Source: Prochlorococcus marinus str. MIT 1214 (GTDB lineage Bacteria; Cyanobacteriota; Cyanobacteriia; PCC-6307; Cyanobiaceae). From it: a stretch of 64,000 nucleotides of DNA. A model generated the notes under the pieces. That model was not told where the DNA came from, searched no databases, and saw nothing but the letters and a program-made list of their open reading frames with translations. Both the position numbers and the translations under genes were made by a program. Shown here piece by piece: positions 1 to 64,000 of the stretch. The stretch covers positions 1,798,001-1,862,000 of the forward strand of contig NZ_CP114777.1 of assembly GCF_027359355.1 (NCBI RefSeq), in the 5' to 3' direction. Each line of letters starts with the position of its first letter. The first letter of the stretch is position 1.

Positions 1-228
1 ATTATTAAAGATATTGAAAAAGGTATAACTTTTGATTCTGAAATTTTTGTTGAGCCAGAGAGATCCATAGCAATTAGACTTGCCATAGAAAAAGCCAAGA
101 AAAACGACGTTGTTTTAATCGCAGGGAAAGGTCATGAGGATTATCAAATTCTAAAAGATCAGATAATTTATTTTGATGATCGTGAACAAGCGAGAAAAGC
201 ACTATCCTTGAAAAAATTATTTATATAG
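1..228 (+). CDS. murE: UDP-N-acetylmuramyl tripeptide synthetase, C-terminal end (partial)
   Basis: The window opens inside this gene; 75 C-terminal residues are visible before a TAG stop. The fragment carries the Mur-ligase C-terminal signature GKGHEDYQ (fragment residues 42-49) followed by a Phe-Asp-Asp-Arg-Glu segment, which is typical of MurE. MurE adds the diamino acid (meso-diaminopimelate in Gram-negative-type walls) to UDP-MurNAc-L-Ala-D-Glu in the cytoplasm during peptidoglycan synthesis. The ATP-binding and central domains lie outside the window. The neighbouring aminotransferase gene converges on it with its stop only two bases away. Confidence 0.93.
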   Translation: MIKDIEKGITFDSEIFVEPERSIAIRLAIEKAKKNDVVLIAGKGHEDYQILKDQIIYFDDREQARKALSLKKLFI

Positions 229-229
229 A

Positions 230-1432
230 CTACTTAGACGAGATAAAATTTTTTAGACCAATAACAAGATTATCGATCTCTTTTAAATCTGTAGTGACAT
301 GAACGCAAGCACGAAGCCATTTAGGATCTTCGAGAACTCTTATCCATAAATTCTCTTGACCAAGATAGTTGACAACCTCTTCAGGGGAATCAATTCCTTT
401 AATATTAAAACTTATAATTCCTGAAGGTGGAGGACTGTTTAAAACAAGTTCAATATTTTTGATTTGGTTTAGTTTCTCCCACAGGATAGAGCTGAGGCTT
501 TTAATTTTAGAAAAGCGCTCGGTCTCATGACCTTCATCTTTTAACATTATTAGAGAGCTCCGGAGACCAGCTAAAAGAGGGACACAAGAAGTCGCTATCT
601 CAAAGCGTCTGCCATCAGAATGAAAAGGAGTTTTATTATTGACATATATCCCTTCTTCAGCTTTTAAGCTTTTCCAACCAATTAATGTTGGGCTTGATTC
701 TTTTAGAACTCTTGTTGAAAGAGCAACAGCCCCCAGTCCCTCAGGCCCGTAAGCCCATTTATGGCCTGTAAACGCATAGATGTCCGCATTGTCACAAGCA
801 TCTTTAATTGGGATATGACAAAAACTTTGAGCAGCATCAACTAATAAATAAGGTTTACTTGAATGCTCTTTAAGTCTTTTTGAAATATGTTTAATTGGCA
901 TGATTTGTCCTGTATTCCAAAGGAGATGTGAGAGAACAACGAGCTTCGTATTTTTTTGTAGATATTTATCTATTAATTTAAGTACTTCTTTATACGTCTC
1001 ATCTTTCTTGTCGTTACCATTGCATAATTTTGATACGGGTAGGATGGCGATTGTTAGATTTTTTTTTCGAGCCAACTCTTTACATGCTGCGACTATCCCA
1101 GGATGTTCACAATCGCTAAGTAATAAATTATCACCATCAGAAAAAGGCAGTCCTAGTAAAGGTAAGATACAACCGGAGGTGACATTTTCAGTAAATGCAA
1201 TTCTCCTAGGATGAATAGCGCAAATCTCTGCTATAAGATTTTTAGTAGTTATGACTTCTTTTGTAATGTATGGCCAAACATTATTTGTGAATGGACCTAA
1301 GTTTTGAATTGTTTGCCAGCTCGAAGTTATTGCATTTAATGATTGAGTTGGGAGTGGGCCCTGACCTCCATAATTAAAATAGTCTTTATTTTGTAGGGCG
1401 GGCATATTATCTTTGAAAAATATTGGTGACAT
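230..1432 (-). CDS. Class-V aminotransferase, cysteine desulfurase/NifS-like
   Basis: A 400-residue fold-type I PLP enzyme of aminotransferase class V. The PLP-binding lysine is K225 in FTGHKWAYGPEG, with the cofactor-contacting Asp199 and Gln202 in VDAAQS and His169 upstream. This group includes cysteine desulfurases, selenocysteine lyases and isopenicillin-N epimerase-like proteins, and the substrate cannot be read from the sequence. I do not see the mobile catalytic-cysteine loop that marks IscS or SufS, so a role as the main Fe-S sulfur donor is uncertain. ATG start. It converges on murE, and there are 179 bp before the next small open frame. Confidence 0.85.
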   Translation of the reverse strand: MSPIFFKDNMPALQNKDYFNYGGQGPLPTQSLNAITSSWQTIQNLGPFTNNVWPYITKEVITTKNLIAEICAIHPRRIAFTENVTSGCILPLLGLPFSDGDNLLLSDCEHPGIVAACKELARKKNLTIAILPVSKLCNGNDKKDETYKEVLKLIDKYLQKNTKLVVLSHLLWNTGQIMPIKHISKRLKEHSSKPYLLVDAAQSFCHIPIKDACDNADIYAFTGHKWAYGPEGLGAVALSTRVLKESSPTLIGWKSLKAEEGIYVNNKTPFHSDGRRFEIATSCVPLLAGLRSSLIMLKDEGHETERFSKIKSLSSILWEKLNQIKNIELVLNSPPPSGIISFNIKGIDSPEEVVNYLGQENLWIRVLEDPKWLRACVHVTTDLKEIDNLVIGLKNFISSK

Positions 1433-1611
1433 ATGTTTTATCTTTTAGTTGTAGTAACTAAGAATATCTTTTTTTTGCCAACTTACCAATTTAATTATAT
1501 CTTCTAGTTATGTGAACCTTAACGTCTACCATTCATAATTATTCTCTGGAGAGATTTTAAATCATAAAGTACGTTATTAAAGTATGATTGCTTTTAATTT
1601 TTAATTGGTTT

Positions 1612-1746
1612 ATGAATATCAAAAAAGAACAAAAAATCAAAGCTCAAGAATGGGTGGTTATGTTCGATGGGCAAATAAAAAAAAGTGAGAAAGAGATTGA
1701 TGCTTATGAGCATCATTTGGAAGTTAACAATCAAAAGAGTGAATAG
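1612..1746 (+). CDS. Small hypothetical protein (44 aa)
   Basis: A complete ATG-to-TAG frame encoding a hydrophilic, highly charged peptide with a short central Trp-Val-Val-Met-Phe-Asp-Gly segment and a Lys/Glu-rich C-terminal half that could form a helix. No signal peptide, membrane segment or family is recognisable. There is no clear Shine-Dalgarno sequence. Genomes of this group carry many conserved genes of this size, and the amino-acid composition looks coding, but this could still be a chance frame. Confidence 0.4.
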   Translation: MNIKKEQKIKAQEWVVMFDGQIKKSEKEIDAYEHHLEVNNQKSE

Positions 1747-1880
1747 TGATTAGATTTTGTTCCCATCGGGCAAATTAGTGAAAATCATATTCTGTTGAAC
1801 TTTTGAATTACTTTCTATTTAAGCTGCTTCACCTTCTGTGGCTTTTTATATTAAGATGCTATTCCTAATTAAGTCTTGCA

Positions 1881-1979
1881 ATGAAAATTGATTTTGGTCC
1901 TGTAACTTTTAGCAGGATTGCTAGCATCCTTTTAATATTAGGATTTTTTGGTCTTTTAGCTTATAATTCTACTCTCTAA
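1881..1979 (+). CDS. Possible single-pass membrane peptide (32 aa)
   Basis: An ATG-to-TAA frame of 32 codons: about ten N-terminal residues, then one hydrophobic stretch of about 18 residues (SILLILGFFGLLAY) and a short polar end. Size and topology resemble the tiny subunits of photosystems and cytochrome b6f, but the sequence does not match PetL, PetM, PetN, PsbX, PsaM or Ycf12 as I know them. No ribosome-binding site is evident. Treat as a candidate only. Confidence 0.28.
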   Translation: MKIDFGPVTFSRIASILLILGFFGLLAYNSTL

Positions 1980-2221
1980 TAATGTGCTAATTAATTCTTT
2001 AGTGATAAAACAGTTTAATTATATAAATAGGAATAAAATTACTTTATATAGTTTGTTATCAATTTATTTCTAAAGTATTTATTATTTGAAAAATCAGTTA
2101 AATATAAATACTTTTTGATTAACCAAACTAAAGATTATATTGGGCCAATTTAAGTAGTTTCCATTTTTAGCTCTCGTTGCCTTTATTCATACAGTAGAAT
2201 CAGATGAATTAATTAACGCGA

Positions 2222-2458
2222 ATGGAAACCTCAACTACTGATCCGACCTTATTGATGCTCATAGGAGGAATAGTTGTTTTACTAGCTGGCTCAGTAGCCT
2301 ATGGTGTTTATTCAACATTCGGTTCAGGCTCAAAGGAGCTCAGAGATACCATTGATGAACACGCAAAAATGCATGAATTAGGTATTGCTCATGGACATGG
2401 TGGAAGTTCAGAGGCCTATGAGATGTCTGGAAAGCTTCAAAAGGATCAAATTTCGTAA
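2222..2458 (+). CDS. PsbN-like thylakoid membrane protein with C-terminal extension (78 aa)
   Basis: The first ~45 residues match the PsbN pattern: Met-Glu start, one transmembrane helix (about residues 9-29), then a YGVYSTFG segment followed by SKELRD and an acidic/His stretch, corresponding to the FGPPSKEL-DP-DDH region of PsbN. PsbN is known as a small stroma-facing protein needed for photosystem II assembly and repair. Canonical PsbN ends at about 43-50 residues; this protein has about 30 more, rich in Gly, His, Ser and Lys. psbN normally lies opposite psbH, and psbH is not here, so this is either a relocated psbN or a paralogue. Nothing in the window settles which. Confidence 0.6.
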   Translation: METSTTDPTLLMLIGGIVVLLAGSVAYGVYSTFGSGSKELRDTIDEHAKMHELGIAHGHGGSSEAYEMSGKLQKDQIS

Positions 2459-2624
2459 AAAAAGAATCATTTCCTAAATTTTGATAAAAACTTTATTTAT
2501 TAAAGAATTTCATTTAAGAAAATTAATCTAGTGGGATGTAATATTGAGTAAATAAGTTGGAAATTAACTCCTTGGATGCAGCAAATATTTGTTTTGTGAA
2601 AAAAAAATTATCTGAGCAATTCTC

Positions 2625-3293
2625 ATGTTGATCAGTACATTAACTGGATTTGCTGCTGGGGCAGTACATGTTGTTAGTGGAGCTGATCATATGGTCGCAA
2701 TGGCCCCTTCATCAATCCGAAAACCACGAGTAGCTTTGATTGATGGATTAGCATGGGGGATTGGACACTCAGCAGGGGTTTTAATACTTTCAATATTTGG
2801 GATTTTAGCTAAGGATTTTATTAGAATTGAATTAATTTCTTCTTATGCAGAGTTTCTTGTTGGTATAAGCCTTTTGATTGTGGGGTTCCTAGCTATAAGG
2901 ACTTCCTTGAAAGTAAATATTCACATGCATCAGCATATGCATGGAGATGAAAAGCCTCACAAACATTTTCATTTCCATTCACCTGGAAATAAACTTAATA
3001 AAAGTCATACTCACGCCGCAACGGGATTAGGAGTTTTGCACGGGTTTGCTGGCGCTAGTCATTTGGTTGCAGTTATTCCTGCATTGGCATTACCTTTGCT
3101 TGGAGCGTTGGCTTATTTATTTGCATATTTACTTGGATCAGTCTTCGCAATGGGATGCGTTGTTTTAGGTATATCTTTTGCAACGAGTAAAGCGAATAAA
3201 ATGTTTTATCCTTTCTTGATGCGATCAATAGGAGCACTATCAATAGTGACAGGAATATTTTGGCTTCAAAAGACTTCGATTCTAACTTTTTAA
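2625..3293 (+). CDS. NicO/UreH-type nickel or cobalt permease
   Basis: A 222-residue inner-membrane protein with about six predicted hydrophobic segments. The first helix contains His15 and Asp21-His22 (HVVSGADHM), the metal-selectivity motif of the NicO/HoxN/UreH permease group, and a second copy-like segment, HGFAGASHL, appears after the loop. Between them is a strongly His-rich loop (about residues 98-128). Marine picocyanobacteria need nickel for Ni-superoxide dismutase and urease, and cobalt for corrinoids, so metal uptake is the likely job; Ni versus Co cannot be decided here. No sodN or ure gene is adjacent. The first ATG is a sensible start because the motif follows directly. Confidence 0.8.
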   Translation: MLISTLTGFAAGAVHVVSGADHMVAMAPSSIRKPRVALIDGLAWGIGHSAGVLILSIFGILAKDFIRIELISSYAEFLVGISLLIVGFLAIRTSLKVNIHMHQHMHGDEKPHKHFHFHSPGNKLNKSHTHAATGLGVLHGFAGASHLVAVIPALALPLLGALAYLFAYLLGSVFAMGCVVLGISFATSKANKMFYPFLMRSIGALSIVTGIFWLQKTSILTF

Positions 3294-3305
3294 AAGTCTT
3301 GCTTC

Positions 3306-3443
3306 ATGAATTACACAGCTAGCCTTCTTGCTTTAGGTGGCTTCTTTTTATGGGTTGTTATTGCGACATTGATTTGGGCAAGAAGAATGAGAAAACTTAA
3401 AAAAGAATATTCTCTAAATAAAAAAAATTCAAAAATTAATTGA
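3306..3443 (+). CDS. Small single-pass membrane protein (45 aa)
   Basis: ATG-to-TGA frame starting 12 bp after the permease stop, so it may be co-transcribed. It encodes an N-terminal helix (about residues 5-24, LLALGGFFLWVVIATLIW) followed by a strongly basic tail rich in Arg and Lys, which predicts a cytoplasmic C-terminus by the positive-inside rule. No family is recognised and no clear Shine-Dalgarno is present. The clean topology and spacing argue for a real gene. Confidence 0.45.
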   Translation: MNYTASLLALGGFFLWVVIATLIWARRMRKLKKEYSLNKKNSKIN

Positions 3444-3528
3444 TACATCTTTTTCCATCTTTAGATACATATTTATCAGTGAAATTGATTAAAGATTATG
3501 TATGATCGTTCAAATATAAATAAGATTG

Positions 3529-3792
3529 ATGAAAGGTGTTTTGTTTTTCTTAGGTTCCATCTTTAGATGGCCTGTCCAGAAAAGTAAAGAGTTTTTGATT
3601 CTGCATGTTTACCTTTTAGGAGTATATGGAGTAACTTTTTTGCTAAGAAACATAGGTTTAGAATTGTCTAACCTTATTTTTACAGTTGGTCTATTAGCTC
3701 CAATCAGTTATCTCATTTATAACGGACTCCCTTTAGATTGTCTTAACTATAAATCAGCAATAAAAAGGGAATTAAGTTCTTTAATGGAATAA
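3529..3792 (+). CDS. Hypothetical membrane protein (87 aa)
   Basis: The sequence shows two hydrophobic segments (about residues 24-42 and 47-65) and a charged, likely cytoplasmic C-terminal end. I do not recognise the family. The ATG at 3529 is preferred over the TTG one codon upstream. The gene ends 11 bp before the convergent nfu stop. A small membrane protein of unknown role. Confidence 0.55.
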   Translation: MKGVLFFLGSIFRWPVQKSKEFLILHVYLLGVYGVTFLLRNIGLELSNLIFTVGLLAPISYLIYNGLPLDCLNYKSAIKRELSSLME

Positions 3793-3803
3793 CAAAGGTT
3801 AAT

Positions 3804-4049
3804 TTATAAAACTTGTATTACTTCGCTAACCTCTGGAATCATTTCCCTTAGCTTTCTTTCAATACCCATTTTGAGAGTCATTGTGCTACTCGGGCAACTT
3901 CCGCAGGCACCTTGAAGTCTAACTTTGACGATTGGCCCATCTATTTCAGCTATCTCTACATTTCCTCCATCAGCCATGAGAAATGGTCTTAATTCATCAA
4001 GAACCTTTTCAACGTTTTCTGTGGTCAGTGCAAGAGTTTCGTCGCTCAT
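3804..4049 (-). CDS. nfu: NifU-like C-terminal domain Fe-S scaffold (Nfu)
   Basis: At 81 residues this is just the NifU C-terminal (Nfu) domain. The diagnostic CxxC is C49-G-S-C52, preceded by the conserved DGGNVE segment (residues 28-33). Nfu proteins assemble and deliver a [4Fe-4S] cluster through the CxxC of a dimer. In cyanobacteria the short NfuA form is associated with cluster supply to photosystem I and is essential in some species; that is family knowledge, not shown here. ATG start. Its promoter region (38-75 bp) is shared divergently with mqo. Confidence 0.93.
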
Positions 4050-4123
4050 TTCGGCTTTCTTAATTTAATTTTGCTTAGCTTAGTTAATTGCAGGATAGTC
4101 TGTATGTAATCTTGATAAAGATT

Positions 4124-5614
4124 TTGTTTAATACCAGTGCCTCAGAGTCTGAAAATACTTATGACGCAATATTAGTCGGAGCAGGAATTATGAGCTCAAC
4201 TCTTGCAGTACTTCTGCATGAGCTTGAACCAGATTTACGATTGCTGCTTGTTGAAAGATTATCTTCTGCTGGTTTGGAAAGTAGTTGCGCCAAGAATAAT
4301 GCTGGAACAGGACATGCTGCTAACTGTGAGCTTAATTACACTCCAATTCAAGAGGATGGCTCTCTAAGTACCATCAAAGCTTTTGAAATAAATAAATCAT
4401 TTGAGCAAAGTTTAGAATTTTGGGCATCCTTGGCAGAAAAAGGGAAATTGATACCAAAAATGTTTTTAAATAAGTTGCCACACATCAGCCTTGTTTTTGG
4501 AGATAAAGATATTTCTTTGCTTAAAAAAAGGTTTTCTGAACTTAGTTCTCATGCCGCTTTTGCTCAAATGGAATTTACCAAAGATCCTGGAGAATTAAAA
4601 GATTGGATTCCATTGATTATGGATGGGAGGAAACAGAGTGAAAAGATTGCTGCGACGAGAATTCAAAGAGGAACTGATATTGATTTTGGGAATTTAACTC
4701 GCTCATATATCAATCAACTTGAGGGGGTAAATTCTATTGAGATTAACTTTTCTACTAATGTTGAAAATCTTGAACAAGATAGAGAAGGAGATTGGTATTT
4801 ATCTTTAAAAGGAGCAAAAAAAAATAGAGTGGTTAGATCAAAGTTTGTTTTCCTTGGGGCAGGAGGAGGAGCTTTATCTCTTTTGCAAAAATCGGGAATT
4901 CCAGAAGGCTTGTCATATGCAGGGTTTCCTGTCAGCGGCAAATGGTTGATTTGTGATGAGGAGAAATCAACAAAAACACATAATGCAAAGGTTTATGGAA
5001 ACGCAGCAGTTGGAGCACCACCAATGTCTGTACCGCATTTAGACACAAGATGGATAGAGGGAAAAAGATCTCTTTTGTTTGGTCCTTTTGCAGGATTTAG
5101 TTCGAATTTCTTAAAATATGGATCAAAATTGGATTTGTTTAGATCGATCAAAACAACTAATCTTTTCTCTATGTTGCAAGCAGGATTAGACAATATAGAT
5201 CTAGGGAAATACTTACTAAATCAATTAATACAAACAAATGAGGATCGAATAGAAACTTTAAAAAGATTTCTTCCTATGGTTTCACCTGATGATTGGAAGC
5301 TTTCAATTGCAGGGCAACGGGTTCAAATCATTAAACAAACCTCTAAAGGGGGTGTTTTGAAAATGGGGACAGAAGTTGTTACTTCATCAGATGGATCTTT
5401 AGCTGCTCTGCTTGGAGCTTCTCCTGGTGCAAGCACAGCAGTAACAATCATGATTGAAGTTTTAAACCGGTGCTGGCCGGAAAAAATGAAATCAAGTAAA
5501 TGGAGAAATAAAATCTTAGAGCTTTTTCCCAGTTTTGGGACAGATATTAATTCAAATCAAGAAGCACTTTTGGCAATTCGCAAAAGAAACGATTTCTTAC
5601 TTAAATTAATTTAA
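4124..5614 (+). CDS. mqo: Malate:quinone oxidoreductase
   Basis: FAD-dependent, membrane-associated oxidation of malate to oxaloacetate with electrons passed to the quinone pool. The N-terminal dinucleotide-binding signature reads AILVGAGIMSSTLA, followed by the family-typical SSAGLESSCAKNNAGTGHAA and, near the C-terminus, a conserved GASPGAST segment. About 496 residues, the usual family length. No ATG precedes the FAD motif, so the start must be TTG: 4124 gives a compact N-terminus, while 4088 and 4112 are also in frame. It is divergent from nfu. In organisms with an incomplete TCA cycle, Mqo links malate to the photosynthetic/respiratory quinone pool. Confidence 0.93.
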   Translation: MFNTSASESENTYDAILVGAGIMSSTLAVLLHELEPDLRLLLVERLSSAGLESSCAKNNAGTGHAANCELNYTPIQEDGSLSTIKAFEINKSFEQSLEFWASLAEKGKLIPKMFLNKLPHISLVFGDKDISLLKKRFSELSSHAAFAQMEFTKDPGELKDWIPLIMDGRKQSEKIAATRIQRGTDIDFGNLTRSYINQLEGVNSIEINFSTNVENLEQDREGDWYLSLKGAKKNRVVRSKFVFLGAGGGALSLLQKSGIPEGLSYAGFPVSGKWLICDEEKSTKTHNAKVYGNAAVGAPPMSVPHLDTRWIEGKRSLLFGPFAGFSSNFLKYGSKLDLFRSIKTTNLFSMLQAGLDNIDLGKYLLNQLIQTNEDRIETLKRFLPMVSPDDWKLSIAGQRVQIIKQTSKGGVLKMGTEVVTSSDGSLAALLGASPGASTAVTIMIEVLNRCWPEKMKSSKWRNKILELFPSFGTDINSNQEALLAIRKRNDFLLKLI

Positions 5615-5698
5615 AACTTTAATACTGGTGAGCTATATTTAATCTTTATTCAGAGTCGAAGTGATAAATGAATATCTTGCTCCTTTGATTGCTTTCGT

Positions 5699-7510
5699 AT
5701 GACTAATGTGCCCATTTCTCGTCTGAGGAACTTCTGCATAATTGCTCATATTGACCATGGTAAATCAACCTTGGCAGACAGGCTTCTTCAGGACACTGGT
5801 ACTGTCTCCTCTAGAGACATGCAAGAACAATTCTTAGACAATATGGACCTTGAGAGAGAGAGAGGAATAACTATAAAATTACAGGCTGCGCGAATGAATT
5901 ATAAAGCGGATGATGGAGAGGAATATGTACTGAATTTGATTGATACTCCTGGTCATGTCGACTTTTCTTATGAGGTGAGTAGATCATTGCAGGCTTGTGA
6001 GGGGGCTTTGCTAGTTGTTGATGCTAGTCAAGGAGTTGAAGCTCAAACTTTGGCCAATGTTTATCTTGCCTTGGAAAATGATTTAGAAATTATTCCTGTT
6101 CTCAATAAAGTTGATTTACCTGGAGCTGACCCTGAGAAAATCAAAACAGAAATTGAATCAATTATTGGTTTAGATACATCTAAGGCAATTTCCTGTTCTG
6201 CTAAAACAGGGGTTGGCATTCCAGAAATACTTCAAGCAGTAGTAGATAGAATACCTTCTCCGAAAGACGATGCTGATCAAGCTACAAAAGCACTTATTTT
6301 TGATTCCTATTACGACCCTTACAGGGGGGTTATTGTCTATTTCAGAATCATGAGTGGTGGCATAAGTAAGAAAGACAAGGTATTACTTATGGCTAGTAAA
6401 AAAAGTTATGAGTTAGATGAAATAGGCGTTATGGCGCCTGATCAAGTAAAAGTAAATTCTCTTCATGCAGGTGAAGTTGGATATTTAGCTGCATCAATCA
6501 AGGCCGTTGCTGATGCAAGAGTTGGGGATACAATTACGTTGCAAGATAGACCAGCTGAAGAAGCTTTACCAGGTTATACCGAAGCCAAACCAATGGTTTT
6601 TTGTGGTTTGTTTCCAACTGATGCAGATCAATATCCAGATTTAAGAGAAGCTCTAGATAAATTACAGCTATCCGATGCTGCATTGAAATATGAACCTGAA
6701 ACAAGTAGTGCAATGGGATTTGGTTTCCGTTGTGGATTTTTAGGTTTATTACATATGGAAATTGTTCAAGAGCGTTTAGAACGCGAATATGATTTGGATT
6801 TAATTGTTACGGCACCCTCCGTTATTTATAAAGTGAAAATGACTGATGGAGAAGTTTTGATGATCGATAATCCCGCTACACTTCCAGATCCTCAAAAACG
6901 TGAAACCATAGAGGAACCTTACGTTCGAATGGAAATTTATGCTCCTAATGATTACAACGGAACTTTGATGGGACTTTGTCAGGACAGAAGAGGAGACTTT
7001 ATTGATATGAAGTACATAACGACTGATCGAGTCACTCTCATTTATGAAATACCTTTAGCAGAGGTTGTTACCGACTTCTTTGATCAGATGAAAAGTAGAA
7101 CTAAGGGATACGCTTCTATGGAATATCACTTGATTGGTTATAGAGAAAATGATTTAGTCAGATTGGACGTTTTAATCAATTCAGAGCGAGCAGATCCTTT
7201 AACGACAATCGTTCACAAAAATAATGCTTATGGTGTGGGAAAAGGACTTGTTGAGAAATTAAAAGAACTTATTCCAAAACAGCAATTTAAGATTCCTTTA
7301 CAGGCTTCAATTGGGAGTCGAATTATTGCAAGTGAAGGTATTAGTGCCTTACGAAAAGATGTTTTGTCCAAATGTTACGGAGGCGATATCTCTAGAAAAA
7401 AGAAATTATTGAAGAAACAGGCAAAAGGGAAAAAACGAATGAAGTCTATGGGGAAAGTAGATGTTCCCCAAGAGGCTTTTATGGCGGTATTGAAATTAAA
7501 TAATGATTAA
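5699..7510 (+). CDS. lepA: Elongation factor 4 (LepA), ribosome back-translocase GTPase
   Basis: A 603-residue translational GTPase: P-loop AHIDHGKST (about residues 16-24), DTPGH G3 motif, NKVD G4 motif, then EF-G-like domains and the characteristic C-terminal LepA domain ending in a run of lysines ([16 protein letters not shown]). EF4 acts on stalled or mistranslocated ribosomes and influences initiation. Length and order of motifs match the family. ATG start 84 bp after mqo. A single copy with no special neighbours. Confidence 0.98.
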
Positions 7511-7526
7511 TAAATGTTTTTATGAT

Positions 7527-7694
7527 CTATGTTTGTTTGGTATAGCTGATCTCACTTGAATTGTATATAAACATTGATACTTCCTGATCCCCTTTCTCTT
7601 TCGTTAGGTTTGCCCATATAAAACCTATAATTATTAATGCTGCGATTGTTATTGAGAGTTCCCCTACGGTGAGACCATCATTTTTTAAATGCAT
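7527..7694 (-). CDS. Putative small membrane protein (55 aa)
   Basis: Reading the minus strand between lepA and the ABC permease gives an ATG-to-TAG frame of 55 codons. An N-terminal polar stretch (MHLKNDGLTVGELS) leads into one hydrophobic helix of about 15-18 residues (ITIAALIIIGFIWANL), then a polar tail. The arrangement resembles small single-pass thylakoid proteins, but no family is recognised. It fills otherwise empty intergenic DNA and overlaps no other gene, which favours it being real. Confidence 0.42.
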   Translation of the reverse strand: MHLKNDGLTVGELSITIAALIIIGFIWANLTKEKGDQEVSMFIYNSSEISYTKQT

Positions 7695-7785
7695 CTTAAA
7701 TTGTATGTATTCTTTTATTTAAGCAATTTTTTTTTTAATTTCTACCTTTTACCGCTAAATTTAATTAGGTCTTATTATTTGACTA

Positions 7786-8643
7786 TTGAATCTGAGAGGT
7801 TTTTTAACACGCAAGGATTTGTCGACACGGTTATTGTTCGCTGGACTGATAATTCTATCCGTATATATAGGCATCTCTATTTTTATGCCACTATTAATCT
7901 CTTTAAAGATTATTCCTAATGGTGAATTTGGATTAGGGAATCCGATTTTTGCAGCTCCGTCTATAGATCACTGGTGTGGAACAGATCGATTAGGAAGGGA
8001 TGTTTGTGTTAGAACTTTGGCTGCGAGCGGGGTTGCGTTACAGGTCGTTTTTGTTGCCGTATCTCTTGCAGTTTTCGTAGGAATACCTTTGGGACTTTTG
8101 AGTGGCTATATTGGTGGGCTTTTAGATAGGATTTTAGTTCTTTTCATGGATACTCTTTATACCATTCCTGTCCTACTCCTTTCTGTGGTGATGGCATTTT
8201 TATTGGGGAGAGGCATATTGAATGCATCCATAGCATTGTGTGTCGTTTATATTCCTCAATATTTTCGACTTGTCAGAAACCAGACTTCACAGGTTAAATC
8301 AGAACTTTATATAGAGGCAGCAATATCAATGGGAGCTTCCCCTATTTGGGTAATAAGAAAGTACCTTCTTAAAAATGTCCTGACTTCTGTTCCTGTGGTC
8401 TTAACACTTAATGCTGCAGATGCTGTATTGGTCCTTGGGGGACTGGGATTTCTTGGATTAGGTCTTCCTGAGAATATTCCAGAGTGGGGAAGTGATTTAA
8501 ATATGGCATTAGTTGCATTACCTACTGGTATTTGGTGGACAGCGATATATCCTGGCATGGCTATGTTCGTTTTAGTGTTGGGTCTGTCTTTTATTGGAGA
8601 AGGCTTAGAGAAATTTATCAGTGAAACTAGTCTGCAGGATTGA
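7786..8643 (+). CDS. ABC transporter permease, oligo/dipeptide type (DppC/OppC-like)
   Basis: A 285-residue inner-membrane permease with about six transmembrane helices. The N-terminal periplasmic piece carries the family-typical HWCGTDRLGRDVCVR (about residues 63-77), and the coupling loop holds the EAA motif EAAISMGASPIWVIRKYLL (from about residue 177) that docks to the ATPase. It would form half of a peptide, nickel or similar importer, but the partner permease, ATPase and binding protein are not in this window. The TTG at 7786 is the start that includes the N-terminal helix; it lies in a T-rich leader. Confidence 0.88.
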   Translation: MNLRGFLTRKDLSTRLLFAGLIILSVYIGISIFMPLLISLKIIPNGEFGLGNPIFAAPSIDHWCGTDRLGRDVCVRTLAASGVALQVVFVAVSLAVFVGIPLGLLSGYIGGLLDRILVLFMDTLYTIPVLLLSVVMAFLLGRGILNASIALCVVYIPQYFRLVRNQTSQVKSELYIEAAISMGASPIWVIRKYLLKNVLTSVPVVLTLNAADAVLVLGGLGFLGLGLPENIPEWGSDLNMALVALPTGIWWTAIYPGMAMFVLVLGLSFIGEGLEKFISETSLQD

Positions 8644-8664
8644 ATTATCCTTGAGGGTTGGAAT

Positions 8665-9354
8665 TTAATACCTCATTTTTTCTGTTCTTGGGAGATCATC
8701 TATAATTTCACCTTTTTCATTAATTTCTGGATATTCTCTACCTTCATTCTTACACCATTCAGCTACCTCTGGGTAAGCCCACTCAAAGATCTTTTCTTTG
8801 TATGTTTCGTCGCTCATACCTTCTCCAGATTCAGGAATTATCTTTGCTGCTTGTCGTTGTCTTAGCGCTTCAAATAATAATGCTGATGCGGCAACTGATA
8901 CATTTAAAGATTCAACCATACCTCTCATTGGAATATGAATATGCTCATCCATTAGAATCGCGGCTTCTTCGCTTATACCCCATTTCTCGGCACCTAGCAC
9001 AAATGCTGTTGGCCCTTTGAAATCACATTTTCTATAGTCAATTGATTTTGGATTTAAGTTCGTACCATACAACTTAAATCCTTTTTTTTTAAGGACTTTT
9101 ATTGCCTCAGAGGTTTCTTTGTATTGGTTTATTTGGACCCATTTTTGACTTCCTTGAGCCGTGCTATTAAATGTTAAAAATTTATCTTTGTTGAAGATCG
9201 CATATGCCTCAAGAACACCCACTGCATCACAACTACGTATTATTGCTGAGAGGTTATGAGGCTTTTCAACATTTTCAATTAAGATAGTGAGATCTGAAAT
9301 TCTTTTGTTCAGTACTGATTTTAGACGTTCAAAACGTCTAGGTAGTAGAGGCAT
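8665..9354 (-). CDS. trmH: tRNA (guanosine-2'-O)-methyltransferase, SpoU/TrmH family
   Basis: A SPOUT-class methyltransferase of 229 residues. The three family motifs are visible: N-x-x-A-I-I-R-S-C-D-A-V-G (about residues 34-46), LGAEKWGIS (about 134-142), and the trefoil-knot C-terminal IPMRGMVESLNVSVAASALL (about 152-171) that binds S-adenosylmethionine. TrmH methylates the ribose of G18 in the tRNA D-loop. The C-terminal extension of about 50 residues is typical of TrmH. ATG start. It lies downstream of the porin gene but is separated from it by a strong terminator. Confidence 0.93.
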   Translation of the reverse strand: MPLLPRRFERLKSVLNKRISDLTILIENVEKPHNLSAIIRSCDAVGVLEAYAIFNKDKFLTFNSTAQGSQKWVQINQYKETSEAIKVLKKKGFKLYGTNLNPKSIDYRKCDFKGPTAFVLGAEKWGISEEAAILMDEHIHIPMRGMVESLNVSVAASALLFEALRQRQAAKIIPESGEGMSDETYKEKIFEWAYPEVAEWCKNEGREYPEINEKGEIIDDLPRTEKMRY

Positions 9355-9457
9355 CTCTTATGACTTATAGAACAGTTTGAGCTCTTTGATGATAGTGGTA
9401 TTTATTCCATATATAAAAAATACATAGCAGTGATTTTATAAAATACTTGATAAATCG

Positions 9458-9502
9458 CCAAATAAAAAGCTCCTGCCCAATGAGCAGGAGCTTTTTATTT
9501 GG
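9458..9502 (-). terminator. Intrinsic terminator of the porin gene (19-bp perfect arms)
   Basis: Arms 9458-9476 and 9484-9502 are perfect reverse complements of 19 bp around a 7-nt loop. The GC-rich core (GCTCCTGC/GCAGGAGC) is flanked by A and T runs, so it can end transcription on either strand. It lies 27 bp past the porin stop and more than 100 bp before trmH, so it most likely terminates the strongly expressed porin transcript and insulates trmH. Confidence 0.92.
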
Positions 9503-9529
9503 CTAAATGAATTTAGGTTTCTATTAAAT

Positions 9530-10534
9530 CTAGAAGCTAAATGCAGTTTCAACAACAACGCCTGTGTCGTCATCACCAGTACTTGTATCTTCAACAGTGA
9601 AGAAACCAGGAGTAAGTGTAACGTTGTCGTTCAATGAATAAGTGTAAGAAACTTCAAATCCTGTTGAATCTAAAGAATCACTACCATCAACATCAGTTGA
9701 ATTGTAAGCAGCACTTAATGTTCCTGGACCAACTTCGTAGTCAACACCAACGAACAAGTCAGTTGCATCAGCACCTGTTTCTGGATCTGTTGTGTCATAA
9801 GCAACGCTGAATGTTGCATCAATTGACTCTGGGCTGTAGTAGATACCACCACCGAATGTGTCGTATCCAGTTGTTCCGCCTTCACCGTCGTTAGAAGCGA
9901 TTACAAGACCGCCACCAAAGCCGTCGCCATTATAGCCAAGAGTGAAAGTTGAAACATCATCACCATCATCAGCGCCGATTCCTACTGTAGAAGAAGCACC
10001 ACCAACAGAAACGAAACTTACAGAAGCAACTACACCATTGTCATTAGAGTAAGCAACACCAACTCCAGGACCAGTTTCGTTACCAGCCAAAGAATAAGGC
10101 ATGCTGCCTAGTCTGAATGCGTCTGAATAAGCAGAAGTTGTTGCAGCAACAACATCATCCTGATCAACCAGAGGTCCAACAGTTACTGAAAGATCGCCTA
10201 CAGGGAAGTTATAAAATAGAGACTGAACATCTAGATCACCTGTTTCAGCACTATCCATGCTTGCAAGTGGGCCACTAGCATTACCAGCTACGATACCTGC
10301 AGAGAAAAGGTCTTCACCAGTGAAGCTAGAATTTACATCTAGAGTATATGCATACTGCATATAAAGCTCTTCTTCTGTATCAGATGTTCCGCCATCAGCA
10401 ACTGAACCAGTTGTGAAAACAGCAGAACCACCAAGAGTTGTTGTTGATGAAAATGCAGTATCTGCATTAGCTGCAACAGGAGCCATAAGACCCAAAGCTG
10501 CTGGAGCTACTAATAAACGTGAAAAAAGCTTCAT
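9530..10534 (-). CDS. Som-type outer-membrane porin lacking an SLH domain
   Basis: A 334-residue secreted beta-barrel protein. Residues 1-24 form a Sec signal peptide (MKLFSRLLVAPAALGLMAPV..ANA, cleaved before Asp25) nearly the same as that of marine picocyanobacterial Som porins, and the protein ends in Phe, as outer-membrane barrels do. The mature part alternates polar and hydrophobic residues and is rich in Gly, Ser, Thr and Asp. Typical Som porins are longer and begin with a peptidoglycan-binding SLH domain; I do not see one. The start at 10534 is chosen over the ATG at 10549 because GAGG sits 6-9 bases upstream. That ribosome-binding site overlaps a match to the Yfr1 sRNA motif. Confidence 0.82.
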   Translation of the reverse strand: MKLFSRLLVAPAALGLMAPVAANADTAFSSTTTLGGSAVFTTGSVADGGTSDTEEELYMQYAYTLDVNSSFTGEDLFSAGIVAGNASGPLASMDSAETGDLDVQSLFYNFPVGDLSVTVGPLVDQDDVVAATTSAYSDAFRLGSMPYSLAGNETGPGVGVAYSNDNGVVASVSFVSVGGASSTVGIGADDGDDVSTFTLGYNGDGFGGGLVIASNDGEGGTTGYDTFGGGIYYSPESIDATFSVAYDTTDPETGADATDLFVGVDYEVGPGTLSAAYNSTDVDGSDSLDSTGFEVSYTYSLNDNVTLTPGFFTVEDTSTGDDDTGVVVETAFSF

Positions 10535-10538
10535 AGTG

Positions 10539-10547
10539 TCCTCACAC
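10539..10547 (-). promoter_or_regulatory. Predicted Yfr1 sRNA target site over the porin Shine-Dalgarno
   Basis: On the minus strand the leader reads GTGTGAGGA, ending five bases before the ATG. This is complementary over nine bases to the core of the conserved Yfr1 motif ACUCCUCACAC. Yfr1 is a cyanobacterial sRNA reported to repress porin (som) mRNAs in Prochlorococcus by pairing at the ribosome-binding site. The position here is exactly what that mechanism needs. Pairing is inferred; the Yfr1 gene is not in the window. Confidence 0.65.
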
Positions 10548-10731
10548 ATTAAAGAAGTTGTATCAAATTTAACGTTTAGAGGATGAGGTTAAAAGTATCT
10601 TATGTTACACCTCTTGAGTTGGCCTAGCCCCTTCTATCTTCTTGAAAGTCATTGCAGTAAGACACTTTTTGGGGATTTAGAGCTATGATTATTTAGATAA
10701 CACTTTTCTGTGAACTGAATTTTTTAAATGA

Positions 10732-12075
10732 TTGCTTTTGAGTAAAAACCTGTCATCCATAAAAGGCTTAGATGCCAGAAAAGCTGCTTGGGAGGTTATC
10801 CAAGCAGTGGGTGGAGGAGCATTTGCAGATGTGGCTTTGGAAAGGATCTTTAATCTCTATTCTTTTAAATCCTTAGATAAAGCACTGATAACTGAACTTT
10901 CTTATGGAGCAATTCGTCAAAGATATTTCTTAGATTGTTGGATTGATTCTTTAGGGAAAGTGTCGGCGCGCAAACAACCTCCTTTATTGAGATGGTTATT
11001 GCATCTTGGGCTTTATCAAATTTTGAAAATGAAGCGGATTCCTCCTGCTGCTGCTATCAACACAACTGTTGAGCTTGCGAAAACCCATCATTTAAAAAAG
11101 CTTGCCCCTGTTGTTAATGGGATCTTGCGATCTGCTCTTAGAAGCAAAGAGAAAGGTCTTTTGCTGCCTAAATCAAATAATCCGAGTTTGGAATTGGCAA
11201 AAAACGAGTCTCTTCCCATTTGGTTAGCAGAGGAATTGATTGCTTGGAAGGGAGTCGAACAGGCCGAGCAGATTGCTAAAGCATTCAACAGTGTTAGTCC
11301 TATTGACATAAGAGTGAATAAATTGCGTGCAGATTTAAAAGATGTAAAAGAACTTTTTGATTCCTGTGGTATTCAACATCAAGTAATTCCAAATTGTCCT
11401 TACGGATTGGAAGTACGAGCTGGTGTAGGTGAACCTAGGAAATGGCCTGGTTATGAAGAAGGTAAATGGAGTGTTCAAGATAGATCTTCACAGCTAATTG
11501 CCCCATCATTAGGTCCTTTGCCTGGAGAAAAAATCCTTGATGCTTGTGCTGCACCAGGTGGTAAATCAACACATATTGCTGAATTAATGAATAATGAGGG
11601 CAAAATTTGGTCGGTTGATCGATCATCCAGAAGATCGAAAAAAATCTTCACTAATTCAGAGAGGTTAGGGACTAACTGTTTGCAACTAATGGTCGCAGAT
11701 TCCAATGAATTATTAGTTAAACATCCAGAATGGAAAAATTTTTTTGATCGAATATTAATAGATGCACCATGCTCAGGATTGGGTACTCTTGCTCGCCACC
11801 CTGATGCAAGATGGAGGATGAATAAGGATCATATCCAGCAGCTTGTTTTACTTCAAAGTCAGCTACTCAATTCGTTAGCCCCTTTATTGAAAAAAGGAGG
11901 CACACTGGTCTATTCCACGTGTACAATTCACCCTGATGAAAATACTAATCAGATAAAAAACTTTCTTAAATTAAAAACTGAATTTTTATTAGAATATGAG
12001 AAACAGATATGGCCTAGTGAAGAAGGTAATGGAGATGGTTTTTATATTGCTGTTTTAAATAAATTAAAAAAGTAA
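10732..12075 (+). CDS. rsmB: 16S rRNA (cytosine-967-C5)-methyltransferase RsmB (Sun)
   Basis: A 447-residue protein with an N-terminal NusB-like RNA-binding half and a C-terminal Rossmann m5C methyltransferase. Motif I is LDACAAPGGKSTH (about residue 268), motif IV DAPCSGLGTLARHPDARW contains one catalytic Cys, and YSTCTIHPDEN holds the second Cys. It methylates C967 of 16S rRNA using S-adenosylmethionine. The start is TTG at 10732 or a nearby TTG; no in-frame ATG precedes the NusB-like domain. Divergent from the porin gene, with a 197-bp shared spacer. Confidence 0.95.
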   Translation: MLLSKNLSSIKGLDARKAAWEVIQAVGGGAFADVALERIFNLYSFKSLDKALITELSYGAIRQRYFLDCWIDSLGKVSARKQPPLLRWLLHLGLYQILKMKRIPPAAAINTTVELAKTHHLKKLAPVVNGILRSALRSKEKGLLLPKSNNPSLELAKNESLPIWLAEELIAWKGVEQAEQIAKAFNSVSPIDIRVNKLRADLKDVKELFDSCGIQHQVIPNCPYGLEVRAGVGEPRKWPGYEEGKWSVQDRSSQLIAPSLGPLPGEKILDACAAPGGKSTHIAELMNNEGKIWSVDRSSRRSKKIFTNSERLGTNCLQLMVADSNELLVKHPEWKNFFDRILIDAPCSGLGTLARHPDARWRMNKDHIQQLVLLQSQLLNSLAPLLKKGGTLVYSTCTIHPDENTNQIKNFLKLKTEFLLEYEKQIWPSEEGNGDGFYIAVLNKLKK

Positions 12076-12139
12076 ATTATATAGGGTGTTAATCCTTTTT
12101 GAATAGTTATGATTCTATTTTAAGAATTAAGAATTAATT

Positions 12140-13090
12140 TTATAAACTAATTAATGAGCTATGTCCTATAGCTATAGCAGTTACAAGCATTCCTAAAATT
12201 AGAAATGGTTGTGCACTCGCTTGGTATTTAACATCAAATTTTAATGGATCACGTAATAGCCATATGTCTTGAAATGTGATTTGAGGGACTATTAGCAAAA
12301 CTAGAATGACAGATGCAAAATGTTGTCCTATCGCTATTAAAACTACTACCATTGCGAGCTGAAAGATATCTATCATGCCTGCACTGATACGACTTGCATT
12401 TTTAATACCAAAAACAACAGGAAGTGATTCAAGACCAAGGCTTTTATCCCCTTCCACGCTTTTAAAATCATTGATCACAGCAATTCCTAAGCCTGAAAAG
12501 CTATACGCAAGAGTAAGCAGAGCAGTTGTCCAGGTTAAATGTCCAAATAGAGCCTGTCCAGCCCACCAGGGAAGAGCTATATAGCTTGCACCAAGTGCAT
12601 AATTCCCAAGCCAACCATTTTGTTTAAGTTTTAAAGGTGGTGCTGAGTAAATAAAACTTACAAATGAACCTCCCAATGCCAAAAGAAAGACGGAAGGAAT
12701 TGTGTGATGTGCCCACAAATCTAATAAATAGGCAACTCCAAGACCGGCAATTAATAAAACCCAAATTTGAAATTTTACTTGGAAAAGTGAAATTGCTCCT
12801 GAAGGTATTGGTCTATTAGGTTCATTTATTGCATCAATTTCTCTATCAAAGTAATCATTTATTGTTTGGGTATATCCAGTTAAGAGTGGCCCGCTCATAA
12901 ACATGCAACTTATCGAAGCAATAATGTTGCTTAATTCCCAGTGATAATTACCACTGGCAGCTGCTCCACATATGACTCCCCATAACAAAGGAATCCATGT
13001 GATGGGCTTCATTAATTGCAAACGAAGCTTCCAAATGTTTGTTGTTTCAGAACCTCCTTTTATTCCAAGGAGTTGTCTAGCATCGCTCAC
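12140..13090 (-). CDS. chlG: Chlorophyll synthase (UbiA-family prenyltransferase)
   Basis: A 316-residue integral membrane protein with about eight to nine helices. The prenyl-diphosphate/Mg2+ motif reads NDYFDREIDAINEPNRPIPSG, which is the chlorophyll-synthase version of the UbiA aspartate-rich site, and the second motif follows at NDFKSVEGDKSLG. ChlG esterifies (divinyl-)chlorophyllide with geranylgeranyl or phytyl diphosphate, the last step of chlorophyll synthesis, in the thylakoid or its biogenesis centres. GTG start (13088-13090). It is followed upstream by a small DUF2862-type gene in the same orientation, a likely two-gene unit. Confidence 0.96.
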   Translation of the reverse strand: MSDARQLLGIKGGSETTNIWKLRLQLMKPITWIPLLWGVICGAAASGNYHWELSNIIASISCMFMSGPLLTGYTQTINDYFDREIDAINEPNRPIPSGAISLFQVKFQIWVLLIAGLGVAYLLDLWAHHTIPSVFLLALGGSFVSFIYSAPPLKLKQNGWLGNYALGASYIALPWWAGQALFGHLTWTTALLTLAYSFSGLGIAVINDFKSVEGDKSLGLESLPVVFGIKNASRISAGMIDIFQLAMVVVLIAIGQHFASVILVLLIVPQITFQDIWLLRDPLKFDVKYQASAQPFLILGMLVTAIAIGHSSLISL

Positions 13091-13105
13091 TTTGTAATCT
13101 CAGGG

Positions 13106-13327
13106 TTAAGAAACTTCATCTTCGAAGAACCAATGTTTGCTTCCATCATTCATTTTAAGTACCACACCAATGCCACCAATACCATCAGTCATCTTGTAAT
13201 CGATTACAGTGCCTCTTGGATCCTCAGATAGTTGGTTGATCAAATAAGAAGGTATGCGATCTCTTACACGTTCGATATTGATCTTAATTTTTGAACCTAT
13301 CCTTGCAAGGGAGGTTGGCTTAGCCAT
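13106..13327 (-). CDS. Conserved cyanobacterial small protein, DUF2862-like (73 aa)
   Basis: A 73-residue soluble protein: [16 protein letters not shown], a basic VRDR segment, then [14 protein letters not shown]-x-GIGVV and [12 protein letters not shown]. This pattern matches a small conserved cyanobacterial family that I recall as DUF2862, with no known biochemical function and an SH3-like beta-barrel look. The ATG at 13327 is preferred over an in-frame TTG at 13354. It reads into chlG with a 15-bp gap, so it is probably co-transcribed with it. It diverges from hisF with 54 bp between starts. Confidence 0.82.
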
Positions 13328-13381
13328 GGCATCAAAATGCTTAAGTTTGGGCAACCATAACAGTTCCCCTGTTTAAAAATC

Positions 13382-14149
13382 ATGGTTGCTTTAAGATTGA
13401 TCCCTTGTCTTGATGTTTCAAATGGACGAGTAGTAAAGGGAGTTAACTTTGTTGGATTGCGTGATGCAGGTGATCCAGTTGAGCTGGGATGTAGATACAG
13501 CAAGGCTGGAGCTGATGAATTGGTCTTTCTAGACATAACGGCAACTCACGAGAAAAGATCAACTTTGGTTGATATGGTTAGACGAACATCCGAGTCGGTA
13601 ACCATTCCTTTCACTGTTGGAGGTGGGGTAAGTTCTATTAATGGAATAAATGAATTGTTACGAGCAGGAGCTGACAAAGTAAGTTTAAATTCCAGTGCTG
13701 TTAAAGACCCTTCGTTGATTTCTCAAGGTGCTAATCGTTTTGGATCTCAATGTATTGTGGTCGCAATAGATGCAAAAAAGAACACAAATATTCCTAATAA
13801 GTGGGACGTTTATGTGAGTGGTGGACGTAATAATACCGGTTTGGATGCGATTGAATGGGCAGAAAAAGTATTTGAGTTGGGAGCAGGAGAAATCCTATTA
13901 ACTTCCATGGACGGTGATGGAACTCAAAATGGGTATGACATAGAACTGACTAAATCTATTTCTGAAAAGGTTCCAATTCCTGTAATAGCCTCAGGAGGAG
14001 CTGGTTGCTTGAGACATATTAAAGAGGCTTTTACTCTTGGGAAATCTTCAGCTGCTCTCTTGGCATCCCTTTTGCATGATGGACAATTAACTATAAGCGA
14101 AATAAAAGAATATCTAATTAAGGAAAATTTACCTATCAGACCAATTTAA
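13382..14149 (+). CDS. hisF: Imidazole glycerol phosphate synthase, cyclase subunit HisF
   Basis: A 255-residue (beta/alpha)8 barrel that, with glutaminase HisH, converts PRFAR and ammonia to imidazole glycerol phosphate and AICAR in histidine synthesis. Catalytic Asp11 lies in [17 protein letters not shown], and the second catalytic Asp in [13 protein letters not shown] (about residue 130-140 region by family numbering). The phosphate-binding Gly motifs VGGGV and ASGGAG are also present. Full length, ATG start. HisH is not adjacent. Confidence 0.98.
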
Positions 14150-14230
14150 TGATTAATATTTGCACTTAAAGATGTAAAATAAATCTCTACACATTAAGCT
14201 TTTTGGGCGAGTAAAGATTTTTAGATTTAT

Positions 14231-14929
14231 ATGAGGCCTGGTAATACTAAAGCTATAGAGGAAATGTTTAATTCAATTTCTTCAAAATATGACTTTTTAA
14301 ATGATATATTCAGCTTCGGATTGCATAGATTTTGGAAAAGACGATTGTTGGATATTCTTAATCCAATTTCAGGAGAAAAATGGGTAGACGTTTGTTGTGG
14401 AACTGGAGATATGTCAATACTTTTAGCTAGATATATGAAAAGTTCTGAAAATATTATCGGGATAGATTCAGCTTCTCAAGCATTATTAGTTGCGAGAGAA
14501 AGATCTCAGCAAAACTATTCTTCAATTGAATGGATAAATTGTGATGCTCTGGAGACAAATCTAACATCACATCAATTCGATGGACTTTTAATGGCCTATG
14601 GCTTAAGGAATCTTTCAAGCCCTTATGCAGGGCTTAGAGAGGCTTTAAGAATCTTGAAACCAGGAGGAAGAGCTGGGATTTTAGATTTTAGATCTTTTGA
14701 GGGACCTTCCATTCAAGGGCTATTTCAAAAAATTTATCTAAGTTTTTATGTTGTTCCAATTGCATCTCTTCTCGGATTGGGAAAAGAATATTCATATATA
14801 AAAAAAAGCTTACTTAACTTTCCTTCAGGTGAAAAACAAATTCATTTGGCACTTTCTGCTGGCTTTAAAAAAGCAAAATATCAAACACTAGCAAAGGGAC
14901 AAATGGGGATTTTATTACTTGAAGCCTAA
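14231..14929 (+). CDS. menG: 2-phytyl-1,4-naphthoquinone methyltransferase (MenG/UbiE family)
   Basis: A 232-residue class-I SAM methyltransferase. Motif I reads WVDVCCGTGDMSILLA (about residues 48-63); the UbiE-specific N-terminal SSKYDFLNDIFSFGLHRFWKR and LMAYGLRNLSSPYAGLREALRILKPGG are present. In cyanobacteria the UbiE homologue methylates demethylphylloquinone, the last step in making the phylloquinone (A1) of photosystem I; ubiquinone is not made. ATG start, 81 bp after hisF. Confidence 0.93.
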   Translation: MRPGNTKAIEEMFNSISSKYDFLNDIFSFGLHRFWKRRLLDILNPISGEKWVDVCCGTGDMSILLARYMKSSENIIGIDSASQALLVARERSQQNYSSIEWINCDALETNLTSHQFDGLLMAYGLRNLSSPYAGLREALRILKPGGRAGILDFRSFEGPSIQGLFQKIYLSFYVVPIASLLGLGKEYSYIKKSLLNFPSGEKQIHLALSAGFKKAKYQTLAKGQMGILLLEA

Positions 14930-14940
14930 AGTTAAATCGT

Positions 14941-15423
14941 TCAATCTATTCTTAATTCTTTTCTTCTACAAAAACTACATTTACCCCATAATTTAACTTC
15001 TCCATTAGGAGAAGGAACTTTGCAAAAAGGACAATTGGTCATGCCACTCTTATCAGTTCTACTTGGATGCCTTTCCCATATTTCTTTTTCACTTTCTCTA
15101 GTCACTAAATCAATTGGATAATGTTGTCTAATCCTTATCTCTTTTATCTGATATCCATATGATTTTAAAGATTCAATCAACTCCAAACGGTTGTATTGGA
15201 GAGCCTGTCGCCATTGCGGATGGCTTGCTCCGATAGTAAGGACTTTATTTTGAATGTTAAGTGGTGTGCAATTCAATGCGAGTTGCTTCCCAGCTATTTC
15301 TTCCCAATCTTGAATAAGACCTCCCACATTTCCTTTCCATGAAGACCTGATTTCTTCCAAGCATGTATAAATTGACTGCTCTCTTTTTGCTTTTGCTGTA
15401 TGTTTTAAGTCTTCTAAAATCAA
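14941..15423 (-). CDS. DUF721/DciA-like protein with C-terminal zinc ribbon
   Basis: A 160-residue protein. The N-terminal ~95 residues match the DUF721 domain (SSWKGNVGGLIQDWEEIAGKQLALNC..., then a KH-like LTIGASHPQWRQALQYNR). This domain in DciA proteins loads the DnaB helicase in bacteria without DnaC or DnaI. At the C-terminus, C131-P-F-C134 and C149-S-F-C152 form a likely zinc ribbon, which most DciA proteins lack. TTG start at 15423. It converges with menG (11 bp between the stops) and diverges from vipp1. Helicase loading is an inference from the family. Confidence 0.75.
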   Translation of the reverse strand: MILEDLKHTAKAKREQSIYTCLEEIRSSWKGNVGGLIQDWEEIAGKQLALNCTPLNIQNKVLTIGASHPQWRQALQYNRLELIESLKSYGYQIKEIRIRQHYPIDLVTRESEKEIWERHPSRTDKSGMTNCPFCKVPSPNGEVKLWGKCSFCRRKELRID

Positions 15424-15497
15424 TTTTAATTAGACACTATTGATGAGTTAGTGCTTAAATCTAGCTAATATTTTTTAAGATTGCATAAAAGAGCTTA

Positions 15498-16274
15498 ATG
15501 GGATTATTAGATAGGTTAAGTCGCTTGCTAAGGGCAAATCTAAATGCTTTTGTTAGTGATGCAGAAGATCCAATAAAAATACTTGATCAGTCTGTTTCTG
15601 ATATGCAAGAGGACTTGGTAAAGCTTCGTCAAGCGGTTGCTATGGCTATTGCAAGTCAAAAAAGACTAGAAAATCAAGCAAATCAAGCAAAAGATCAAAT
15701 AAAAAATTGGTTTTCCAGAGCTGAATTAGCCTTGAAAAAAGGGGAGGATGATCTGGCTAGAGAAGCATTGAGTAGAAAAAAAACTTTTCAAGAAACTTTT
15801 GAATCTTTAACGACTCAATTCCAAACACAAAATGGCCAAGTTGAAAAATTAAAGAAAAGCCTTTTGTTATTAGAGAGAAAGATTGCTGAGGCTCGAACTA
15901 AAAAAGATATGCTCAAAGCAAGAGCTCAGGCAGCTAAAGCTCAGCAACAAATTCAAAGCGCAGTTGGTGATTTAGGTAGTAAGTCTGCTATGGCTGCTTT
16001 TGAAAGAATGGAAGATAAAGTTGAGGCATTGGAAGCTTCTGGGCAAGCATCATTAGAGTTGGCTGGAGAAGCTTTAGAAAGTAAGTTTGCAGCATTAGAA
16101 GGAGGTGACGATATAGAGAATGAATTAGAGACATTGAGGACTCAATTAAAATCAGGTGTCGAGTCAATAGCTTTGCCTCCTTCTGATTTAGATGTGAATG
16201 AAATAAAGACAGTAGAAATCAAAGAAGTTGAGGTTGAATTAGAGGAGATGAAAAAGTCAATGGATAATTCTTGA
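15498..16274 (+). CDS. vipp1: Vipp1/IM30, PspA-family membrane-remodelling protein
   Basis: A 258-residue almost entirely alpha-helical, coiled-coil protein starting MGLLDRLSRLLRANLNAFVSDAEDP-, the amphipathic helix and DP signature of PspA/Vipp1. The C-terminal extension after the PspA core (acidic, ending in a predicted helix) identifies Vipp1 over PspA. Vipp1 forms ESCRT-III-like rings and rods at the inner and thylakoid membranes and is needed for thylakoid formation and repair. ATG start. It is followed by birA at a 29-bp gap. Confidence 0.95.
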   Translation: MGLLDRLSRLLRANLNAFVSDAEDPIKILDQSVSDMQEDLVKLRQAVAMAIASQKRLENQANQAKDQIKNWFSRAELALKKGEDDLAREALSRKKTFQETFESLTTQFQTQNGQVEKLKKSLLLLERKIAEARTKKDMLKARAQAAKAQQQIQSAVGDLGSKSAMAAFERMEDKVEALEASGQASLELAGEALESKFAALEGGDDIENELETLRTQLKSGVESIALPPSDLDVNEIKTVEIKEVEVELEEMKKSMDNS

Positions 16275-16303
16275 TTTTTTTAAGACCACACTACTTTTGA
16301 AAT

Positions 16304-17062
16304 ATGAATAATCAAAAATTTGATAGAGGGGTTGGGTTGATTTATAGATATCACAAATTAAATCATCCCACTTCAAGATCTTGGAGATTAATTCTTAAAC
16401 CGATTTGTGCTAGTACAGAAATAGAGCTATCAAATTGGATTGCAAAGAAACCAGTAAAGCAAAACCAACCAATAGCTATATTTTCTTCTTGCCAAAGATT
16501 TGGTCAAGGTCAAGCTGGTCGAGTTTGGTATGCACCAAAAGGGGGGGTTTGGGTTAGTGCCGCTATTAGGATAGAAGATATATGTGAAAATAATTCTCAG
16601 CTTTACGGGTTAGCGGTGGCATTAGCGTTGGTTGAAAGAATTGAACGGATAGGAGTTAATGTCAAAATAAAATGGCCAAATGATCTATTGGTTGATGGCC
16701 AAAAATTAGCTGGGATCTTACCTAGATTATCTTTTAGAGGAGGAAAACTTAGATTATTAAGAGTCGGAGTAGGTTTAAATGTTTTCAATAATGTTCCTGA
16801 AGAGGGAGTTTCATTAAAACAAATTATTGGAAATAAAAAGATAAATTTGAATTTTTGGTCATCAGAAGTTTTGCTTGCAATAGAAAGATCTCTAGATTTT
16901 TTATATAATAAAAACTTTCTCTCTAGTCAGGTTGAACAAAGATTATGGTCAAAAAAATACATTGATAAAGAAACAGGATATAAATGGGATATTAAAGGAT
17001 TAGATTCATCTGGAAGGTTAATTCTTTTTAAAGATGATAATGAGAAAGTCTTATCTATATAA
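16304..17062 (+). CDS. birA: Biotin--[acetyl-CoA carboxylase] ligase, catalytic-only BirA
   Basis: A 252-residue biotin protein ligase. The biotinyl-5'-AMP loop reads GQGQAGRVWYAPKGGVW, a variant of the usual GRGRxGRxW, followed by KWPNDLLVDGQKLAGIL and the C-terminal SH3-like cap. It attaches biotin to the AccB subunit of acetyl-CoA carboxylase. There is no N-terminal winged-helix domain, so it should be a ligase only and not a biotin-responsive repressor. ATG start. Confidence 0.93.
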   Translation: MNNQKFDRGVGLIYRYHKLNHPTSRSWRLILKPICASTEIELSNWIAKKPVKQNQPIAIFSSCQRFGQGQAGRVWYAPKGGVWVSAAIRIEDICENNSQLYGLAVALALVERIERIGVNVKIKWPNDLLVDGQKLAGILPRLSFRGGKLRLLRVGVGLNVFNNVPEEGVSLKQIIGNKKINLNFWSSEVLLAIERSLDFLYNKNFLSSQVEQRLWSKKYIDKETGYKWDIKGLDSSGRLILFKDDNEKVLSI

Positions 17063-17077
17063 ACACGATTACCTAAA

Positions 17078-17803
17078 TTAATTATGACTAATCTCTATTA
17101 CTTTGCCATCTTTAAATCTTGCGATTGTTTTTGCTCTTTGAGCAACATTGTCTTCATGAGTAACTAAGACAATTGTGATTCCTTGATTATGAAGTTGGTC
17201 AAAAAGATTTAAAACGTCTTCAGTAGTTTTGGAATCAAGCGCACCAGTCGGTTCGTCTGCTAATAGCAGAGATGGTTGATTGATTATTGCTCTTGCTATG
17301 GCAACTCGTTGTTGTTGTCCTCCAGATAATTGATTAGGTAGATTGTTCATCCTGTTCCCAAGTCCTACTCGATCAAGAGCCTCTTTAGCGCGTTTCTCCC
17401 TTTCTAAAGAGGGGACGCATGCATAAATCATTGGAAGCATGACGTTCTCAAGTGCTGAAACTTCTTGAAGTAGATGAAATTGCTGAAAAACAAAACCAAG
17501 TTCTTTATTTCTAATATCTGCTAACAAGTCATCATCAAGTTTTTCTACTGCAGTTCCATTTAATTCATAAGTCCCATTAGTAGGACGATCAAGGCATCCA
17601 AGTATATTCATTGCAGTACTTTTACCAGATCCGCTAGCCCCCATAACGGCAAGGTACTCGCCTTGGAAAACCTCAAGGTTTAGTTCGTCAAGCGCTTTCA
17701 CTTTGACTGAACCTTCTCCATAAAATTTATTTACATTCGTTAGTCGCGCTACAGATTTTTTCAATGATTTTAATTGGTTAGCCAATCGAACTTTTACTTG
17801 CAA
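17078..17803 (-). CDS. ABC transporter ATP-binding protein, LolD/MacB-like
   Basis: A 241-residue ATPase with Walker [10 protein letters not shown], signature [15 protein letters not shown], Walker [15 protein letters not shown] and the H-loop VTHE. The order and the [10 protein letters not shown]-loop match the LolD/MacB/DevA subgroup, which powers FtsX-like permeases in lipoprotein or efflux export. No permease is next to it. The start is uncertain: TTG at 17803 overlaps the ndhB 3' end by 26 bp, and TTG codons at 17785 and 17764 are also in frame. The overlap indicates co-transcription with ndhB. Confidence 0.87.
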
Positions 17804-19340
17804 CAGTAATAGCTTCTCTAAGTAATGGTGTTCCGTTTACCGCACTATCCGCAAAGTTAAATAGAGGGTTTGAAATTATCCCACCAATAGCAGTTACGAG
17901 CACACAAAAAACCAAAGCCACTTTGAGAGATGACATCCCTGTAATTGACCATTCTATGGATGGATAGGCTTTTACAACTTCTGAAGCTTCTTTCGGTTCA
18001 GTTACGACCATCATTTTTATAACTGATATGTAATAGTAAATTGAAATAACAGAAGTAACCAGCCCAACACTGACTAGTAAATATTGCCCGTCTGCCCATC
18101 CAGCAAAAAATAAATAAATTTTCCCAAAGAATCCCAACATTGGGGGGATCCCTCCCAATGAAAGAAGGCATAAACTTAATCCCAAGGTAATCAATGGATC
18201 TTTTTGGTATAGACCTGCATAATCTGAGATTTGATCACTTCCAGTTCTGATTGAGAAAAGAATTATGCATGCAAATGCACCAAGATTCATAAATAAATAA
18301 GCTGCCATATATAAGACCATCGCGGCAAAACCATCTTCAGTTCCGCAAACCAATCCAATCATCACGAAGCCGGCTTGGCCAATTGAGCTATAAGCCAGCA
18401 TCCTTTTCATTGATTTTTGCGCTAGCGCTACAACATTTCCTAGCGACATACTTAGAACAGCTAAAACAGTAAATAGCAATTTCCATTGTGTGTCAAAAGC
18501 GCTAAAACATCCGACTAGAATCCTTATAGCAAGTGCAAATCCTGCTGCTTTAGACCCTACTGATAAAAAAGCCACCACTGGTGTAGGAGAACCTTCGTAC
18601 ACATCAGGCGTCCATTGATGGAATGGAACTGCTGCAATTTTGAAAGCTACTGTAGATAATACAAAAACCAGAGCTAAAGCGGATAAAGGTGTGGGAGCAC
18701 TTATTAGTGTTATTCCTATCTCTTTTAAATTTGTAGATCCACTTATTCCATAAAGCAGGGATGCTCCATAAAGAAATACAGCGGCTGCAGCCGAACCAAC
18801 TAACAAATATTTCAAAGCTGCTTCTGAACTTCTTGCGTCCCTTTTGAGATATCCAGAAAGGAGATAGCTAGCAACGGAAAGTGTTTCTAGTGAAACAAAA
18901 ACACTTACTAAATCAGTTGAGCCACATAGAAGCATTGCTCCAAGAGTGGCAGCTAATAATATTGCTGCAAATTCACCAATAGGACTTCCATTCTGTTCTG
19001 CATATCTCCAACTGATTAGCAGAGAAATAAGAGTTGATAGAGCTATAACCCCTCTGAAAGCAATAGCAAGATTGTCTGCGATAAATGCACCCAAGAAAGA
19101 TTCTTGAATTTCTCCATTCCATTGCATTGTTAGCAAAAGCAAAGCAGTACCAAGACCTGCATAACAAATCGGGGGGGACCAGCGGGCTGAAATCTTTTCC
19201 CCAGCCAAATCAACCAAGAGAGTCCCCAACATTGCTATTAAGACTGCAGCCTCTGGAAGCACAGCTTTGGCATTTAAAGAGAGATTTAAAAGCTCTACAG
19301 GCTCATTTATGAATATTTGAAAAGACAAAAGTTCTCCCAT
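17778..19340 (-). CDS. ndhB: NAD(P)H-quinone oxidoreductase subunit 2 (NdhB)
   Basis: A 520-residue proton-pumping antiporter-like subunit with about 14 transmembrane helices, homologous to NuoN. Conserved pieces include [26 protein letters not shown]-type and the helix-7/8 [24 protein letters not shown] motif. NDH-1 takes electrons from ferredoxin to plastoquinone, serving respiration, cyclic electron flow and CO2 uptake. ATG start at 19340; 130 bp of divergent spacer separates it from topA. Confidence 0.97.
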
Positions 19341-19470
19341 TTATGTATTGTTTTTAAGCAGTGTCTGATTTTATAACTCTAGCGAAGTTATGAAATATGC
19401 CTTTTTTATCATTTTGGACTATGCATTTTACTCTTCTGTACGTTAGATAAGAAGGAGGAAAATTGAGCTG

Positions 19471-22377
19471 ATGCCCACTGACCATACTCTGGTAATTGTT
19501 GAAAGTCCCACAAAGGCAAAGACCATAAAAGGTTTTTTGCCTAAGGATTTTCAAGTTCTTGCTTCAATGGGGCATATAAGAGACTTGCCTAACAATGCTT
19601 CTGAGATACCTGCGAAACATAAAGGAGAAAAGTGGGCAACGATTGGAGTTAATACAACTGCTGATTTTGATCCTTTGTATGTAGTACCTAAAGACAAGAA
19701 AAAAATTGTCAAGGAATTAAAACAATCTTTAAAAGGTGCTAGTGAGTTATTGCTTGCGACTGATGAAGATAGAGAAGGGGAAAGCATAAGTTGGCATTTA
19801 ATGAATGTACTTGATCCCAAAATCCCTGTGAAGAGGATGGTCTTTCATGAGATAACTAAAGAAGCTATCTCCAAAGCGCTATCGAAAACAAGAGAAATTG
19901 ATATGGAATTAGTTCATGCCCAAGAGACAAGGAGGATCTTGGACAGATTGGTTGGTTATACGTTGTCTCCACTTTTATGGAAAAAAGTTTCTTGGGGATT
20001 ATCTGCTGGAAGAGTCCAGTCAGTTGCTGTAAGATTGCTTGTTCTGAGAGAGAGAGCAAGGAGATCTTTCAAAAGTGGAAGTTATTGGGACTTAAAAGCA
20101 AAATTAGAAAAAGAAGGTAGTCAATTTGAGGTAAAAATGACCTCGATTGGGGGGCAAAGAATTGCGAGTGGTAGTGATTTTGATGAGTCAACTGGATTAT
20201 TGAAATCTGGCCGCAATGTCAAATTACTCAAGGAAGATGAATCTAAGAAACTTGCTAAAAAATTAACTACTGATACATGGAAAGTTATTAATGTCGAGGA
20301 AAAACCGTCGATTCGTAAACCAGTTCCTCCTTTTACAACAAGCACATTACAACAAGAAGCTAATAGAAAACTTCGTCTATCAGCTAGGGAGACCATGAGA
20401 TGTGCTCAGGGTTTATATGAAAGAGGTTTTATTACATATATGAGAACAGATTCTGTACATCTTTCCGATCAGGCTATTAATGCCTCACGAAATTGTGTTG
20501 AATCAAAATATGGGGCTGAATATTTGAGTAAAAAGCCTCGCCAATTTTCCAATAAGACGAGAAATGCTCAAGAAGCCCATGAAGCAATTCGTCCCTCTGG
20601 TGAGAGCTTTAAAACACCCAAAGAGTCCAACTTGCAAGGGAGGGACCTTTCTTTATATGAGCTTATTTGGAAACGAACAGTTGCTAGTCAAATGGCCGAT
20701 GCAAGGTTGACAATGCTTGGAGTGGAATTACAAGCATCTGATGTATCTTTTCGGGCTAGTGGTAAACGAATAGACTTCCCTGGTTTCTTTAGAGCTTATG
20801 TTGAAGGTACGGATGATCCTGATAGTGCACTTGAAGGACAAGAAGTACTCTTACCTGAATTAGTGGTAGGTGATTCTCCAATAGCTATTAATGTAGAGGC
20901 GTTGGGGCATCAGACTCAGCCTCCTGCCAGATATAGCGAAGCGTCATTAGTTAAAACACTTGAGAAAGAAGGTATAGGCCGTCCGTCAACATATGCAAGC
21001 ATTATTGGAACAATTGTAGATCGAGGATATTCAGTTCTAAACAACAATTCTTTGACTCCAAGCTTTACAGCATTTGCTGTTACTGCACTTCTAGAAGAGC
21101 ATTTTCCTGACCTTGTAGATACCAGTTTTACAGCTCGCATGGAATCTACACTTGATGAAATATCAACAGGGAAAGTGAGCTGGCTCCCATACCTTAAGGG
21201 TTTTTATAAAGGTGATACTGGCCTAGAGAATCAAGTTCAACAAAGAGAAGGAGATATAGATGGAGGTGAATTTCGATCTGTTTCCCTAGAAGGACTTTCA
21301 TCTCTTGTTAGGTTGGGGAAATTTGGAACATATCTGGAATCAAAGCAACTTGGTGAAAATGGTAAGCCCATAACAGCTACTCTTCCACAGGAAATTACTC
21401 CTGCAGACTTGGACGAGGATATCGCAGAGATGATTTTAAAACAAAAAGCTGAGGGTCCTGAATCCCTTGGAGTTGATCCTGACAGTGGACAGAACTTATA
21501 TCTATTGAATGGTAGATATGGTCATTTTGTTCAAAGGGGTTTAGTAGTCGAATTGAAAGACCTTGGAATTCCAAAAGGTAAGAAAAAACTTGGAAATCTT
21601 CGCTTGTTTAAAAGTAGTCAATATGGACTCTATCTGAAGCAGGATTCATCAAAGGTTCAGGTTTTGTTGCCAGAGAATATACAAGAGGACGATATAGATG
21701 TTGAAACAGCACTGCAATATCTAGATGATAAATCATTAAAAAAAGCTCCGAATCCCAAAAGGACTTCATTACCAAAAAATTTAAAACCAGAAAATTTGAC
21801 CTTCGAGGAGGCCCTTGGATTAATTCAACTACCACGTCTACTTGGACAACATCCCGAGGGAGGTAGAGTTCAATCAAGCTTGGGTAGATTTGGACCCTAT
21901 GTAGTTTGGAGTAAAGATGGGGGTGAGAAAGATTATCGTTCAATTAAGGGCGAAGATGACGTTTTGCAAGTTACTCTAGAAAGAGCTCTTGAGCTTTTAT
22001 CTATCCCCAAACGAGGGAGAGGCGGAAGAACTGCTTTGAAGGAACTTGGTATACCAGAGGGAGAAAAAGAAACTATCCAATTATTTAATGGCCCTTATGG
22101 CTTGTATGTTAAACAGGGCAAAGTAAATGCTTCTCTACCAGAGGGCAAAAGCGCAGAAGATATCACTATTGAGGAAGCTATTGAATTATTAGCAGCTAAG
22201 AAATCAAGTAAAAAGACAACATCTAAGAAAAAGAGTTCTACACAAAAGGCAACAAAGTCAACAAAGAAAGATTTAAATTCATCATCATCAAAAAAAAGTA
22301 GTGATCGAAAAGCCCCTTCTATTACTAAGACAGGACGTCTAAGAGCCAGTAAAGTAAGGGTAATTAAAACAAAATAG
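19471..22377 (+). CDS. topA: DNA topoisomerase I, type IA, with Lys/Ser-rich tail
   Basis: A 968-residue type IA topoisomerase. The Toprim domain has IVESPTKAKTIKGFL at the N-terminus and DEDREGE at about residue 92; the catalytic tyrosine is in YMRTDSVHLS (about residue 323). Instead of zinc fingers, the C-terminus has repeats of the pattern LG-x-FG-Y (bacterial TopoI C-terminal repeats), ending in about 70 residues of Lys, Ser and Thr. It relaxes negative supercoils. A strong AAGGAGG at about 19452-19458 precedes the ATG with 12-base spacing. Confidence 0.97.
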   Translation: MPTDHTLVIVESPTKAKTIKGFLPKDFQVLASMGHIRDLPNNASEIPAKHKGEKWATIGVNTTADFDPLYVVPKDKKKIVKELKQSLKGASELLLATDEDREGESISWHLMNVLDPKIPVKRMVFHEITKEAISKALSKTREIDMELVHAQETRRILDRLVGYTLSPLLWKKVSWGLSAGRVQSVAVRLLVLRERARRSFKSGSYWDLKAKLEKEGSQFEVKMTSIGGQRIASGSDFDESTGLLKSGRNVKLLKEDESKKLAKKLTTDTWKVINVEEKPSIRKPVPPFTTSTLQQEANRKLRLSARETMRCAQGLYERGFITYMRTDSVHLSDQAINASRNCVESKYGAEYLSKKPRQFSNKTRNAQEAHEAIRPSGESFKTPKESNLQGRDLSLYELIWKRTVASQMADARLTMLGVELQASDVSFRASGKRIDFPGFFRAYVEGTDDPDSALEGQEVLLPELVVGDSPIAINVEALGHQTQPPARYSEASLVKTLEKEGIGRPSTYASIIGTIVDRGYSVLNNNSLTPSFTAFAVTALLEEHFPDLVDTSFTARMESTLDEISTGKVSWLPYLKGFYKGDTGLENQVQQREGDIDGGEFRSVSLEGLSSLVRLGKFGTYLESKQLGENGKPITATLPQEITPADLDEDIAEMILKQKAEGPESLGVDPDSGQNLYLLNGRYGHFVQRGLVVELKDLGIPKGKKKLGNLRLFKSSQYGLYLKQDSSKVQVLLPENIQEDDIDVETALQYLDDKSLKKAPNPKRTSLPKNLKPENLTFEEALGLIQLPRLLGQHPEGGRVQSSLGRFGPYVVWSKDGGEKDYRSIKGEDDVLQVTLERALELLSIPKRGRGGRTALKELGIPEGEKETIQLFNGPYGLYVKQGKVNASLPEGKSAEDITIEEAIELLAAKKSSKKTTSKKKSSTQKATKSTKKDLNSSSSKKSSDRKAPSITKTGRLRASKVRVIKTK

Positions 22378-22381
22378 AATT

Positions 22382-22873
22382 TTGAATATTTCAAGATTAG
22401 TTGAGAAAATATTTATTAGATCATTTCTAATAGTTACCCTTTTTCCACTTCAATCATGCTCAAATACTCTAATTGGCGAAAAGTTGGAAAATAGTTTTGA
22501 TACTACTGAAAATTCAACAACCATAGTAAAAGCTAATAATAAGCCACAAAAACTTAATGAAAAAACAAAAATTAAATTAAGAATAAAAGATGATAAGAAA
22601 GAAAATCAAAATGATTTTGCTAAAATTACCAAAGATAATTCGATATCTAATAAAGATAGAGTTAGTCAAAAACCAACCACATCATTAAAGAAGACAATTT
22701 TTAATCCACAGCCATACAGAATTATTTTAAGATTATCAGGTGCAAACCCCTCTGCACCTGCTGAGACTGTTACTGAAGCCCTGAGAAAAGCAGGTGTTCA
22801 ATTTGAGGTGGAAAAGATCGAACGTTTTGATGAGAAGAATTTCTCAAATAATACATCTCTGAAAAGAAAATAA
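22382..22873 (+). CDS. Putative lipoprotein, unknown function (163 aa)
   Basis: A basic N-terminus and hydrophobic segment (residues 9-22) end in a lipobox-like LQSC with Cys26, so this is a likely diacylglyceryl-modified lipoprotein. A low-complexity Lys/Asn/Asp linker (about residues 40-105) follows, then a compact C-terminal region (YRIILRLSGANPSAPAETV...) that looks folded. TTG start. It begins 4 bp after the topA stop and ends 2 bp before the next gene, so it is in an operon. No known family is recognised. Confidence 0.6.
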   Translation: MNISRLVEKIFIRSFLIVTLFPLQSCSNTLIGEKLENSFDTTENSTTIVKANNKPQKLNEKTKIKLRIKDDKKENQNDFAKITKDNSISNKDRVSQKPTTSLKKTIFNPQPYRIILRLSGANPSAPAETVTEALRKAGVQFEVEKIERFDEKNFSNNTSLKRK

Positions 22874-22875
22874 TT

Positions 22876-23562
22876 TTGACGTTAGATAACAAAAACTTTT
22901 TTAAAGGCCGATCTCTGTATAAAGCTCCTCTTAGTAAGAGAAAAGCCTTGAAAATCGTTGAGGCCTCTTATCTTGCTGCTGCAACAGCTTTGATTTGGAT
23001 AGCTCTTTATTATTTGCCTATTGGCGGAGCTGTTTTTCGTCTTGCTTTACCATTGCCATTAGCTCTTCTTCAGATTAGGAGAGGTGTTAAAACTGGTATT
23101 GAGGGAGTAACAATATGCGTAATGTTATTAACTTCTCTGATGGGTCCGCTTAGAGGACCTTTAGTTCTTTTCCCCTATGGATTTCTTTCCTTATGGCTAG
23201 GATATAGTTGGCAAAGGGGTTGGAATTGGTGGTTAAGTTGGAGTGTTGGAGTCTCAATTGGAACGATGGGTTTTCTAGTTAGGGTCTTCGCGTTATCTGT
23301 GTTGGTTGGTGAGAATTTATGGGTTATCCTTACTCGTGCTGGAGCATCATTGCTTGAAAAAGGAATAGACATTTTCAATCTTTCTTTTACTCCGGATATG
23401 AGACAAGTTCAAATAGTTGCACTATGTTTAATTATTACTCAAGAAATCGTTTACGTTCTTTGTTTACATGCTTTGGCGTATTGGATTTTCCCTAGGCTAA
23501 AGTCATCAATACCTGAACCACCCGCTTTGCTAGAAAATTTATTATCTCTAGAATCTAACTAA
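22876..23562 (+). CDS. Integral membrane protein, DUF2232-like
   Basis: A 228-residue protein with about six hydrophobic segments. It resembles the DUF2232 family of small bacterial membrane proteins (from memory), whose function is unknown although some members sit near cell-envelope genes. TTG start at 22876, three bases after the previous stop. A conserved GPLRGPLVLFPYGFLSLWLG stretch lies in the middle. It is placed between a lipoprotein and the CobT-like gene. Confidence 0.72.
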   Translation: MTLDNKNFFKGRSLYKAPLSKRKALKIVEASYLAAATALIWIALYYLPIGGAVFRLALPLPLALLQIRRGVKTGIEGVTICVMLLTSLMGPLRGPLVLFPYGFLSLWLGYSWQRGWNWWLSWSVGVSIGTMGFLVRVFALSVLVGENLWVILTRAGASLLEKGIDIFNLSFTPDMRQVQIVALCLIITQEIVYVLCLHALAYWIFPRLKSSIPEPPALLENLLSLESN

Positions 23563-23568
23563 TTAAAA

Positions 23569-24765
23569 ATGGTAGTAGACACCTATATTTTGTTGTCGTC
23601 AGGAGTCTTGGCTTTTGGAGAAGGCCACCAAGAGCAAAATGTTGATGAAAGAGTTCAGAGATGGCAAGAAAATATTACGAATATGGCTTTCTTTTTAATT
23701 CTTGCTGGATCTCAAACAGCAGAGATTGAGGGGATTTCTGCTGCTGGCGCAACTGCTATTTCTAGACGTTATACAGCTGTCGCAGATGCTGAACTTTTGT
23801 TAAGAGGACCTAGTTTACCAAAAAGATGGCCTTTGCCTCCTTTGCCTGCAGGTGTCTCGCCAGCATTGATCAGTTACGTTGCTTCAAGATACTTAAAAAT
23901 TAAGCCAACAATCATATCTGCAGGCCTGCTACAAACGCCCCCTTTTAGTCACCTTTCTCTAGAGTCACCAGAGATAGGCCCCGCTAGATGCTTGAGTTCA
24001 GGGAATGCAATGGAGAGAACCAGGGTTGAACTTTTATTAGAAGGTGGTTTTAAGATAGGTAAGAAATTAAAAAAATCTCTTTTGCTCACGGAGTGTGTCC
24101 CAGGAGGTACATCAACAGCATTTGCTGTTCTCTCTGGTTTAGGAATAAATGTTAAAGGTCTTATAAGCGGAAGTCATAGAAATCCACCTTCAGAATTAAA
24201 AATAAAATTAGTTGAAAAAGGACTTAAGGCAGCGAAATTAAATAAGAATCCATCTTCTGTTGAGCTAATGGCTGCTGTTGGTGATCCATTTCAGCCAATT
24301 GCAGTTGGTCTTTTAATGGGAGCTAAAGAATCAAATCAAGAGATTTTATTAGGAGGAGGTTGTCAAATGTTGGCAGTATTGGCGTTGACGTTAAATGAAA
24401 TTGAGCCTAAATCACGCTCTGAATTTGTTGGTAAAATTATAATAGGAACCACATCATGGTTAGTTGATGAATCACTTTCTTCTGATGAAAATAGAAATTC
24501 TTTTATTCATTTAATGAATCTTGTCGCTAACCATTTTAAAGTAAATATCCTAGGTCTTGCTAGTGGTTATAGATTTAATGACAGTAGCCAAAAAGTTCTT
24601 CGCGATTATGAGATTGGCTATGTCAAAGAGGGTGTTGGGGCTGGAGCATTATCGTTACTTGCTCAAATTAAGGGATTGACTCAGAAAGAAATGATTAAAA
24701 GGTGTGATATTGAGGTTGGTAATCTATTTAAGTCAAATAATGCAAAAACTTGTCAAGGGATATAA
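23569..24765 (+). CDS. CobT-like nicotinate-nucleotide phosphoribosyltransferase family protein
   Basis: A 398-residue protein of the divergent CobT-like family used by cyanobacteria and archaea. It has the conserved AGSQTAEIEGISAAGAT N-terminal segment, a TECVPGGTSTAFAVL phosphoribosyl-binding-like loop and VGDPFQPIAVGLLMGA. CobT activates the lower-ligand base of cobalamin. These cyanobacteria are known to make pseudocobalamin with adenine as lower ligand, so the substrate of this protein may be adenine rather than DMB, or it may serve a related step; the sequence does not say. ATG start, 6 bp after the DUF2232-type gene. Confidence 0.75.
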   Translation: MVVDTYILLSSGVLAFGEGHQEQNVDERVQRWQENITNMAFFLILAGSQTAEIEGISAAGATAISRRYTAVADAELLLRGPSLPKRWPLPPLPAGVSPALISYVASRYLKIKPTIISAGLLQTPPFSHLSLESPEIGPARCLSSGNAMERTRVELLLEGGFKIGKKLKKSLLLTECVPGGTSTAFAVLSGLGINVKGLISGSHRNPPSELKIKLVEKGLKAAKLNKNPSSVELMAAVGDPFQPIAVGLLMGAKESNQEILLGGGCQMLAVLALTLNEIEPKSRSEFVGKIIIGTTSWLVDESLSSDENRNSFIHLMNLVANHFKVNILGLASGYRFNDSSQKVLRDYEIGYVKEGVGAGALSLLAQIKGLTQKEMIKRCDIEVGNLFKSNNAKTCQGI

Positions 24766-24770
24766 ATAAT

Positions 24771-25772
24771 ATGAATACTGATACATTTGGAAGGAGAGAG
24801 TTCATCAAATATGGATTAATTTCTTCTTTGTTTTTATTATCTGGTTGTTCAACTGCTCAAAAAAAATTAACTTTGAGAGGAGTTCCTAATAGCTTCCCAA
24901 GTGAATTTGTTAATAGTTTATCTACAGGTTGGGAATTTCTCCCTATTAAAGATATCGAGTTGAAAAAATTTCCCTATCACTCTTCTCTTCTAGAAAAAAC
25001 AGATTTAATAGTCTTAGATGACGGTTGGATTTCTGACTTGCCTATTAATTCACTTCAAGAAATCAAAGCGGATAATATTAGAAATAATTTCAGCAAGCAG
25101 ACTAGTTCTTTTCTCGATGGCTTAGGCGAGGATTATGAAAAAAAGCTTTTACCATTAGCTGTTAGTCCTTGGGTGATAATTTTTAGAAATGAAGATTCTC
25201 TGGCTCTAAAAAATAAGAATTCATGGGAAGTTATTTTTTCGAGTTCACTTACTAATCAAATAGTTTTTCCTAATAGTCCTTATCTTCTTATTTCTATAGC
25301 ACAAAGACTAAATATAGTTAATAATTTCTCAAAATTCAAGAGTCAAGCCAAGACATTTGATGATAGGAATGCTTTAAATTGGGTTGTTTCAGGTAGAGCT
25401 AATGCAGCAGTTTTACCATTATCTAGATGTGTTGATAGTCTTATTGAAGATCCTCGCTTGTCGGTTCTTTTACCTCAGGAGGGCAGTCCACTGAATTGGA
25501 CTGTACTTGCTTCTCCTTCTCTTCCTCCTTCGTCTTTCCCTACTAATTGGTTTGATTCGTTATGGGGCGCTACTTATTTGAGTCGTGTCATAAGTAAAGG
25601 CTTTTTGCCACCAACAAACTTATCAGATTTAAGGAGAAAAAATATAAATGTTCCTCTGAAGTATCAAGCTACCTTTCTTCCAGGAGAAAGTGTTTGGAAT
25701 AAATGTTGGTCATTGCCAAGGCTGAGTTTTGAGAGAAAAAAAGACTTGGCTATAAATTGGAATAATTCATGA
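24771..25772 (+). CDS. Tat-exported putative solute-binding lipoprotein
   Basis: A 333-residue protein whose N-terminus combines a twin-arginine motif (G7-R8-R9-E-F-I-K) with a hydrophobic core and lipobox LSGC (Cys26). It should be exported folded through Tat and then lipidated. The mature part resembles type-2 periplasmic binding proteins of the polyamine/iron group in its segment order (LIVLDDGWI..., LPLAVSPWVIIFRN), but identity is not clear. The ATG at 24771, with AAGGGA upstream, is preferred over the TTG at 24750 that would overlap cobT. It starts 5 bp after the CobT-like stop. Confidence 0.65.
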   Translation: MNTDTFGRREFIKYGLISSLFLLSGCSTAQKKLTLRGVPNSFPSEFVNSLSTGWEFLPIKDIELKKFPYHSSLLEKTDLIVLDDGWISDLPINSLQEIKADNIRNNFSKQTSSFLDGLGEDYEKKLLPLAVSPWVIIFRNEDSLALKNKNSWEVIFSSSLTNQIVFPNSPYLLISIAQRLNIVNNFSKFKSQAKTFDDRNALNWVVSGRANAAVLPLSRCVDSLIEDPRLSVLLPQEGSPLNWTVLASPSLPPSSFPTNWFDSLWGATYLSRVISKGFLPPTNLSDLRRKNINVPLKYQATFLPGESVWNKCWSLPRLSFERKKDLAINWNNS

Positions 25773-25856
25773 CCAAACTAAATTTGCAATTCAAAAAACT
25801 TTTCAAAGACATTTCTTAATACCATAACTAGCATTCTAAAAGTTGTAGGACCAATA

Positions 25857-26516
25857 ATGTTTACTGGTTTAATTCAGGCTATTGGCACTATCAAGAAAAA
25901 TAATTTTGGGGTAGTTGTTGATGGATGTAGACCTTTTTCTCCTCTACAACTTGGAGATAGTATTTCTGTGGATGGAGTTTGTCTAACAGTTTCTGAATTA
26001 ATGAATGATTCTTTTACTGCAAACATAAGTGAAGAGACTCTCAAGAGAACAAATCTTGCAGAAAAAGCTCAGATAAATGGTTATGTGAATCTTGAGCCAG
26101 CGTTACGTTTTTCTGACCGATTAGGTGGACATATTGTTAGTGGACACATAGACGGGTTGGGTGAAGTTGTTTCAATAGAAAATTTGAAACATTCTTGGAA
26201 TTTGAGAGTATCTTGGGATGATTTAAATTTCTGCAGATATATGTGTAATAAGGCGAGTATTAGCCTAAATGGTATCAGTCTTACTATTGCAGAGATATAC
26301 GTTGATGGGTGTGAATTTTCAGTAGCCGTAATACCTCACACGTGGTCAAATACATGCTTACAATTTTTGAAAATTGGCGAAAAGGTGAATTTGGAAGTTG
26401 ACTTAATGGCTAAGTACGCAGAAAAACTTCTAAAAGTAAATCATAATAATTCTATTTCCAAGCAAAGCCCAGTAATTAACTCTCAGTGGCTTAGCGAGCA
26501 AGGTTGGAATGATTAG
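25857..26516 (+). CDS. ribE: Riboflavin synthase, alpha chain
   Basis: A 219-residue protein made of two lumazine-binding beta-barrel repeats, beginning MFTGLIQAIGTI, with the repeat motifs SISVDGVCLTV and ASISLNGISLTI and GGHIVSGHIDG. It dismutates two 6,7-dimethyl-8-ribityllumazines to riboflavin. ATG start and normal length. There is an 84-bp gap after the Tat lipoprotein, with no FMN riboswitch visible. Confidence 0.97.
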   Translation: MFTGLIQAIGTIKKNNFGVVVDGCRPFSPLQLGDSISVDGVCLTVSELMNDSFTANISEETLKRTNLAEKAQINGYVNLEPALRFSDRLGGHIVSGHIDGLGEVVSIENLKHSWNLRVSWDDLNFCRYMCNKASISLNGISLTIAEIYVDGCEFSVAVIPHTWSNTCLQFLKIGEKVNLEVDLMAKYAEKLLKVNHNNSISKQSPVINSQWLSEQGWND

Positions 26517-26553
26517 CTTTATATCTGTTTATATAATTTCTTTGAGAGATTTA

Positions 26554-26910
26554 TTATTTCTTGAGTGGTAATAAACTAATCGCACCAGACTCTTTTCGTA
26601 CATCAATACGAAATTCTTGCCCAGGCTCAAGACCTAATTTTTTTGTATAGGCATGTCCTATAAGAAGATTGCCATTGCCATGAACTTTAGTACGAAATTC
26701 CGCTTGCCTGCCTCTTGAGGATCTATTTCCTGCTCTCCCTGGACCATTTGAGCGAAGTTTATAACCTTTAGCTTCAACTAGAGCACGGTAAAAACTTTTC
26801 CGTAAGACTCTCCCGCTTGGTCCTACGTAACCACATCCTTTAGCTATTTCGTCTTCTGGACGGTTGCTCAAAGATCTTGCTTTGTCTAGGAGTTCTTTTC
26901 CAACAAGCAT
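26554..26910 (-). CDS. cyAbrB-type transcriptional regulator
   Basis: A 118-residue protein. The C-terminal half (NGNLLIGHAYTKKLGLEPGQEFRIDV) is the AbrB-like swapped-hairpin DNA-binding domain in the C-terminal position, which defines the cyanobacterial cyAbrB class. The N-terminal region is conserved in that family (ELLDKARSLSNRPEDEIAKGCGYV). cyAbrB proteins are known to modulate nitrogen, carbon and photosynthesis gene expression. ATG start. It converges with ribE and lies downstream of the cytochrome oxidase operon. Confidence 0.93.
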   Translation of the reverse strand: MLVGKELLDKARSLSNRPEDEIAKGCGYVGPSGRVLRKSFYRALVEAKGYKLRSNGPGRAGNRSSRGRQAEFRTKVHGNGNLLIGHAYTKKLGLEPGQEFRIDVRKESGAISLLPLKK

Positions 26911-27005
26911 TTCAGACTGTTTTAATTAATTTAATTCTGACTAATAAGTGGAATTGTGGCAACAATTTAATTGAAAGTTTCTTGCTTAGTATCAATATTT
27001 ACCTC

Positions 27006-27611
27006 TCAAAGCAGGTAAAGGATGATGAATAAAACGACCCAAATCCCGTCTACAAAGTGCCAATAGAGCTCTACTGCTTCAAATGGGAACTTGTTTTCAC
27101 TATTCACTCGACCAAAAGGAACACGTGTTTGCCACCAAATAATCATTATCATGATTGATCCAAGTGTTACGTGAAGCCCATGAAAGCCAGTTAATGCGTA
27201 AAAAGTACTGGCAAAAAGATTGTCAGTTAATCCAAAAGGCAAAGTAAAGTACTCAAACATTTGGCTGATTAAAAATGCCATTCCCAACAAGCCTGTTATG
27301 AGAAGCCATTTTTGACATTGTTTGGATTCATTCTTTTCTAGGAATTTTCCAGCCCGATGAAAAGTAAAGCTACTTACTAAAAGCAAGACAGTATTTAAAG
27401 TTGGTAATGGTAGTTCTAATTCGTAAATAGCATCAGGACCAATGGGATTGACTGCTTTGAAAGTTAGATATGCCGCAAAAAAACCTGCGAAGGTCATCCC
27501 GTCTGCGATTAAAAAGGCTATTAAGCCAAACAAGCGAAAATCTTCATGTTCTTCAGTTGAGAGGTCTTTCTTGTTTTCTGAGGATTGCTCCTTTGGAACT
27601 ATTGATGTCAT
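27006..27611 (-). CDS. ctaE: Cytochrome c oxidase subunit III
   Basis: A 201-residue membrane protein with about five helices and the family signature LTGFHGLHVTLG; it ends in a subunit-III-type YWHFVDGIWVVLF. It stabilises the oxidase and its proton uptake. The ATG overlaps the ctaD stop by four bases (ATGA), indicating translational coupling. It is the last gene of ctaC-ctaD-ctaE. Confidence 0.97.
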   Translation of the reverse strand: MTSIVPKEQSSENKKDLSTEEHEDFRLFGLIAFLIADGMTFAGFFAAYLTFKAVNPIGPDAIYELELPLPTLNTVLLLVSSFTFHRAGKFLEKNESKQCQKWLLITGLLGMAFLISQMFEYFTLPFGLTDNLFASTFYALTGFHGLHVTLGSIMIMIIWWQTRVPFGRVNSENKFPFEAVELYWHFVDGIWVVLFIILYLL

Positions 27612-29248
27612 TTCATTTTCTCCTGAATTTTAGTTGTATTTTTTTCTCCATAACCATATGGTTCAAGAACGAGTGGGGCCTCTCCCTCCCAATTCTCAAC
27701 AGGAGGAGGTGAACTTGTTAACCACTCAGGAGTGAGCGCATTCCATGGATTGTCACCAGCGTCATCCCCATAGAGGATGCTTTGAAGAATATTCCAAAGA
27801 AAAGGTAAAGTACTTAAAGCCATTAATAATGCACCTACGCTACTAATCTGATTGATTAATTGAAATTGTGGATCGTATTCAGCAACTCGTCGAGGCATTC
27901 CATTTAAACCTAACCAGTGTTGAGGTGCAAAACAAAGATTAAATCCTATAAAAGTAATTATGAAATGGAATCTTCCAAGATTTTCATTGAGCATTTTCCC
28001 CGTAAATTTTGGGAACCAGTGATAAATCGAGGAGAAGATAACAAAGACAGAACCTCCATAGACTATGTAATGAAAATGGGCAACAACAAAATAGGTGTCG
28101 TGTACATGAACATCAAAAGGGACTTGAGCTAGGGCTACTCCAGTAATCCCACCTAAAACAAAGTTAATAATAAATCCGCAGGAAAATAGCATGGCAGCGT
28201 TGAGTGATATTTTCCCCCCCCATAAGGTTGCAACCCAATTAAAAAATTTAATACCGGTGGGAACAGCTATGAACGCAGTAGCGATTGTAAAAAATAAGCG
28301 CATCCATGGAGGAGTACCACTTGTAAACATATGATGGGCCCAAACAACTAGCCCCAATACAACTATTCCCATAATGGAGAAGACCATTGTTGTATAGCCA
28401 AAAAGTGGTTTTCTACTGTGAATTGGAAGTATTTCACTGACCAAGCCAAAGGCAGGTAAAACCATGATGTAAACAGCAGGATGCGAGTAAAACCAAAAAA
28501 GATGTTGATAAACAATTACATTTCCACCAAGACTTGGGTTGAAGAAACCGGTATGAGCAACTATGTCAAAGCTCAAAAGTATTAAAGTACCAGCGAGAAC
28601 AGGTGTTGATAGAACAACAAGAATACTTGTACCAAGCATTGCCCAGCAATACATAGGTAATTGCATCAATTTCAGACCGGGTCTCCTTAGTTTGAGGATG
28701 GTGGCGATGAAATTAATACCACCAAAGATTGAGCTTCCACCCAAAAGCAAAACACTCAATATCCAAATAATTTGACCGGCGGCGGGAGTCGTAATGCTTA
28801 AAGGCGGATAAGCTGTCCACCCAGATTGTGCGGCTCCGTTTATGAAATAGCTTGTTATGAGCATTAAACCGGAGGGAGGTATTAGCCAAAAAGCAACTGC
28901 ATTCAGCCTTGGGAAGGCCATATCCCTAGCGCCAACATAAAAAGGTATTAAATAATTGCCAAAGGCACCATTTACCACAGGCACGATCCATAGGAAAATC
29001 ATGATTGTGCCATGGAGCGTTAATACTTGGTTGTAAACTTCTCGGGGCATGAAATCTGAAAGGGGACTGATGAGCTCTACCCTTATTGCCCCAGCTAAAG
29101 ATCCTCCAATTAAATAAAACAAGAAACCACAAACTAAATATTGAAGACCTATGACTTTGTGATCGAGACTAAAACTGAGATATTTGAGCCATCCAGTTGG
29201 TTGAAGCTTTTCTGGAGGAGTGTTACTTGGCTTGAGTGAAATAGTCAT
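27608..29248 (-). CDS. ctaD: Cytochrome c oxidase subunit I, A2-type motif
   Basis: A 546-residue, 12-helix haem-copper oxidase subunit that holds haem a and the haem a3-CuB centre. Conserved helices carry TLHGTIMIFLW, the CuB region YSHPAVYIMVLP (residues 254-265), WAHHMFTSG with the two CuB histidines, and VAHFHYIVYG for the haem axial ligands. The usual HPEVY glutamate of the D-channel is Ala258, and Tyr-Ser precede the His, as in A2-type oxidases. It reduces oxygen to water in respiration, in thylakoid or plasma membrane. ATG start. Four-base overlap with ctaE. Confidence 0.98.
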   Translation of the reverse strand: MTISLKPSNTPPEKLQPTGWLKYLSFSLDHKVIGLQYLVCGFLFYLIGGSLAGAIRVELISPLSDFMPREVYNQVLTLHGTIMIFLWIVPVVNGAFGNYLIPFYVGARDMAFPRLNAVAFWLIPPSGLMLITSYFINGAAQSGWTAYPPLSITTPAAGQIIWILSVLLLGGSSIFGGINFIATILKLRRPGLKLMQLPMYCWAMLGTSILVVLSTPVLAGTLILLSFDIVAHTGFFNPSLGGNVIVYQHLFWFYSHPAVYIMVLPAFGLVSEILPIHSRKPLFGYTTMVFSIMGIVVLGLVVWAHHMFTSGTPPWMRLFFTIATAFIAVPTGIKFFNWVATLWGGKISLNAAMLFSCGFIINFVLGGITGVALAQVPFDVHVHDTYFVVAHFHYIVYGGSVFVIFSSIYHWFPKFTGKMLNENLGRFHFIITFIGFNLCFAPQHWLGLNGMPRRVAEYDPQFQLINQISSVGALLMALSTLPFLWNILQSILYGDDAGDNPWNALTPEWLTSSPPPVENWEGEAPLVLEPYGYGEKNTTKIQEKMK

Positions 29249-29252
29249 AGAT

Positions 29253-30065
29253 TTATATTGATTCTTTAGAGTTTTCTTTTAGCCAAATATCGAAGTCTTC
29301 TTGTTCATCAACTATTACGTTTGATCTCATTCCACCATGGTAAGGGCCACACAATTCTGCGCAAACAATTGGGAAATTACCTGCTTTTGTAGGAGTAAAA
29401 TTTAAAATCGTTGGTTGCCCTGGGATGACATCTTGTTTAAGTCTGAATTGAGGTACCCAAAAAGCATGTATTACATCTTTAGATTCCATTTTTAAACTAA
29501 CTTCCCTTCCAACCGGAACATGAAGTTCGCCAGAAATAATATCTCCTTTTGGATAATGAAAGATAAAAGCAAATTGCATTGCAGTTAACTCAATTGGTAA
29601 TGAGGATGAATTTTTTTTAGAGGAAGCCTCAATAGGCCCGGAACCTATACCCCCCCAAACTCTCTCGGCCTGATTATCCATTTGTCCACTGTGATCATGC
29701 ATTAAAGGTTGCATTCCACCCATTCGATCATATATATCGTAGCTATATAGCCCTACAAACAAAACAACAATTGCAGGGACTGCTGTCCAGAATATTTCAA
29801 GAGAAATATTACCTTCTAAGTTAATACCATCACCAGTTTCGCCAGGCCTACGACGGAATTGAAAAAGACTATAAATTACTAAAGCAGTCATACCTATAAA
29901 AAGTATGGAGCCAATAATGAATAGGACTCGATAGAGTTCATCGTAAACAGGAGCATTCATGCTCGCGCTAACGGGAAGCATATCGACGTTGTATGCAATC
30001 CAAACTCCTCCAATGCCAAGTATTAAACTTGATGTGAGAGTTAAGATGGCCGACAGTTTCGGCAA
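29253..30065 (-). CDS. ctaC: Cytochrome c oxidase subunit II
   Basis: A 270-residue subunit with two N-terminal transmembrane helices and a periplasmic/lumenal cupredoxin domain. The CuA site is CAELCGPYHGGM near the C-terminus, with an upstream His-Ala-Phe-Trp-Val-Pro. It accepts electrons from cytochrome c or plastocyanin. The TTG start at 30065 is supported by AAGGAG seven bases upstream. There is no fused cytochrome c domain. First gene of ctaCDE, 4 bp before ctaD. Confidence 0.97.
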   Translation of the reverse strand: MPKLSAILTLTSSLILGIGGVWIAYNVDMLPVSASMNAPVYDELYRVLFIIGSILFIGMTALVIYSLFQFRRRPGETGDGINLEGNISLEIFWTAVPAIVVLFVGLYSYDIYDRMGGMQPLMHDHSGQMDNQAERVWGGIGSGPIEASSKKNSSSLPIELTAMQFAFIFHYPKGDIISGELHVPVGREVSLKMESKDVIHAFWVPQFRLKQDVIPGQPTILNFTPTKAGNFPIVCAELCGPYHGGMRSNVIVDEQEDFDIWLKENSKESI

Positions 30066-30247
30066 GAAGATCTCCTTTCTACTTATAGGTTATGGGCAAA
30101 ACTAACTAATGTATCGGCTAATTGTTAATTCAAGATGAATAATTATTTTTAAAGAGAATCTTTATGTTGCAGTCCGTTTATTCGGGTGACGTGTAAGAAC
30201 TAATCGCTACGTTGAGTTAATAATGATCTTGATGAATTTTTGCATAC
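30066..30247. promoter_or_regulatory. Divergent promoter region for ctaCDE and ctaAB
   Basis: A 182-bp gap between the starts of two oppositely directed units that build and equip the same enzyme: the oxidase subunits on one side and haem A synthesis on the other. This arrangement allows shared control. I see no clear regulator box or hairpin; AT-rich tracts on both sides could hold -10 elements, but no single promoter can be assigned with confidence. Confidence 0.5.
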
Positions 30248-31174
30248 GTGCAGGTTATTTATCCACCAAAACCACGCCTTACATTGGGGCAAATGGCTGC
30301 TCATGTGGTAGTTGCTCTTATCGCTCTTGTAGTGATTGGCGGGGCTACTAGGGTAATGGAGGCTGGTCTCGCTTGCCCAGACTGGCCTCTATGTTACGGA
30401 TCGTTTTTGCCTGGTAGGCAAATGAATTTACAAGTATTCTTGGAATGGTTTCATCGTTTAGATGCCTTCTTCGTAGGGATTGCTCTAATTACTCAATTTG
30501 CCTTTTCTTTGTACTGGGTAAAAACTTTACCTAAATGGCTTCCTTGGACTTATGGCTTTTTAACTCTATTGGTTGCTTTTCAGGGCTTTTTAGGTGCATT
30601 GACAGTGCTGCAATTATTGCCATCTTTAGTTGTCATGGCTCATCTTGCAGTTGCATTTACTCTTGTTGCAATCATGAGTGGGGTGACTCAACAATTGCTT
30701 AATCCTGGTAAATCAATTTTCCCACTTTGGCTTCGTTGCTTTGGCTTCTTATCACTTTTTTCAGTAATAGCTCAGTCTTTATTAGGTAGTCGAGTGGCGA
30801 CCTCGTGGGCAGCTCAAAGATGCTTGGATTTTGGAGAATCTTGCAATCTTTTGCTACTGCATCGGACAAGTGCTATCCCAGTGAGCTTTTTGGTGATTTT
30901 ATTTGTAATAGTTGCATCTTTAAATAGAGATGTTTTTATCAACCAATGGCCCTATCTTTTGACGATTATTTTTTTGATTATCTTACAAATCTTTTTAGGA
31001 GTTTTTTCTATTAATATAGGCATGAGTGAACCTAGTCTTATCATTGCTCATCAATTAATCGCTTGCTTGTTAGTGGCACTAATATCAGCTTTGAATTTTA
31101 AAGGTAGAGGAATTGATAAATCTTCTCAATCACTTTTTATAACTCAATCAATTTTGGAGACATGTCATGGTTAG
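30248..31174 (+). CDS. ctaA: Haem A synthase
   Basis: A 308-residue membrane protein with eight predicted helices. The four conserved haem-ligand histidines appear in [22 protein letters not shown] and AHQLIA, as in CtaA/COX15. It oxidises the C8 methyl of haem O to a formyl group to give haem A. The GTG start at 30248 precedes the first helix closely. It overlaps ctaB by eight bases. Confidence 0.96.
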
Positions 31175-32162
31175 CTCTACATCAGATTTAATTTCAAACC
31201 CCGTTAATCGCGAGGAAATCGTTCCTTCTAGAAAGCGTATTAAATTACCAGCCTGGTTAGAGGTCGCCAAACCAAGATTAATTCCTCTTTTACTTGCCAC
31301 TACTGTTGGTGGGATGGCTCTTTCGGAAGAATGGCCATTACCTTCTCCAAAATTGGTGTGCACTCTAGGTGGAGGGGCTCTTGCAGCTGCGGCTGCAGGT
31401 GCCCTTAATTGCTTGTGGGAACAAGATCTTGATAAGCGGATGAAACGCACCAGTAATAGAGCATTGCCTTCTGGTCGACTTTCTCAGACTTCTGTTTTTA
31501 TTGGAGCAATTGCTTGTACTCTTGCTGCTTCAGCCCTTTTATTAAGTGGAGTTAACTGTTTAGCAGCAGGACTTACTCTTTTAGGACTTTGTAGTTATGT
31601 GCTTCTTTACACAGCGTTCTTAAAGCCGAGAACATCTCAAAATATAGTTTTTGGTGGAGTCGCTGGCGCAATCCCTCCTCTTGTTGGAGCTTCGGCAGCG
31701 GCAGGACACATTGGATTAGGTGGTTGGTGGCTATTCTCTTTGGTTATGGTTTGGACCCCAGCACATTTTTGGGCTTTGGCCATCTTGTTAAAAGAGGACT
31801 ATCGATCTGTTGGGATACCTATGCTTCCAACAGTTAGTGGCCCTTTCGTTACAGCTAAAGCTATATCTGTGTATGGATATCTAACTGTATTCTTGAGTTT
31901 TTTAGGCTGCTTTGTTTTACCTGAAGGAGGTTTGTTATATGGAATGTTACTACTTCCATATAATTCACGACTTCTTCAATTGGTTTCCAGATTAAGAGAT
32001 AATCCAGAGGATTTAGATCGAGCTAAGGGTTTGTTTAGGTGGTCTATTCTTTATATGTTTGGAGTTTGTTTTTTGATTGTCATTAGTAGATTACAAGTGT
32101 CAATTGTTTTTAATGATCAGTTGATAGCTTTGATTAAAGACTTCTTTATAGGGTTTTCGTAA
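31167..32162 (+). CDS. ctaB: Protohaem IX farnesyltransferase (haem O synthase)
   Basis: A 331-residue UbiA-superfamily membrane protein with about nine helices. The prenyl-diphosphate motif [20 protein letters not shown] (about residues 80-100) is the CtaB/COX10 version. It adds a hydroxyethylfarnesyl group to haem B, giving haem O for CtaA. The ATG at 31167 lies within the ctaA 3' end, so the two are translationally coupled. Functions with ctaCDE across the spacer. Confidence 0.96.
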
Positions 32163-32263
32163 ATCTATAAAATAAAAATAAAAACTTTATGACCTTGATC
32201 TCAAATATTTATTAGAATTTGCTAGGGGAAATGAGCTTATCTTTTCAGGCGATTTGTTTTTAG

Positions 32264-33277
32264 ATGTTTTTCATCCAACTAAGAGATTTATTTAAGTCGT
32301 ATGGCTCTGTTAGAGCTCTTAATGGGCTCAACCTTCAAGTGCCAAAGGGTTCTTTGTATGGGTTGTTGGGGCCAAACGGGGCCGGTAAGAGTACTGCACT
32401 TAGAATTATCTGCACTCTTCTTTCCCCTGATTCTGGGTCTGTTGAGGTAGGAGGATTTAATGCTTTGCTTGAAGAAAAAGAAACTAGGCGAAGATTGGGT
32501 TACGTAGCTCAAGACGTTGCTATCGATAAAATCCTTACAGGTAGAGAGTTGCTACAACTTCAAGGAGATCTTTATCATCTAGATAAAAAACATAAGAAAA
32601 AAAGAATAGAAGAATTGATTCAGAGACTTGATATGCATGAATGGATTGATAGAAGATGTGGTTCCTTTTCGGGAGGTATGAAAAGAAGACTTGACCTCGC
32701 TTCAGGATTGTTGCATGAACCAGAATTATTGATTCTTGATGAACCTACTGTTGGGTTGGACATCGAAAGCCGATCAGTTATTTGGGGCTTATTGAAGGAA
32801 CTAAGGAACAATGAAACTACAATTCTTTTAAGTAGTCATTATCTTGAGGAAGTAGATGAACTGGCAGATGAGATGGCTATTATTGATCAAGGAAAAGTTA
32901 TTGCTAGTGGAAAACCAGATGATTTAAAAAAAGAACTAGGTGGAGACAGAGTGACACTTAGAGTGCGAGAGTTCAGTGATGAAGTAGAAGCTGAATCTGT
33001 AAGGAAATTAATTAAAAATATTAATGGTGTATCAAATGTAGTCGTGAATCAAAAGCAAGGTTACTCTTTAAACTTTTTAGTTCAAAGTAATGATGTTATA
33101 TCAAACTTGTCAGGTCATCTTTCAAAAGAAAATTTTGAAGTCTTTGCACTTTCTCATAGTCGACCAAGTTTAGATGATGTTTATTTGCAGGCGACTGGCA
33201 AAACTCTTATGGATGCTGAATTAGAACTTGCCGGTAAAAGAGATATTAAGCTTGAGAATAAGAAATCAATGCGTTAA
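32264..33277 (+). CDS. ABC-2 type exporter, ATP-binding subunit (DrrA/NodI-like)
   Basis: A 337-residue ATPase: Walker A GPNGAGKST, signature FSGGMKRRLDLASGLL, Walker B LLILDEPTVGLD and the H-loop SSHYLEEVDELADEM. After about residue 230 a C-terminal domain follows that is common in the multidrug/antibiotic-resistance DrrA subgroup. It pairs with the permease gene 31 bp downstream. The substrate is unknown. Similar ATPase-permease pairs are conserved in cyanobacteria and algal plastids (Ycf38-type permease), so a lipid or pigment-related cargo is possible but unproven. Confidence 0.93.
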   Translation: MFFIQLRDLFKSYGSVRALNGLNLQVPKGSLYGLLGPNGAGKSTALRIICTLLSPDSGSVEVGGFNALLEEKETRRRLGYVAQDVAIDKILTGRELLQLQGDLYHLDKKHKKKRIEELIQRLDMHEWIDRRCGSFSGGMKRRLDLASGLLHEPELLILDEPTVGLDIESRSVIWGLLKELRNNETTILLSSHYLEEVDELADEMAIIDQGKVIASGKPDDLKKELGGDRVTLRVREFSDEVEAESVRKLIKNINGVSNVVVNQKQGYSLNFLVQSNDVISNLSGHLSKENFEVFALSHSRPSLDDVYLQATGKTLMDAELELAGKRDIKLENKKSMR

Positions 33278-33308
33278 TTGCTCGTATTAATCTTAAATTA
33301 TTAAACAC

Positions 33309-34163
33309 ATGATTACTACAAATCCATCGCTTAATAAGGAAAAGCAATCTGTAAATGATTTGAATGAAATGTTGCAAGAGACTTCTGCCTTAACATGGAG
33401 GCTTTTTATTCAATTAATTCGACGACCTTCAACGTTATTTGCTGGAATTCTTCAGCCTTTGATATGGCTTTTGCTTTTTGCAGCGTTATTCTCTAAAGCT
33501 CCTATTGATTTTTTGCCTGGCGGTAGTAGTTATGGAGAATTCCTTGGTGCAGGATTAATAGTATTTACTGCTTTTAGTGGTGCGCTTAATGCTGGACTCC
33601 CTTTGATGTTTGATCGGGAATTTGGTTTTCTTAATAGACTATTAGTTGCACCATTGAGTAGTAGAAGTTCAATCGTAATTTCTTCAGTAATCTACATAAC
33701 TTCTATTAGCCTTTTGCAGAGTTTTGCAATAATGGCTACTTCTGCTCTCTTGGGTTATGGATGGCCAAGTCTGGGAGGTTTTCTTCTCATAGCAATAACT
33801 CTCTTGTTGTTGGTTTTCGCAATAACTGGTCTAAGTCTTGGATTGGCATTTGTTTTACCAGGACATATAGAACTAATTGCAATTATATTTATCGCTAATC
33901 TACCTGTTCTTTTTGCTAGTACAGCTTTGGCCCCCATATCTTTTATGCCTGCATGGCTTGGATGGATAGCATCAATTAATCCATTAACATTTGCGATTGA
34001 ACCCATACGAATGGCTTACTACAATTCTGTTGATCTGAATGCAGTTTTAATTAATGCTCCCTATGGAGAAGTAAATGGATATTCTTGCCTAGCAATTCTA
34101 TTAATTCTTACAGTTGGATTGTTTTTTCTTATTAGACCTCTTTTAAATCGCAAACTTGCTTGA
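33309..34163 (+). CDS. ABC-2 type exporter, permease subunit (Ycf38-like)
   Basis: A 284-residue membrane protein with six predicted helices and the ABC-2 permease signature region (NAGLPLMFDREFGFLNRLLVAPLSS then the conserved PISFMPAWLGWIASINPL). The N-terminus is cytoplasmic and hydrophilic. It forms the channel for the ATPase encoded just upstream. Red-algal plastids carry the homologue ycf38. ATG start. The transported substrate is not known. Confidence 0.9.
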   Translation: MITTNPSLNKEKQSVNDLNEMLQETSALTWRLFIQLIRRPSTLFAGILQPLIWLLLFAALFSKAPIDFLPGGSSYGEFLGAGLIVFTAFSGALNAGLPLMFDREFGFLNRLLVAPLSSRSSIVISSVIYITSISLLQSFAIMATSALLGYGWPSLGGFLLIAITLLLLVFAITGLSLGLAFVLPGHIELIAIIFIANLPVLFASTALAPISFMPAWLGWIASINPLTFAIEPIRMAYYNSVDLNAVLINAPYGEVNGYSCLAILLILTVGLFFLIRPLLNRKLA

Positions 34164-34192
34164 TAATCTTAATTTAGCGATTTATAAGAACC

Positions 34193-34684
34193 TTGGAGTC
34201 TCGAAAGTATCAGCTACAAAAACAAATTATAGAAGCTCTACAGGCTAATGATAACGATTTATATTCTCTCCTAAAATCTCAATGGGCACACCGTTTTGGA
34301 GTAGAAAGTTTGGAAGAATTGAAAAGCATAGATTTAAATGAGTTGAATCAAAAACCAACCAATGTAGATGTTGATGTAGATAATCAAAAAATTGATCAAT
34401 CTCAAGAAAAATCTTTCGAGGGTGGTAAAGCAATTTCTATAAAAGATGATGATAATCAAGAAAAAGAAATAAAAAATAAAGAAGTAGATTCATTTATAGA
34501 TCTGGAACATCAAGCCTTTAAAATTAAATCTTATGAAATAGTTGATAAAGAAAAAAATAAAAATAATTATAAAAATTCAGCTCAAGAGAATAAAAATTCC
34601 TCTGAGATTAAAGCCTTGATTCCTTTACCTCCCAAACCTAAATATAGTTATCTCAATAAGTGGTTGTTAAAAAGCAAGTTCTAA
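34193..34684 (+). CDS. Hypothetical charged protein (163 aa)
   Basis: A soluble 163-residue protein. Residues 1-50 form a helix-prone region (LQKQIIEALQANDNDLYSLL...), then a long Asp/Glu/Lys/Asn-rich linker that is probably disordered, and a short conserved-looking C-terminal segment LIPLPPKPKYSYLNKWLLK. No signal, membrane segment or known domain. TTG start at 34193, 29 bp after the ABC permease, so it may be part of that unit. It converges on groEL. Confidence 0.55.
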   Translation: MESRKYQLQKQIIEALQANDNDLYSLLKSQWAHRFGVESLEELKSIDLNELNQKPTNVDVDVDNQKIDQSQEKSFEGGKAISIKDDDNQEKEIKNKEVDSFIDLEHQAFKIKSYEIVDKEKNKNNYKNSAQENKNSSEIKALIPLPPKPKYSYLNKWLLKSKF

Positions 34685-34742
34685 ATTCTTTTTATTAATT
34701 TCTATTTTTCTTGCTTTTGAAATTGTAGATCTTTTTATTTCC

Positions 34743-36434
34743 TTACATCATTCCTGGCATACCCATTCCGCCCATTCCGCCCATTCCGCCCATTCCGCCC
34801 ATTCCGCCCATTCCGCCCATTCCGCCCATAGGGTCACCTCCTTCGGCTCCTGGTGCTGATGGAGGCTCAGGTTTGTCAGCAATAACAACTTCAGTTGTTA
34901 TGAGAAGGGAAGCAATTGAAACAGCATCTTGAAGAGCAAGCCTTATTACTTTTGAAGCGTCTAAGATTCCTGCTTCAAGTAAATCCACATACTCTCCAGT
35001 TTGTGCATTGAAGCCTTTACCTAACCTTTTAATATCTGAAACAACAACATCTCCATTAAATCCAGCATTTATAGCGATCTGTTTTGTTGGCGCACTCAAT
35101 GCTCTTTTTATAATTTCAACTCCGGTTCTTTGATCACCTTCTAGCTTATTAGATAAATCTTCAAGACCATCACTTAGTTCTAGAAGAGTAGTTCCTCCAC
35201 CTGCAACAATACCTTCTTCAATAGCTGCACGAGTTGCGTTGAGAGCATCCTCAATTCTTAGTTTTCTGTTTTTTAACTCGGTTTCAGTTGGCGCACCAAC
35301 TTTAATTACAGCTACACCGCCTGCAAGTTTAGCTATTCTCTCGTTTAACTTCTCTTGGTCATACTCAGAATCTGTTTCGTCAAGTTCTCTCTTGATTGAG
35401 GCAATGCGATTAGATAGTTCAGTGTTTTGAGTCTCGTTCGCGACAATTGTGGTGGTATCTTTTGTAATTGTTACTCTTCTGGCCTGGCCTAGATCAGAAA
35501 TTTGAACTTTCTCAAGACTCATTGCTTTGTCTTCGCTTATTAATGTGCCGCCAGTTAGTACAGCAATATCTCCAAGAGCAGCTTTTCTTCTCTCGCCAAA
35601 TGATGGGGCCCTAACAGCTGCTACCTGTAAAACACCACGATTTTTATTTACAACTAATGTGGCTAATGCTTCACCCTCTACTTCTTCGGCAAGAATTATT
35701 AATGGTGTTCCATTTTTTTGAACTGTCTCTAGAACAGGTATGAGATCTGCAATTGATGAAATCTTTTTGTCGGTAATTAGTATCGAAGGATTTTCAAATT
35801 CACAAATTAATCTATCTTCATCAGTAACAAAATACGGAGAGCTATACCCTCTGTCAAAGGCCATCCCTTCAGTGATATCTAGTTCAGTGGCAAGAGATTT
35901 GGATTCCTCAACTGTTATTACTCCATCAAAACTTACCTTGTCTATTGCATCTGCAATCATTGAACCTATTTCTTCGTCTCCACCAGCACTTACTGTCGCA
36001 ACTTGTTTAATTGCATCGCCACTGACTGAATTACTTTTTTTCTTGAGATCATCAACTATTTGAGCTACAGCCTTTTCCATTCCCCTCCTTAATTCGATTG
36101 GGCTTGCTCCAGCTGCTGTATTCCTTAAACCCTCTTGAACCATAAATTGGGCTAAAACTGTTGCAGTAGTTGTTCCATCCCCAGCTTTTTCTTTCGTTTT
36201 TGATGCGACTTGTTCAATAAGCTTTGCTCCTATATTTTCAAATGGATCTTCAAGATCTATCTCCTTAGCAATAGTTACTCCATCATTAACAATATCTGGA
36301 GCTCCAAATTTTTTTTCAATAACAACATTTCTACCTTTAGGGCCAATTGTCACTTTAAGAGCATTGGCTAAATTGTTTACTCCTTTTTCGAGAGCACCAC
36401 GAGATTCGTCTGAAAAACTTAGAAGCTTTGCCAT
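34743..36434 (-). CDS. groL: 60-kDa chaperonin GroEL, orphan copy with long GGM tail
   Basis: A 563-residue group-I chaperonin with the nucleotide-binding [11 protein letters not shown] (about residues 86-96) and all three domains. No groES lies beside it, unlike the usual operonic copy; cyanobacteria commonly carry a groESL operon plus a second lone groEL, so this is likely the second copy. The C-terminus has seven Met-Gly-Gly units. Folding of ATP-dependent substrates in the cytoplasm is the known role. No CIRCE operator is visible upstream. ATG start. Confidence 0.97.
34764..34826 (-). repeat. Seven tandem 9-bp units encoding the GroEL Met-Gly-Gly tail
   Basis: Seven perfect copies of the 9-bp unit CATTCCGCC (plus strand) lie inside the 3' end of groEL and encode Met-Gly-Gly repeats. 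GGM tails are usual in GroEL and line the cavity floor; the identical codons in every unit suggest recent slippage or duplication. Confidence 0.95.
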
Positions 36435-36562
36435 ATTTGAATTGAATTAAACTTAATCTCCCACAGGAAACACACATTAGGGGAGGCTAAATAAGTGGGG
36501 AAAGCCGAATTGTAATTCACAAATAATTCCCAATTTTGGCAGAAGGTAGTTAGTGTCAACGT

Positions 36563-36739
36563 ATGAACGATCCTGGGGCTTTATTTTTTATTCTCATGGC
36601 TGGTTTGGCCGGGACTATGACGTTGGTTTATTTCCCTTTGAGGATATTTCTTACGGCTACGGCAAGAAGCAGAAGATTAAAACTATTGCAGCGAATTAGA
36701 AGATTGAGAGATGAATTAGGACAGCCTATTCAAAATTGA
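36563..36739 (+). CDS. Small membrane protein (58 aa)
   Basis: ATG-to-TGA frame in the space between groEL and fabG. It encodes an N-terminal hydrophobic helix (about residues 6-24, ALFFILMAGLAGTMTLVYF), then a strongly basic Arg/Lys-rich tail (TARSRRLKLLQRIRRLRDEL) predicted to stay in the cytoplasm. The codon use and the clean topology support a real gene. No named family. It ends eight bases before the convergent fabG stop. Confidence 0.6.
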   Translation: MNDPGALFFILMAGLAGTMTLVYFPLRIFLTATARSRRLKLLQRIRRLRDELGQPIQN

Positions 36740-36746
36740 TATCTGC

Positions 36747-37499
36747 TCAACTCATAACCATCCCACCATCAACTTGAATTGTCTGGCCAGTTATGTAAGC
36801 AGCGGAAGGATCTGCTGCTAAGAACCTCACTGCTCCGGCAACATCCTCAGGATTCCCGAATCGTCCAAGAGGGATAGCAGAAAGGATTGATTCACTGTTC
36901 AGGTCTTTTGTCATGTCAGTTGAAATGAAACCTGGGGCAACTGCATTCACAGTAATCCCTCTGCTTGCAAATTCTTTTGCAGCGCTTTGTGTAAGGCCTA
37001 CTACTCCTGCCTTGGCTGCAGAATAATTTGCTTGTCCTGGGTTTCCCATCAATCCAACCACAGAAGTAATATTGATAATTCTTCCTTTTTTTTGCTTCAA
37101 CATCTGCCTGGATACCGCTCTTGTGCAATAAAAAACACCACTCAAATTAAGGTCTAAAACTTTCTGCCAATCGTCCGTTTTCATTCTCATTAAAAGGCCA
37201 TCTTTAGTTATCCCTGCGTTATTGACTAGAACATCAATTTTATTATTTTTCTCCAATACTGTTTTTATTAATTCATTTACTGAGTTTTCATTAGAAATAT
37301 CAGCTTGAAGAGGGTATGCCTTCCCTCCAAAGGAGTTTATTTCTGATACGACTTTATTTGCATTCTCCAAAGATGAAGAATAATTGATGATTACTTCTGC
37401 TCCTTCCTTCGCTAGAAAAATTGCAATAGCCTTACCAATTCCCCTGCTTGCGCCAGTTACAATTGCAGTCTGACCTTCAAGTAATTTTGATAATGTCAT
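36747..37499 (-). CDS. fabG: 3-oxoacyl-[acyl-carrier-protein] reductase
   Basis: A 250-residue short-chain dehydrogenase: NADPH motif TGASRGIGKAIA (residues 15-26), NNAGIT, catalytic Ser-Tyr-Lys with YSAAKAG, and the C-terminal FabG signature QVDGGM. It reduces 3-oxoacyl-ACP in type-II fatty acid synthesis. ATG start, normal length. Divergent from ispD. Confidence 0.96.
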   Translation of the reverse strand: MTLSKLLEGQTAIVTGASRGIGKAIAIFLAKEGAEVIINYSSSLENANKVVSEINSFGGKAYPLQADISNENSVNELIKTVLEKNNKIDVLVNNAGITKDGLLMRMKTDDWQKVLDLNLSGVFYCTRAVSRQMLKQKKGRIINITSVVGLMGNPGQANYSAAKAGVVGLTQSAAKEFASRGITVNAVAPGFISTDMTKDLNSESILSAIPLGRFGNPEDVAGAVRFLAADPSAAYITGQTIQVDGGMVMS

Positions 37500-37658
37500 A
37501 ATCTTATGATTTTAAAATCGTTAGAATCGGATGATTATTTTATTTAACTTACTATTGAGTTACTTGCTTTTTATAAAGACTTTAAGCTCAGCCAGTAAAA
37601 ATTATTAATTTTACTGGTCGAATATATTGAATAAATAATCAATGAAGAGGGATCAGTT

Positions 37659-38336
37659 TTGCATTTGTTAATTGCGGCGGCAGGAAGTGGAAGTCGAATG
37701 GGTGCTGATAAAAACAAGCTTCTTTTGAAGGTTGCAGGTAAGACGGTTTTAGAATGGACTTTGAAAGCGGCTTTCGAGGCTAAAACAATCTCTTGGATTG
37801 GAATTATTGGACAACCCAAAGATAAAAATCCCATTTGTTCAATTCTTGATAACTCAGTAAAGGCAGTTCAATGGATCAATGGAGGATCAACAAGACAGCA
37901 GTCAGTTCAACTGGGATTAGCGGCCCTTCCAAATGATGCTGAGTCTGTGCTGATTCATGATGGAGCAAGATGCTTGGTGAGATCATTCGTTTTTGATGAA
38001 ATCTCAAAGATTGTTTCCAAGGGACAATCTGTTATTGCTGCTTCACAAGTCACTGACACCATAAAAAAGGTTGATAAAGATGGTGAGATTATTGAGAGCC
38101 CTCCTCGCTCAGATTTATGGGCGGCACAGACACCTCAGGGTTTTCCAGTAAATAAACTGAAGCATGCTCATAGTGAAGCAATCTCCAAAGGATGGAATGT
38201 AACTGATGATGCATCCTTGTTTGAACGTTTGGGATTGCCAGTGAAAATATATGATGCAGGACCTTCAAATATTAAAGTAACCACTCCATTTGATCTTGTG
38301 ATTGCAGAGTCTTTATTGTCTACTTTAAAAGACTAA
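37659..38336 (+). CDS. ispD: 2-C-methyl-D-erythritol 4-phosphate cytidylyltransferase
   Basis: A 225-residue nucleotidyltransferase with the N-terminal [18 protein letters not shown] (about residues 6-23) that binds CTP, and [17 protein letters not shown] and [11 protein letters not shown] in the family order. It makes CDP-methylerythritol in the MEP isoprenoid pathway, which feeds chlorophyll, carotenoids and quinones. The TTG start at 37659 has AAGAGGGA upstream. Its last 17 bp overlap the convergent peptidase gene. Confidence 0.96.
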
Positions 38337-39195
38337 GGCTCCCTTTGTCGCCATTTAAGATGGCTTGACTGCCTAGTGGAAGTGATGCATTCCCACAGCA
38401 GTGTCCAATAGGCAGACTTGAAACGATTGGGATTTTAAGGTCTTGTGTTCGATCTTTGAAAATATCAAGAAGCTTAAACGTCTTTGATTTGTCGACGTTC
38501 TTCTCATTATCACAACCTGTAAACGAACCAAAACCTAGTCCAGATAGCTGTTGTAGAACTCCAGCCAATCTTAAGTGAGTTAGCATTCTGTCAATTCTGT
38601 AGGGAGCTTCTCCAATATCTTCGATGATTAAAATTGATTTTTTGAAACTTGGTAGATGTTCAGTCCCAATTAAGTGAGTCAGGACAGTAAGGTTGCCAAC
38701 TATCAGACGCCCCTTTGAAATCCCTCCTCCCCACGGTTCCCCATAAATATCTGGTACGCAATTGCCAAACAAAATTGATTTAAGCCTGTCTTTACTCCAA
38801 TCGGGTTCGGAACCTAAAGTTGTAATTAGTGGACCATGAATGCCTCCTTGAAATCCACTGGCTAGCCGTGCAAGAAGTATTGAAGTCAAATCAGAAAAGC
38901 CTATCATCCAACCTTCTTTCCATGGTTGTTTTTTTTCTAGCAATCTTGCTGATCCCCACCCACCTCTTGCAAAAGCTAAGAGAGGGTAATGATAGTTTGG
39001 GTGTAATTCATTAAATCTAACTTCATCATTACCTGCTAAATAACCCCATGACCTATCTATTTCATCGAAATGGTTACATATTAATCCCCATCCCTGAAGG
39101 ACTTTGATCCCAGAGTGAAGATCTTCTTTTTTAGTTATTGGCGAACTTGCCGCTACTATGTGGAAAAGATCTCCTTTTTTTATAGGTTCAGTCAT
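38320..39195 (-). CDS. Peptidase S66 family, murein tetrapeptide LD-carboxypeptidase-like
   Basis: A 291-residue protein of the LdcA/MccF family. The nucleophile-bearing motif reads [10 protein letters not shown] (about residue 98-107), with [11 protein letters not shown] before it; a catalytic Glu and His are expected downstream (LIIEDIGE). LdcA cleaves the terminal D-Ala from the L-Lys/DAP-D-Ala bond in recycled cytoplasmic muropeptides; a microcin-immunity MccF role is an alternative. ATG start. Overlaps the convergent ispD 3' end. Confidence 0.87.
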
Positions 39196-39220
39196 TTGCG
39201 AATCTTGGTCAGTACATTAA

Positions 39221-40111
39221 TTAAATAATCTTGCTGAAGATCATGCCAAGAAGTAATAAACTGCCAAGTCTCACTTGATTGCTGAAATGCAAACCTGAAG
39301 TCTTAATACCTTTTGATTTTGAATTTAATAAGAAAACCTCTCTTTGCATTCCTAAAGTAGTTATCAACCAAAAAGGCCAATATATTAATCCTAAATTTGC
39401 TTTGACAGCAGCAAGAGCTAGAAAAACACAAGTTAAAAAGTAGCAAAAAGAAACTGTTTTTAATGACTTTCCCCCGAGACTGATCGCACTGCTATTTAGA
39501 CCAATTACTTTGTCTTCACTTTCATCTGCCATTGCATAAACAGTATCAAAACCGAAAGTCCAAAAAATAGTTGCAAGCCAACAAAATATTAATGTTACTC
39601 CTCCTGCTAAAGAAGATTCACTTGCTGCCCAAGGGATTAAAACTGAAAAACCCCAGCAAATAGAAAGAATAAGTTGGGGATATTGAAACCATCTTTTTGC
39701 TGATGGATATAAAAGAATAAAAGGTAATGATAGGGATGAAAGTAGAAGGCATAAATTTCTACTTTCTTGTGGGATTGAAAGAACTATAAATAGACTAAAA
39801 AATAACATTAAAATTAGTAATATCCATGCTGCCTTTAGAGATACTTTTCCATTGGCCAATGGTCTCTCTTTTGTTCTTATTACCTTCTTGTCAAACTTTC
39901 TGTCCCAAATATCATTAGCGATACATCCAGCACCGCTTACAAATAATCCACCTAAAATTATTATTCCTAAAACTAGTAGAGAAGGAGGGGCTGCAGGAGT
40001 TAACCAAAGAGACCAGCCAGCGGGAATGAGAAGTATCAATCTTCCGCTGGGTTTGTTCCATCTAAGAAGTTGAAAATAATATCCCATTTTTTGGGTAAGA
40101 AGATTATTCAC
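39221..40111 (-). CDS. ubiA: 4-hydroxybenzoate polyprenyltransferase family protein (plastoquinone pathway)
   Basis: A 296-residue UbiA prenyltransferase with about nine helices. The first aspartate motif is ANDIWDRKFDKKVIRTKERPLANG, and the second is in YAMADESEDKVIG. In cyanobacteria, the UbiA homologue attaches a solanesyl-type chain to 4-hydroxybenzoate at the start of plastoquinone-9 synthesis. ATG start. Divergent from ppx. Confidence 0.93.
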   Translation of the reverse strand: MNNLLTQKMGYYFQLLRWNKPSGRLILLIPAGWSLWLTPAAPPSLLVLGIIILGGLFVSGAGCIANDIWDRKFDKKVIRTKERPLANGKVSLKAAWILLILMLFFSLFIVLSIPQESRNLCLLLSSLSLPFILLYPSAKRWFQYPQLILSICWGFSVLIPWAASESSLAGGVTLIFCWLATIFWTFGFDTVYAMADESEDKVIGLNSSAISLGGKSLKTVSFCYFLTCVFLALAAVKANLGLIYWPFWLITTLGMQREVFLLNSKSKGIKTSGLHFSNQVRLGSLLLLGMIFSKII

Positions 40112-40196
40112 GAAAATTCAAATTGATAATGATTTATAAGGTCTTCTCAATGGGGTGCTGAGGGTGTCAGAGTATTGAGGTTAAACCTACTTATTT

Positions 40197-41831
40197 ATGC
40201 TAGGTGAGTCAATAAATAATTCCTCTGAAAGGAATTCTATTGAATTAGATCTTGGCGAAAAGCAAGATGCTGAATTATGCCGTGTGGGAACAATTGATAT
40301 TGGCACCAACTCAACGCATTTATTAATTGCAAAGATTGAGCGAAAATTAAATACTTTTAGTATTGAACTTGCAGAGAAATCGACAACACGACTAGGAGAA
40401 AGAGATCCTCAGACAGGAGAACTTACATCCCTTGCTATGAATAGGGCTTTTTCAACATTAAAGAGGTTTAAGGATTTATCAGAAAGTTATAAAGTTGAGA
40501 GTCTTATTATTGCCGCTACAAGTGCAGTTAGAGAAGCACCAAATGGAAAAACCTTTATTGCTGAAATTAAAAATAAGTTAGGCTTAGATGTTGAATTGAT
40601 AAGCGGAGCAGAAGAAGCAAGATTGATTTATCTAGGTGTCCTTTCAGGGATGCAATTTGGAAATAAACCTCATCTGGTCCTAGACATTGGTGGAGGTTCG
40701 ACAGAATTAATCCTTGCTGATAGCTCTGAGGCTCGAGCTTTAACAAGTACAAAGATTGGAGCAGTAAGATTACAAAGAGAATTTATTAAAAAAGATCCAA
40801 TATCCTCTCAAAATGAATTGTTTTTAAGGTCATTTATCAGAGGCTCTATGGAGTCTGCAATTGATAAAGTATCTAAGAGGATTGAAGCGGGAGAAATACC
40901 AGTTTTAGTAGCAACTAGTGGAACTGCTATGGCTATTGGGTCGTTAATATCTAATAGAGAAAATCATATTCAATCAAAATTACAAGGATATAAAATCACA
41001 AAAAATAATTTAGATATAATTGTTAGTCAGTTAATTAAAATGACACCTTCTGAACGGAGTCAATTATCCTCTTTAAGTGAAAGAAGATCTGAGATTATTG
41101 TTCCAGGTGCTTTGATTTTGCAAACCATAATGAATATGGTCGATGTTAATGAAATTATTTTAAGTGAAAGAGCTCTTCGAGAAGGATTAGTTGTTGATTG
41201 GATGTGTCGAAATAATTATTTAAAAGATCAGCTGAGCTTTCAAGGATCAATTAGAGAAAGAACAGTTATTCATCAAGCGAAAAGATTTGGTGTTAATTCA
41301 AAACGATCAAAAAGTGTATCAGAATTTGCACTTACTTTTTATGATCAGACTAAGGGGATTTTGCACAATGATAATGGTGGAGGTAGAGATCTTTTGTGGG
41401 CAGCAGCTAAGCTTCACGCATGTGGTAAGCAAATTAATATAAGTGCCTATCACAAGCATTCGTGGTATTTAATCAAAAATGGAGAGCTCTTAGGTTATTC
41501 CCAAAGTGAGCATTTAATGGTAGCTGCTATCGCAAGATACCACAGGAAAAGTTTTCCAAAGAAAAGACATGAATCTTGGCAATTATTGGTTGATGAAAGT
41601 CAAAGAAGTTTGGTAGGTGATATGTCTTTACTTCTTAGACTTTCATGTTCTTTGGATAAAAGACCAGAACCTTTGGTATCCAAAATAATTATTGAAGCTA
41701 ATAACAAGAAAGTTGATATAGAGCTAATTCCTAATAACTTAGGCCAAAATCTAGATCTTGAGAAATGGAGCTTAACTAAGGCAATTTCACTTATTAAAAA
41801 GATTAGAGATGTTGATATAAATATACTTTAG
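40197..41831 (+). CDS. ppx: Exopolyphosphatase (Ppx/GppA family)
   Basis: A 544-residue ASKHA-fold enzyme. Phosphate motifs GTIDIGTNSTHLLIA (about residue 33) and LDIGGGSTELIL (about residue 166) are both present, and a C-terminal HD-like domain with HAC and YHRKSF segments follows. It removes terminal phosphates from polyphosphate and may also hydrolyse pppGpp, so it links phosphate storage and stringent signalling. ATG start. It overlaps the convergent RodZ-like gene by four bases. Confidence 0.95.
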   Translation: MLGESINNSSERNSIELDLGEKQDAELCRVGTIDIGTNSTHLLIAKIERKLNTFSIELAEKSTTRLGERDPQTGELTSLAMNRAFSTLKRFKDLSESYKVESLIIAATSAVREAPNGKTFIAEIKNKLGLDVELISGAEEARLIYLGVLSGMQFGNKPHLVLDIGGGSTELILADSSEARALTSTKIGAVRLQREFIKKDPISSQNELFLRSFIRGSMESAIDKVSKRIEAGEIPVLVATSGTAMAIGSLISNRENHIQSKLQGYKITKNNLDIIVSQLIKMTPSERSQLSSLSERRSEIIVPGALILQTIMNMVDVNEIILSERALREGLVVDWMCRNNYLKDQLSFQGSIRERTVIHQAKRFGVNSKRSKSVSEFALTFYDQTKGILHNDNGGGRDLLWAAAKLHACGKQINISAYHKHSWYLIKNGELLGYSQSEHLMVAAIARYHRKSFPKKRHESWQLLVDESQRSLVGDMSLLLRLSCSLDKRPEPLVSKIIIEANNKKVDIELIPNNLGQNLDLEKWSLTKAISLIKKIRDVDINIL

Positions 41832-42325
41832 GAAGGTATCTTTTTGTCTAATAAAAAGATATCACTTCGCTGTGGATTAACAGAATCATTTTGGCCTTTT
41901 TGAATATAATTTAATAGCATAATTGAAGTAAATAAACCTAAAGCACCCGATAAAATTACAATGATAAATGGATTAAAACTTTTGTTTTTTTTAGTATTTT
42001 TCTTTTTAATCACAGGGCTAGGTTTAGGTTCATTTTTTTTCTTTTCATTAAGTTCTTCAAGAATAAAACTTGTATCTAAGTTTAATTTCTCTGCAATTCT
42101 TCGAACCATTGCTCTAATAAAAACTTTTTCAGGAAGAGCACTTTCATCCCCTGACTCAAGTGCAATCAATTGTTCTTTCCCAATTCTGAGTGAGGAAGAT
42201 AGATCCTCTACTGAAAGATTTCTGCCTTGTCGTGCTTCCCTGAGAAACTCACCAACAGTTCGTAATGAGGATTTTTTATTTGCGACATTAGAACTACCGC
42301 TTTTTCTTTCTTCACTTTTTTCCAA
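41828..42325 (-). CDS. RodZ-like HTH membrane protein, short form
   Basis: A 165-residue protein with an N-terminal helix-turn-helix (GEFLREARQGRNLSVEDLSSSLRIGKEQLIALESGDESALP, described here in pieces: residues 27-47 and 48-68), a Lys-rich linker and one transmembrane helix (about residues 123-144). This is the RodZ cytoplasmic plus membrane arrangement. RodZ connects MreB to the wall-elongation machinery. Only about 20 residues follow the helix, so the usual periplasmic domain is absent. TTG start. Could alternatively be a small membrane-bound regulator. Confidence 0.78.
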   Translation of the reverse strand: MEKSEERKSGSSNVANKKSSLRTVGEFLREARQGRNLSVEDLSSSLRIGKEQLIALESGDESALPEKVFIRAMVRRIAEKLNLDTSFILEELNEKKKNEPKPSPVIKKKNTKKNKSFNPFIIVILSGALGLFTSIMLLNYIQKGQNDSVNPQRSDIFLLDKKIPS

Positions 42326-42442
42326 TTAAAAACCTTTTTGGTATATAAATTATTCTAAAGGCTCTGTAAAGTCGTTTGTCTCTAAAAGATAATTTATCTT
42401 TGGCTCTAGTAATTGTTAAAATATTTTCCTTAGTTTCTCTCT

Positions 42443-43195
42443 TTAACTAGACCTAAATAAATGTGAATGAGAACTATTATAAAGCTTTGATCTGTTTTTA
42501 CCTATCTTTAATGCTGGACTAATTATATATAATGTTGTTCTGATTAAATTTTGTTCTTGAGATGTTTTTGCCATCTCACTCAAAGGTATAACTTTTATCC
42601 ATTCATCTGGCCAAGTTACTCTATATGCAATTGCTACAGGAGTATTCGCAGGATAATACTCTATAAGTATCTCTTGCACTTCATCTACATGTCTTGCGCT
42701 TAGGTAAAGACATAAAGAAGATTGAATAGATGCTAGCTTTTGAAGACTCTCCTTCTCTGGTTTGCCTGTCCTGCCATCAGCTCTGCTTAGTATTATTGTT
42801 TGGGTTAAATCTGGAATTGTTAGTTCGAATCCTAAAGTTGCTGCTGTTGCTTGATAGGCACTTACTCCCGGAATCACCTCTACTTGAATTCCTTTATCGT
42901 TTAATCTACATATTTGTTCTGAGATGGCTCCATATAAGCAAGGATCACCATCATGGAGGCGAACGATTTTTTTCCCTTCCTTGTGCTTTTTAATTAAGAT
43001 CAAAAGTATCTCTTCTAGAGTTAATGAACTTGTCTTGATCTTCTCACAATCATCTTTAACAAGTTTTGTTATTTGTATGGGAATGAGAGAGTCTGTCCAA
43101 ACAAGAACGTCAGCTGTTTTTAGTCTTTGTTGAGCTCTTATTGTCATTAAGTCTAAAGCGCCTGGACCTGCTCCCACAATTGAAATTGGATTCAT
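42443..43195 (-). CDS. cobM: Precorrin-4 C11-methyltransferase
   Basis: A 250-residue tetrapyrrole methylase with the N-terminal [15 protein letters not shown] and the glycine-rich [19 protein letters not shown] and [14 protein letters not shown] motifs. It methylates C11 of precorrin-4 in corrin ring synthesis. Prochlorococcus-type genomes make pseudocobalamin through this route. It overlaps the lgt stop by four bases (ATGA) and is probably translated together with it. ATG start. Confidence 0.94.
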
Positions 43196-44103
43196 TGAGT
43201 TCTCCCATTAATTAAAGAAGGATCAGGGAGTGTTTTCTTCGAGATATAAATTCTCCATATTCCTAATAGGCCTGTACTAATTAAAAACAAACTAATTAAT
43301 TGTGCGATTCTTATACCGCCATCACAAAAAGGTGGAACCCCACCCAAGCATAAAGGATCTGTTCTTAGGGCTTCTATCCATAACCTTCCTAAACTGTAAG
43401 TTATTAAATACAAGCAACTTAAGGTGCCAGATGGGAGCTTAAGTTCTCTTTTATTTGACTTTAAAAAAAGAAAAATTAGTATTCCAAAAACAAAAAAATT
43501 CCATATTGATTCATAAAGAAAAGTAGGGTGAAAATAATCTTGTTCGGTGAATATTTCTGGCCTGAATTGATAGGGTATAAATAATTTCCAGGGTAATTTT
43601 GTAGGGAGACCAAAGGCTTCATTATTAAAAAAATTTCCCCATCTACCTATTGCTTGGCCCAATGCAACTGAGGGGACCAACAAATCGATAACATCCCAAA
43701 AAGGTTCTTTTCTTCTTCGGCAAAAAAATATAATGGATAATGTACCCATTATGAGTGCTCCATGAATTGCAATTCCTCCTCCCCAAATTTCGATAGCTCT
43801 GGGAATAGGAATATTTAAGTTTAAGAAATTAATAGAACTCCAGAAGTTTTTACCAATATAGTTTCTCCATTCAAATGCAACATAATAAATTCTTGCCCCA
43901 ATTACAGATGAAAAAACTAAGCCAGGAAGTAAATCGCTAATAAGGCTTTTTTTGAATCCTTTTTTTGAGGCTAATTTACCTGATAAATTTAAACCTACTA
44001 AAACTGAAACAGCTATTAGCAATCCATACCACCTTAATGAAAAAGGGCCTAGTTGAAACAACTCAGGCCCAGGTGATCTAAGGGTAAAAAAAATATATTC
44101 CAT
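43192..44103 (-). CDS. lgt: Prolipoprotein diacylglyceryl transferase
   Basis: A 303-residue membrane protein with about seven helices. The signature [13 protein letters not shown] (about residues 149-161) and the N-terminal [10 protein letters not shown] are as in Lgt. It transfers diacylglycerol from phosphatidylglycerol to the lipobox Cys of prolipoproteins, including those inferred here at 22382 and 24771. The ATG at 44103 is preferred to the TTG one codon before. Thirteen bases after petA and overlapping cobM. Confidence 0.96.
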
Positions 44104-44116
44104 CAACTATTTGAAG

Positions 44117-45085
44117 TTATATTCCTTCAGCAGCTTGAACTTTTTCAACTTGTTTCTTTTTAAGAACCAGCATTATTTGGGATAAACCAACTCCTATGAA
44201 GAAAATTATCATTCCAATAACTCTTGCCTTACTTTGTAAAACGATTTCTTTGTCAAGTTGACCAAAACCTCCAACATTAGGGTCCTCAGTTAATTTTGCA
44301 CCTGTCTCAATAGTGTCACCTTCTTTTACTAATAATGAAGTCCCTGCAGGAATAGTTTCAGCAAAATTTTCTCCTTCTTCATTATTTAGATTAATAATTT
44401 GTGTTCCATCTTCGTTTGTTTGGATTGAGGTTATTGTTCCAGAATTTGCTGCAGTAAACAAATTATTATTGCTCTTTTCACCAGTTGGGTAAACCTGACC
44501 TCTACCTCTATTCCCTCCTATATGAATTGAATATTTTCCAAAGTTAATATTTTTATCCTTGGTGGGATCAGGTGAGAGTACAGGGAAAACAATCTCTCTA
44601 TTTTGATCTCCTGGTAAAGGGCCAACTAAAATAATATTTTCTTGCTCCTCACTGTACTGAGTGAAGTACACACCTTGTGTCTCCTCTTTTATTTCGTCAG
44701 TCCATCTTTCTTGAGGAGCTAACTTGAAACCATCTGGAAGCATAACAACTGCTCCAACTTGGAGAGGAACTTTGCTCCCATCTGCACCAATTTCTTGAAG
44801 ATCCTTTTTATAAGGTATTTCTACGACTGTTTTGAAAACACTATCAGCTGCAACGGACTGAGGGACTTCAGCTCTTGTTGGCATACTTGCAACGTGGCAA
44901 TTTGCACAAACAATTTTCCCAGTAGCTTCTCTAGGGTTTTCGAATTTTTGTTGAGCCCAAAAAGGGTATGCCCAGGTTGGTTGAGGAATTAGGAATATTG
45001 AACATCCAAGAAGCAATGAACAAATACAAAGTTTTAGTGATCGACTCATAATTTTTTTTTGGGTGTGGAAGTTTTTTATGTTCAT
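44117..45085 (-). CDS. petA: Cytochrome f (apocytochrome f)
   Basis: A 322-residue precursor. A hydrophobic signal ends at QPTWA, and the mature protein begins with Tyr40, whose amino group is the axial haem ligand (YPFWAQ). The c-haem site is C60-A-N-C63-H64. A lumenal beta-sheet domain and one C-terminal transmembrane anchor (about residues 286-305) follow. It passes electrons from the Rieske protein to plastocyanin or cytochrome c6. The ATG at 45085 is seven bases after petC; an in-frame ATG at 45049 (MSRSLKL) is an alternative. Confidence 0.97.
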
Positions 45086-45092
45086 TTTTTAA

Positions 45093-45629
45093 TCATCCCC
45101 ACCAAGGAGCGGTGCCAGTTCTGAAATCAGTCTCTGTCCACTGACTTACTAGAACCTGATCGTCTTCTACTGATACGTGAGCAATTGCTAATGATAAGGG
45201 AGCAGGACCTCGTACTACTTTCCCTGTTGAGTCATATTGACTTCCATGGCATGGACACATGTACTTATTAGCTCCACTATTCCATGGAACTACACAACCC
45301 AGGTGAGTACAAATCGCGTTAATTCCATAACTGGTGATTGCATCATCACCTTCAACTATTAGATAGGTAGGGTCACCTTTAAGACCTTGCACTAAACTTC
45401 TGTCACCAACAGGGTGAGTAGATAACCAGGCACTTGCCTTTACTGGATTGCCCAGCTCATCTTTAGCATTTGTTCCGCCGCCACCTCCTCCAGCTCTATA
45501 GGGAGTGAAGTATTGAGCTACTGGATATAACGCTCCTAAGGCAACTCCTGTAACGGTTCCAAAGGTTAGCAAGTTCATGAACTGCCTTCTGCCCATTGAG
45601 GGCACATCTGCAGCATTCATTTGTGTCAT
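45093..45629 (-). CDS. petC: Cytochrome b6f complex Rieske iron-sulfur protein
   Basis: A 178-residue protein with an uncleaved twin-arginine signal anchor (R14-R15-Q-F-M-N) and a helix, then the glycine-rich hinge (GGGGGG) and the [2Fe-2S] motifs CTHLGC and CPCHGS. It oxidises plastoquinol at the lumenal side and passes electrons to cytochrome f. It is the Tat substrate in the complex. ATG start. Forms an operon with petA and probably lgt-cobM downstream. Confidence 0.98.
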
Positions 45630-45712
45630 TACAGATGTTCACCTGAATTCAGATTCTAGACCAGAATGGACACCAAAAGGTTATTAATCTCTGCCAAGAC
45701 TGGACTTTTGAC

Positions 45713-46075
45713 ATGAGTTTTAAATCTAATGAGTCAAATCCTGGTAGTTTTTCTTCTTCACTTCCATTGGAAGTAGACGAGGTGGTGGGATGCTTAAGAA
45801 GACGATGGGGTGTGACATATGATTTGAAATTGTTAATCAAAAGAGACCGAATATATTTACAAATGATGTGGGGTTTTTTAGAACAACAATCTTTCCCATT
45901 AGATGAGGAGACCTATAGAGAAAACTTGAATCGAACTTTAGAGATTATTAACCGTGCAGGTCAATCGGATTTTGTAAGACACTGGTTGGAAAATGTACAA
46001 GAAAAACCAAGACTTGGCAGAGCAATAACTTTACCTTTTCCTATAGATCAAAGGATGTCAGAATTTGTTCTTTAA
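45713..46075 (+). CDS. Conserved cyanobacterial protein, DUF3067-like
   Basis: A 120-residue soluble protein, matching in pattern a conserved family of cyanobacteria and plastid organisms I recall as DUF3067 (VVGCLRRRWGVTYDLKLLIKRDRIYLQMMWGFLEQQSFPL then YRENLNRTLEIINRAGQ). No enzymatic motif is visible. It is divergent from petC (83 bp between starts) and converges with tatC, overlapping it by 35 bp. Location between petC and tatC hints at a role in cytochrome b6f or thylakoid assembly, which is not proven. Confidence 0.8.
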   Translation: MSFKSNESNPGSFSSSLPLEVDEVVGCLRRRWGVTYDLKLLIKRDRIYLQMMWGFLEQQSFPLDEETYRENLNRTLEIINRAGQSDFVRHWLENVQEKPRLGRAITLPFPIDQRMSEFVL

Positions 46076-46766
46076 AATTTGTTGTTAGGGCAACTAATCC
46101 AACTCCAACAAGAAATAAAAAAGTTATTGATGTAGAGAGAAGAAGCATAGTTATTGGGTCAGTAGATGGAGTTAAAACTGCCCCAGCAATTGCTGAAGCC
46201 ATTACAACAACTCTCCATGCAGACAACATCTTCTGCCATGAAATAATTTCAAAAAATCCTAGAATTAATTGAAGGATTGGTAATTGAAAAGCTAACCCGG
46301 TAGAAAGCATTAGTAGAAGTACGAAATCTAAATACTTTTCGATTGACCAAAGTGGTTCAACCACATCTGCGCCATAACTTATAAGAAAACCCAATGCGGC
46401 AGGTATCAAAGCCTTCCATGCAAAGAAAATTCCTAAGAAAAATAAAATTGCTGAACCTGCAACTGATGGCGCTATCAAGAGCTTCTCTTTTTTAGTTAGA
46501 CCTGGAAGGATGAACTTCAAAAACTGGTAAAGTATGTAAGGAAGCGAAAGAGTAAGCCCCCCATAACCTGCGACTTTGATTGAAGTAAATAAAAATTCAC
46601 CAGGTGCTACTTGTAAAAATTGAATTTTTCCTGCTGGCATTTCTAATGCTTGTACAAGCTTCCTAACAAATAACAAGCAGAAACTTGATGAGATCAGAAT
46701 TGCAATAAGACTCTTTAGTACTCTTTGTCGTAGCTCCTCAAGATGATCTAATAAAGGCATCTCCAA
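46041..46766 (-). CDS. tatC: Sec-independent protein translocase TatC
   Basis: A 241-residue protein with six helices, starting MEMPLLDHLEELRQRVLKS, which is the conserved TatC N-terminal signature, and with FxxYPF-like and FQLPILQLILGF segments downstream. It recognises twin-arginine signals, such as those of PetC and the lipoprotein at 24771. The start is TTG 46766 or ATG 46760. An open frame without ATG continues upstream for 33 more codons to a CTG at 46859 and looks protein-like, so the true N-terminus is uncertain. Confidence 0.95.
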   Translation of the reverse strand: MEMPLLDHLEELRQRVLKSLIAILISSSFCLLFVRKLVQALEMPAGKIQFLQVAPGEFLFTSIKVAGYGGLTLSLPYILYQFLKFILPGLTKKEKLLIAPSVAGSAILFFLGIFFAWKALIPAALGFLISYGADVVEPLWSIEKYLDFVLLLMLSTGLAFQLPILQLILGFFEIISWQKMLSAWRVVVMASAIAGAVLTPSTDPITMLLLSTSITFLFLVGVGLVALTTNFKEQILTSFDL

Positions 46767-46992
46767 GGATTGTGATACCTCAACTGAGTCAGCTCTTTCA
46801 CTGATCCTTATTGGAGGTGGAGCTTTAAAAGTATTCTCTTTTGGGTTTGGGCTGGCCAGATTAGTTTAAATTAATAATTTTATTTTAGTAGATAATTGAA
46901 TTTGTAAGCTTGGTTCTATTTTCCAAAAAATGGGCAGGTAGAGTTAAATATAAATTATTTTTTCTTCTCAATATTGATAATTAGATTTTTAA

Positions 46993-47286
46993 TTATTTTT
47001 TTGTTGGGTCAGGCAAAATGAAAGGAGGACAATCATTTAGTGAAGATTCTCCATAATTAGCATATTCTTTGTAACCTCCCATTTTTCCATTGGTTTTCAT
47101 TAAAGCACTTGTAAATGCCAACAAAAGAAAAACTGTTGGAGCACCAATGATTAAAGCTGCACCAAATAAATATCCAATTAAAAACTCTGGAAAAGTGTGA
47201 TTTCCAAGAAACTCATGAGTACCTAGAAAAAAGTCAATCATTTTAAACATGTCTAATGAAGCTGATAGTAAGTCATTGAAGTTCAC
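46993..47286 (-). CDS. Conserved small membrane protein, unknown (97 aa)
   Basis: A 97-residue protein with a single long hydrophobic segment (about residues 35-63), a short N-terminal polar region and a Gly/Tyr/Asn-rich tail (MGGYKEYANYGESS) ending in Pro-Lys. Its ATG overlaps the TGA of the NFACT gene (ATGA at 47283-47286), so it is translationally coupled to it. I do not recognise a family. Internal ATGs at residues 13 and 16 could be the real starts. Confidence 0.6.
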   Translation of the reverse strand: MNFNDLLSASLDMFKMIDFFLGTHEFLGNHTFPEFLIGYLFGAALIIGAPTVFLLLAFTSALMKTNGKMGGYKEYANYGESSLNDCPPFILPDPTKK

Positions 47287-48986
47287 TTCTGGTGGAAATA
47301 TTTCTCGGCTCTCTCAGCTTTTCCCCAAAGGACCTTCCCACCCCTATGACTAACAGTTCCAGGTAAGGAGCCTGATATCCTTTGCAGATTTTCAATTGGG
47401 ACCATAATTATTGGTGTAAGTTTGTTACCTCTACCACGGCTAAAAAAAGAAGCAAGATCAGCCGCTAATTGAATATCTTTCTCATTAATAAGTCCATTGG
47501 ATGATTTAAGTACAATATGGCTTCCAGGTGTTTCTTGAGCATGAAACCACAGATCTCCTTTTTTCCCTTTTCTTAGACTAATTAATTCGTTTTGCCTATT
47601 GTTAGAACCTATTTGAATCTTAATACCACTAGGACTTTGGATCTCTTTTATAGTTGCAACCTGATCCTTCTTCCTATTTGATTTAAACCTGGATGAATTT
47701 CTTTTTATGCAAATATATTCATCCACCTCTTCTTTAAGTTCAATAATTGAATCTAGTTTATTTTTATTAGCCTCATTATCCTCATACATTAATGAATCAA
47801 GAAATAATTCACAATATTCAATTTCTGATATTTTTTTCTTGTGAAAAATGATTCTATTTAGAATTGATTCCCGAGATCTTTTTTTTCTTTTGGCTTCTTT
47901 AAAAAGACTTTGAGACTCAATTATTTGCTTCTTTGTAGGAGACTGTAAAGTTAGAATATTATTAGCCTTATTTTGCATGGTTATATATTCAGAAATATTT
48001 TTAATTAATAATTCTTGCATTTCTAGTTTTCTAATTTCATCATTTTTTGACTTTTCTAGATCATGCTTTAATTTTTCTCTAATAGAAGTAATTTCCCTAT
48101 CTATAATCTTATTTGAATAGTATATGCCAAGGCTAAGACCAATTTTTGTTTTTTCAACCTTTGACTTTATTTTCCCCCAGACTACAAAATCAGTGGAGCT
48201 ATTGAAATTGATAGTGTAATTACTATTCTCAATATCTGATAGCCATTCCTTCCACCTTTTATATATTGCTTCCCATTGTTTTAATTCAATACTTGTTACC
48301 GATTGATTTATTAAATTAATTGCTTCATTGTAATTATTACTCGCAATTTGTAATGTTAGAGCTGGACTTATTCCTTGATAAGTGTCTTTTAGACTATTCT
48401 TGAATGTTGATGGAACCAAGCATATATTCTCTTTCCATGAATCAAATGATTCAGATATCTTAGGAACTAATCCTTTAAGTGGTGGTGGAGCTTTGTAAAG
48501 ATCTCCAGTCCCTATTGGTCTCAACCTTGAGTGTTTTTCTTTTATTTGTTTCCCAAGAGTAATTACTTTGCTTGATTTGTCTAAAAGTATAATATTGCTG
48601 TGTCTTCCCATCAATTCTACGACCATTTCTTTCTCAATTTCTTTACCAGGCCTGCTAGAAAATCTAAACCTTACTATTCTTTCAAACCCATTTTGTTGTA
48701 TCTCTAGCAGAGCTAAATTGACTAATAAATGTTTTAATTGTTTTGCTAATGTGCTTTTCTCACCATGTCTTTTTGGAGGTGGTATCTGGACTATTCTTGG
48801 GGACTCGGCAAGCCAGCTAATTTCTATCCATGTAAGTTTTTCTAGTGTTCTAAATCCTAATTGAAGAGTCTGTGAATCAGTTTGTTGTGCATTCTCAAAT
48901 CGACTTGGAACTATGTCCTGACTAAGTTCAAATACAACTGCTTTAAGGGTTGTTAAGTCCATTAATTGAATTGGAACTTTGTTCAT
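47283..48986 (-). CDS. NFACT family protein (RqcH/Rqc2-like, fibronectin-binding A)
   Basis: A 567-residue protein with the NFACT-N domain (MDLTTLKAVVFELSQDIVP...), a long coiled coil (about residues 290-430) and the C-terminal NFACT-R domain with the DLWFHAQETPGSHIVLKS signature. RqcH binds obstructed 50S subunits and adds alanine tails to stalled nascent chains, marking them for degradation. The ATG at 48986 has AAGGA about seven bases upstream. Diverges from gmk with a 68-bp gap. Known archaeal and bacterial homologues show this domain order. Confidence 0.9.
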   Translation of the reverse strand: MNKVPIQLMDLTTLKAVVFELSQDIVPSRFENAQQTDSQTLQLGFRTLEKLTWIEISWLAESPRIVQIPPPKRHGEKSTLAKQLKHLLVNLALLEIQQNGFERIVRFRFSSRPGKEIEKEMVVELMGRHSNIILLDKSSKVITLGKQIKEKHSRLRPIGTGDLYKAPPPLKGLVPKISESFDSWKENICLVPSTFKNSLKDTYQGISPALTLQIASNNYNEAINLINQSVTSIELKQWEAIYKRWKEWLSDIENSNYTINFNSSTDFVVWGKIKSKVEKTKIGLSLGIYYSNKIIDREITSIREKLKHDLEKSKNDEIRKLEMQELLIKNISEYITMQNKANNILTLQSPTKKQIIESQSLFKEAKRKKRSRESILNRIIFHKKKISEIEYCELFLDSLMYEDNEANKNKLDSIIELKEEVDEYICIKRNSSRFKSNRKKDQVATIKEIQSPSGIKIQIGSNNRQNELISLRKGKKGDLWFHAQETPGSHIVLKSSNGLINEKDIQLAADLASFFSRGRGNKLTPIIMVPIENLQRISGSLPGTVSHRGGKVLWGKAERAEKYFHQK

Positions 48987-49054
48987 TTATCATCCTTTTA
49001 AATTTATAAATAATGTAATTAACCTTTGGTAGGTAAATTAGATAGTATTTAGTT

Positions 49055-49621
49055 ATGTCATCTATAGGAAATCTTACTGTTCTTACTGGCCCAAGTGGGG
49101 TAGGTAAGGGAACAATTGTTAGGAAAATCCTCGAAAGCCATAGTGATGTATGGCTTTCTATTTCTGCCACTACTCGTAAACCAAGGTTGGGAGAAATTGA
49201 GGGAGAACATTATTTTTTCTTAGACAATAAAAAGTTTCAAGAAATAATTGATTGTGAGGGTTTTCTTGAGTGGGCTTCATTCTCTAATAATTTTTATGGA
49301 ACTCCAAAAAAAATAGTTAAAGAAAAAATAGAAAAAGGAACTAATGTTCTTCTTGAAATTGAATTAGAAGGAGCTCGACAAATTCGACAGTCTTTCCCCG
49401 AAGCATTACAAATATTTTTAGCACCACCAAATTTATATGAACTTGAAAAAAGAATTAGAGGTAGAGGTACTGAGAGCGAAGAATCTATTCGAGATCGTTT
49501 AGCAATAGCTAATAAGGAACTTATGGCCAGAAAAGAGTTTGATGCTGTAGTTATAAATGAAGATATAGAAAAAGCCTTCAAGGAAATTGAAGGCTTAATG
49601 GGATTGAAATTTAATAAATAA
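49055..49621 (+). CDS. gmk: Guanylate kinase
   Basis: A 188-residue kinase of the MAGUK/Gmk fold: P-loop GPSGVGKGTIV (residues 12-22), SATTRKPRLGE-x-GEHYFF, and the LID/GMP-binding segments through the TESEESIRDRLA region. It phosphorylates GMP to GDP. ATG start. The last 17 codons also contain a terminator for the opposite strand's psaJ-psaF unit. Confidence 0.97.
   Translation: MSSIGNLTVLTGPSGVGKGTIVRKILESHSDVWLSISATTRKPRLGEIEGEHYFFLDNKKFQEIIDCEGFLEWASFSNNFYGTPKKIVKEKIEKGTNVLLEIELEGARQIRQSFPEALQIFLAPPNLYELEKRIRGRGTESEESIRDRLAIANKELMARKEFDAVVINEDIEKAFKEIEGLMGLKFNK
49572..49596 (-). terminator. psaJ-psaF terminator inside the gmk 3' coding end
   Basis: Arms 49572-49581 and 49587-49596 are perfect 10-bp reverse complements around a five-base loop. 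On the minus strand the hairpin (AAGCCTTCAA / TTGAAGGCTT) is followed at once by a T run (TTTTTC), the standard intrinsic terminator layout. It lies 31 bp past the psaJ stop, so it should end the psaF-psaJ transcript while the same bases encode part of gmk. Confidence 0.8.
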
Positions 49622-49626
49622 TACTT

Positions 49627-49764
49627 TTAAAAAGACATTGGGTGGAAAAGTAAGTCTGGTACAAATCTATTAAATTCAACAATAATACCTGCTGTTAGAG
49701 CGATCCAAATCGTTGCCACGACTGGAGCTGATCTAAACCATTTAGTACGAAATAATTGAAACAT
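49627..49764 (-). CDS. psaJ: Photosystem I reaction centre subunit IX (PsaJ)
   Basis: A 45-residue single-helix protein ([20 protein letters not shown], helix about residues 13-30, then [13 protein letters not shown]). This matches PsaJ in sequence and size. It binds carotenoid/chlorophyll and stabilises PsaF and the docking side of PSI. It is downstream of psaF (43 bp) in the standard psaF-psaJ order. ATG start. Confidence 0.95.
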
Positions 49765-49807
49765 GATTGAAAAACGAAGTGATTTTTGAAGTTAAATAGA
49801 TAACTTT

Positions 49808-50365
49808 TTAGCCTCTTGGCCCATTAAGAGAAACATTATTGTCTTTGTCTCTAAGTTCTCCATTCTTTCCTTCTCTATTTGCATGTAGTGGCCATGCAGC
49901 TCCTCTTTTTAAGCATTGCCAAGCTAAATCGGTATCAATAATGATCTCATATTCTGCAGCATTCTTTTTACCTCTTACGGCTCTTACATATTCCCTTCCT
50001 GACCAGCCAATAATTCCTGCAATATAAATGAACATTACTCCGGGAATAAGTAAGTCTCCTTCATGTCCTCTGTTAATCCATGCACCCCATGGTTCGATGG
50101 GAGGACCAATGATCAAATGAGGAAGTCCATCATCTCCACAAAGTGCTTTGCTGTATCTCTCAAATCTTTTTATAGCTTGATCAGTTGAAGCAGTGCTAGC
50201 TCTCTCCTGGAATCGAGCATTTTCAGAACAAGTAACTAGCGCAGAAGCTGTAAAATCTGTAGGGGCTCTATCAGCGTTTAAAGCTGGGCCTGGTCTTGCG
50301 TCTGCTATTGGTGCTATTCCTAGGAAAAGGAATGCTGATAGCAGGATTGATAAAAGACGACTCAT
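49808..50365 (-). CDS. psaF: Photosystem I reaction centre subunit III (PsaF)
   Basis: A 185-residue precursor with a cleavable signal (residues 1-23, ending ADA before Arg24) and a lumenal domain holding two cysteines that can pair (C47 and C75 region), then one membrane helix (PGVMFIYIAGIIGWSG). PsaF forms part of the electron-donor docking side of PSI. ATG start. It is the first gene of psaF-psaJ. Divergent from tsaD with 73 bp between. Confidence 0.97.
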   Translation of the reverse strand: MSRLLSILLSAFLFLGIAPIADARPGPALNADRAPTDFTASALVTCSENARFQERASTASTDQAIKRFERYSKALCGDDGLPHLIIGPPIEPWGAWINRGHEGDLLIPGVMFIYIAGIIGWSGREYVRAVRGKKNAAEYEIIIDTDLAWQCLKRGAAWPLHANREGKNGELRDKDNNVSLNGPRG

Positions 50366-50438
50366 GAGTTCTGATTTCTTCCTATTGTCCTGTTTTAATA
50401 GGATTTCAATATTAAACTTAGTTGATAACTAGACAATA

Positions 50439-51509
50439 ATGTCAATAATTTTATCCCTCGAAACAAGTTGTGACGAGTCCGCCGTGGCTCTCGTTTCAAA
50501 TGAAGAAGGAAAGATTGAATTGATAGCTCATGAAATGGCATCGCAAATTGAAGAACATGCTAATTGGGGAGGAGTTGTTCCGGAAATTGCTTCAAGAAGA
50601 CATTTAGAAAATCTTCCATTTTTAATTGAAGAGGTTTTTTCAAAATCAAAATTACAGATAAAAGATATAGATGCAGTAGCAGCAACTGTTACTCCAGGAT
50701 TAGCAGGTTCGCTTTTGGTTGGATCAATTACGGCAAGAACCTTGGCTAATTTGAATCAAATTCCATTTTTAGGAATTCATCATTTGGAGGGACATCTGTC
50801 ATCAATATATTTGTCAGAAAATCATCCTAAACCTCCTTTCTTAGTCTTATTGGTTAGTGGAGGTCATACTGAATTGATAAAAGTAGATCTTCAACATAAG
50901 TATCAACGTCTTGGTAGAAGTCATGATGATGCGGCTGGAGAAGCTTTTGATAAAGTTGCAAGACTGCTGGGACTTTCGTATCCAGGGGGGCCAGAAATTC
51001 AAAAAATAGCTAAATCTGGAGATCCCAAAAAATTCTTATTCCCAAAAGGGAGAGTTTCTAAACCTGAAGGTGGTTTTTATCCATATGACTTTTCTTTTAG
51101 TGGTTTGAAAACGGCTGTATTTCGCCAGATAGAAAAAATCAAGTCAGAAAATAAAAAATTACCAATAGCCGATATTGCTGCAAGTTTTGAACACGTAGTG
51201 GCTGAGGTTTTAGTAGACAGGAGCTTGCGATGTGTCCTTGATCAAGGTTTAAATTCTCTTGTTTTAGTTGGAGGAGTAGCTGCAAACTTGCGATTAAGGG
51301 AAATGATGCTTGCAAAAGCATCTGAAAATTCAATTAATATTTCTCTTGCGCCAATGGAATTTTGTACTGATAATGCGGCAATGATTGGGGCGGCAGCTTT
51401 GTTAAGATTATCTTCAAATAATATTAAAAGTTCAATGGAACTTGGTGTTTCCGCTCGTTGGCCTTTAGAAAAATCAGATTTACTTTATGATTGCAATCCA
51501 CCTTTTTAA
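50439..51509 (+). CDS. tsaD: tRNA N6-adenosine threonylcarbamoyltransferase
   Basis: A 356-residue ASKHA-fold protein. Metal-binding His residues are in [10 protein letters not shown] (about residue 110), with SGGHTEL and the YPGGPEIQ segment, and [11 protein letters not shown] near the C-terminus. It installs t6A37 in tRNAs that read ANN codons, together with TsaB and TsaE. ATG start. Normal length. Formerly called Gcp or YgjD. Confidence 0.98.
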
Positions 51510-51536
51510 TCAATATTTTTAAGCTTTGAATTATTT

Positions 51537-51719
51537 ATGTCTTTAAAACAAACAGATAAAGCAAATAAATCAACTAAGCTTGCAAGCTCAAGTGAACTTA
51601 ATTCATGGAAAAGAGGATTCACTCCACAAGCTGAGATATGGAATGGCAGAATAGCAATTTTAGGTTTGATTGTTTTATTAACAACCCTTTTAATATCAAA
51701 TTCAATTTTTTCTGGCTAG
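51537..51719 (+). CDS. hli: High-light-inducible protein (Hli, one-helix LHC-family)
   Basis: A 60-residue single-helix chlorophyll-binding protein. The motif AEIWNGRIAILG places Glu33, Asn36 and Arg38 in the E-x-x-N-G-R pattern that binds chlorophyll. Hlips protect photosystem II and chlorophyll synthesis under high light or stress. This one has a longer hydrophilic N-terminus (about 30 residues). ATG start, 27 bp after tsaD. An AT-only hairpin follows the stop. Confidence 0.94.
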   Translation: MSLKQTDKANKSTKLASSSELNSWKRGFTPQAEIWNGRIAILGLIVLLTTLLISNSIFSG

Positions 51720-51720
51720 A

Positions 51721-51748
51721 AAATATTATTAGTTTTATAATAATATTT
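51721..51748 (+). terminator. AT-only hairpin after hli (possible terminator)
   Basis: Arms 51721-51731 and 51738-51748 are perfect 11-bp reverse complements with a six-base loop, starting two bases after the hli stop. The stem has no G or C, so it is a weak structure for termination, but its position at the gene end and exact arm match make a 3'-end or mRNA-stability role possible. Confidence 0.45.
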
Positions 51749-51764
51749 AGTTCTAATTATTTGG

Positions 51765-52286
51765 TTGTCATTTTGCTTATTTAGTGAATGCGGATTTTAT
51801 CGATGGATTTTAAAAAGAGAGTTGTTAAGTGGTAAAAAGACGGTAGTTTTTATTGGCTTGAATCCTTCAAAAGCCAATTTATCGAATAACGATAGGACTC
51901 TCACAAGGATAATTAATTTTTGTTCGAGGTGGAATTACAGAAATATCTATATTGTTAATCTATTTGGCCTGATTTCAAAGTCTCCTGTTCAACTATTAAA
52001 AAGCAATGATCCAGTGGGTCAAAATAATGATTTAATCATTTTAAAATCATTAGAATTTTGGCGGGAAAATACTAATTGCGACCTCTGGTTAGGATGGGGT
52101 GATAAAGGTCAATTAAATGGACGTGATCGTAAAGTTCTAAAACTAATTAAAAATTTTTCAAATTTCAAGTCAAAAGAAAATAATTATTCTAATCGTGTTT
52201 TAACTCTTGGGCTTAGCAAAAAAGGAAATCCTCGACACCCTCTCTATATGCCTAATCAATCTTTCCTAAGAAAATTTGATCTGTAA
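51765..52286 (+). CDS. DUF1643-family protein
   Basis: A 173-residue protein resembling the DUF1643 family: VVFIGLNPSKANLSNNDRTLTRI in the N-terminal half, VNLFGLISKSP and LWLGWGDKG in the middle, and a conserved RHPLYM near the end. The function is unknown; the family is found in bacteria and phages. TTG start at 51765 with no ATG option. No clear relation to the neighbours. Confidence 0.8.
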   Translation: MSFCLFSECGFYRWILKRELLSGKKTVVFIGLNPSKANLSNNDRTLTRIINFCSRWNYRNIYIVNLFGLISKSPVQLLKSNDPVGQNNDLIILKSLEFWRENTNCDLWLGWGDKGQLNGRDRKVLKLIKNFSNFKSKENNYSNRVLTLGLSKKGNPRHPLYMPNQSFLRKFDL

Positions 52287-52457
52287 TTTATATTTTGTTT
52301 TCTCAGTTATTTTCTAAATTAGAAATGTATAAATAATATTTGGATTGAAAGGGTTGCTATTGTATAAGAATATGTAAGTAAAATCATCTCATTAACTTAT
52401 TTATTTTCTTAGGTAGATTTAATGGATACTCTCTTATGTCTACATTGCTAGTTATTC

Positions 52458-53702
52458 ATGACTCCTGAGAGGCTGGGCTTGCTTTGGGGTATCACAGTTT
52501 TTTCTGGAGCTGGAGCAAGATTATTATCAGTACTAACAGGACTTCCTGGGGTAGTTTTATTGTTGCTATCTGGCTTGTTGATTGGGAGGTCAGGACTTGG
52601 ATTGGTTGAACCTTTAGATCTAGGAAAAGGATTGGAGACAATAGTTGGTTTATTGGTAAGCCTTGTTTTATTTGATGGTGGCTTAAATCTTCGATTTCCT
52701 GGGGGGACAATTAAGTCAATAGTTCTAAGAATTTCTTCAATAAGATTAATTATTTCATTGGCAGCCGGATTTTTTGCCGCGCATTGGTTTGCAGGGCTTG
52801 GTTGGTCCGTAGCAGGTGTTTACAGCGCAATTGTTCTTGCTACTGGACCAACTGTTGTAACACCATTAGTTCGACAAATTCGACTCGCATCCCCATTAAG
52901 TGAAGTGCTTGAAGCTGAAGGTTTGATCCTAGAACCCATAGGAGCGGTGTTAGCACTTTTATTGTTAGAGCTTGTTGTAGGAGATCTGCATGGCTGGAGA
53001 GAGCTACTCCTTGGTTTACTTTCAAGGCTTGGTGGAGGCGTTCTAATTGGTTCAATAGCAGGCCTATTGTTATCAGAAGGTTTGAAGCGCTTACGATCCG
53101 AACCTTATATTGGGATCAGATTGCAACTTACTCTTGGGGTAATTTTTTTACTTTATGGAGTATGCGAATGGTTATTACCTGAATCAGGATTGCCTGCATC
53201 TGTTGCCGCAGGTTTTGTTGTCGGACAAAGACCTTCTACTCAGGCGAATGAGCTTGATAAATTAATAAGAGAATTAGCTCAGTTAGCGATAACTATGCTT
53301 TTCCCTCTTCTTGCTGCAGACGTTTCATGGGGGGAACTAAGTCCATTGGGGTGGGGAGGTATAACTTGTGTACTTTTTTTGATGATCGTAGTAAGGCCAA
53401 TAGCTATTGCGATAGCAACATTTGGATTACCTCTTGAAAACAAACAAAGATTATTTCTTGGTTGGTTAGCTCCTCGTGGAATAGTCACTGCCGCAGTGGC
53501 TTCTTTATTTTCCATTAGATTGGAACAGGCAGGTGTCTTAGGAGCTGGAAAACTTCAAGGATTAGTTTTTTTAACAATATTGATGACAGTAGGTATACAA
53601 GGCTTAACAGCTCAACCTTTGGCGAAAATATTGGGTTTATTGGATGAAGATAAAGATCTAGATAAACCGACTAATTCGGGATCTATCTTTACTGAATCTT
53701 GA
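52458..53702 (+). CDS. Sodium/proton antiporter, CPA1/NhaP-like
   Basis: A 414-residue membrane protein with about 12 to 13 helices. The conserved helices contain [10 protein letters not shown], the unwound-helix [12 protein letters not shown] and the [14 protein letters not shown] segment (the place of the Asp pair in related antiporters), and [16 protein letters not shown] near the C-terminus. It most likely exchanges sodium for protons, important for a marine cell. ATG start. The last 45 bp overlap the convergent gltX end. Confidence 0.9.
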
Positions 53703-55088
53703 GAGTAAAATCCAACTTTGAATTAAATCAGGCCCATTCAGAGTTCCAAATAGCGCAGCTCTAAGACTTTTCATAACAAGACCTTTTTTTACTTCGCAGT
53801 TTTTTGTAGTTTGATTTATTAAATTAAACGCTTCCTCTTTGGAAAAGGATGCAGCATCTGAGTTTTCCAACTTTTGAAGGATAAACTTTAAAACTATTTT
53901 TGCTTCTTTTATTTCCAATTGCTTTTTGCCATCATCACTTAATTCCGGCTCTTCAAAAAAAGGCTTAGCCTGAGTAACTCCATCATTAATAAGAACCAGG
54001 GATGGTCCTATTAGCTCTAAGAGATGGATTCCCCATTCTTTACTTGGAAGATGCCATCCATTTTCTTTAAACAAAGGATCTAAATACTCTAATAAAGTTT
54101 CGACTGACATTTCATGTATTACTTGAGAGTTGAGCCAGTTCAATTTGTCCCAATCAAATTTTGCTGAAGCTTTATTAACCTTTTTAAAACTGAAAATCTT
54201 TGAAATTTCTGAAATTTTAAATCTTTCATTTATTCCTTCTGGAACAGACCAGCCAAGAAGAGTCATATAATTTGCCATTGCCTCAGATGTATACCCCATT
54301 TCTTTGAATTCAGAAATTGAAGTAACCCCATCCCTTTTTGAAAGTTTTTTACCTTCAGAATTAAGAATTAAAGGAGTATGAGCGAAAACTGGAATGTTTA
54401 GATCAAGAGCTTCGTAAAGAAGTATTTGCTTTGCGGTATTAGCAAGATGATCTTCTCCCCTTATTACATGAGAGATTTTCATTGCAGAATCATCTGCTAC
54501 AACTACTAAATTGTACAATGGATCACCAATTGAATTTGCTGGTGCTCTTCTCGCGATGACCATGTCACCGCCTAAATCTTTACCACTCCAAGTCATTTTT
54601 CCTCGGATTAAGTCATTCCATGAAATTAATTTTTCATCACTGATTTTGAATCTGATAACAGGTTCTCTTCCAGCCTTTATAAATTCTGATTCTTGCTCTG
54701 GAGTTAAGTTTCTGTGCCTATTGTCGTATTTTGGAGCTAATCCATTTCGCTTTTGAGTTTCTCTCATTTCTTCTAGTTCAGCTTCTGATGCATAACACTT
54801 GTAAGCAAATCCTTTATCTATAAGAGTTTTTATAACTTGTTTATGTTCATTTACTCTTTCGCTTTGAATTGTTGGGGATTCATCCCAGTTGATTCCTAGC
54901 CACTCGAGCCCGTCATATATGTTCTTTATATATTCTTCTTTTGATCTTTCAATATCAGTATCTTCAATTCTTAAGAGAAAAGTTCCACCTTCTTTTTTTG
55001 CAAATAGCCAGTTAAATAGAGCCGTTCTTGCTGTTCCTAGATGAAGTGTTCCCGTTGGACTTGGTGCCAACCTTACCCTAACTTTCAA
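53658..55088 (-). CDS. gltX: Glutamyl-tRNA synthetase
   Basis: A 476-residue class-I synthetase. The HIGH-type motif is in [20 protein letters not shown] (residues 8-27) and the KMSKS-type motif is KLSKRDG (about residue 245). It charges tRNA-Glu and in cyanobacteria usually also tRNA-Gln for later transamidation. Glu-tRNA also feeds tetrapyrrole synthesis through HemA and HemL (hemL is at 61793). TTG start. The antiporter gene overlaps the 3' end. tRNA-Asp follows upstream. Confidence 0.98.
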
Positions 55089-55109
55089 AGCTCTAATTCG
55101 ATTTAGTTA

Positions 55110-55183
55110 CGGGACCGACGGGATTCGAACCCGCAACTTCCGCCGTGACAGGGCGGTGCTCTAACCAGTTGAACTACGGTCCC
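55110..55183 (-). tRNA. trnD: tRNA-Asp (anticodon GTC)
   Basis: A 74-base cloverleaf on the minus strand. The acceptor stem pairs GGGACCG with CGGTCCC, followed by the discriminator G; the T arm contains GTTCGAAT and the anticodon loop reads CTGTCAC with anticodon GTC. The CCA end is not encoded. Located just upstream of gltX in the same direction. Confidence 0.97.
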
Positions 55184-55384
55184 AGTTTTAGGCCTTAAAA
55201 AGGATTTTATCTTTTATTAGAAATCCTTTGTATTGACCCAATGAGTATCATCCTAAAAATGCCCTCTAGTCAACTAAGAATTAATATTGTTGACTTGGGA
55301 AAACTAACTTTATAAGGTTTTTTTCAATCTAATTCTCTATCAAGAGAGATGCTCATGAAATAAAACTAAATAAGTAGATGACTT

Positions 55385-55573
55385 TTAAGGACGGAAACCT
55401 GCAGGCTCTATGAGCCTAACCTGATTCCCACGAGCTGTGAACTCGCGGCCTTGGTCGCTTTGAACTACTACACGGCCACCTGATTTTACACGAATAACTC
55501 GAGCCCTGACCCAGCCTAATGCGGCTGACTCAAGAACTTTTACGACATCGCCAGGTTGAAGATCCAACTCCAT
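55385..55573 (-). CDS. Small KOW/SH3-like protein (62 aa), GC-rich
   Basis: A 62-residue protein beginning MELDLQPGDVVKVLE, with VRARVIRVKSGGRVVVQSD and a GNQVRLIEP end. The alternating beta pattern and Gly-Asp-Val-Val-Lys-Val opening resemble KOW or SH3-like barrels that bind RNA or protein, as in several ribosomal proteins. By my count the gene is about 51% G+C, clearly above its surroundings. It sits between tRNA-Asp and tRNA-Trp in the same orientation. Not assigned to a known family with confidence. Confidence 0.7.
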   Translation of the reverse strand: MELDLQPGDVVKVLESAALGWVRARVIRVKSGGRVVVQSDQGREFTARGNQVRLIEPAGFRP

Positions 55574-55608
55574 TCTTTAAAAAAGTAACTGCAGAAAGGG
55601 TTTTCGAA

Positions 55609-55681
55609 CGCGCCGTGGAGGACTTGAACCCCCGACATCAGGTTTTGGAGACCTGCGTTCTACCAACTGAACTAACGGCGC
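55609..55681 (-). tRNA. trnW: tRNA-Trp (anticodon CCA)
   Basis: A 73-base cloverleaf on the minus strand, with acceptor stem GCGCCGT paired with ACGGCGC and a G discriminator. The anticodon loop CTCCAAA holds CCA, for tryptophan. Downstream of rplS. The CCA end is not encoded. Confidence 0.97.
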
Positions 55682-55697
55682 ATTTTATATACCCTTT

Positions 55698-55720
55698 AAG
55701 TCATTGTTGGCCAATGACTT
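55698..55720. repeat. Inverted repeat between rplS and tRNA-Trp
   Basis: Arms 55698-55706 and 55712-55720 are perfect 9-bp reverse complements around a five-base loop. On the minus strand it is followed by AAAGGG and not by a T run, so it is an unlikely strong terminator. It may be a processing site or attenuator between the rplS message and tRNA-Trp. Confidence 0.55.
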
Positions 55721-55741
55721 TTGATTGAGGAGGCCGAAACC

Positions 55742-56230
55742 TCAGCGGTCGAAGCGCTGCTTTACGCGTGTGGCTTTGCCCACTCGCTCACGCAGATAGA
55801 AAAGCTTCGCTCTTCTTACTTTACCTCGGCGTTCAACCTTAATGGATGCAACTTGTGGACTGTGAACCAGAAAAATTCTTTCAACTCCTATTCCTTGGAA
55901 AATTCTCCTGACTGTAATTGTTTGATGAATTCCTCCATGTCTCTTTGCTATTACAACACCCTCGTAGGGCTGAACCCTCTCCTTGTTGCCTTCACTTATG
56001 CGGACACCAACACGAACTGTATCTCCTACGTAAATATCAGGGAGACCTTTTCTTTGTTGTGCGTCTTCAAAAGTCTTTATTATTTCTGCAGGAGAGAGCT
56101 TTTGAATTGGAACTTTCTTACCTTTAGATTTTGTTTCAGAAGCAATTTTTACTTCAGACTTCTCTGAGGCATTTGATTCATCTTCAACTTTTACCTCTTC
56201 TGATGAGGGTTCTTTCGAATCAACGGACAT
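55742..56230 (-). CDS. rplS: 50S ribosomal protein L19, with N-terminal acidic/basic extension
   Basis: L19 core from about residue 47 ([33 protein letters not shown]) to the end ([16 protein letters not shown]). It lies at the 30S-50S interface. The usual protein is about 115 residues; here 162, because the N-terminus carries about 45 residues rich in Glu, Lys and Ser that look disordered. The start is uncertain: ATG 56230 is preferred over GTG 56233 and TTG 56236. The gene precedes tRNA-Trp. Confidence 0.95.
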
Positions 56231-56532
56231 CACCAATTACTCTTGATTTGGCCAAGCTCTTATTGTAACCGCTGGTTTCTCAAATTAAAAATTTTTTATA
56301 TATCTGGTCTTTTCATCCTTGTTTTACGATAATTTCCTCACTTAGCGCTATTCAGTCATTGGTTGATAACTTAAAAGAATAATTAGTTTTCTCTACCTTT
56401 TTCTTTAATATAGAAATTTTATTAAAGAAAAGAATTTTTTTAATAAAAATATCCCTGTCCATTTAATAGTTCACCTATTATTAGATTGTTAGTAAATTGC
56501 AATTTTTGAGATTTTTACTTTTTCCCTAAACA
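56231..56532. other. AT-rich intergenic region between rplS and map
   Basis: About 302 bp with no gene I can support. It must contain the leaders of both divergent genes (rplS and map). An A+T-only hairpin with 10-bp arms lies at 56417-56426 and 56439-56448; in DNA this rich in A and T it may be chance. No tRNA, riboswitch or regulator site is recognised. Confidence 0.6.
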
Positions 56533-57372
56533 ATGAAACTTTTTTCTGATCTTCTTTCTTCTGTAAATTCAAAAGTGCCTATCAATAATGGTCCTGTTAT
56601 TAATCAAAGGAGAGGAGTGGAAATCAAGTCTGCAAGAGAGATAGAAATCATGCGTAAATCTAGTAAAATAGTTGCAACCGTATTGAGTGAAATAAGAGAT
56701 TTAGTTAAACCCGGGATGTCTACTTTGGATCTAGATAAATATGCAGAAAAACGAATAAGAGATCATAATGCCGAACCTAGCTTCAAAGGATATCATGGTT
56801 TCCCAGGCAGTATATGTTCAAGTATAAATAACGAAGTTGTTCATGGAATCCCAAGTAAGACGAAAATTATTAATGATGGAGATTTACTTAAAGTAGATAC
56901 GGGAGCTTTTTATAATGGTTACCATGGAGATAGCTGTATAACTATCTGCGTAGGTAATACATCTGATAAAGCAATTGAACTAAGTAGGGTAGCAAAAGAA
57001 GCTTTAATGCTTGGAATAAAACAAATTAAGCCACAAAATAAACTTCTTGATATAGCGGGAGCGATAGAAGATTATGTTAAAGATAATGGTTTTAGTATTG
57101 TCGAAGATTACACCGGACATGGCGTAGGTAGGAATCTTCATGAAGAGCCTTCAGTATTTAATTTTAGAACTAATGATTTGCCAAATGTTACTCTGCGAGA
57201 AGGGATGACTATTGCAGTGGAACCTATAATTAACTTTGGATCAAAGTACTGCAAGACACTTCGTGATGGATGGACGGTAATTACAAAAGATGGAAATCTA
57301 TCTGCTCAATGGGAGCATACTGTCTTAGTTACGAAAAATGGGTTTGAAATACTAACTGATAGAGGAGATTGA
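56533..57372 (+). CDS. map: Methionine aminopeptidase, type I
   Basis: A 279-residue metalloprotease. The dimetal ligands are seen in order: [14 protein letters not shown] (two Asp), [12 protein letters not shown] (His), and VEPIIN / EHT (Glu). It removes N-terminal Met from nascent proteins. The sequence lacks a zinc-finger domain but has a short N-terminal extension. ATG start. 302 bp from rplS start. Converges on the SDR gene with 6 bp between stops. Confidence 0.97.
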
Positions 57373-57378
57373 TTCCTT

Positions 57379-58137
57379 TTAACGGGGGGGATTTGAGTAA
57401 ATACTTTTTATAAATCTTGAGTATAATATTCTAATTGATTCAGCTAATGGCATTAATAAATAAGTTATGGGATTAGGAGTTACTATGATTAAATAAGTAT
57501 CATCTTCTGCTTTTTGTATTATCTTCCTTGCTACAAATTCAGGGCTCATGATTCCTTGTGGATTTAGTTTTGATTTAAAAGGACCTAAGATTAATTTTCT
57601 GATAATAAATGAATTTCTTTTTCCCATTAATAAATTACTTTTTTTTAGACTTACAAGTTCACCTATCAGTCGTTTCGTTATTTCATATACCGGACTAAAA
57701 GCTATTTGAATCTCTGCTTCAGATGTATTTACCCATACTTCCTTTGGACTGTAATTGTTTAAATTATTAGATATGTCTAAATTCTCAAAAATTTCTATTA
57801 ATCTCCAATGACTAAGAGAATTTATTTCTATGGCTTTATTTATATCATTTGAATCAATCATTTGTTTTGGATTAAATCCATGATTAAGTATTAAAATATC
57901 AATATTAGCAAGGGTTTTTGAAAGGAGTTTTTCTTTCCCACATGACCAAATAATCCTTTCATCCGGAGTGCTTTCAGAAGAGTCACTATTGTTTTTTCTT
58001 TCATGAGTTAGACCAACTACATAAGCCCCTTTTTTTTTAAGTACTTCAATAAGTGACTTCCCAAGGCTTCCATTTGCACCAGTTATGGCAATTCTTAAAC
58101 CTTTAAACCTTGAGTTGTTTGACAAGTTTTTGTTCAT
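57379..58137 (-). CDS. Short-chain dehydrogenase/reductase (SDR)
   Basis: A 252-residue NAD(P)-dependent SDR: cofactor motif TGANGSLGKSL, NHG segment in place of NNAG, and YEITKRL as the Tyr-x-x-x-Lys catalytic pair. The product is unknown. ATG 58137 is preferred over a TTG at 58167, because the latter adds only a hydrophilic stretch. Proteins of this kind in cyanobacteria are usually listed only as SDR. Diverges from the P-loop gene at 58287 with 149 bp. Confidence 0.83.
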   Translation of the reverse strand: MNKNLSNNSRFKGLRIAITGANGSLGKSLIEVLKKKGAYVVGLTHERKNNSDSSESTPDERIIWSCGKEKLLSKTLANIDILILNHGFNPKQMIDSNDINKAIEINSLSHWRLIEIFENLDISNNLNNYSPKEVWVNTSEAEIQIAFSPVYEITKRLIGELVSLKKSNLLMGKRNSFIIRKLILGPFKSKLNPQGIMSPEFVARKIIQKAEDDTYLIIVTPNPITYLLMPLAESIRILYSRFIKSIYSNPPR

Positions 58138-58286
58138 TGAGTTAAATCCATTGTATTTATTACCCAAAAATCAGGAATTACTGAAGAATATTTGTCTAAC
58201 AAGAATTTTATACAGATTTAGTGTTGAGAACTTTTTCAAAAAGCCTAAACTTATAAAGATATTAACTTCACATAGATCTTTAATTA

Positions 58287-59378
58287 ATGAGCAAGACCTT
58301 TCTAATTGGATCATGTGAACCATTTAGCGGTAAGTCAGCATTAGTTCTTGGTATTGCAAGAAATTTAATTGCTTCAAATCATTTGGTTAGATTTGGTAAA
58401 CCATTAGCCACAAGCCTTGAATTGAATGTCTCTGAAAGAGGAGACATTCAAGATATGATTGATGACGATGTCAGGTTTGTTGGCGAGACATTACAATTAT
58501 CTGCTGAGAACTTAATATCTTCCATTCAATTCTTAGCCGCCTCTACTGCTAGTAAAAGGATTGAAGAGAATATCTTAGATCCTGGGGTTGAATTTAACGA
58601 GTTGAAGCTATCTCTTAACTCTTCTAATGAGGCTATAAATATTCTTGAAGCAGCAGGCAGCTTGCATGAGGGACTCTTATATGGATTAAGTCTCAGTCAA
58701 CTTGCTAAAGGTTTAAACGCTAAAGTTATACTTGCTCATTTTTGGCAAGATAGTAGAAGTGTTGAAGCTTTATTGGAGGCTAAAAATCAATTAGGAGATA
58801 ATCTATGTGGAGTTGTCTTAAATGCTGTTAACCCTGATCAAATAAAAGATATCAAAGAAAATATAGTCCCATCTCTTAAGTCGCTAGGCTTAGATGTCTT
58901 TGGAGTAATGCCTAGGTCTCCTTTATTGAGGAGTGTCACTGTTGAAGAATTGGTGAGACGTTTGAATGCGCGAGTTATTTGTTGTTCTGACAGGCTTGAG
59001 CTGATGGTCGAGACGTTGAGTATTGGCGCGATGAGTGTTAATTCTGCAATGGAATTTTTTCGAAGAAGACGTAATATGGCAGTAGTGACTGGTGCTGATC
59101 GAACAGATATCCAATTAGCGGCTTTGGAAGCCTCTACTCAATGCTTGATACTGACAGGTGCTGGCGAGCCACTACCGCAATTAATTAATAGATCAGAAGA
59201 GTTAGATGTCCCTTTGCTAAAAGTTGATAGAGATACTCTTTCAACAGTTGAAGTTATTGAGCAAGCTTTTGGTCATGTACGTCTTCATGAGACAGTCAAA
59301 GCTACCTATGCTTTTCGATTAGTACAAGAACATTGTGATCTTGATCGAATCTTTAAAACTTTAGGAATTTCTTCTTGA
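58287..59378 (+). CDS. P-loop/DRTGG-domain protein, BioD-like and phosphotransacetylase-related
   Basis: A 363-residue protein. The N-terminal half is a dethiobiotin-synthase-like P-loop domain with G8-S-C-E-P-F-S-G-K16-S17; the C-terminal half is a DRTGG-type domain (AVVTGADRTDIQLAALEAS), as found at the N-terminus of long phosphotransacetylases. The phosphotransacetylase catalytic domain is missing. A role as a nucleotide-sensing regulator is suggested by the family. ATG start. The next gene, 40 bp on, is SLOG-like. Confidence 0.83.
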   Translation: MSKTFLIGSCEPFSGKSALVLGIARNLIASNHLVRFGKPLATSLELNVSERGDIQDMIDDDVRFVGETLQLSAENLISSIQFLAASTASKRIEENILDPGVEFNELKLSLNSSNEAINILEAAGSLHEGLLYGLSLSQLAKGLNAKVILAHFWQDSRSVEALLEAKNQLGDNLCGVVLNAVNPDQIKDIKENIVPSLKSLGLDVFGVMPRSPLLRSVTVEELVRRLNARVICCSDRLELMVETLSIGAMSVNSAMEFFRRRRNMAVVTGADRTDIQLAALEASTQCLILTGAGEPLPQLINRSEELDVPLLKVDRDTLSTVEVIEQAFGHVRLHETVKATYAFRLVQEHCDLDRIFKTLGISS

Positions 59379-59418
59379 GTTCATGAATAGTGGCTACCTT
59401 TAAATTATCTGAATTAGT

Positions 59419-59937
59419 ATGTCCTTGAGTCGATCACTCGATCTTCCTACATTGGGACGAGTTGATACTCTCGCTCAGGAATTGGCCTTGTTGAAAAACG
59501 AGGGGAAAAGAAGGATTGCATTTTTAGGGAGCAGGCATGTTCCTGTTGTTTCTATACATATAGTCGAATTAATTGCACGGTCTTTGGCTCAAGAGGGACA
59601 TTCGATAATAACTTCAGGTTCTCAAGGTGTAAATGCTGCAGTAATTAGAGCGGTTCTAGATGTTAATCCATCTCTCTTAACAGTTTTGTTGCCTCAGTCT
59701 CTTGATAGGCAAACCGCAGAAGTCAAGGATCTTCTTGGTAGTGTTTTACATTTAATAGAGAAAGAAGACAATAATGATTTACCTTTGCCAATGGCAAGTA
59801 GTCTTTGTAATCAAGAAATTATTAACAGATGTGATCAATTGATTTGTTTCGCATTTCATGACAGTGAAACATTATTGAGTAGTTGCCATAGTGCTGAAGA
59901 TATGGGGAAAGTTGTGAGTTTGATGTTTTTTGATTAA
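59419..59937 (+). CDS. SLOG-domain protein, DprA-like (172 aa)
   Basis: A 172-residue Rossmann-like protein with RRIAFLGSRHVP and ITSGSQGVNAAVIRAVL, matching the nucleotide-binding SLOG fold of DprA and LOG-type proteins. DprA binds ssDNA and loads RecA, while LOG proteins cleave cytokinin precursors; the length and lack of extra domains leave this one's function open. ATG start at 59419. Close behind the DRTGG gene, so possibly co-transcribed. Confidence 0.7.
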   Translation: MSLSRSLDLPTLGRVDTLAQELALLKNEGKRRIAFLGSRHVPVVSIHIVELIARSLAQEGHSIITSGSQGVNAAVIRAVLDVNPSLLTVLLPQSLDRQTAEVKDLLGSVLHLIEKEDNNDLPLPMASSLCNQEIINRCDQLICFAFHDSETLLSSCHSAEDMGKVVSLMFFD

Positions 59938-60059
59938 GTTTCAATCAAAGACAACTATCTTCTTCTGGATATTTTTAAACTTAAGAAATATCTCATAAGT
60001 ATATTTTTAAGCAAGTTGGCTTTTTTTTCATAAGATGGTGGAAATAAATAGAAATTTTC

Positions 60060-60557
60060 ATGCCTTCTTCTTATTCTTTTGATGTGGTTTCAGAATTTGA
60101 TCAGCAGGAATTAGTTAATGCTATTGATCAATTGAGGAGAGAAGTGGATCAAAGGTATGATCTGAAAGACTCAAAGACAAAAATAGATATTAAAGAAGAT
60201 GAATTATCTATTGTCTCTCTAAGTGATATGACAATCGAATCTGTAAAAGATATTTTATTACAGAAAGCCACTAAAAGAAATTTATCATTAAAGATATTTG
60301 ATTTTCAAAGAATTGAAACTATAGGAGGCAATATGGTAATGCAAATTGTTAAATTAAAGAAAGGTTTGCCTCAAGAAATTTCAAAGAAATTAAGTAAGTT
60401 AGTTCGAGATAATCTCAAGAAAGTAACTGTATCAATACAAGGTGATAGCTTGAGAATTACAGGTAAAAATAAAGATGATTTGCAATCTGCAATTAATTTA
60501 ATTAAGAACCAGGAAGATGATTTAGAGATAGCTCTACAATTTCAAAATTATAGATAA
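60060..60557 (+). CDS. YajQ-family nucleotide-binding protein
   Basis: A 165-residue protein with two ferredoxin-like domains, starting SSYSFDVVSEFD and containing RYDLKDSKTKI and KKLSKLVRDNLKKV. YajQ proteins bind nucleotides or tRNA-like ligands, and some bind cyclic-di-GMP. Full length. The ATG at 60060 is the natural start. It is followed by a 64-residue protein 41 bp after the stop. Confidence 0.92.
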   Translation: MPSSYSFDVVSEFDQQELVNAIDQLRREVDQRYDLKDSKTKIDIKEDELSIVSLSDMTIESVKDILLQKATKRNLSLKIFDFQRIETIGGNMVMQIVKLKKGLPQEISKKLSKLVRDNLKKVTVSIQGDSLRITGKNKDDLQSAINLIKNQEDDLEIALQFQNYR

Positions 60558-60598
60558 TAAATTAATATTTAACTATTTTGTCACTAGGATTTTTTGTT

Positions 60599-60793
60599 AT
60601 GGATCAATTAATAGAAAAACTTTCTAAAAAAGCAGTTGTTTTATCCGGACAGTCAAAAAAAGAATTAGAAAGAACATGTTGGATGATTGTTCATGAGCAT
60701 AAGCATGGGGTGATGCCAACAGAATATGATATTAGGGAGATTGATGAAGGGCTATATTTGGAGGTTTTAAAAACAGCTAGAAATATGGCTTAA
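60599..60793 (+). CDS. Conserved hypothetical protein (64 aa)
   Basis: A small charged, helical protein beginning MDQLIEKLSKKAVVLSG, with a WMIVHEHKHG middle and EIDEGLYLEVLKTARN end. No domain assignment; the pattern looks like a small conserved cyanobacterial family. ATG at 60599 is preferred to a TTG at 60578 that would add only seven residues. The gene follows the YajQ-family gene and precedes the SPFH gene. Confidence 0.6.
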   Translation: MDQLIEKLSKKAVVLSGQSKKELERTCWMIVHEHKHGVMPTEYDIREIDEGLYLEVLKTARNMA

Positions 60794-60930
60794 GTAGAGA
60801 AGAGAGATGCTTTATATTTTATGAAAATGTTATATGGCATGTTTAAAAATAAATTTATTATTTTTTCTATCTAACAATTTTCGCATTACTTGCTAAATCA
60901 ACATAAAATCGTCTTTAGAGAATCTTTTTT

Positions 60931-61734
60931 ATGACAACTCCATTTCGTAATGTGACTCCGAATGGACCAGGTGGCACAACAACTCTTCTACTTGTCCTTT
61001 CATTTACAGGGTTTTTACTTCTTACTCAAGCATTTTTTGTTGTTCCTGCTGGACAAGTTTCAGTTGTCACAACATTAGGTAAAGTAAGTGGTGGATCGCG
61101 TAAACCTGGCTTGAATTTCAAAGTACCATTTGTTCAAAATACTTATCCTTTTAATGTTCAAACTCAAGTTAGACCTGAAAAGTTTGATTCATTAACTAAA
61201 GATTTACAAGTCATTTCTGCCACGGCCACTGTTAAATATGCTCTAAAGCCAAATGAGGCTGGAAGAGTCTTTAAAACTATTTCTTATAACGATAGAGAAA
61301 TATATAACAGGATTATTCAGCCATCACTACTTAAAGCACTCAAGTCCGTTTTTTCAAAGTATGAGTTGGTAACAATAGCTAGCTCCTGGAGTGATATTTC
61401 TGAGTTGGTTGAGCAAACAGTCGCTGATGAACTTAACAAGTTTGACTACGTTGATGTTCAATCACTCGATTTGACTGGCTTGACTATTGCTGATGAATAT
61501 CGAGCAGCTATCGAACAAAAACAGATTGCTGAGCAGCAATTATTGAGAGCCCAAACCGAAGTTAAAATTGCAGAGCAAGAAGCTCTTAGATATGACACAT
61601 TAAATAAAAGCCTTGATGATCAAGTCCTTTTCAAATTGTTTTTAGATAAATGGAATGGTGAGACCCAAGTTGTTCCTTCATTACCAGGAAATAGTTCAGG
61701 AAATGTTCCAGTTATTGTCAGAGGAAAAAATTAA
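60931..61734 (+). CDS. Prohibitin-like SPFH-domain membrane protein
   Basis: A 267-residue protein with one N-terminal transmembrane segment (about residues 17-37), then an SPFH/band-7 domain (AGQVSVVTTLGKV...) and a coiled-coil stretch around AEQQLLRAQTEVKIAEQEAL. Prohibitin-type proteins form ring scaffolds at membranes and help FtsH proteases, including photosystem II repair. ATG start. A strong terminator separates it from the convergent hemL. Confidence 0.93.
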   Translation: MTTPFRNVTPNGPGGTTTLLLVLSFTGFLLLTQAFFVVPAGQVSVVTTLGKVSGGSRKPGLNFKVPFVQNTYPFNVQTQVRPEKFDSLTKDLQVISATATVKYALKPNEAGRVFKTISYNDREIYNRIIQPSLLKALKSVFSKYELVTIASSWSDISELVEQTVADELNKFDYVDVQSLDLTGLTIADEYRAAIEQKQIAEQQLLRAQTEVKIAEQEALRYDTLNKSLDDQVLFKLFLDKWNGETQVVPSLPGNSSGNVPVIVRGKN

Positions 61735-61753
61735 TTAGCTTTAAAGATTGACT

Positions 61754-61793
61754 ATAAAAAATCCAATTTATTAATTTAAATTGGATTTTTTAT
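61754..61793. terminator. Bidirectional terminator between the SPFH gene and hemL
   Basis: Arms 61754-61770 and 61777-61793 are perfect 17-bp reverse complements around a six-base loop, with A and T runs at both ends of the stem (core TCCAATTTA/TAAATTGGA). It serves the plus-strand SPFH gene and the minus-strand hemL; the last base of the right arm is already part of the hemL stop codon. Confidence 0.85.
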
Positions 61794-63091
61794 TATGAAA
61801 TTTCAGAGAAACTTTCTTGAAAAGCTTTTATTGTCGAATTTATATCATCTTCAGAATGTGCAAGTGATGTAAAACCCGCCTCGAATGCACTTGGCGCTAA
61901 ATAAACACCTTTTTGAAGCATCAGTCTATGCAATTTACTAAAACGATTTGTATCAGCAGATTTAGCTTCTTCAAAGTTTCTAACTGGTCCTTCACAGAGA
62001 TAAAAACCGAACATTGCGCTAATGCTCTGACCATAAATGGCAACATTTGATTCTTTAGCAGATGTAATGACTCCATCGACAAGCTTTTTCGTGAGAGCTT
62101 CTAATTTTTCATAGGTACCTTGTTGCTTAAGTAGTTCAAGAGTTTTAATACCGGCTGTCATGGCAAGAGGATTACCGCTCAATGTACCGGCTTGATACAT
62201 AGGACCAGAAGGCGAAACCATTGACATTATTTCTTTGCGACCTCCATAGGCTCCTACTGGAAGTCCTCCACCAATCACCTTCCCCATAGTGGTTAAATCT
62301 GGAGTTACTCCAAAGCGCTCCTGGGCGCCTCCATAGCTGATTCGAAAGCCAGTCATTACTTCATCAAAAACTAAAAGAGCACCGTTCTCCTGCGTTACCT
62401 CTCTCAACCCCTCTAAGAATCCTGGTTCAGGTGTAATGAAACCTGCATTTCCAACAACAGGCTCAAGGATGACTCCAGAAATCGCATCTGGGTTTTCAGC
62501 AAAAAGCTCTTTTACAGCTTCAAGGTCGTTATAGGGCGCAGTAAGCGTATTGGCGGTTGTACTTCTTGGAACACCTGGTGAGTCTGGTAGACCAAGTGTT
62601 GCTACTCCTGACCCTGCTTTCACTAAAAACATATCTGCATGCCCGTGATAGCACCCCTCGAACTTTATAACTTTATCCCTGCCTGTAAAGGCTCTCATTA
62701 AACGAAGAACAGCCATACAAGCTTCTGTGCCGCTGTTAACAAAGCGAACCATCTCAACGCTTGGTACGGCATCTATTACCATTTCAGCAAGCTTATTCTC
62801 GAGCACACAAGGTGCTCCGAAGCTCGTGCCTTTTTCAAGCGTTTCTTGAAGAGCTGAAATCACCTCTGGGTGTGCATGACCACAGATAGCAGGTCCCCAG
62901 CTACCTACATAGTCGATGTATCTGTTTCCATCAACATCCCAGGCATAAGGACCCTTAACTCGATCGAAAACGATTGGATCCCCTTCAACTGATTTGAAAG
63001 CTCTTACAGGTGAACTGACTCCACCAGGCATTAAATTTTTGGCAGAGCCAAAAATTTCTTCAGATCTTTTTGTGTTCAACGCGTCTGTCAC
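61793..63091 (-). CDS. hemL: Glutamate-1-semialdehyde 2,1-aminomutase
   Basis: A 432-residue PLP enzyme. The PLP lysine lies in [14 protein letters not shown] and the family segments [32 protein letters not shown] and [11 protein letters not shown] are all present. It converts glutamate-1-semialdehyde to 5-aminolevulinate, the tetrapyrrole precursor for chlorophyll, haem and corrinoids. GTG start at 63091. Its substrate derives from the Glu-tRNA made by gltX. Confidence 0.98.
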
Positions 63092-63360
63092 AGCACCTCA
63101 GCGAATGAGCTCATAAACACAGTCAGTCATAATGGCCTAAAAGTGACTGATTCGTCTAAATTTTTGAATCTGTTCAGTATCTGGTTATTTTTTTTTAATC
63201 TTTAATAGGTCTATCTTGAAAAATGACTTTAATCCTAAAAACAAGTGGCAGATTGACTTTTTTGGAGATAATGCACCTTGAATTCAAGGTTTTTTGGATA
63301 ATTGTAAATATTTGATTTGTTAATTCTGTGATGATTTGAAAATAGAAAAAACCTAATTTT
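63092..63360. other. Intergenic region between hemL and xthA
   Basis: About 270 bp containing the hemL leader and the xthA 3' end. A short minus-strand frame can be opened at 63195-63413, but it overlaps xthA and has no ribosome-binding site. No tRNA or strong hairpin seen. Confidence 0.6.
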
Positions 63361-64000
63361 TTAAAAGAAAAATTCATTTTTAACCTCTGATGGAGGCCAG
63401 CTAATGTCGACAACTACAGGCGCGTGATCACTGGGTTTCTCTTTAGATCTTGGCTCTCTGTCGATCCAACAACTATTGGCACAACTAAGAATATCCTCAG
63501 TTAAGTAAATATGATCTATGCGCCAACCCTTGTCTCTTTCCCAGGCTGAATGGCGATAATCCCACCAAGACCAATTTTTGTCACTGGGCTCAAAAATCCT
63601 GAAAACATCTTCTAATCTCTCTCCTAAAGCATCTCTAAGTAATTTCCTTTCTTTTGAAGAAGCCATAATGGATTCTTCATAATTACTTGGTGTATGTATA
63701 TCTCTATCTTCAGGGGCAATATTAAAGTCTCCTAATAAACATATAGGTGTATGGTTCGAATTAATTTTCCTTAGATAAACCTGTAGACATTCTATCCATT
63801 TTTCTTTATAAATAAACTTATCTGAATTTATAGATGATCCGTTTGGAACATAAACATTTATAATTCTAATATCATTTATTTCAGCGCTTATAATTCTTTT
63901 TTGTTCACTCAATATAGATAAATCTTTGTAGTCCGATATTACTTGATCAAAACCAATCTTTATATCATTAATTGGGAATCTACTTATTATTGCTACTCCA
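63361..64000 (-). CDS. xthA: Exodeoxyribonuclease III, C-terminal part (partial)
   Basis: The gene runs off the right edge; the frame stays open to base 64000. Motifs of the exonuclease III/AP-endonuclease family are visible: GVAIISRFP near the window edge, INVYVPNG, LLGDFNIAPEDRDIH, and SDHAPVVVDISWP with the catalytic Asp-His. It cuts at abasic sites and removes 3' blocks in base excision repair. The N-terminus is outside; an internal TTG at 63912 is not the start. Confidence 0.93.
   Translation of the reverse strand, partial: GVAIISRFPINDIKIGFDQVISDYKDLSILSEQKRIISAEINDIRIINVYVPNGSSINSDKFIYKEKWIECLQVYLRKINSNHTPICLLGDFNIAPEDRDIHTPSNYEESIMASSKERKLLRDALGERLEDVFRIFEPSDKNWSWWDYRHSAWERDKGWRIDHIYLTEDILSCANSCWIDREPRSKEKPSDHAPVVVDISWPPSEVKNEFFF

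Follow-up and report, generated by a model that had tools for sequence, protein, structure and literature searches.

How is transcription of the photosystem I genes psaF and psaJ terminated in Prochlorococcus marinus str. MIT 1214, where psaJ runs directly into a convergent gene? The locus lies in a 64,000-nucleotide stretch of this 1.93 Mb genome (contig NZ_CP114777.1, positions 1,798,001 to 1,862,000), hereafter the window, whose coordinates are used below unless another contig is named. On the plus strand, gmk (49055-49621) encodes a guanylate kinase of 188 aa (Pfam Guanylate_kin). On the minus strand, psaJ (49627-49764) encodes photosystem I subunit IX (45 aa; Pfam PSI_PsaJ), and psaF (49808-50365), located upstream of psaJ in the same direction and separated from it by a 43-bp gap, encodes photosystem I subunit III (185 aa). 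The spacer between the stop codons of gmk and psaJ comprises 5 bp (49622-49626), which is too short for a terminator. The answer that we propose from sequence comparison is that psaF-psaJ transcription is probably terminated by a hairpin near the 3' end of gmk, which would act as an intrinsic (Rho-independent) terminator of moderate strength and would have replaced an intergenic one.

A candidate terminator inside gmk

A sequence-only reading of this DNA had reported a perfect 10-bp hairpin with a T-rich tail on the minus strand, inside the convergent gmk, and this was confirmed by a consensus terminator scan. The hairpin, read on the minus strand from 49596 to 49572, consists of two arms of 10 nt each (49572-49581 and 49587-49596) that are 100% complementary and enclose a 5-nt loop, TTTCC; its dG is -12.2, and it is followed by the tail TTTCTATATC. 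The U-rich tail as a whole, TTTTTCTATATC, spans 49560-49573 on the minus strand, its first two T being common to stem and tail. The hairpin lies just after psaJ, as reported, with 30 nt rather than 31 bp between the psaJ stop codon and the stem. It is likewise near the end of gmk, albeit not in the codons for the very last residues: the stem covers codons 173-181 (K-A-F-K-E-I-E-G-L), M182 lies outside it, and seven residues (182-188) follow. Together, hairpin and tail are contained within codons 169-181.

The element thus has a stable hairpin with a U-rich tract directly 3' of it on the transcript strand, as in intrinsic terminators, and its terminator score, calculated with a formula and tail weights taken from the literature, is a moderate 7.0 (rank 23 among 150 candidates in a 464-kb sample of the genome). 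Only four of the stem pairs are G-C, and the tail is interrupted. The stem is also stable on the plus strand (dG -13.1 vs -12.2 on the minus strand), but no T-run follows it there, the sequence reading AATGGG (AATGGGATTGAAA), and no plus-strand terminator candidate was scored at the window junction (L005). The hairpin thus appears to be one-directional. A search of 48900-50500 against Rfam gave no match with an E of 1 or below.

In the proposed mechanism, RNA polymerase would run about 30 nt beyond psaJ into gmk antisense, the nascent RNA would fold into the stem, and the polymerase would pause and release at the U-rich tail, ending a transcript that psaF and psaJ presumably share. The moderate score leads us to expect partial read-through into gmk antisense. 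A search of the genome for the Rho RNA-binding domain yielded no match at E 0.001, with the same search positive in 9 of 14 control genomes, so that intrinsic signals should matter in this organism.

Another perfect 10-bp hairpin is present in gmk near its 5' end (49133-49158, plus strand), followed by TATTTCTGCC. It has no evident role and was used below for comparison.

Chance expectation within the genome

To estimate how often gmk would form such a structure by chance, each of its codons was redrawn from local usage with the protein fixed, and the last 60 codons were scored for a hairpin with a tail. An element of equal quality was obtained in 3 of 3000 synonymous redraws. The stem is built in part from codons that are uncommon locally, namely, GCC (11.8% of Ala codons), TTC (24.6% of Phe), and GGC (13.0% of Gly).

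The genome sample consisted of the window and 20 further stretches of the same genome (464 kb in total). Among compact hairpins (at most 32 nt, dG of -12 or below, tail at least 3.2), of which there were 17, 13 are intergenic, one lies over an ORF end, two are in ORFs in the sense orientation, and the only one antisense within an ORF is that of psaFJ/gmk. Without the length limit, 14 antisense and 12 sense hairpins were found in 380.6 kb of ORF sequence, that is, 0.037 antisense hairpins per kb. Gene ends are numerous in any genome, and a single hairpin of this type at one of them by chance would not be surprising; it is the placement and the comparison with relatives that carry the argument. 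A genome-wide rule of terminators hidden in convergent coding ends is unsupported: antisense hairpins are not enriched near stop codons, with a density, at a lenient threshold and with all ORF ends pooled, of 0.254 per kb in the last 60 nt vs 0.451 per kb deep inside ORFs.

The scan detected any terminator at all at 11 of the sample's 138 convergent gene ends and none at the remaining 127, suggesting that operons in this genome may not need one; the count is based on heuristic ORFs of at least 90 aa, so that psaJ was missed and the junction was counted as gmk-psaF. RNA-seq of MED4 defined 337 3'UTRs, and in these ARNold identified only 11 significant termination signals (PMC3898218). This scarcity cuts both ways: a conserved terminator after photosystem genes is notable, and yet operons manage without one.

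Several other antisense hairpins were observed in the sample. One, antisense in the 3' end of a tilS-like (PP-loop) gene (L136:13266-13310; dG -14.8; tail ATTTTTTTTA), lies 58 nt after a convergent RNase J gene and is a further candidate of this type in the genome. Another (L138:11277-11321; dG -16.3) lies 30 nt after ndk, over the last codons of a convergent FAD-dependent oxidoreductase gene. The top-scoring antisense in-ORF hairpin of the sample is in the window itself (9050-9081, in the minus-strand ORF 8665-9354), about 400 nt past the end of a convergent gene at 8643, and is followed by a T run when read on the plus strand.

Conservation among close relatives

We compiled 97 loci containing both psaJ and gmk, having left out 25 of 122 initial loci in which either gene was absent (non-cyanobacterial gmk matches among them), and added 20 more; merging identical junctions left 96 distinct ones. 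The two genes are convergent in all of the 97 loci. In the window's clade, the psaJ-gmk spacer is 5-24 bp, and 23 of 29 distinct junctions carry a tailed hairpin inside gmk, at a distance of 30-44 nt from psaJ. The other six (L006, L020, L021, L023, L026, L078) have no scoring hairpin and an intact gmk; weaker stems are kept in L021 (dG -6.1), L026 (-5.5), and L078 (-5.8), and no substitute terminator was found in any of the six. Loss of the stem with retention of the protein, which the sequence-only reading had named as an argument against its proposal, thus occurs in a minority of the clade.

Codon tests were performed on 28 sequences, with L076 and L079 left out because their gmk is partial. 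Synonymous change in six stem codons was compared with that in residue-matched codon columns elsewhere in gmk. No synonymous stem-codon change was found in 21 of the 28 sequences, compared with 11.3 expected (P 0.026), and nested sets gave 21 of 27 (P 0.0195) and, without L006, L021, and L078, 21 of 25 (P 0.013). Parsimony over all 28 sequences, with Gly180 omitted owing to its low conservation, required 6 stem-codon changes vs 13.8 expected (P 0.07). A parsimony test on the 22 intact sequences (P 0.003) was set aside as circular, the sequences having been chosen for being intact. GCC and TTC are kept in all 22 intact sequences and GGC in all 21 with a glycine, an observation that is partly circular for the same reason. 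In the small tree of the 28 sequences, those with an intact hairpin do not form a clade.

The comparison hairpin near the 5' end of gmk indicates how much retention is worth. At dG -11 or lower, it is found in 15 of 28 relatives vs 20 of 28 for the psaFJ hairpin; at dG -10, the numbers are 15 and 22 of 28. Because a gmk hairpin without an evident role is kept in many relatives as well, retention among close relatives is, on its own, weak evidence. A covarying stem, which the sequence-only reading had suggested as support, is absent in the window's clade by pair counting, with a single two-sided cell that was equalled by 118 of 500 shuffles. The suggestion that the hairpin constrains the C-terminal codons of gmk is moderately supported by these sequence comparisons: the synonymous-change tests point to constraint, and the parsimony result, the six losses, and the comparison hairpin weigh against it.

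The psaJ-gmk junction in other lineages

The region within 80 nt after psaJ was scanned uniformly in the 96 distinct junctions. Among the 16 with a long spacer (50 bp or more), 14 have an intergenic terminator, one has a hairpin straddling the gmk stop codon (L115), and one has none (L109). None of the 80 short-spacer junctions has an intergenic terminator; 23 in the window's clade have a hairpin inside gmk, and in 38 none was detected. Outside the two main Prochlorococcus groups, the 22 short-spacer junctions include 19 without a terminator, two with a straddling hairpin (L087, L099), and one, from a Synechococcus with a 4-bp spacer (L055), with the hairpin CCGCTCTAGATCAATCAGAGCGG inside gmk, followed by TTTCG. 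The clade labels used in the analysis, LLI and HL, are those that we presume to apply.

This distribution suggests that the signal moved from the spacer into gmk codons, spacer shrinkage presumably having preceded the relocation. The location of the signal inside gmk would follow from the shortness of the spacer in the window's clade, and the in-gmk hairpin, made in part of the uncommon codons GCC, TTC, and GGC, would replace the ordinary intergenic terminator of the long-spacer relatives.

Among 29 junctions of the other Prochlorococcus group, an A+T-rich hairpin spans the gmk stop codon in 16, and none was detected in 13. Three of these hairpins (L097, L098, L102) have a terminator score in either orientation. 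Hairpins of up to 14 bp around the gmk stop were seen across L093, L095, L097, L098, L100-L105, and L143-L162. For the covariation analysis, 24 of 26 distinct 51-nt segments were aligned, after removal of L103 and L105, in which the end of gmk is out of register. Of the cells on the gmk strand, 92.6% are paired vs 83.4% in shuffles, 28 two-sided cells were counted vs 11.2 in shuffles (reached in none of 500) and 9 in the best slid control, and the covariation score is 0.326 vs 0.164 for the best slid control. On the psaFJ strand, the values are 89.0% pairing, 29 two-sided cells, and a score of 0.289, with 0 of 500 shuffles reaching any of the three. The numbers of pairs with two-sided change and of further pair types were not above shuffles on either strand. 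Four pairs covary, one between two gmk codons (Leu/Ile with Thr/Ser) and three joining a gmk codon with the spacer. Independent covariation events are few and the split between subgroups explains much of the signal; the slid controls, which keep the relatedness, stay far below it.

We tentatively suggest that spacer shrinkage drove the psaFJ terminator into gmk more than once via different hairpins, wholly inside the gene in the window's clade and in the Synechococcus L055, and across the gmk stop in the other Prochlorococcus group, where the codons and even the amino acids used at the end of gmk (as in Leu/Ile with Thr/Ser) may track terminator pairing.

A different arrangement was observed in L118, where a perfect 14-bp hairpin (dG -17.6) in the last gmk codons, located 49 to 14 nt before the gmk end and followed on the plus strand by ATCTTTTAATTAG, coexists with an intergenic terminator.

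Alternative explanations for the hairpin

The hairpin could be a chance feature of gmk, kept through close kinship and the conserved protein, in which case psaFJ transcripts would end diffusely or where they collide with the transcription of gmk. With strong tailed antisense hairpins at a density of 0.037 per kb of ORF, some are expected near gene ends, and the retention of the comparison hairpin, the single parsimony P of 0.07, and the absence of the hairpin from 6 of 29 relatives all fit this explanation, which we nevertheless consider unlikely. Only 3 of 3000 synonymous redraws match the hairpin, unchanged stem codons exceed those in residue-matched columns (P 0.013-0.026), the uncommon GCC, TTC, and GGC codons persist in the intact sequences (with the circularity mentioned above), and in all 23 scored junctions the hairpin lies 30-44 nt after psaJ, where long-spacer relatives carry terminators. 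The identification of the hairpin as the psaFJ terminator in the sequence-only reading is thus partly supported, by its position, strand, and tail, its rarity under synonymous resampling, its retention in 23 of 29 junctions, and the intergenic terminators of long-spacer relatives.

Two other explanations accept a function for the hairpin and differ in what it does. It might block 3' exonucleases on psaFJ mRNA after termination further downstream, and trimming of transcripts back to hairpins is indeed known in bacteria. This is improbable, given that a U-rich tail adjoins the stem in 23 of 29 junctions (partly by construction, because the scan requires a tail) and that no consistent second terminator was found in the 230 nt after psaJ, the only one being a weaker candidate 172 nt after psaJ in 1 of 29 junctions (L002). 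A role in the plus-strand gmk mRNA, as a 3' stability element or a processing site instead of a psaFJ terminator, would agree with the equal stability of the plus-strand stem and with the pairing on both strands seen in the hairpins that span the gmk stop in the other Prochlorococcus group; we regard it as highly improbable. A plus-strand terminator candidate at the gmk end was scored in no more than 3 of the 29 clade junctions (L007, L008, L018), and ribosomes would be expected to unwind the stem, which precedes the gmk stop codon. The strand comparison itself is ambiguous: in L022, the stem is held by a G-U pair on the minus strand only, which favours the psaFJ strand, whereas the plus strand gives the better pairing in L026 and L078.

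Relation to known terminators and significance

Under the terminator interpretation, the window hairpin resembles known intrinsic terminators in its perfect stem, short loop, U-rich tail, and position just downstream of the last gene, but differs from them in its stem with only four G-C pairs, in its interrupted tail, and in being wholly antisense within a coding sequence. The use of bidirectional terminators by convergent gene pairs is established, and in Zymomonas the convergent class is reported to be over-represented among mapped intrinsic terminators (PMC7566282). Several long-spacer relatives and the straddling hairpins at the psaJ-gmk junction belong to this class, whereas in the window hairpin only one strand, instead of both, carries a T-rich tail, and there is no spacer to occupy. 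As in excludon-type 3' overlap of convergent transcripts, the psaFJ transcript is predicted to end inside the coding sequence of its neighbour, the candidate terminator being located in facing codons 173-181; the expected overlap is only about 60 nt, however, and there is no evidence of mutual regulation. A review notes that start and termination sites are often located within a neighbouring gene (PMC7154746).

Terminators overlapping a convergent gene are already known in general, including in compact genomes. The value of this case lies in the comparison across lineages, with the signal at different places in different lineages, and in the covariation of the hairpin that spans the gmk stop in the other Prochlorococcus group. 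No literature on a psaJ-gmk terminator was found among the matches listed in a wider search judged by titles and abstract openings, and no mention of a terminator, gmk, psaF, or psaJ was found in PMC2518516. If the proposal is correct, this locus would be a worked example of a non-coding signal outliving its non-coding space by entering the codons of a neighbour. The psaJ-gmk junction is kept across the sampled family, which allows a testable reconstruction of when the spacer was lost relative to the relocation of the terminator. In streamlined genomes, studies of synonymous rates and codon usage at the ends of genes may then detect the termination signal of a neighbour. The general understanding of termination is unchanged by this case.

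A second psaJ-like open frame is present in the same genome, outside the window (C1:1791058-1791189), with 61% identity to PsaJ over 44 residues; similar second copies were also seen in several relatives.
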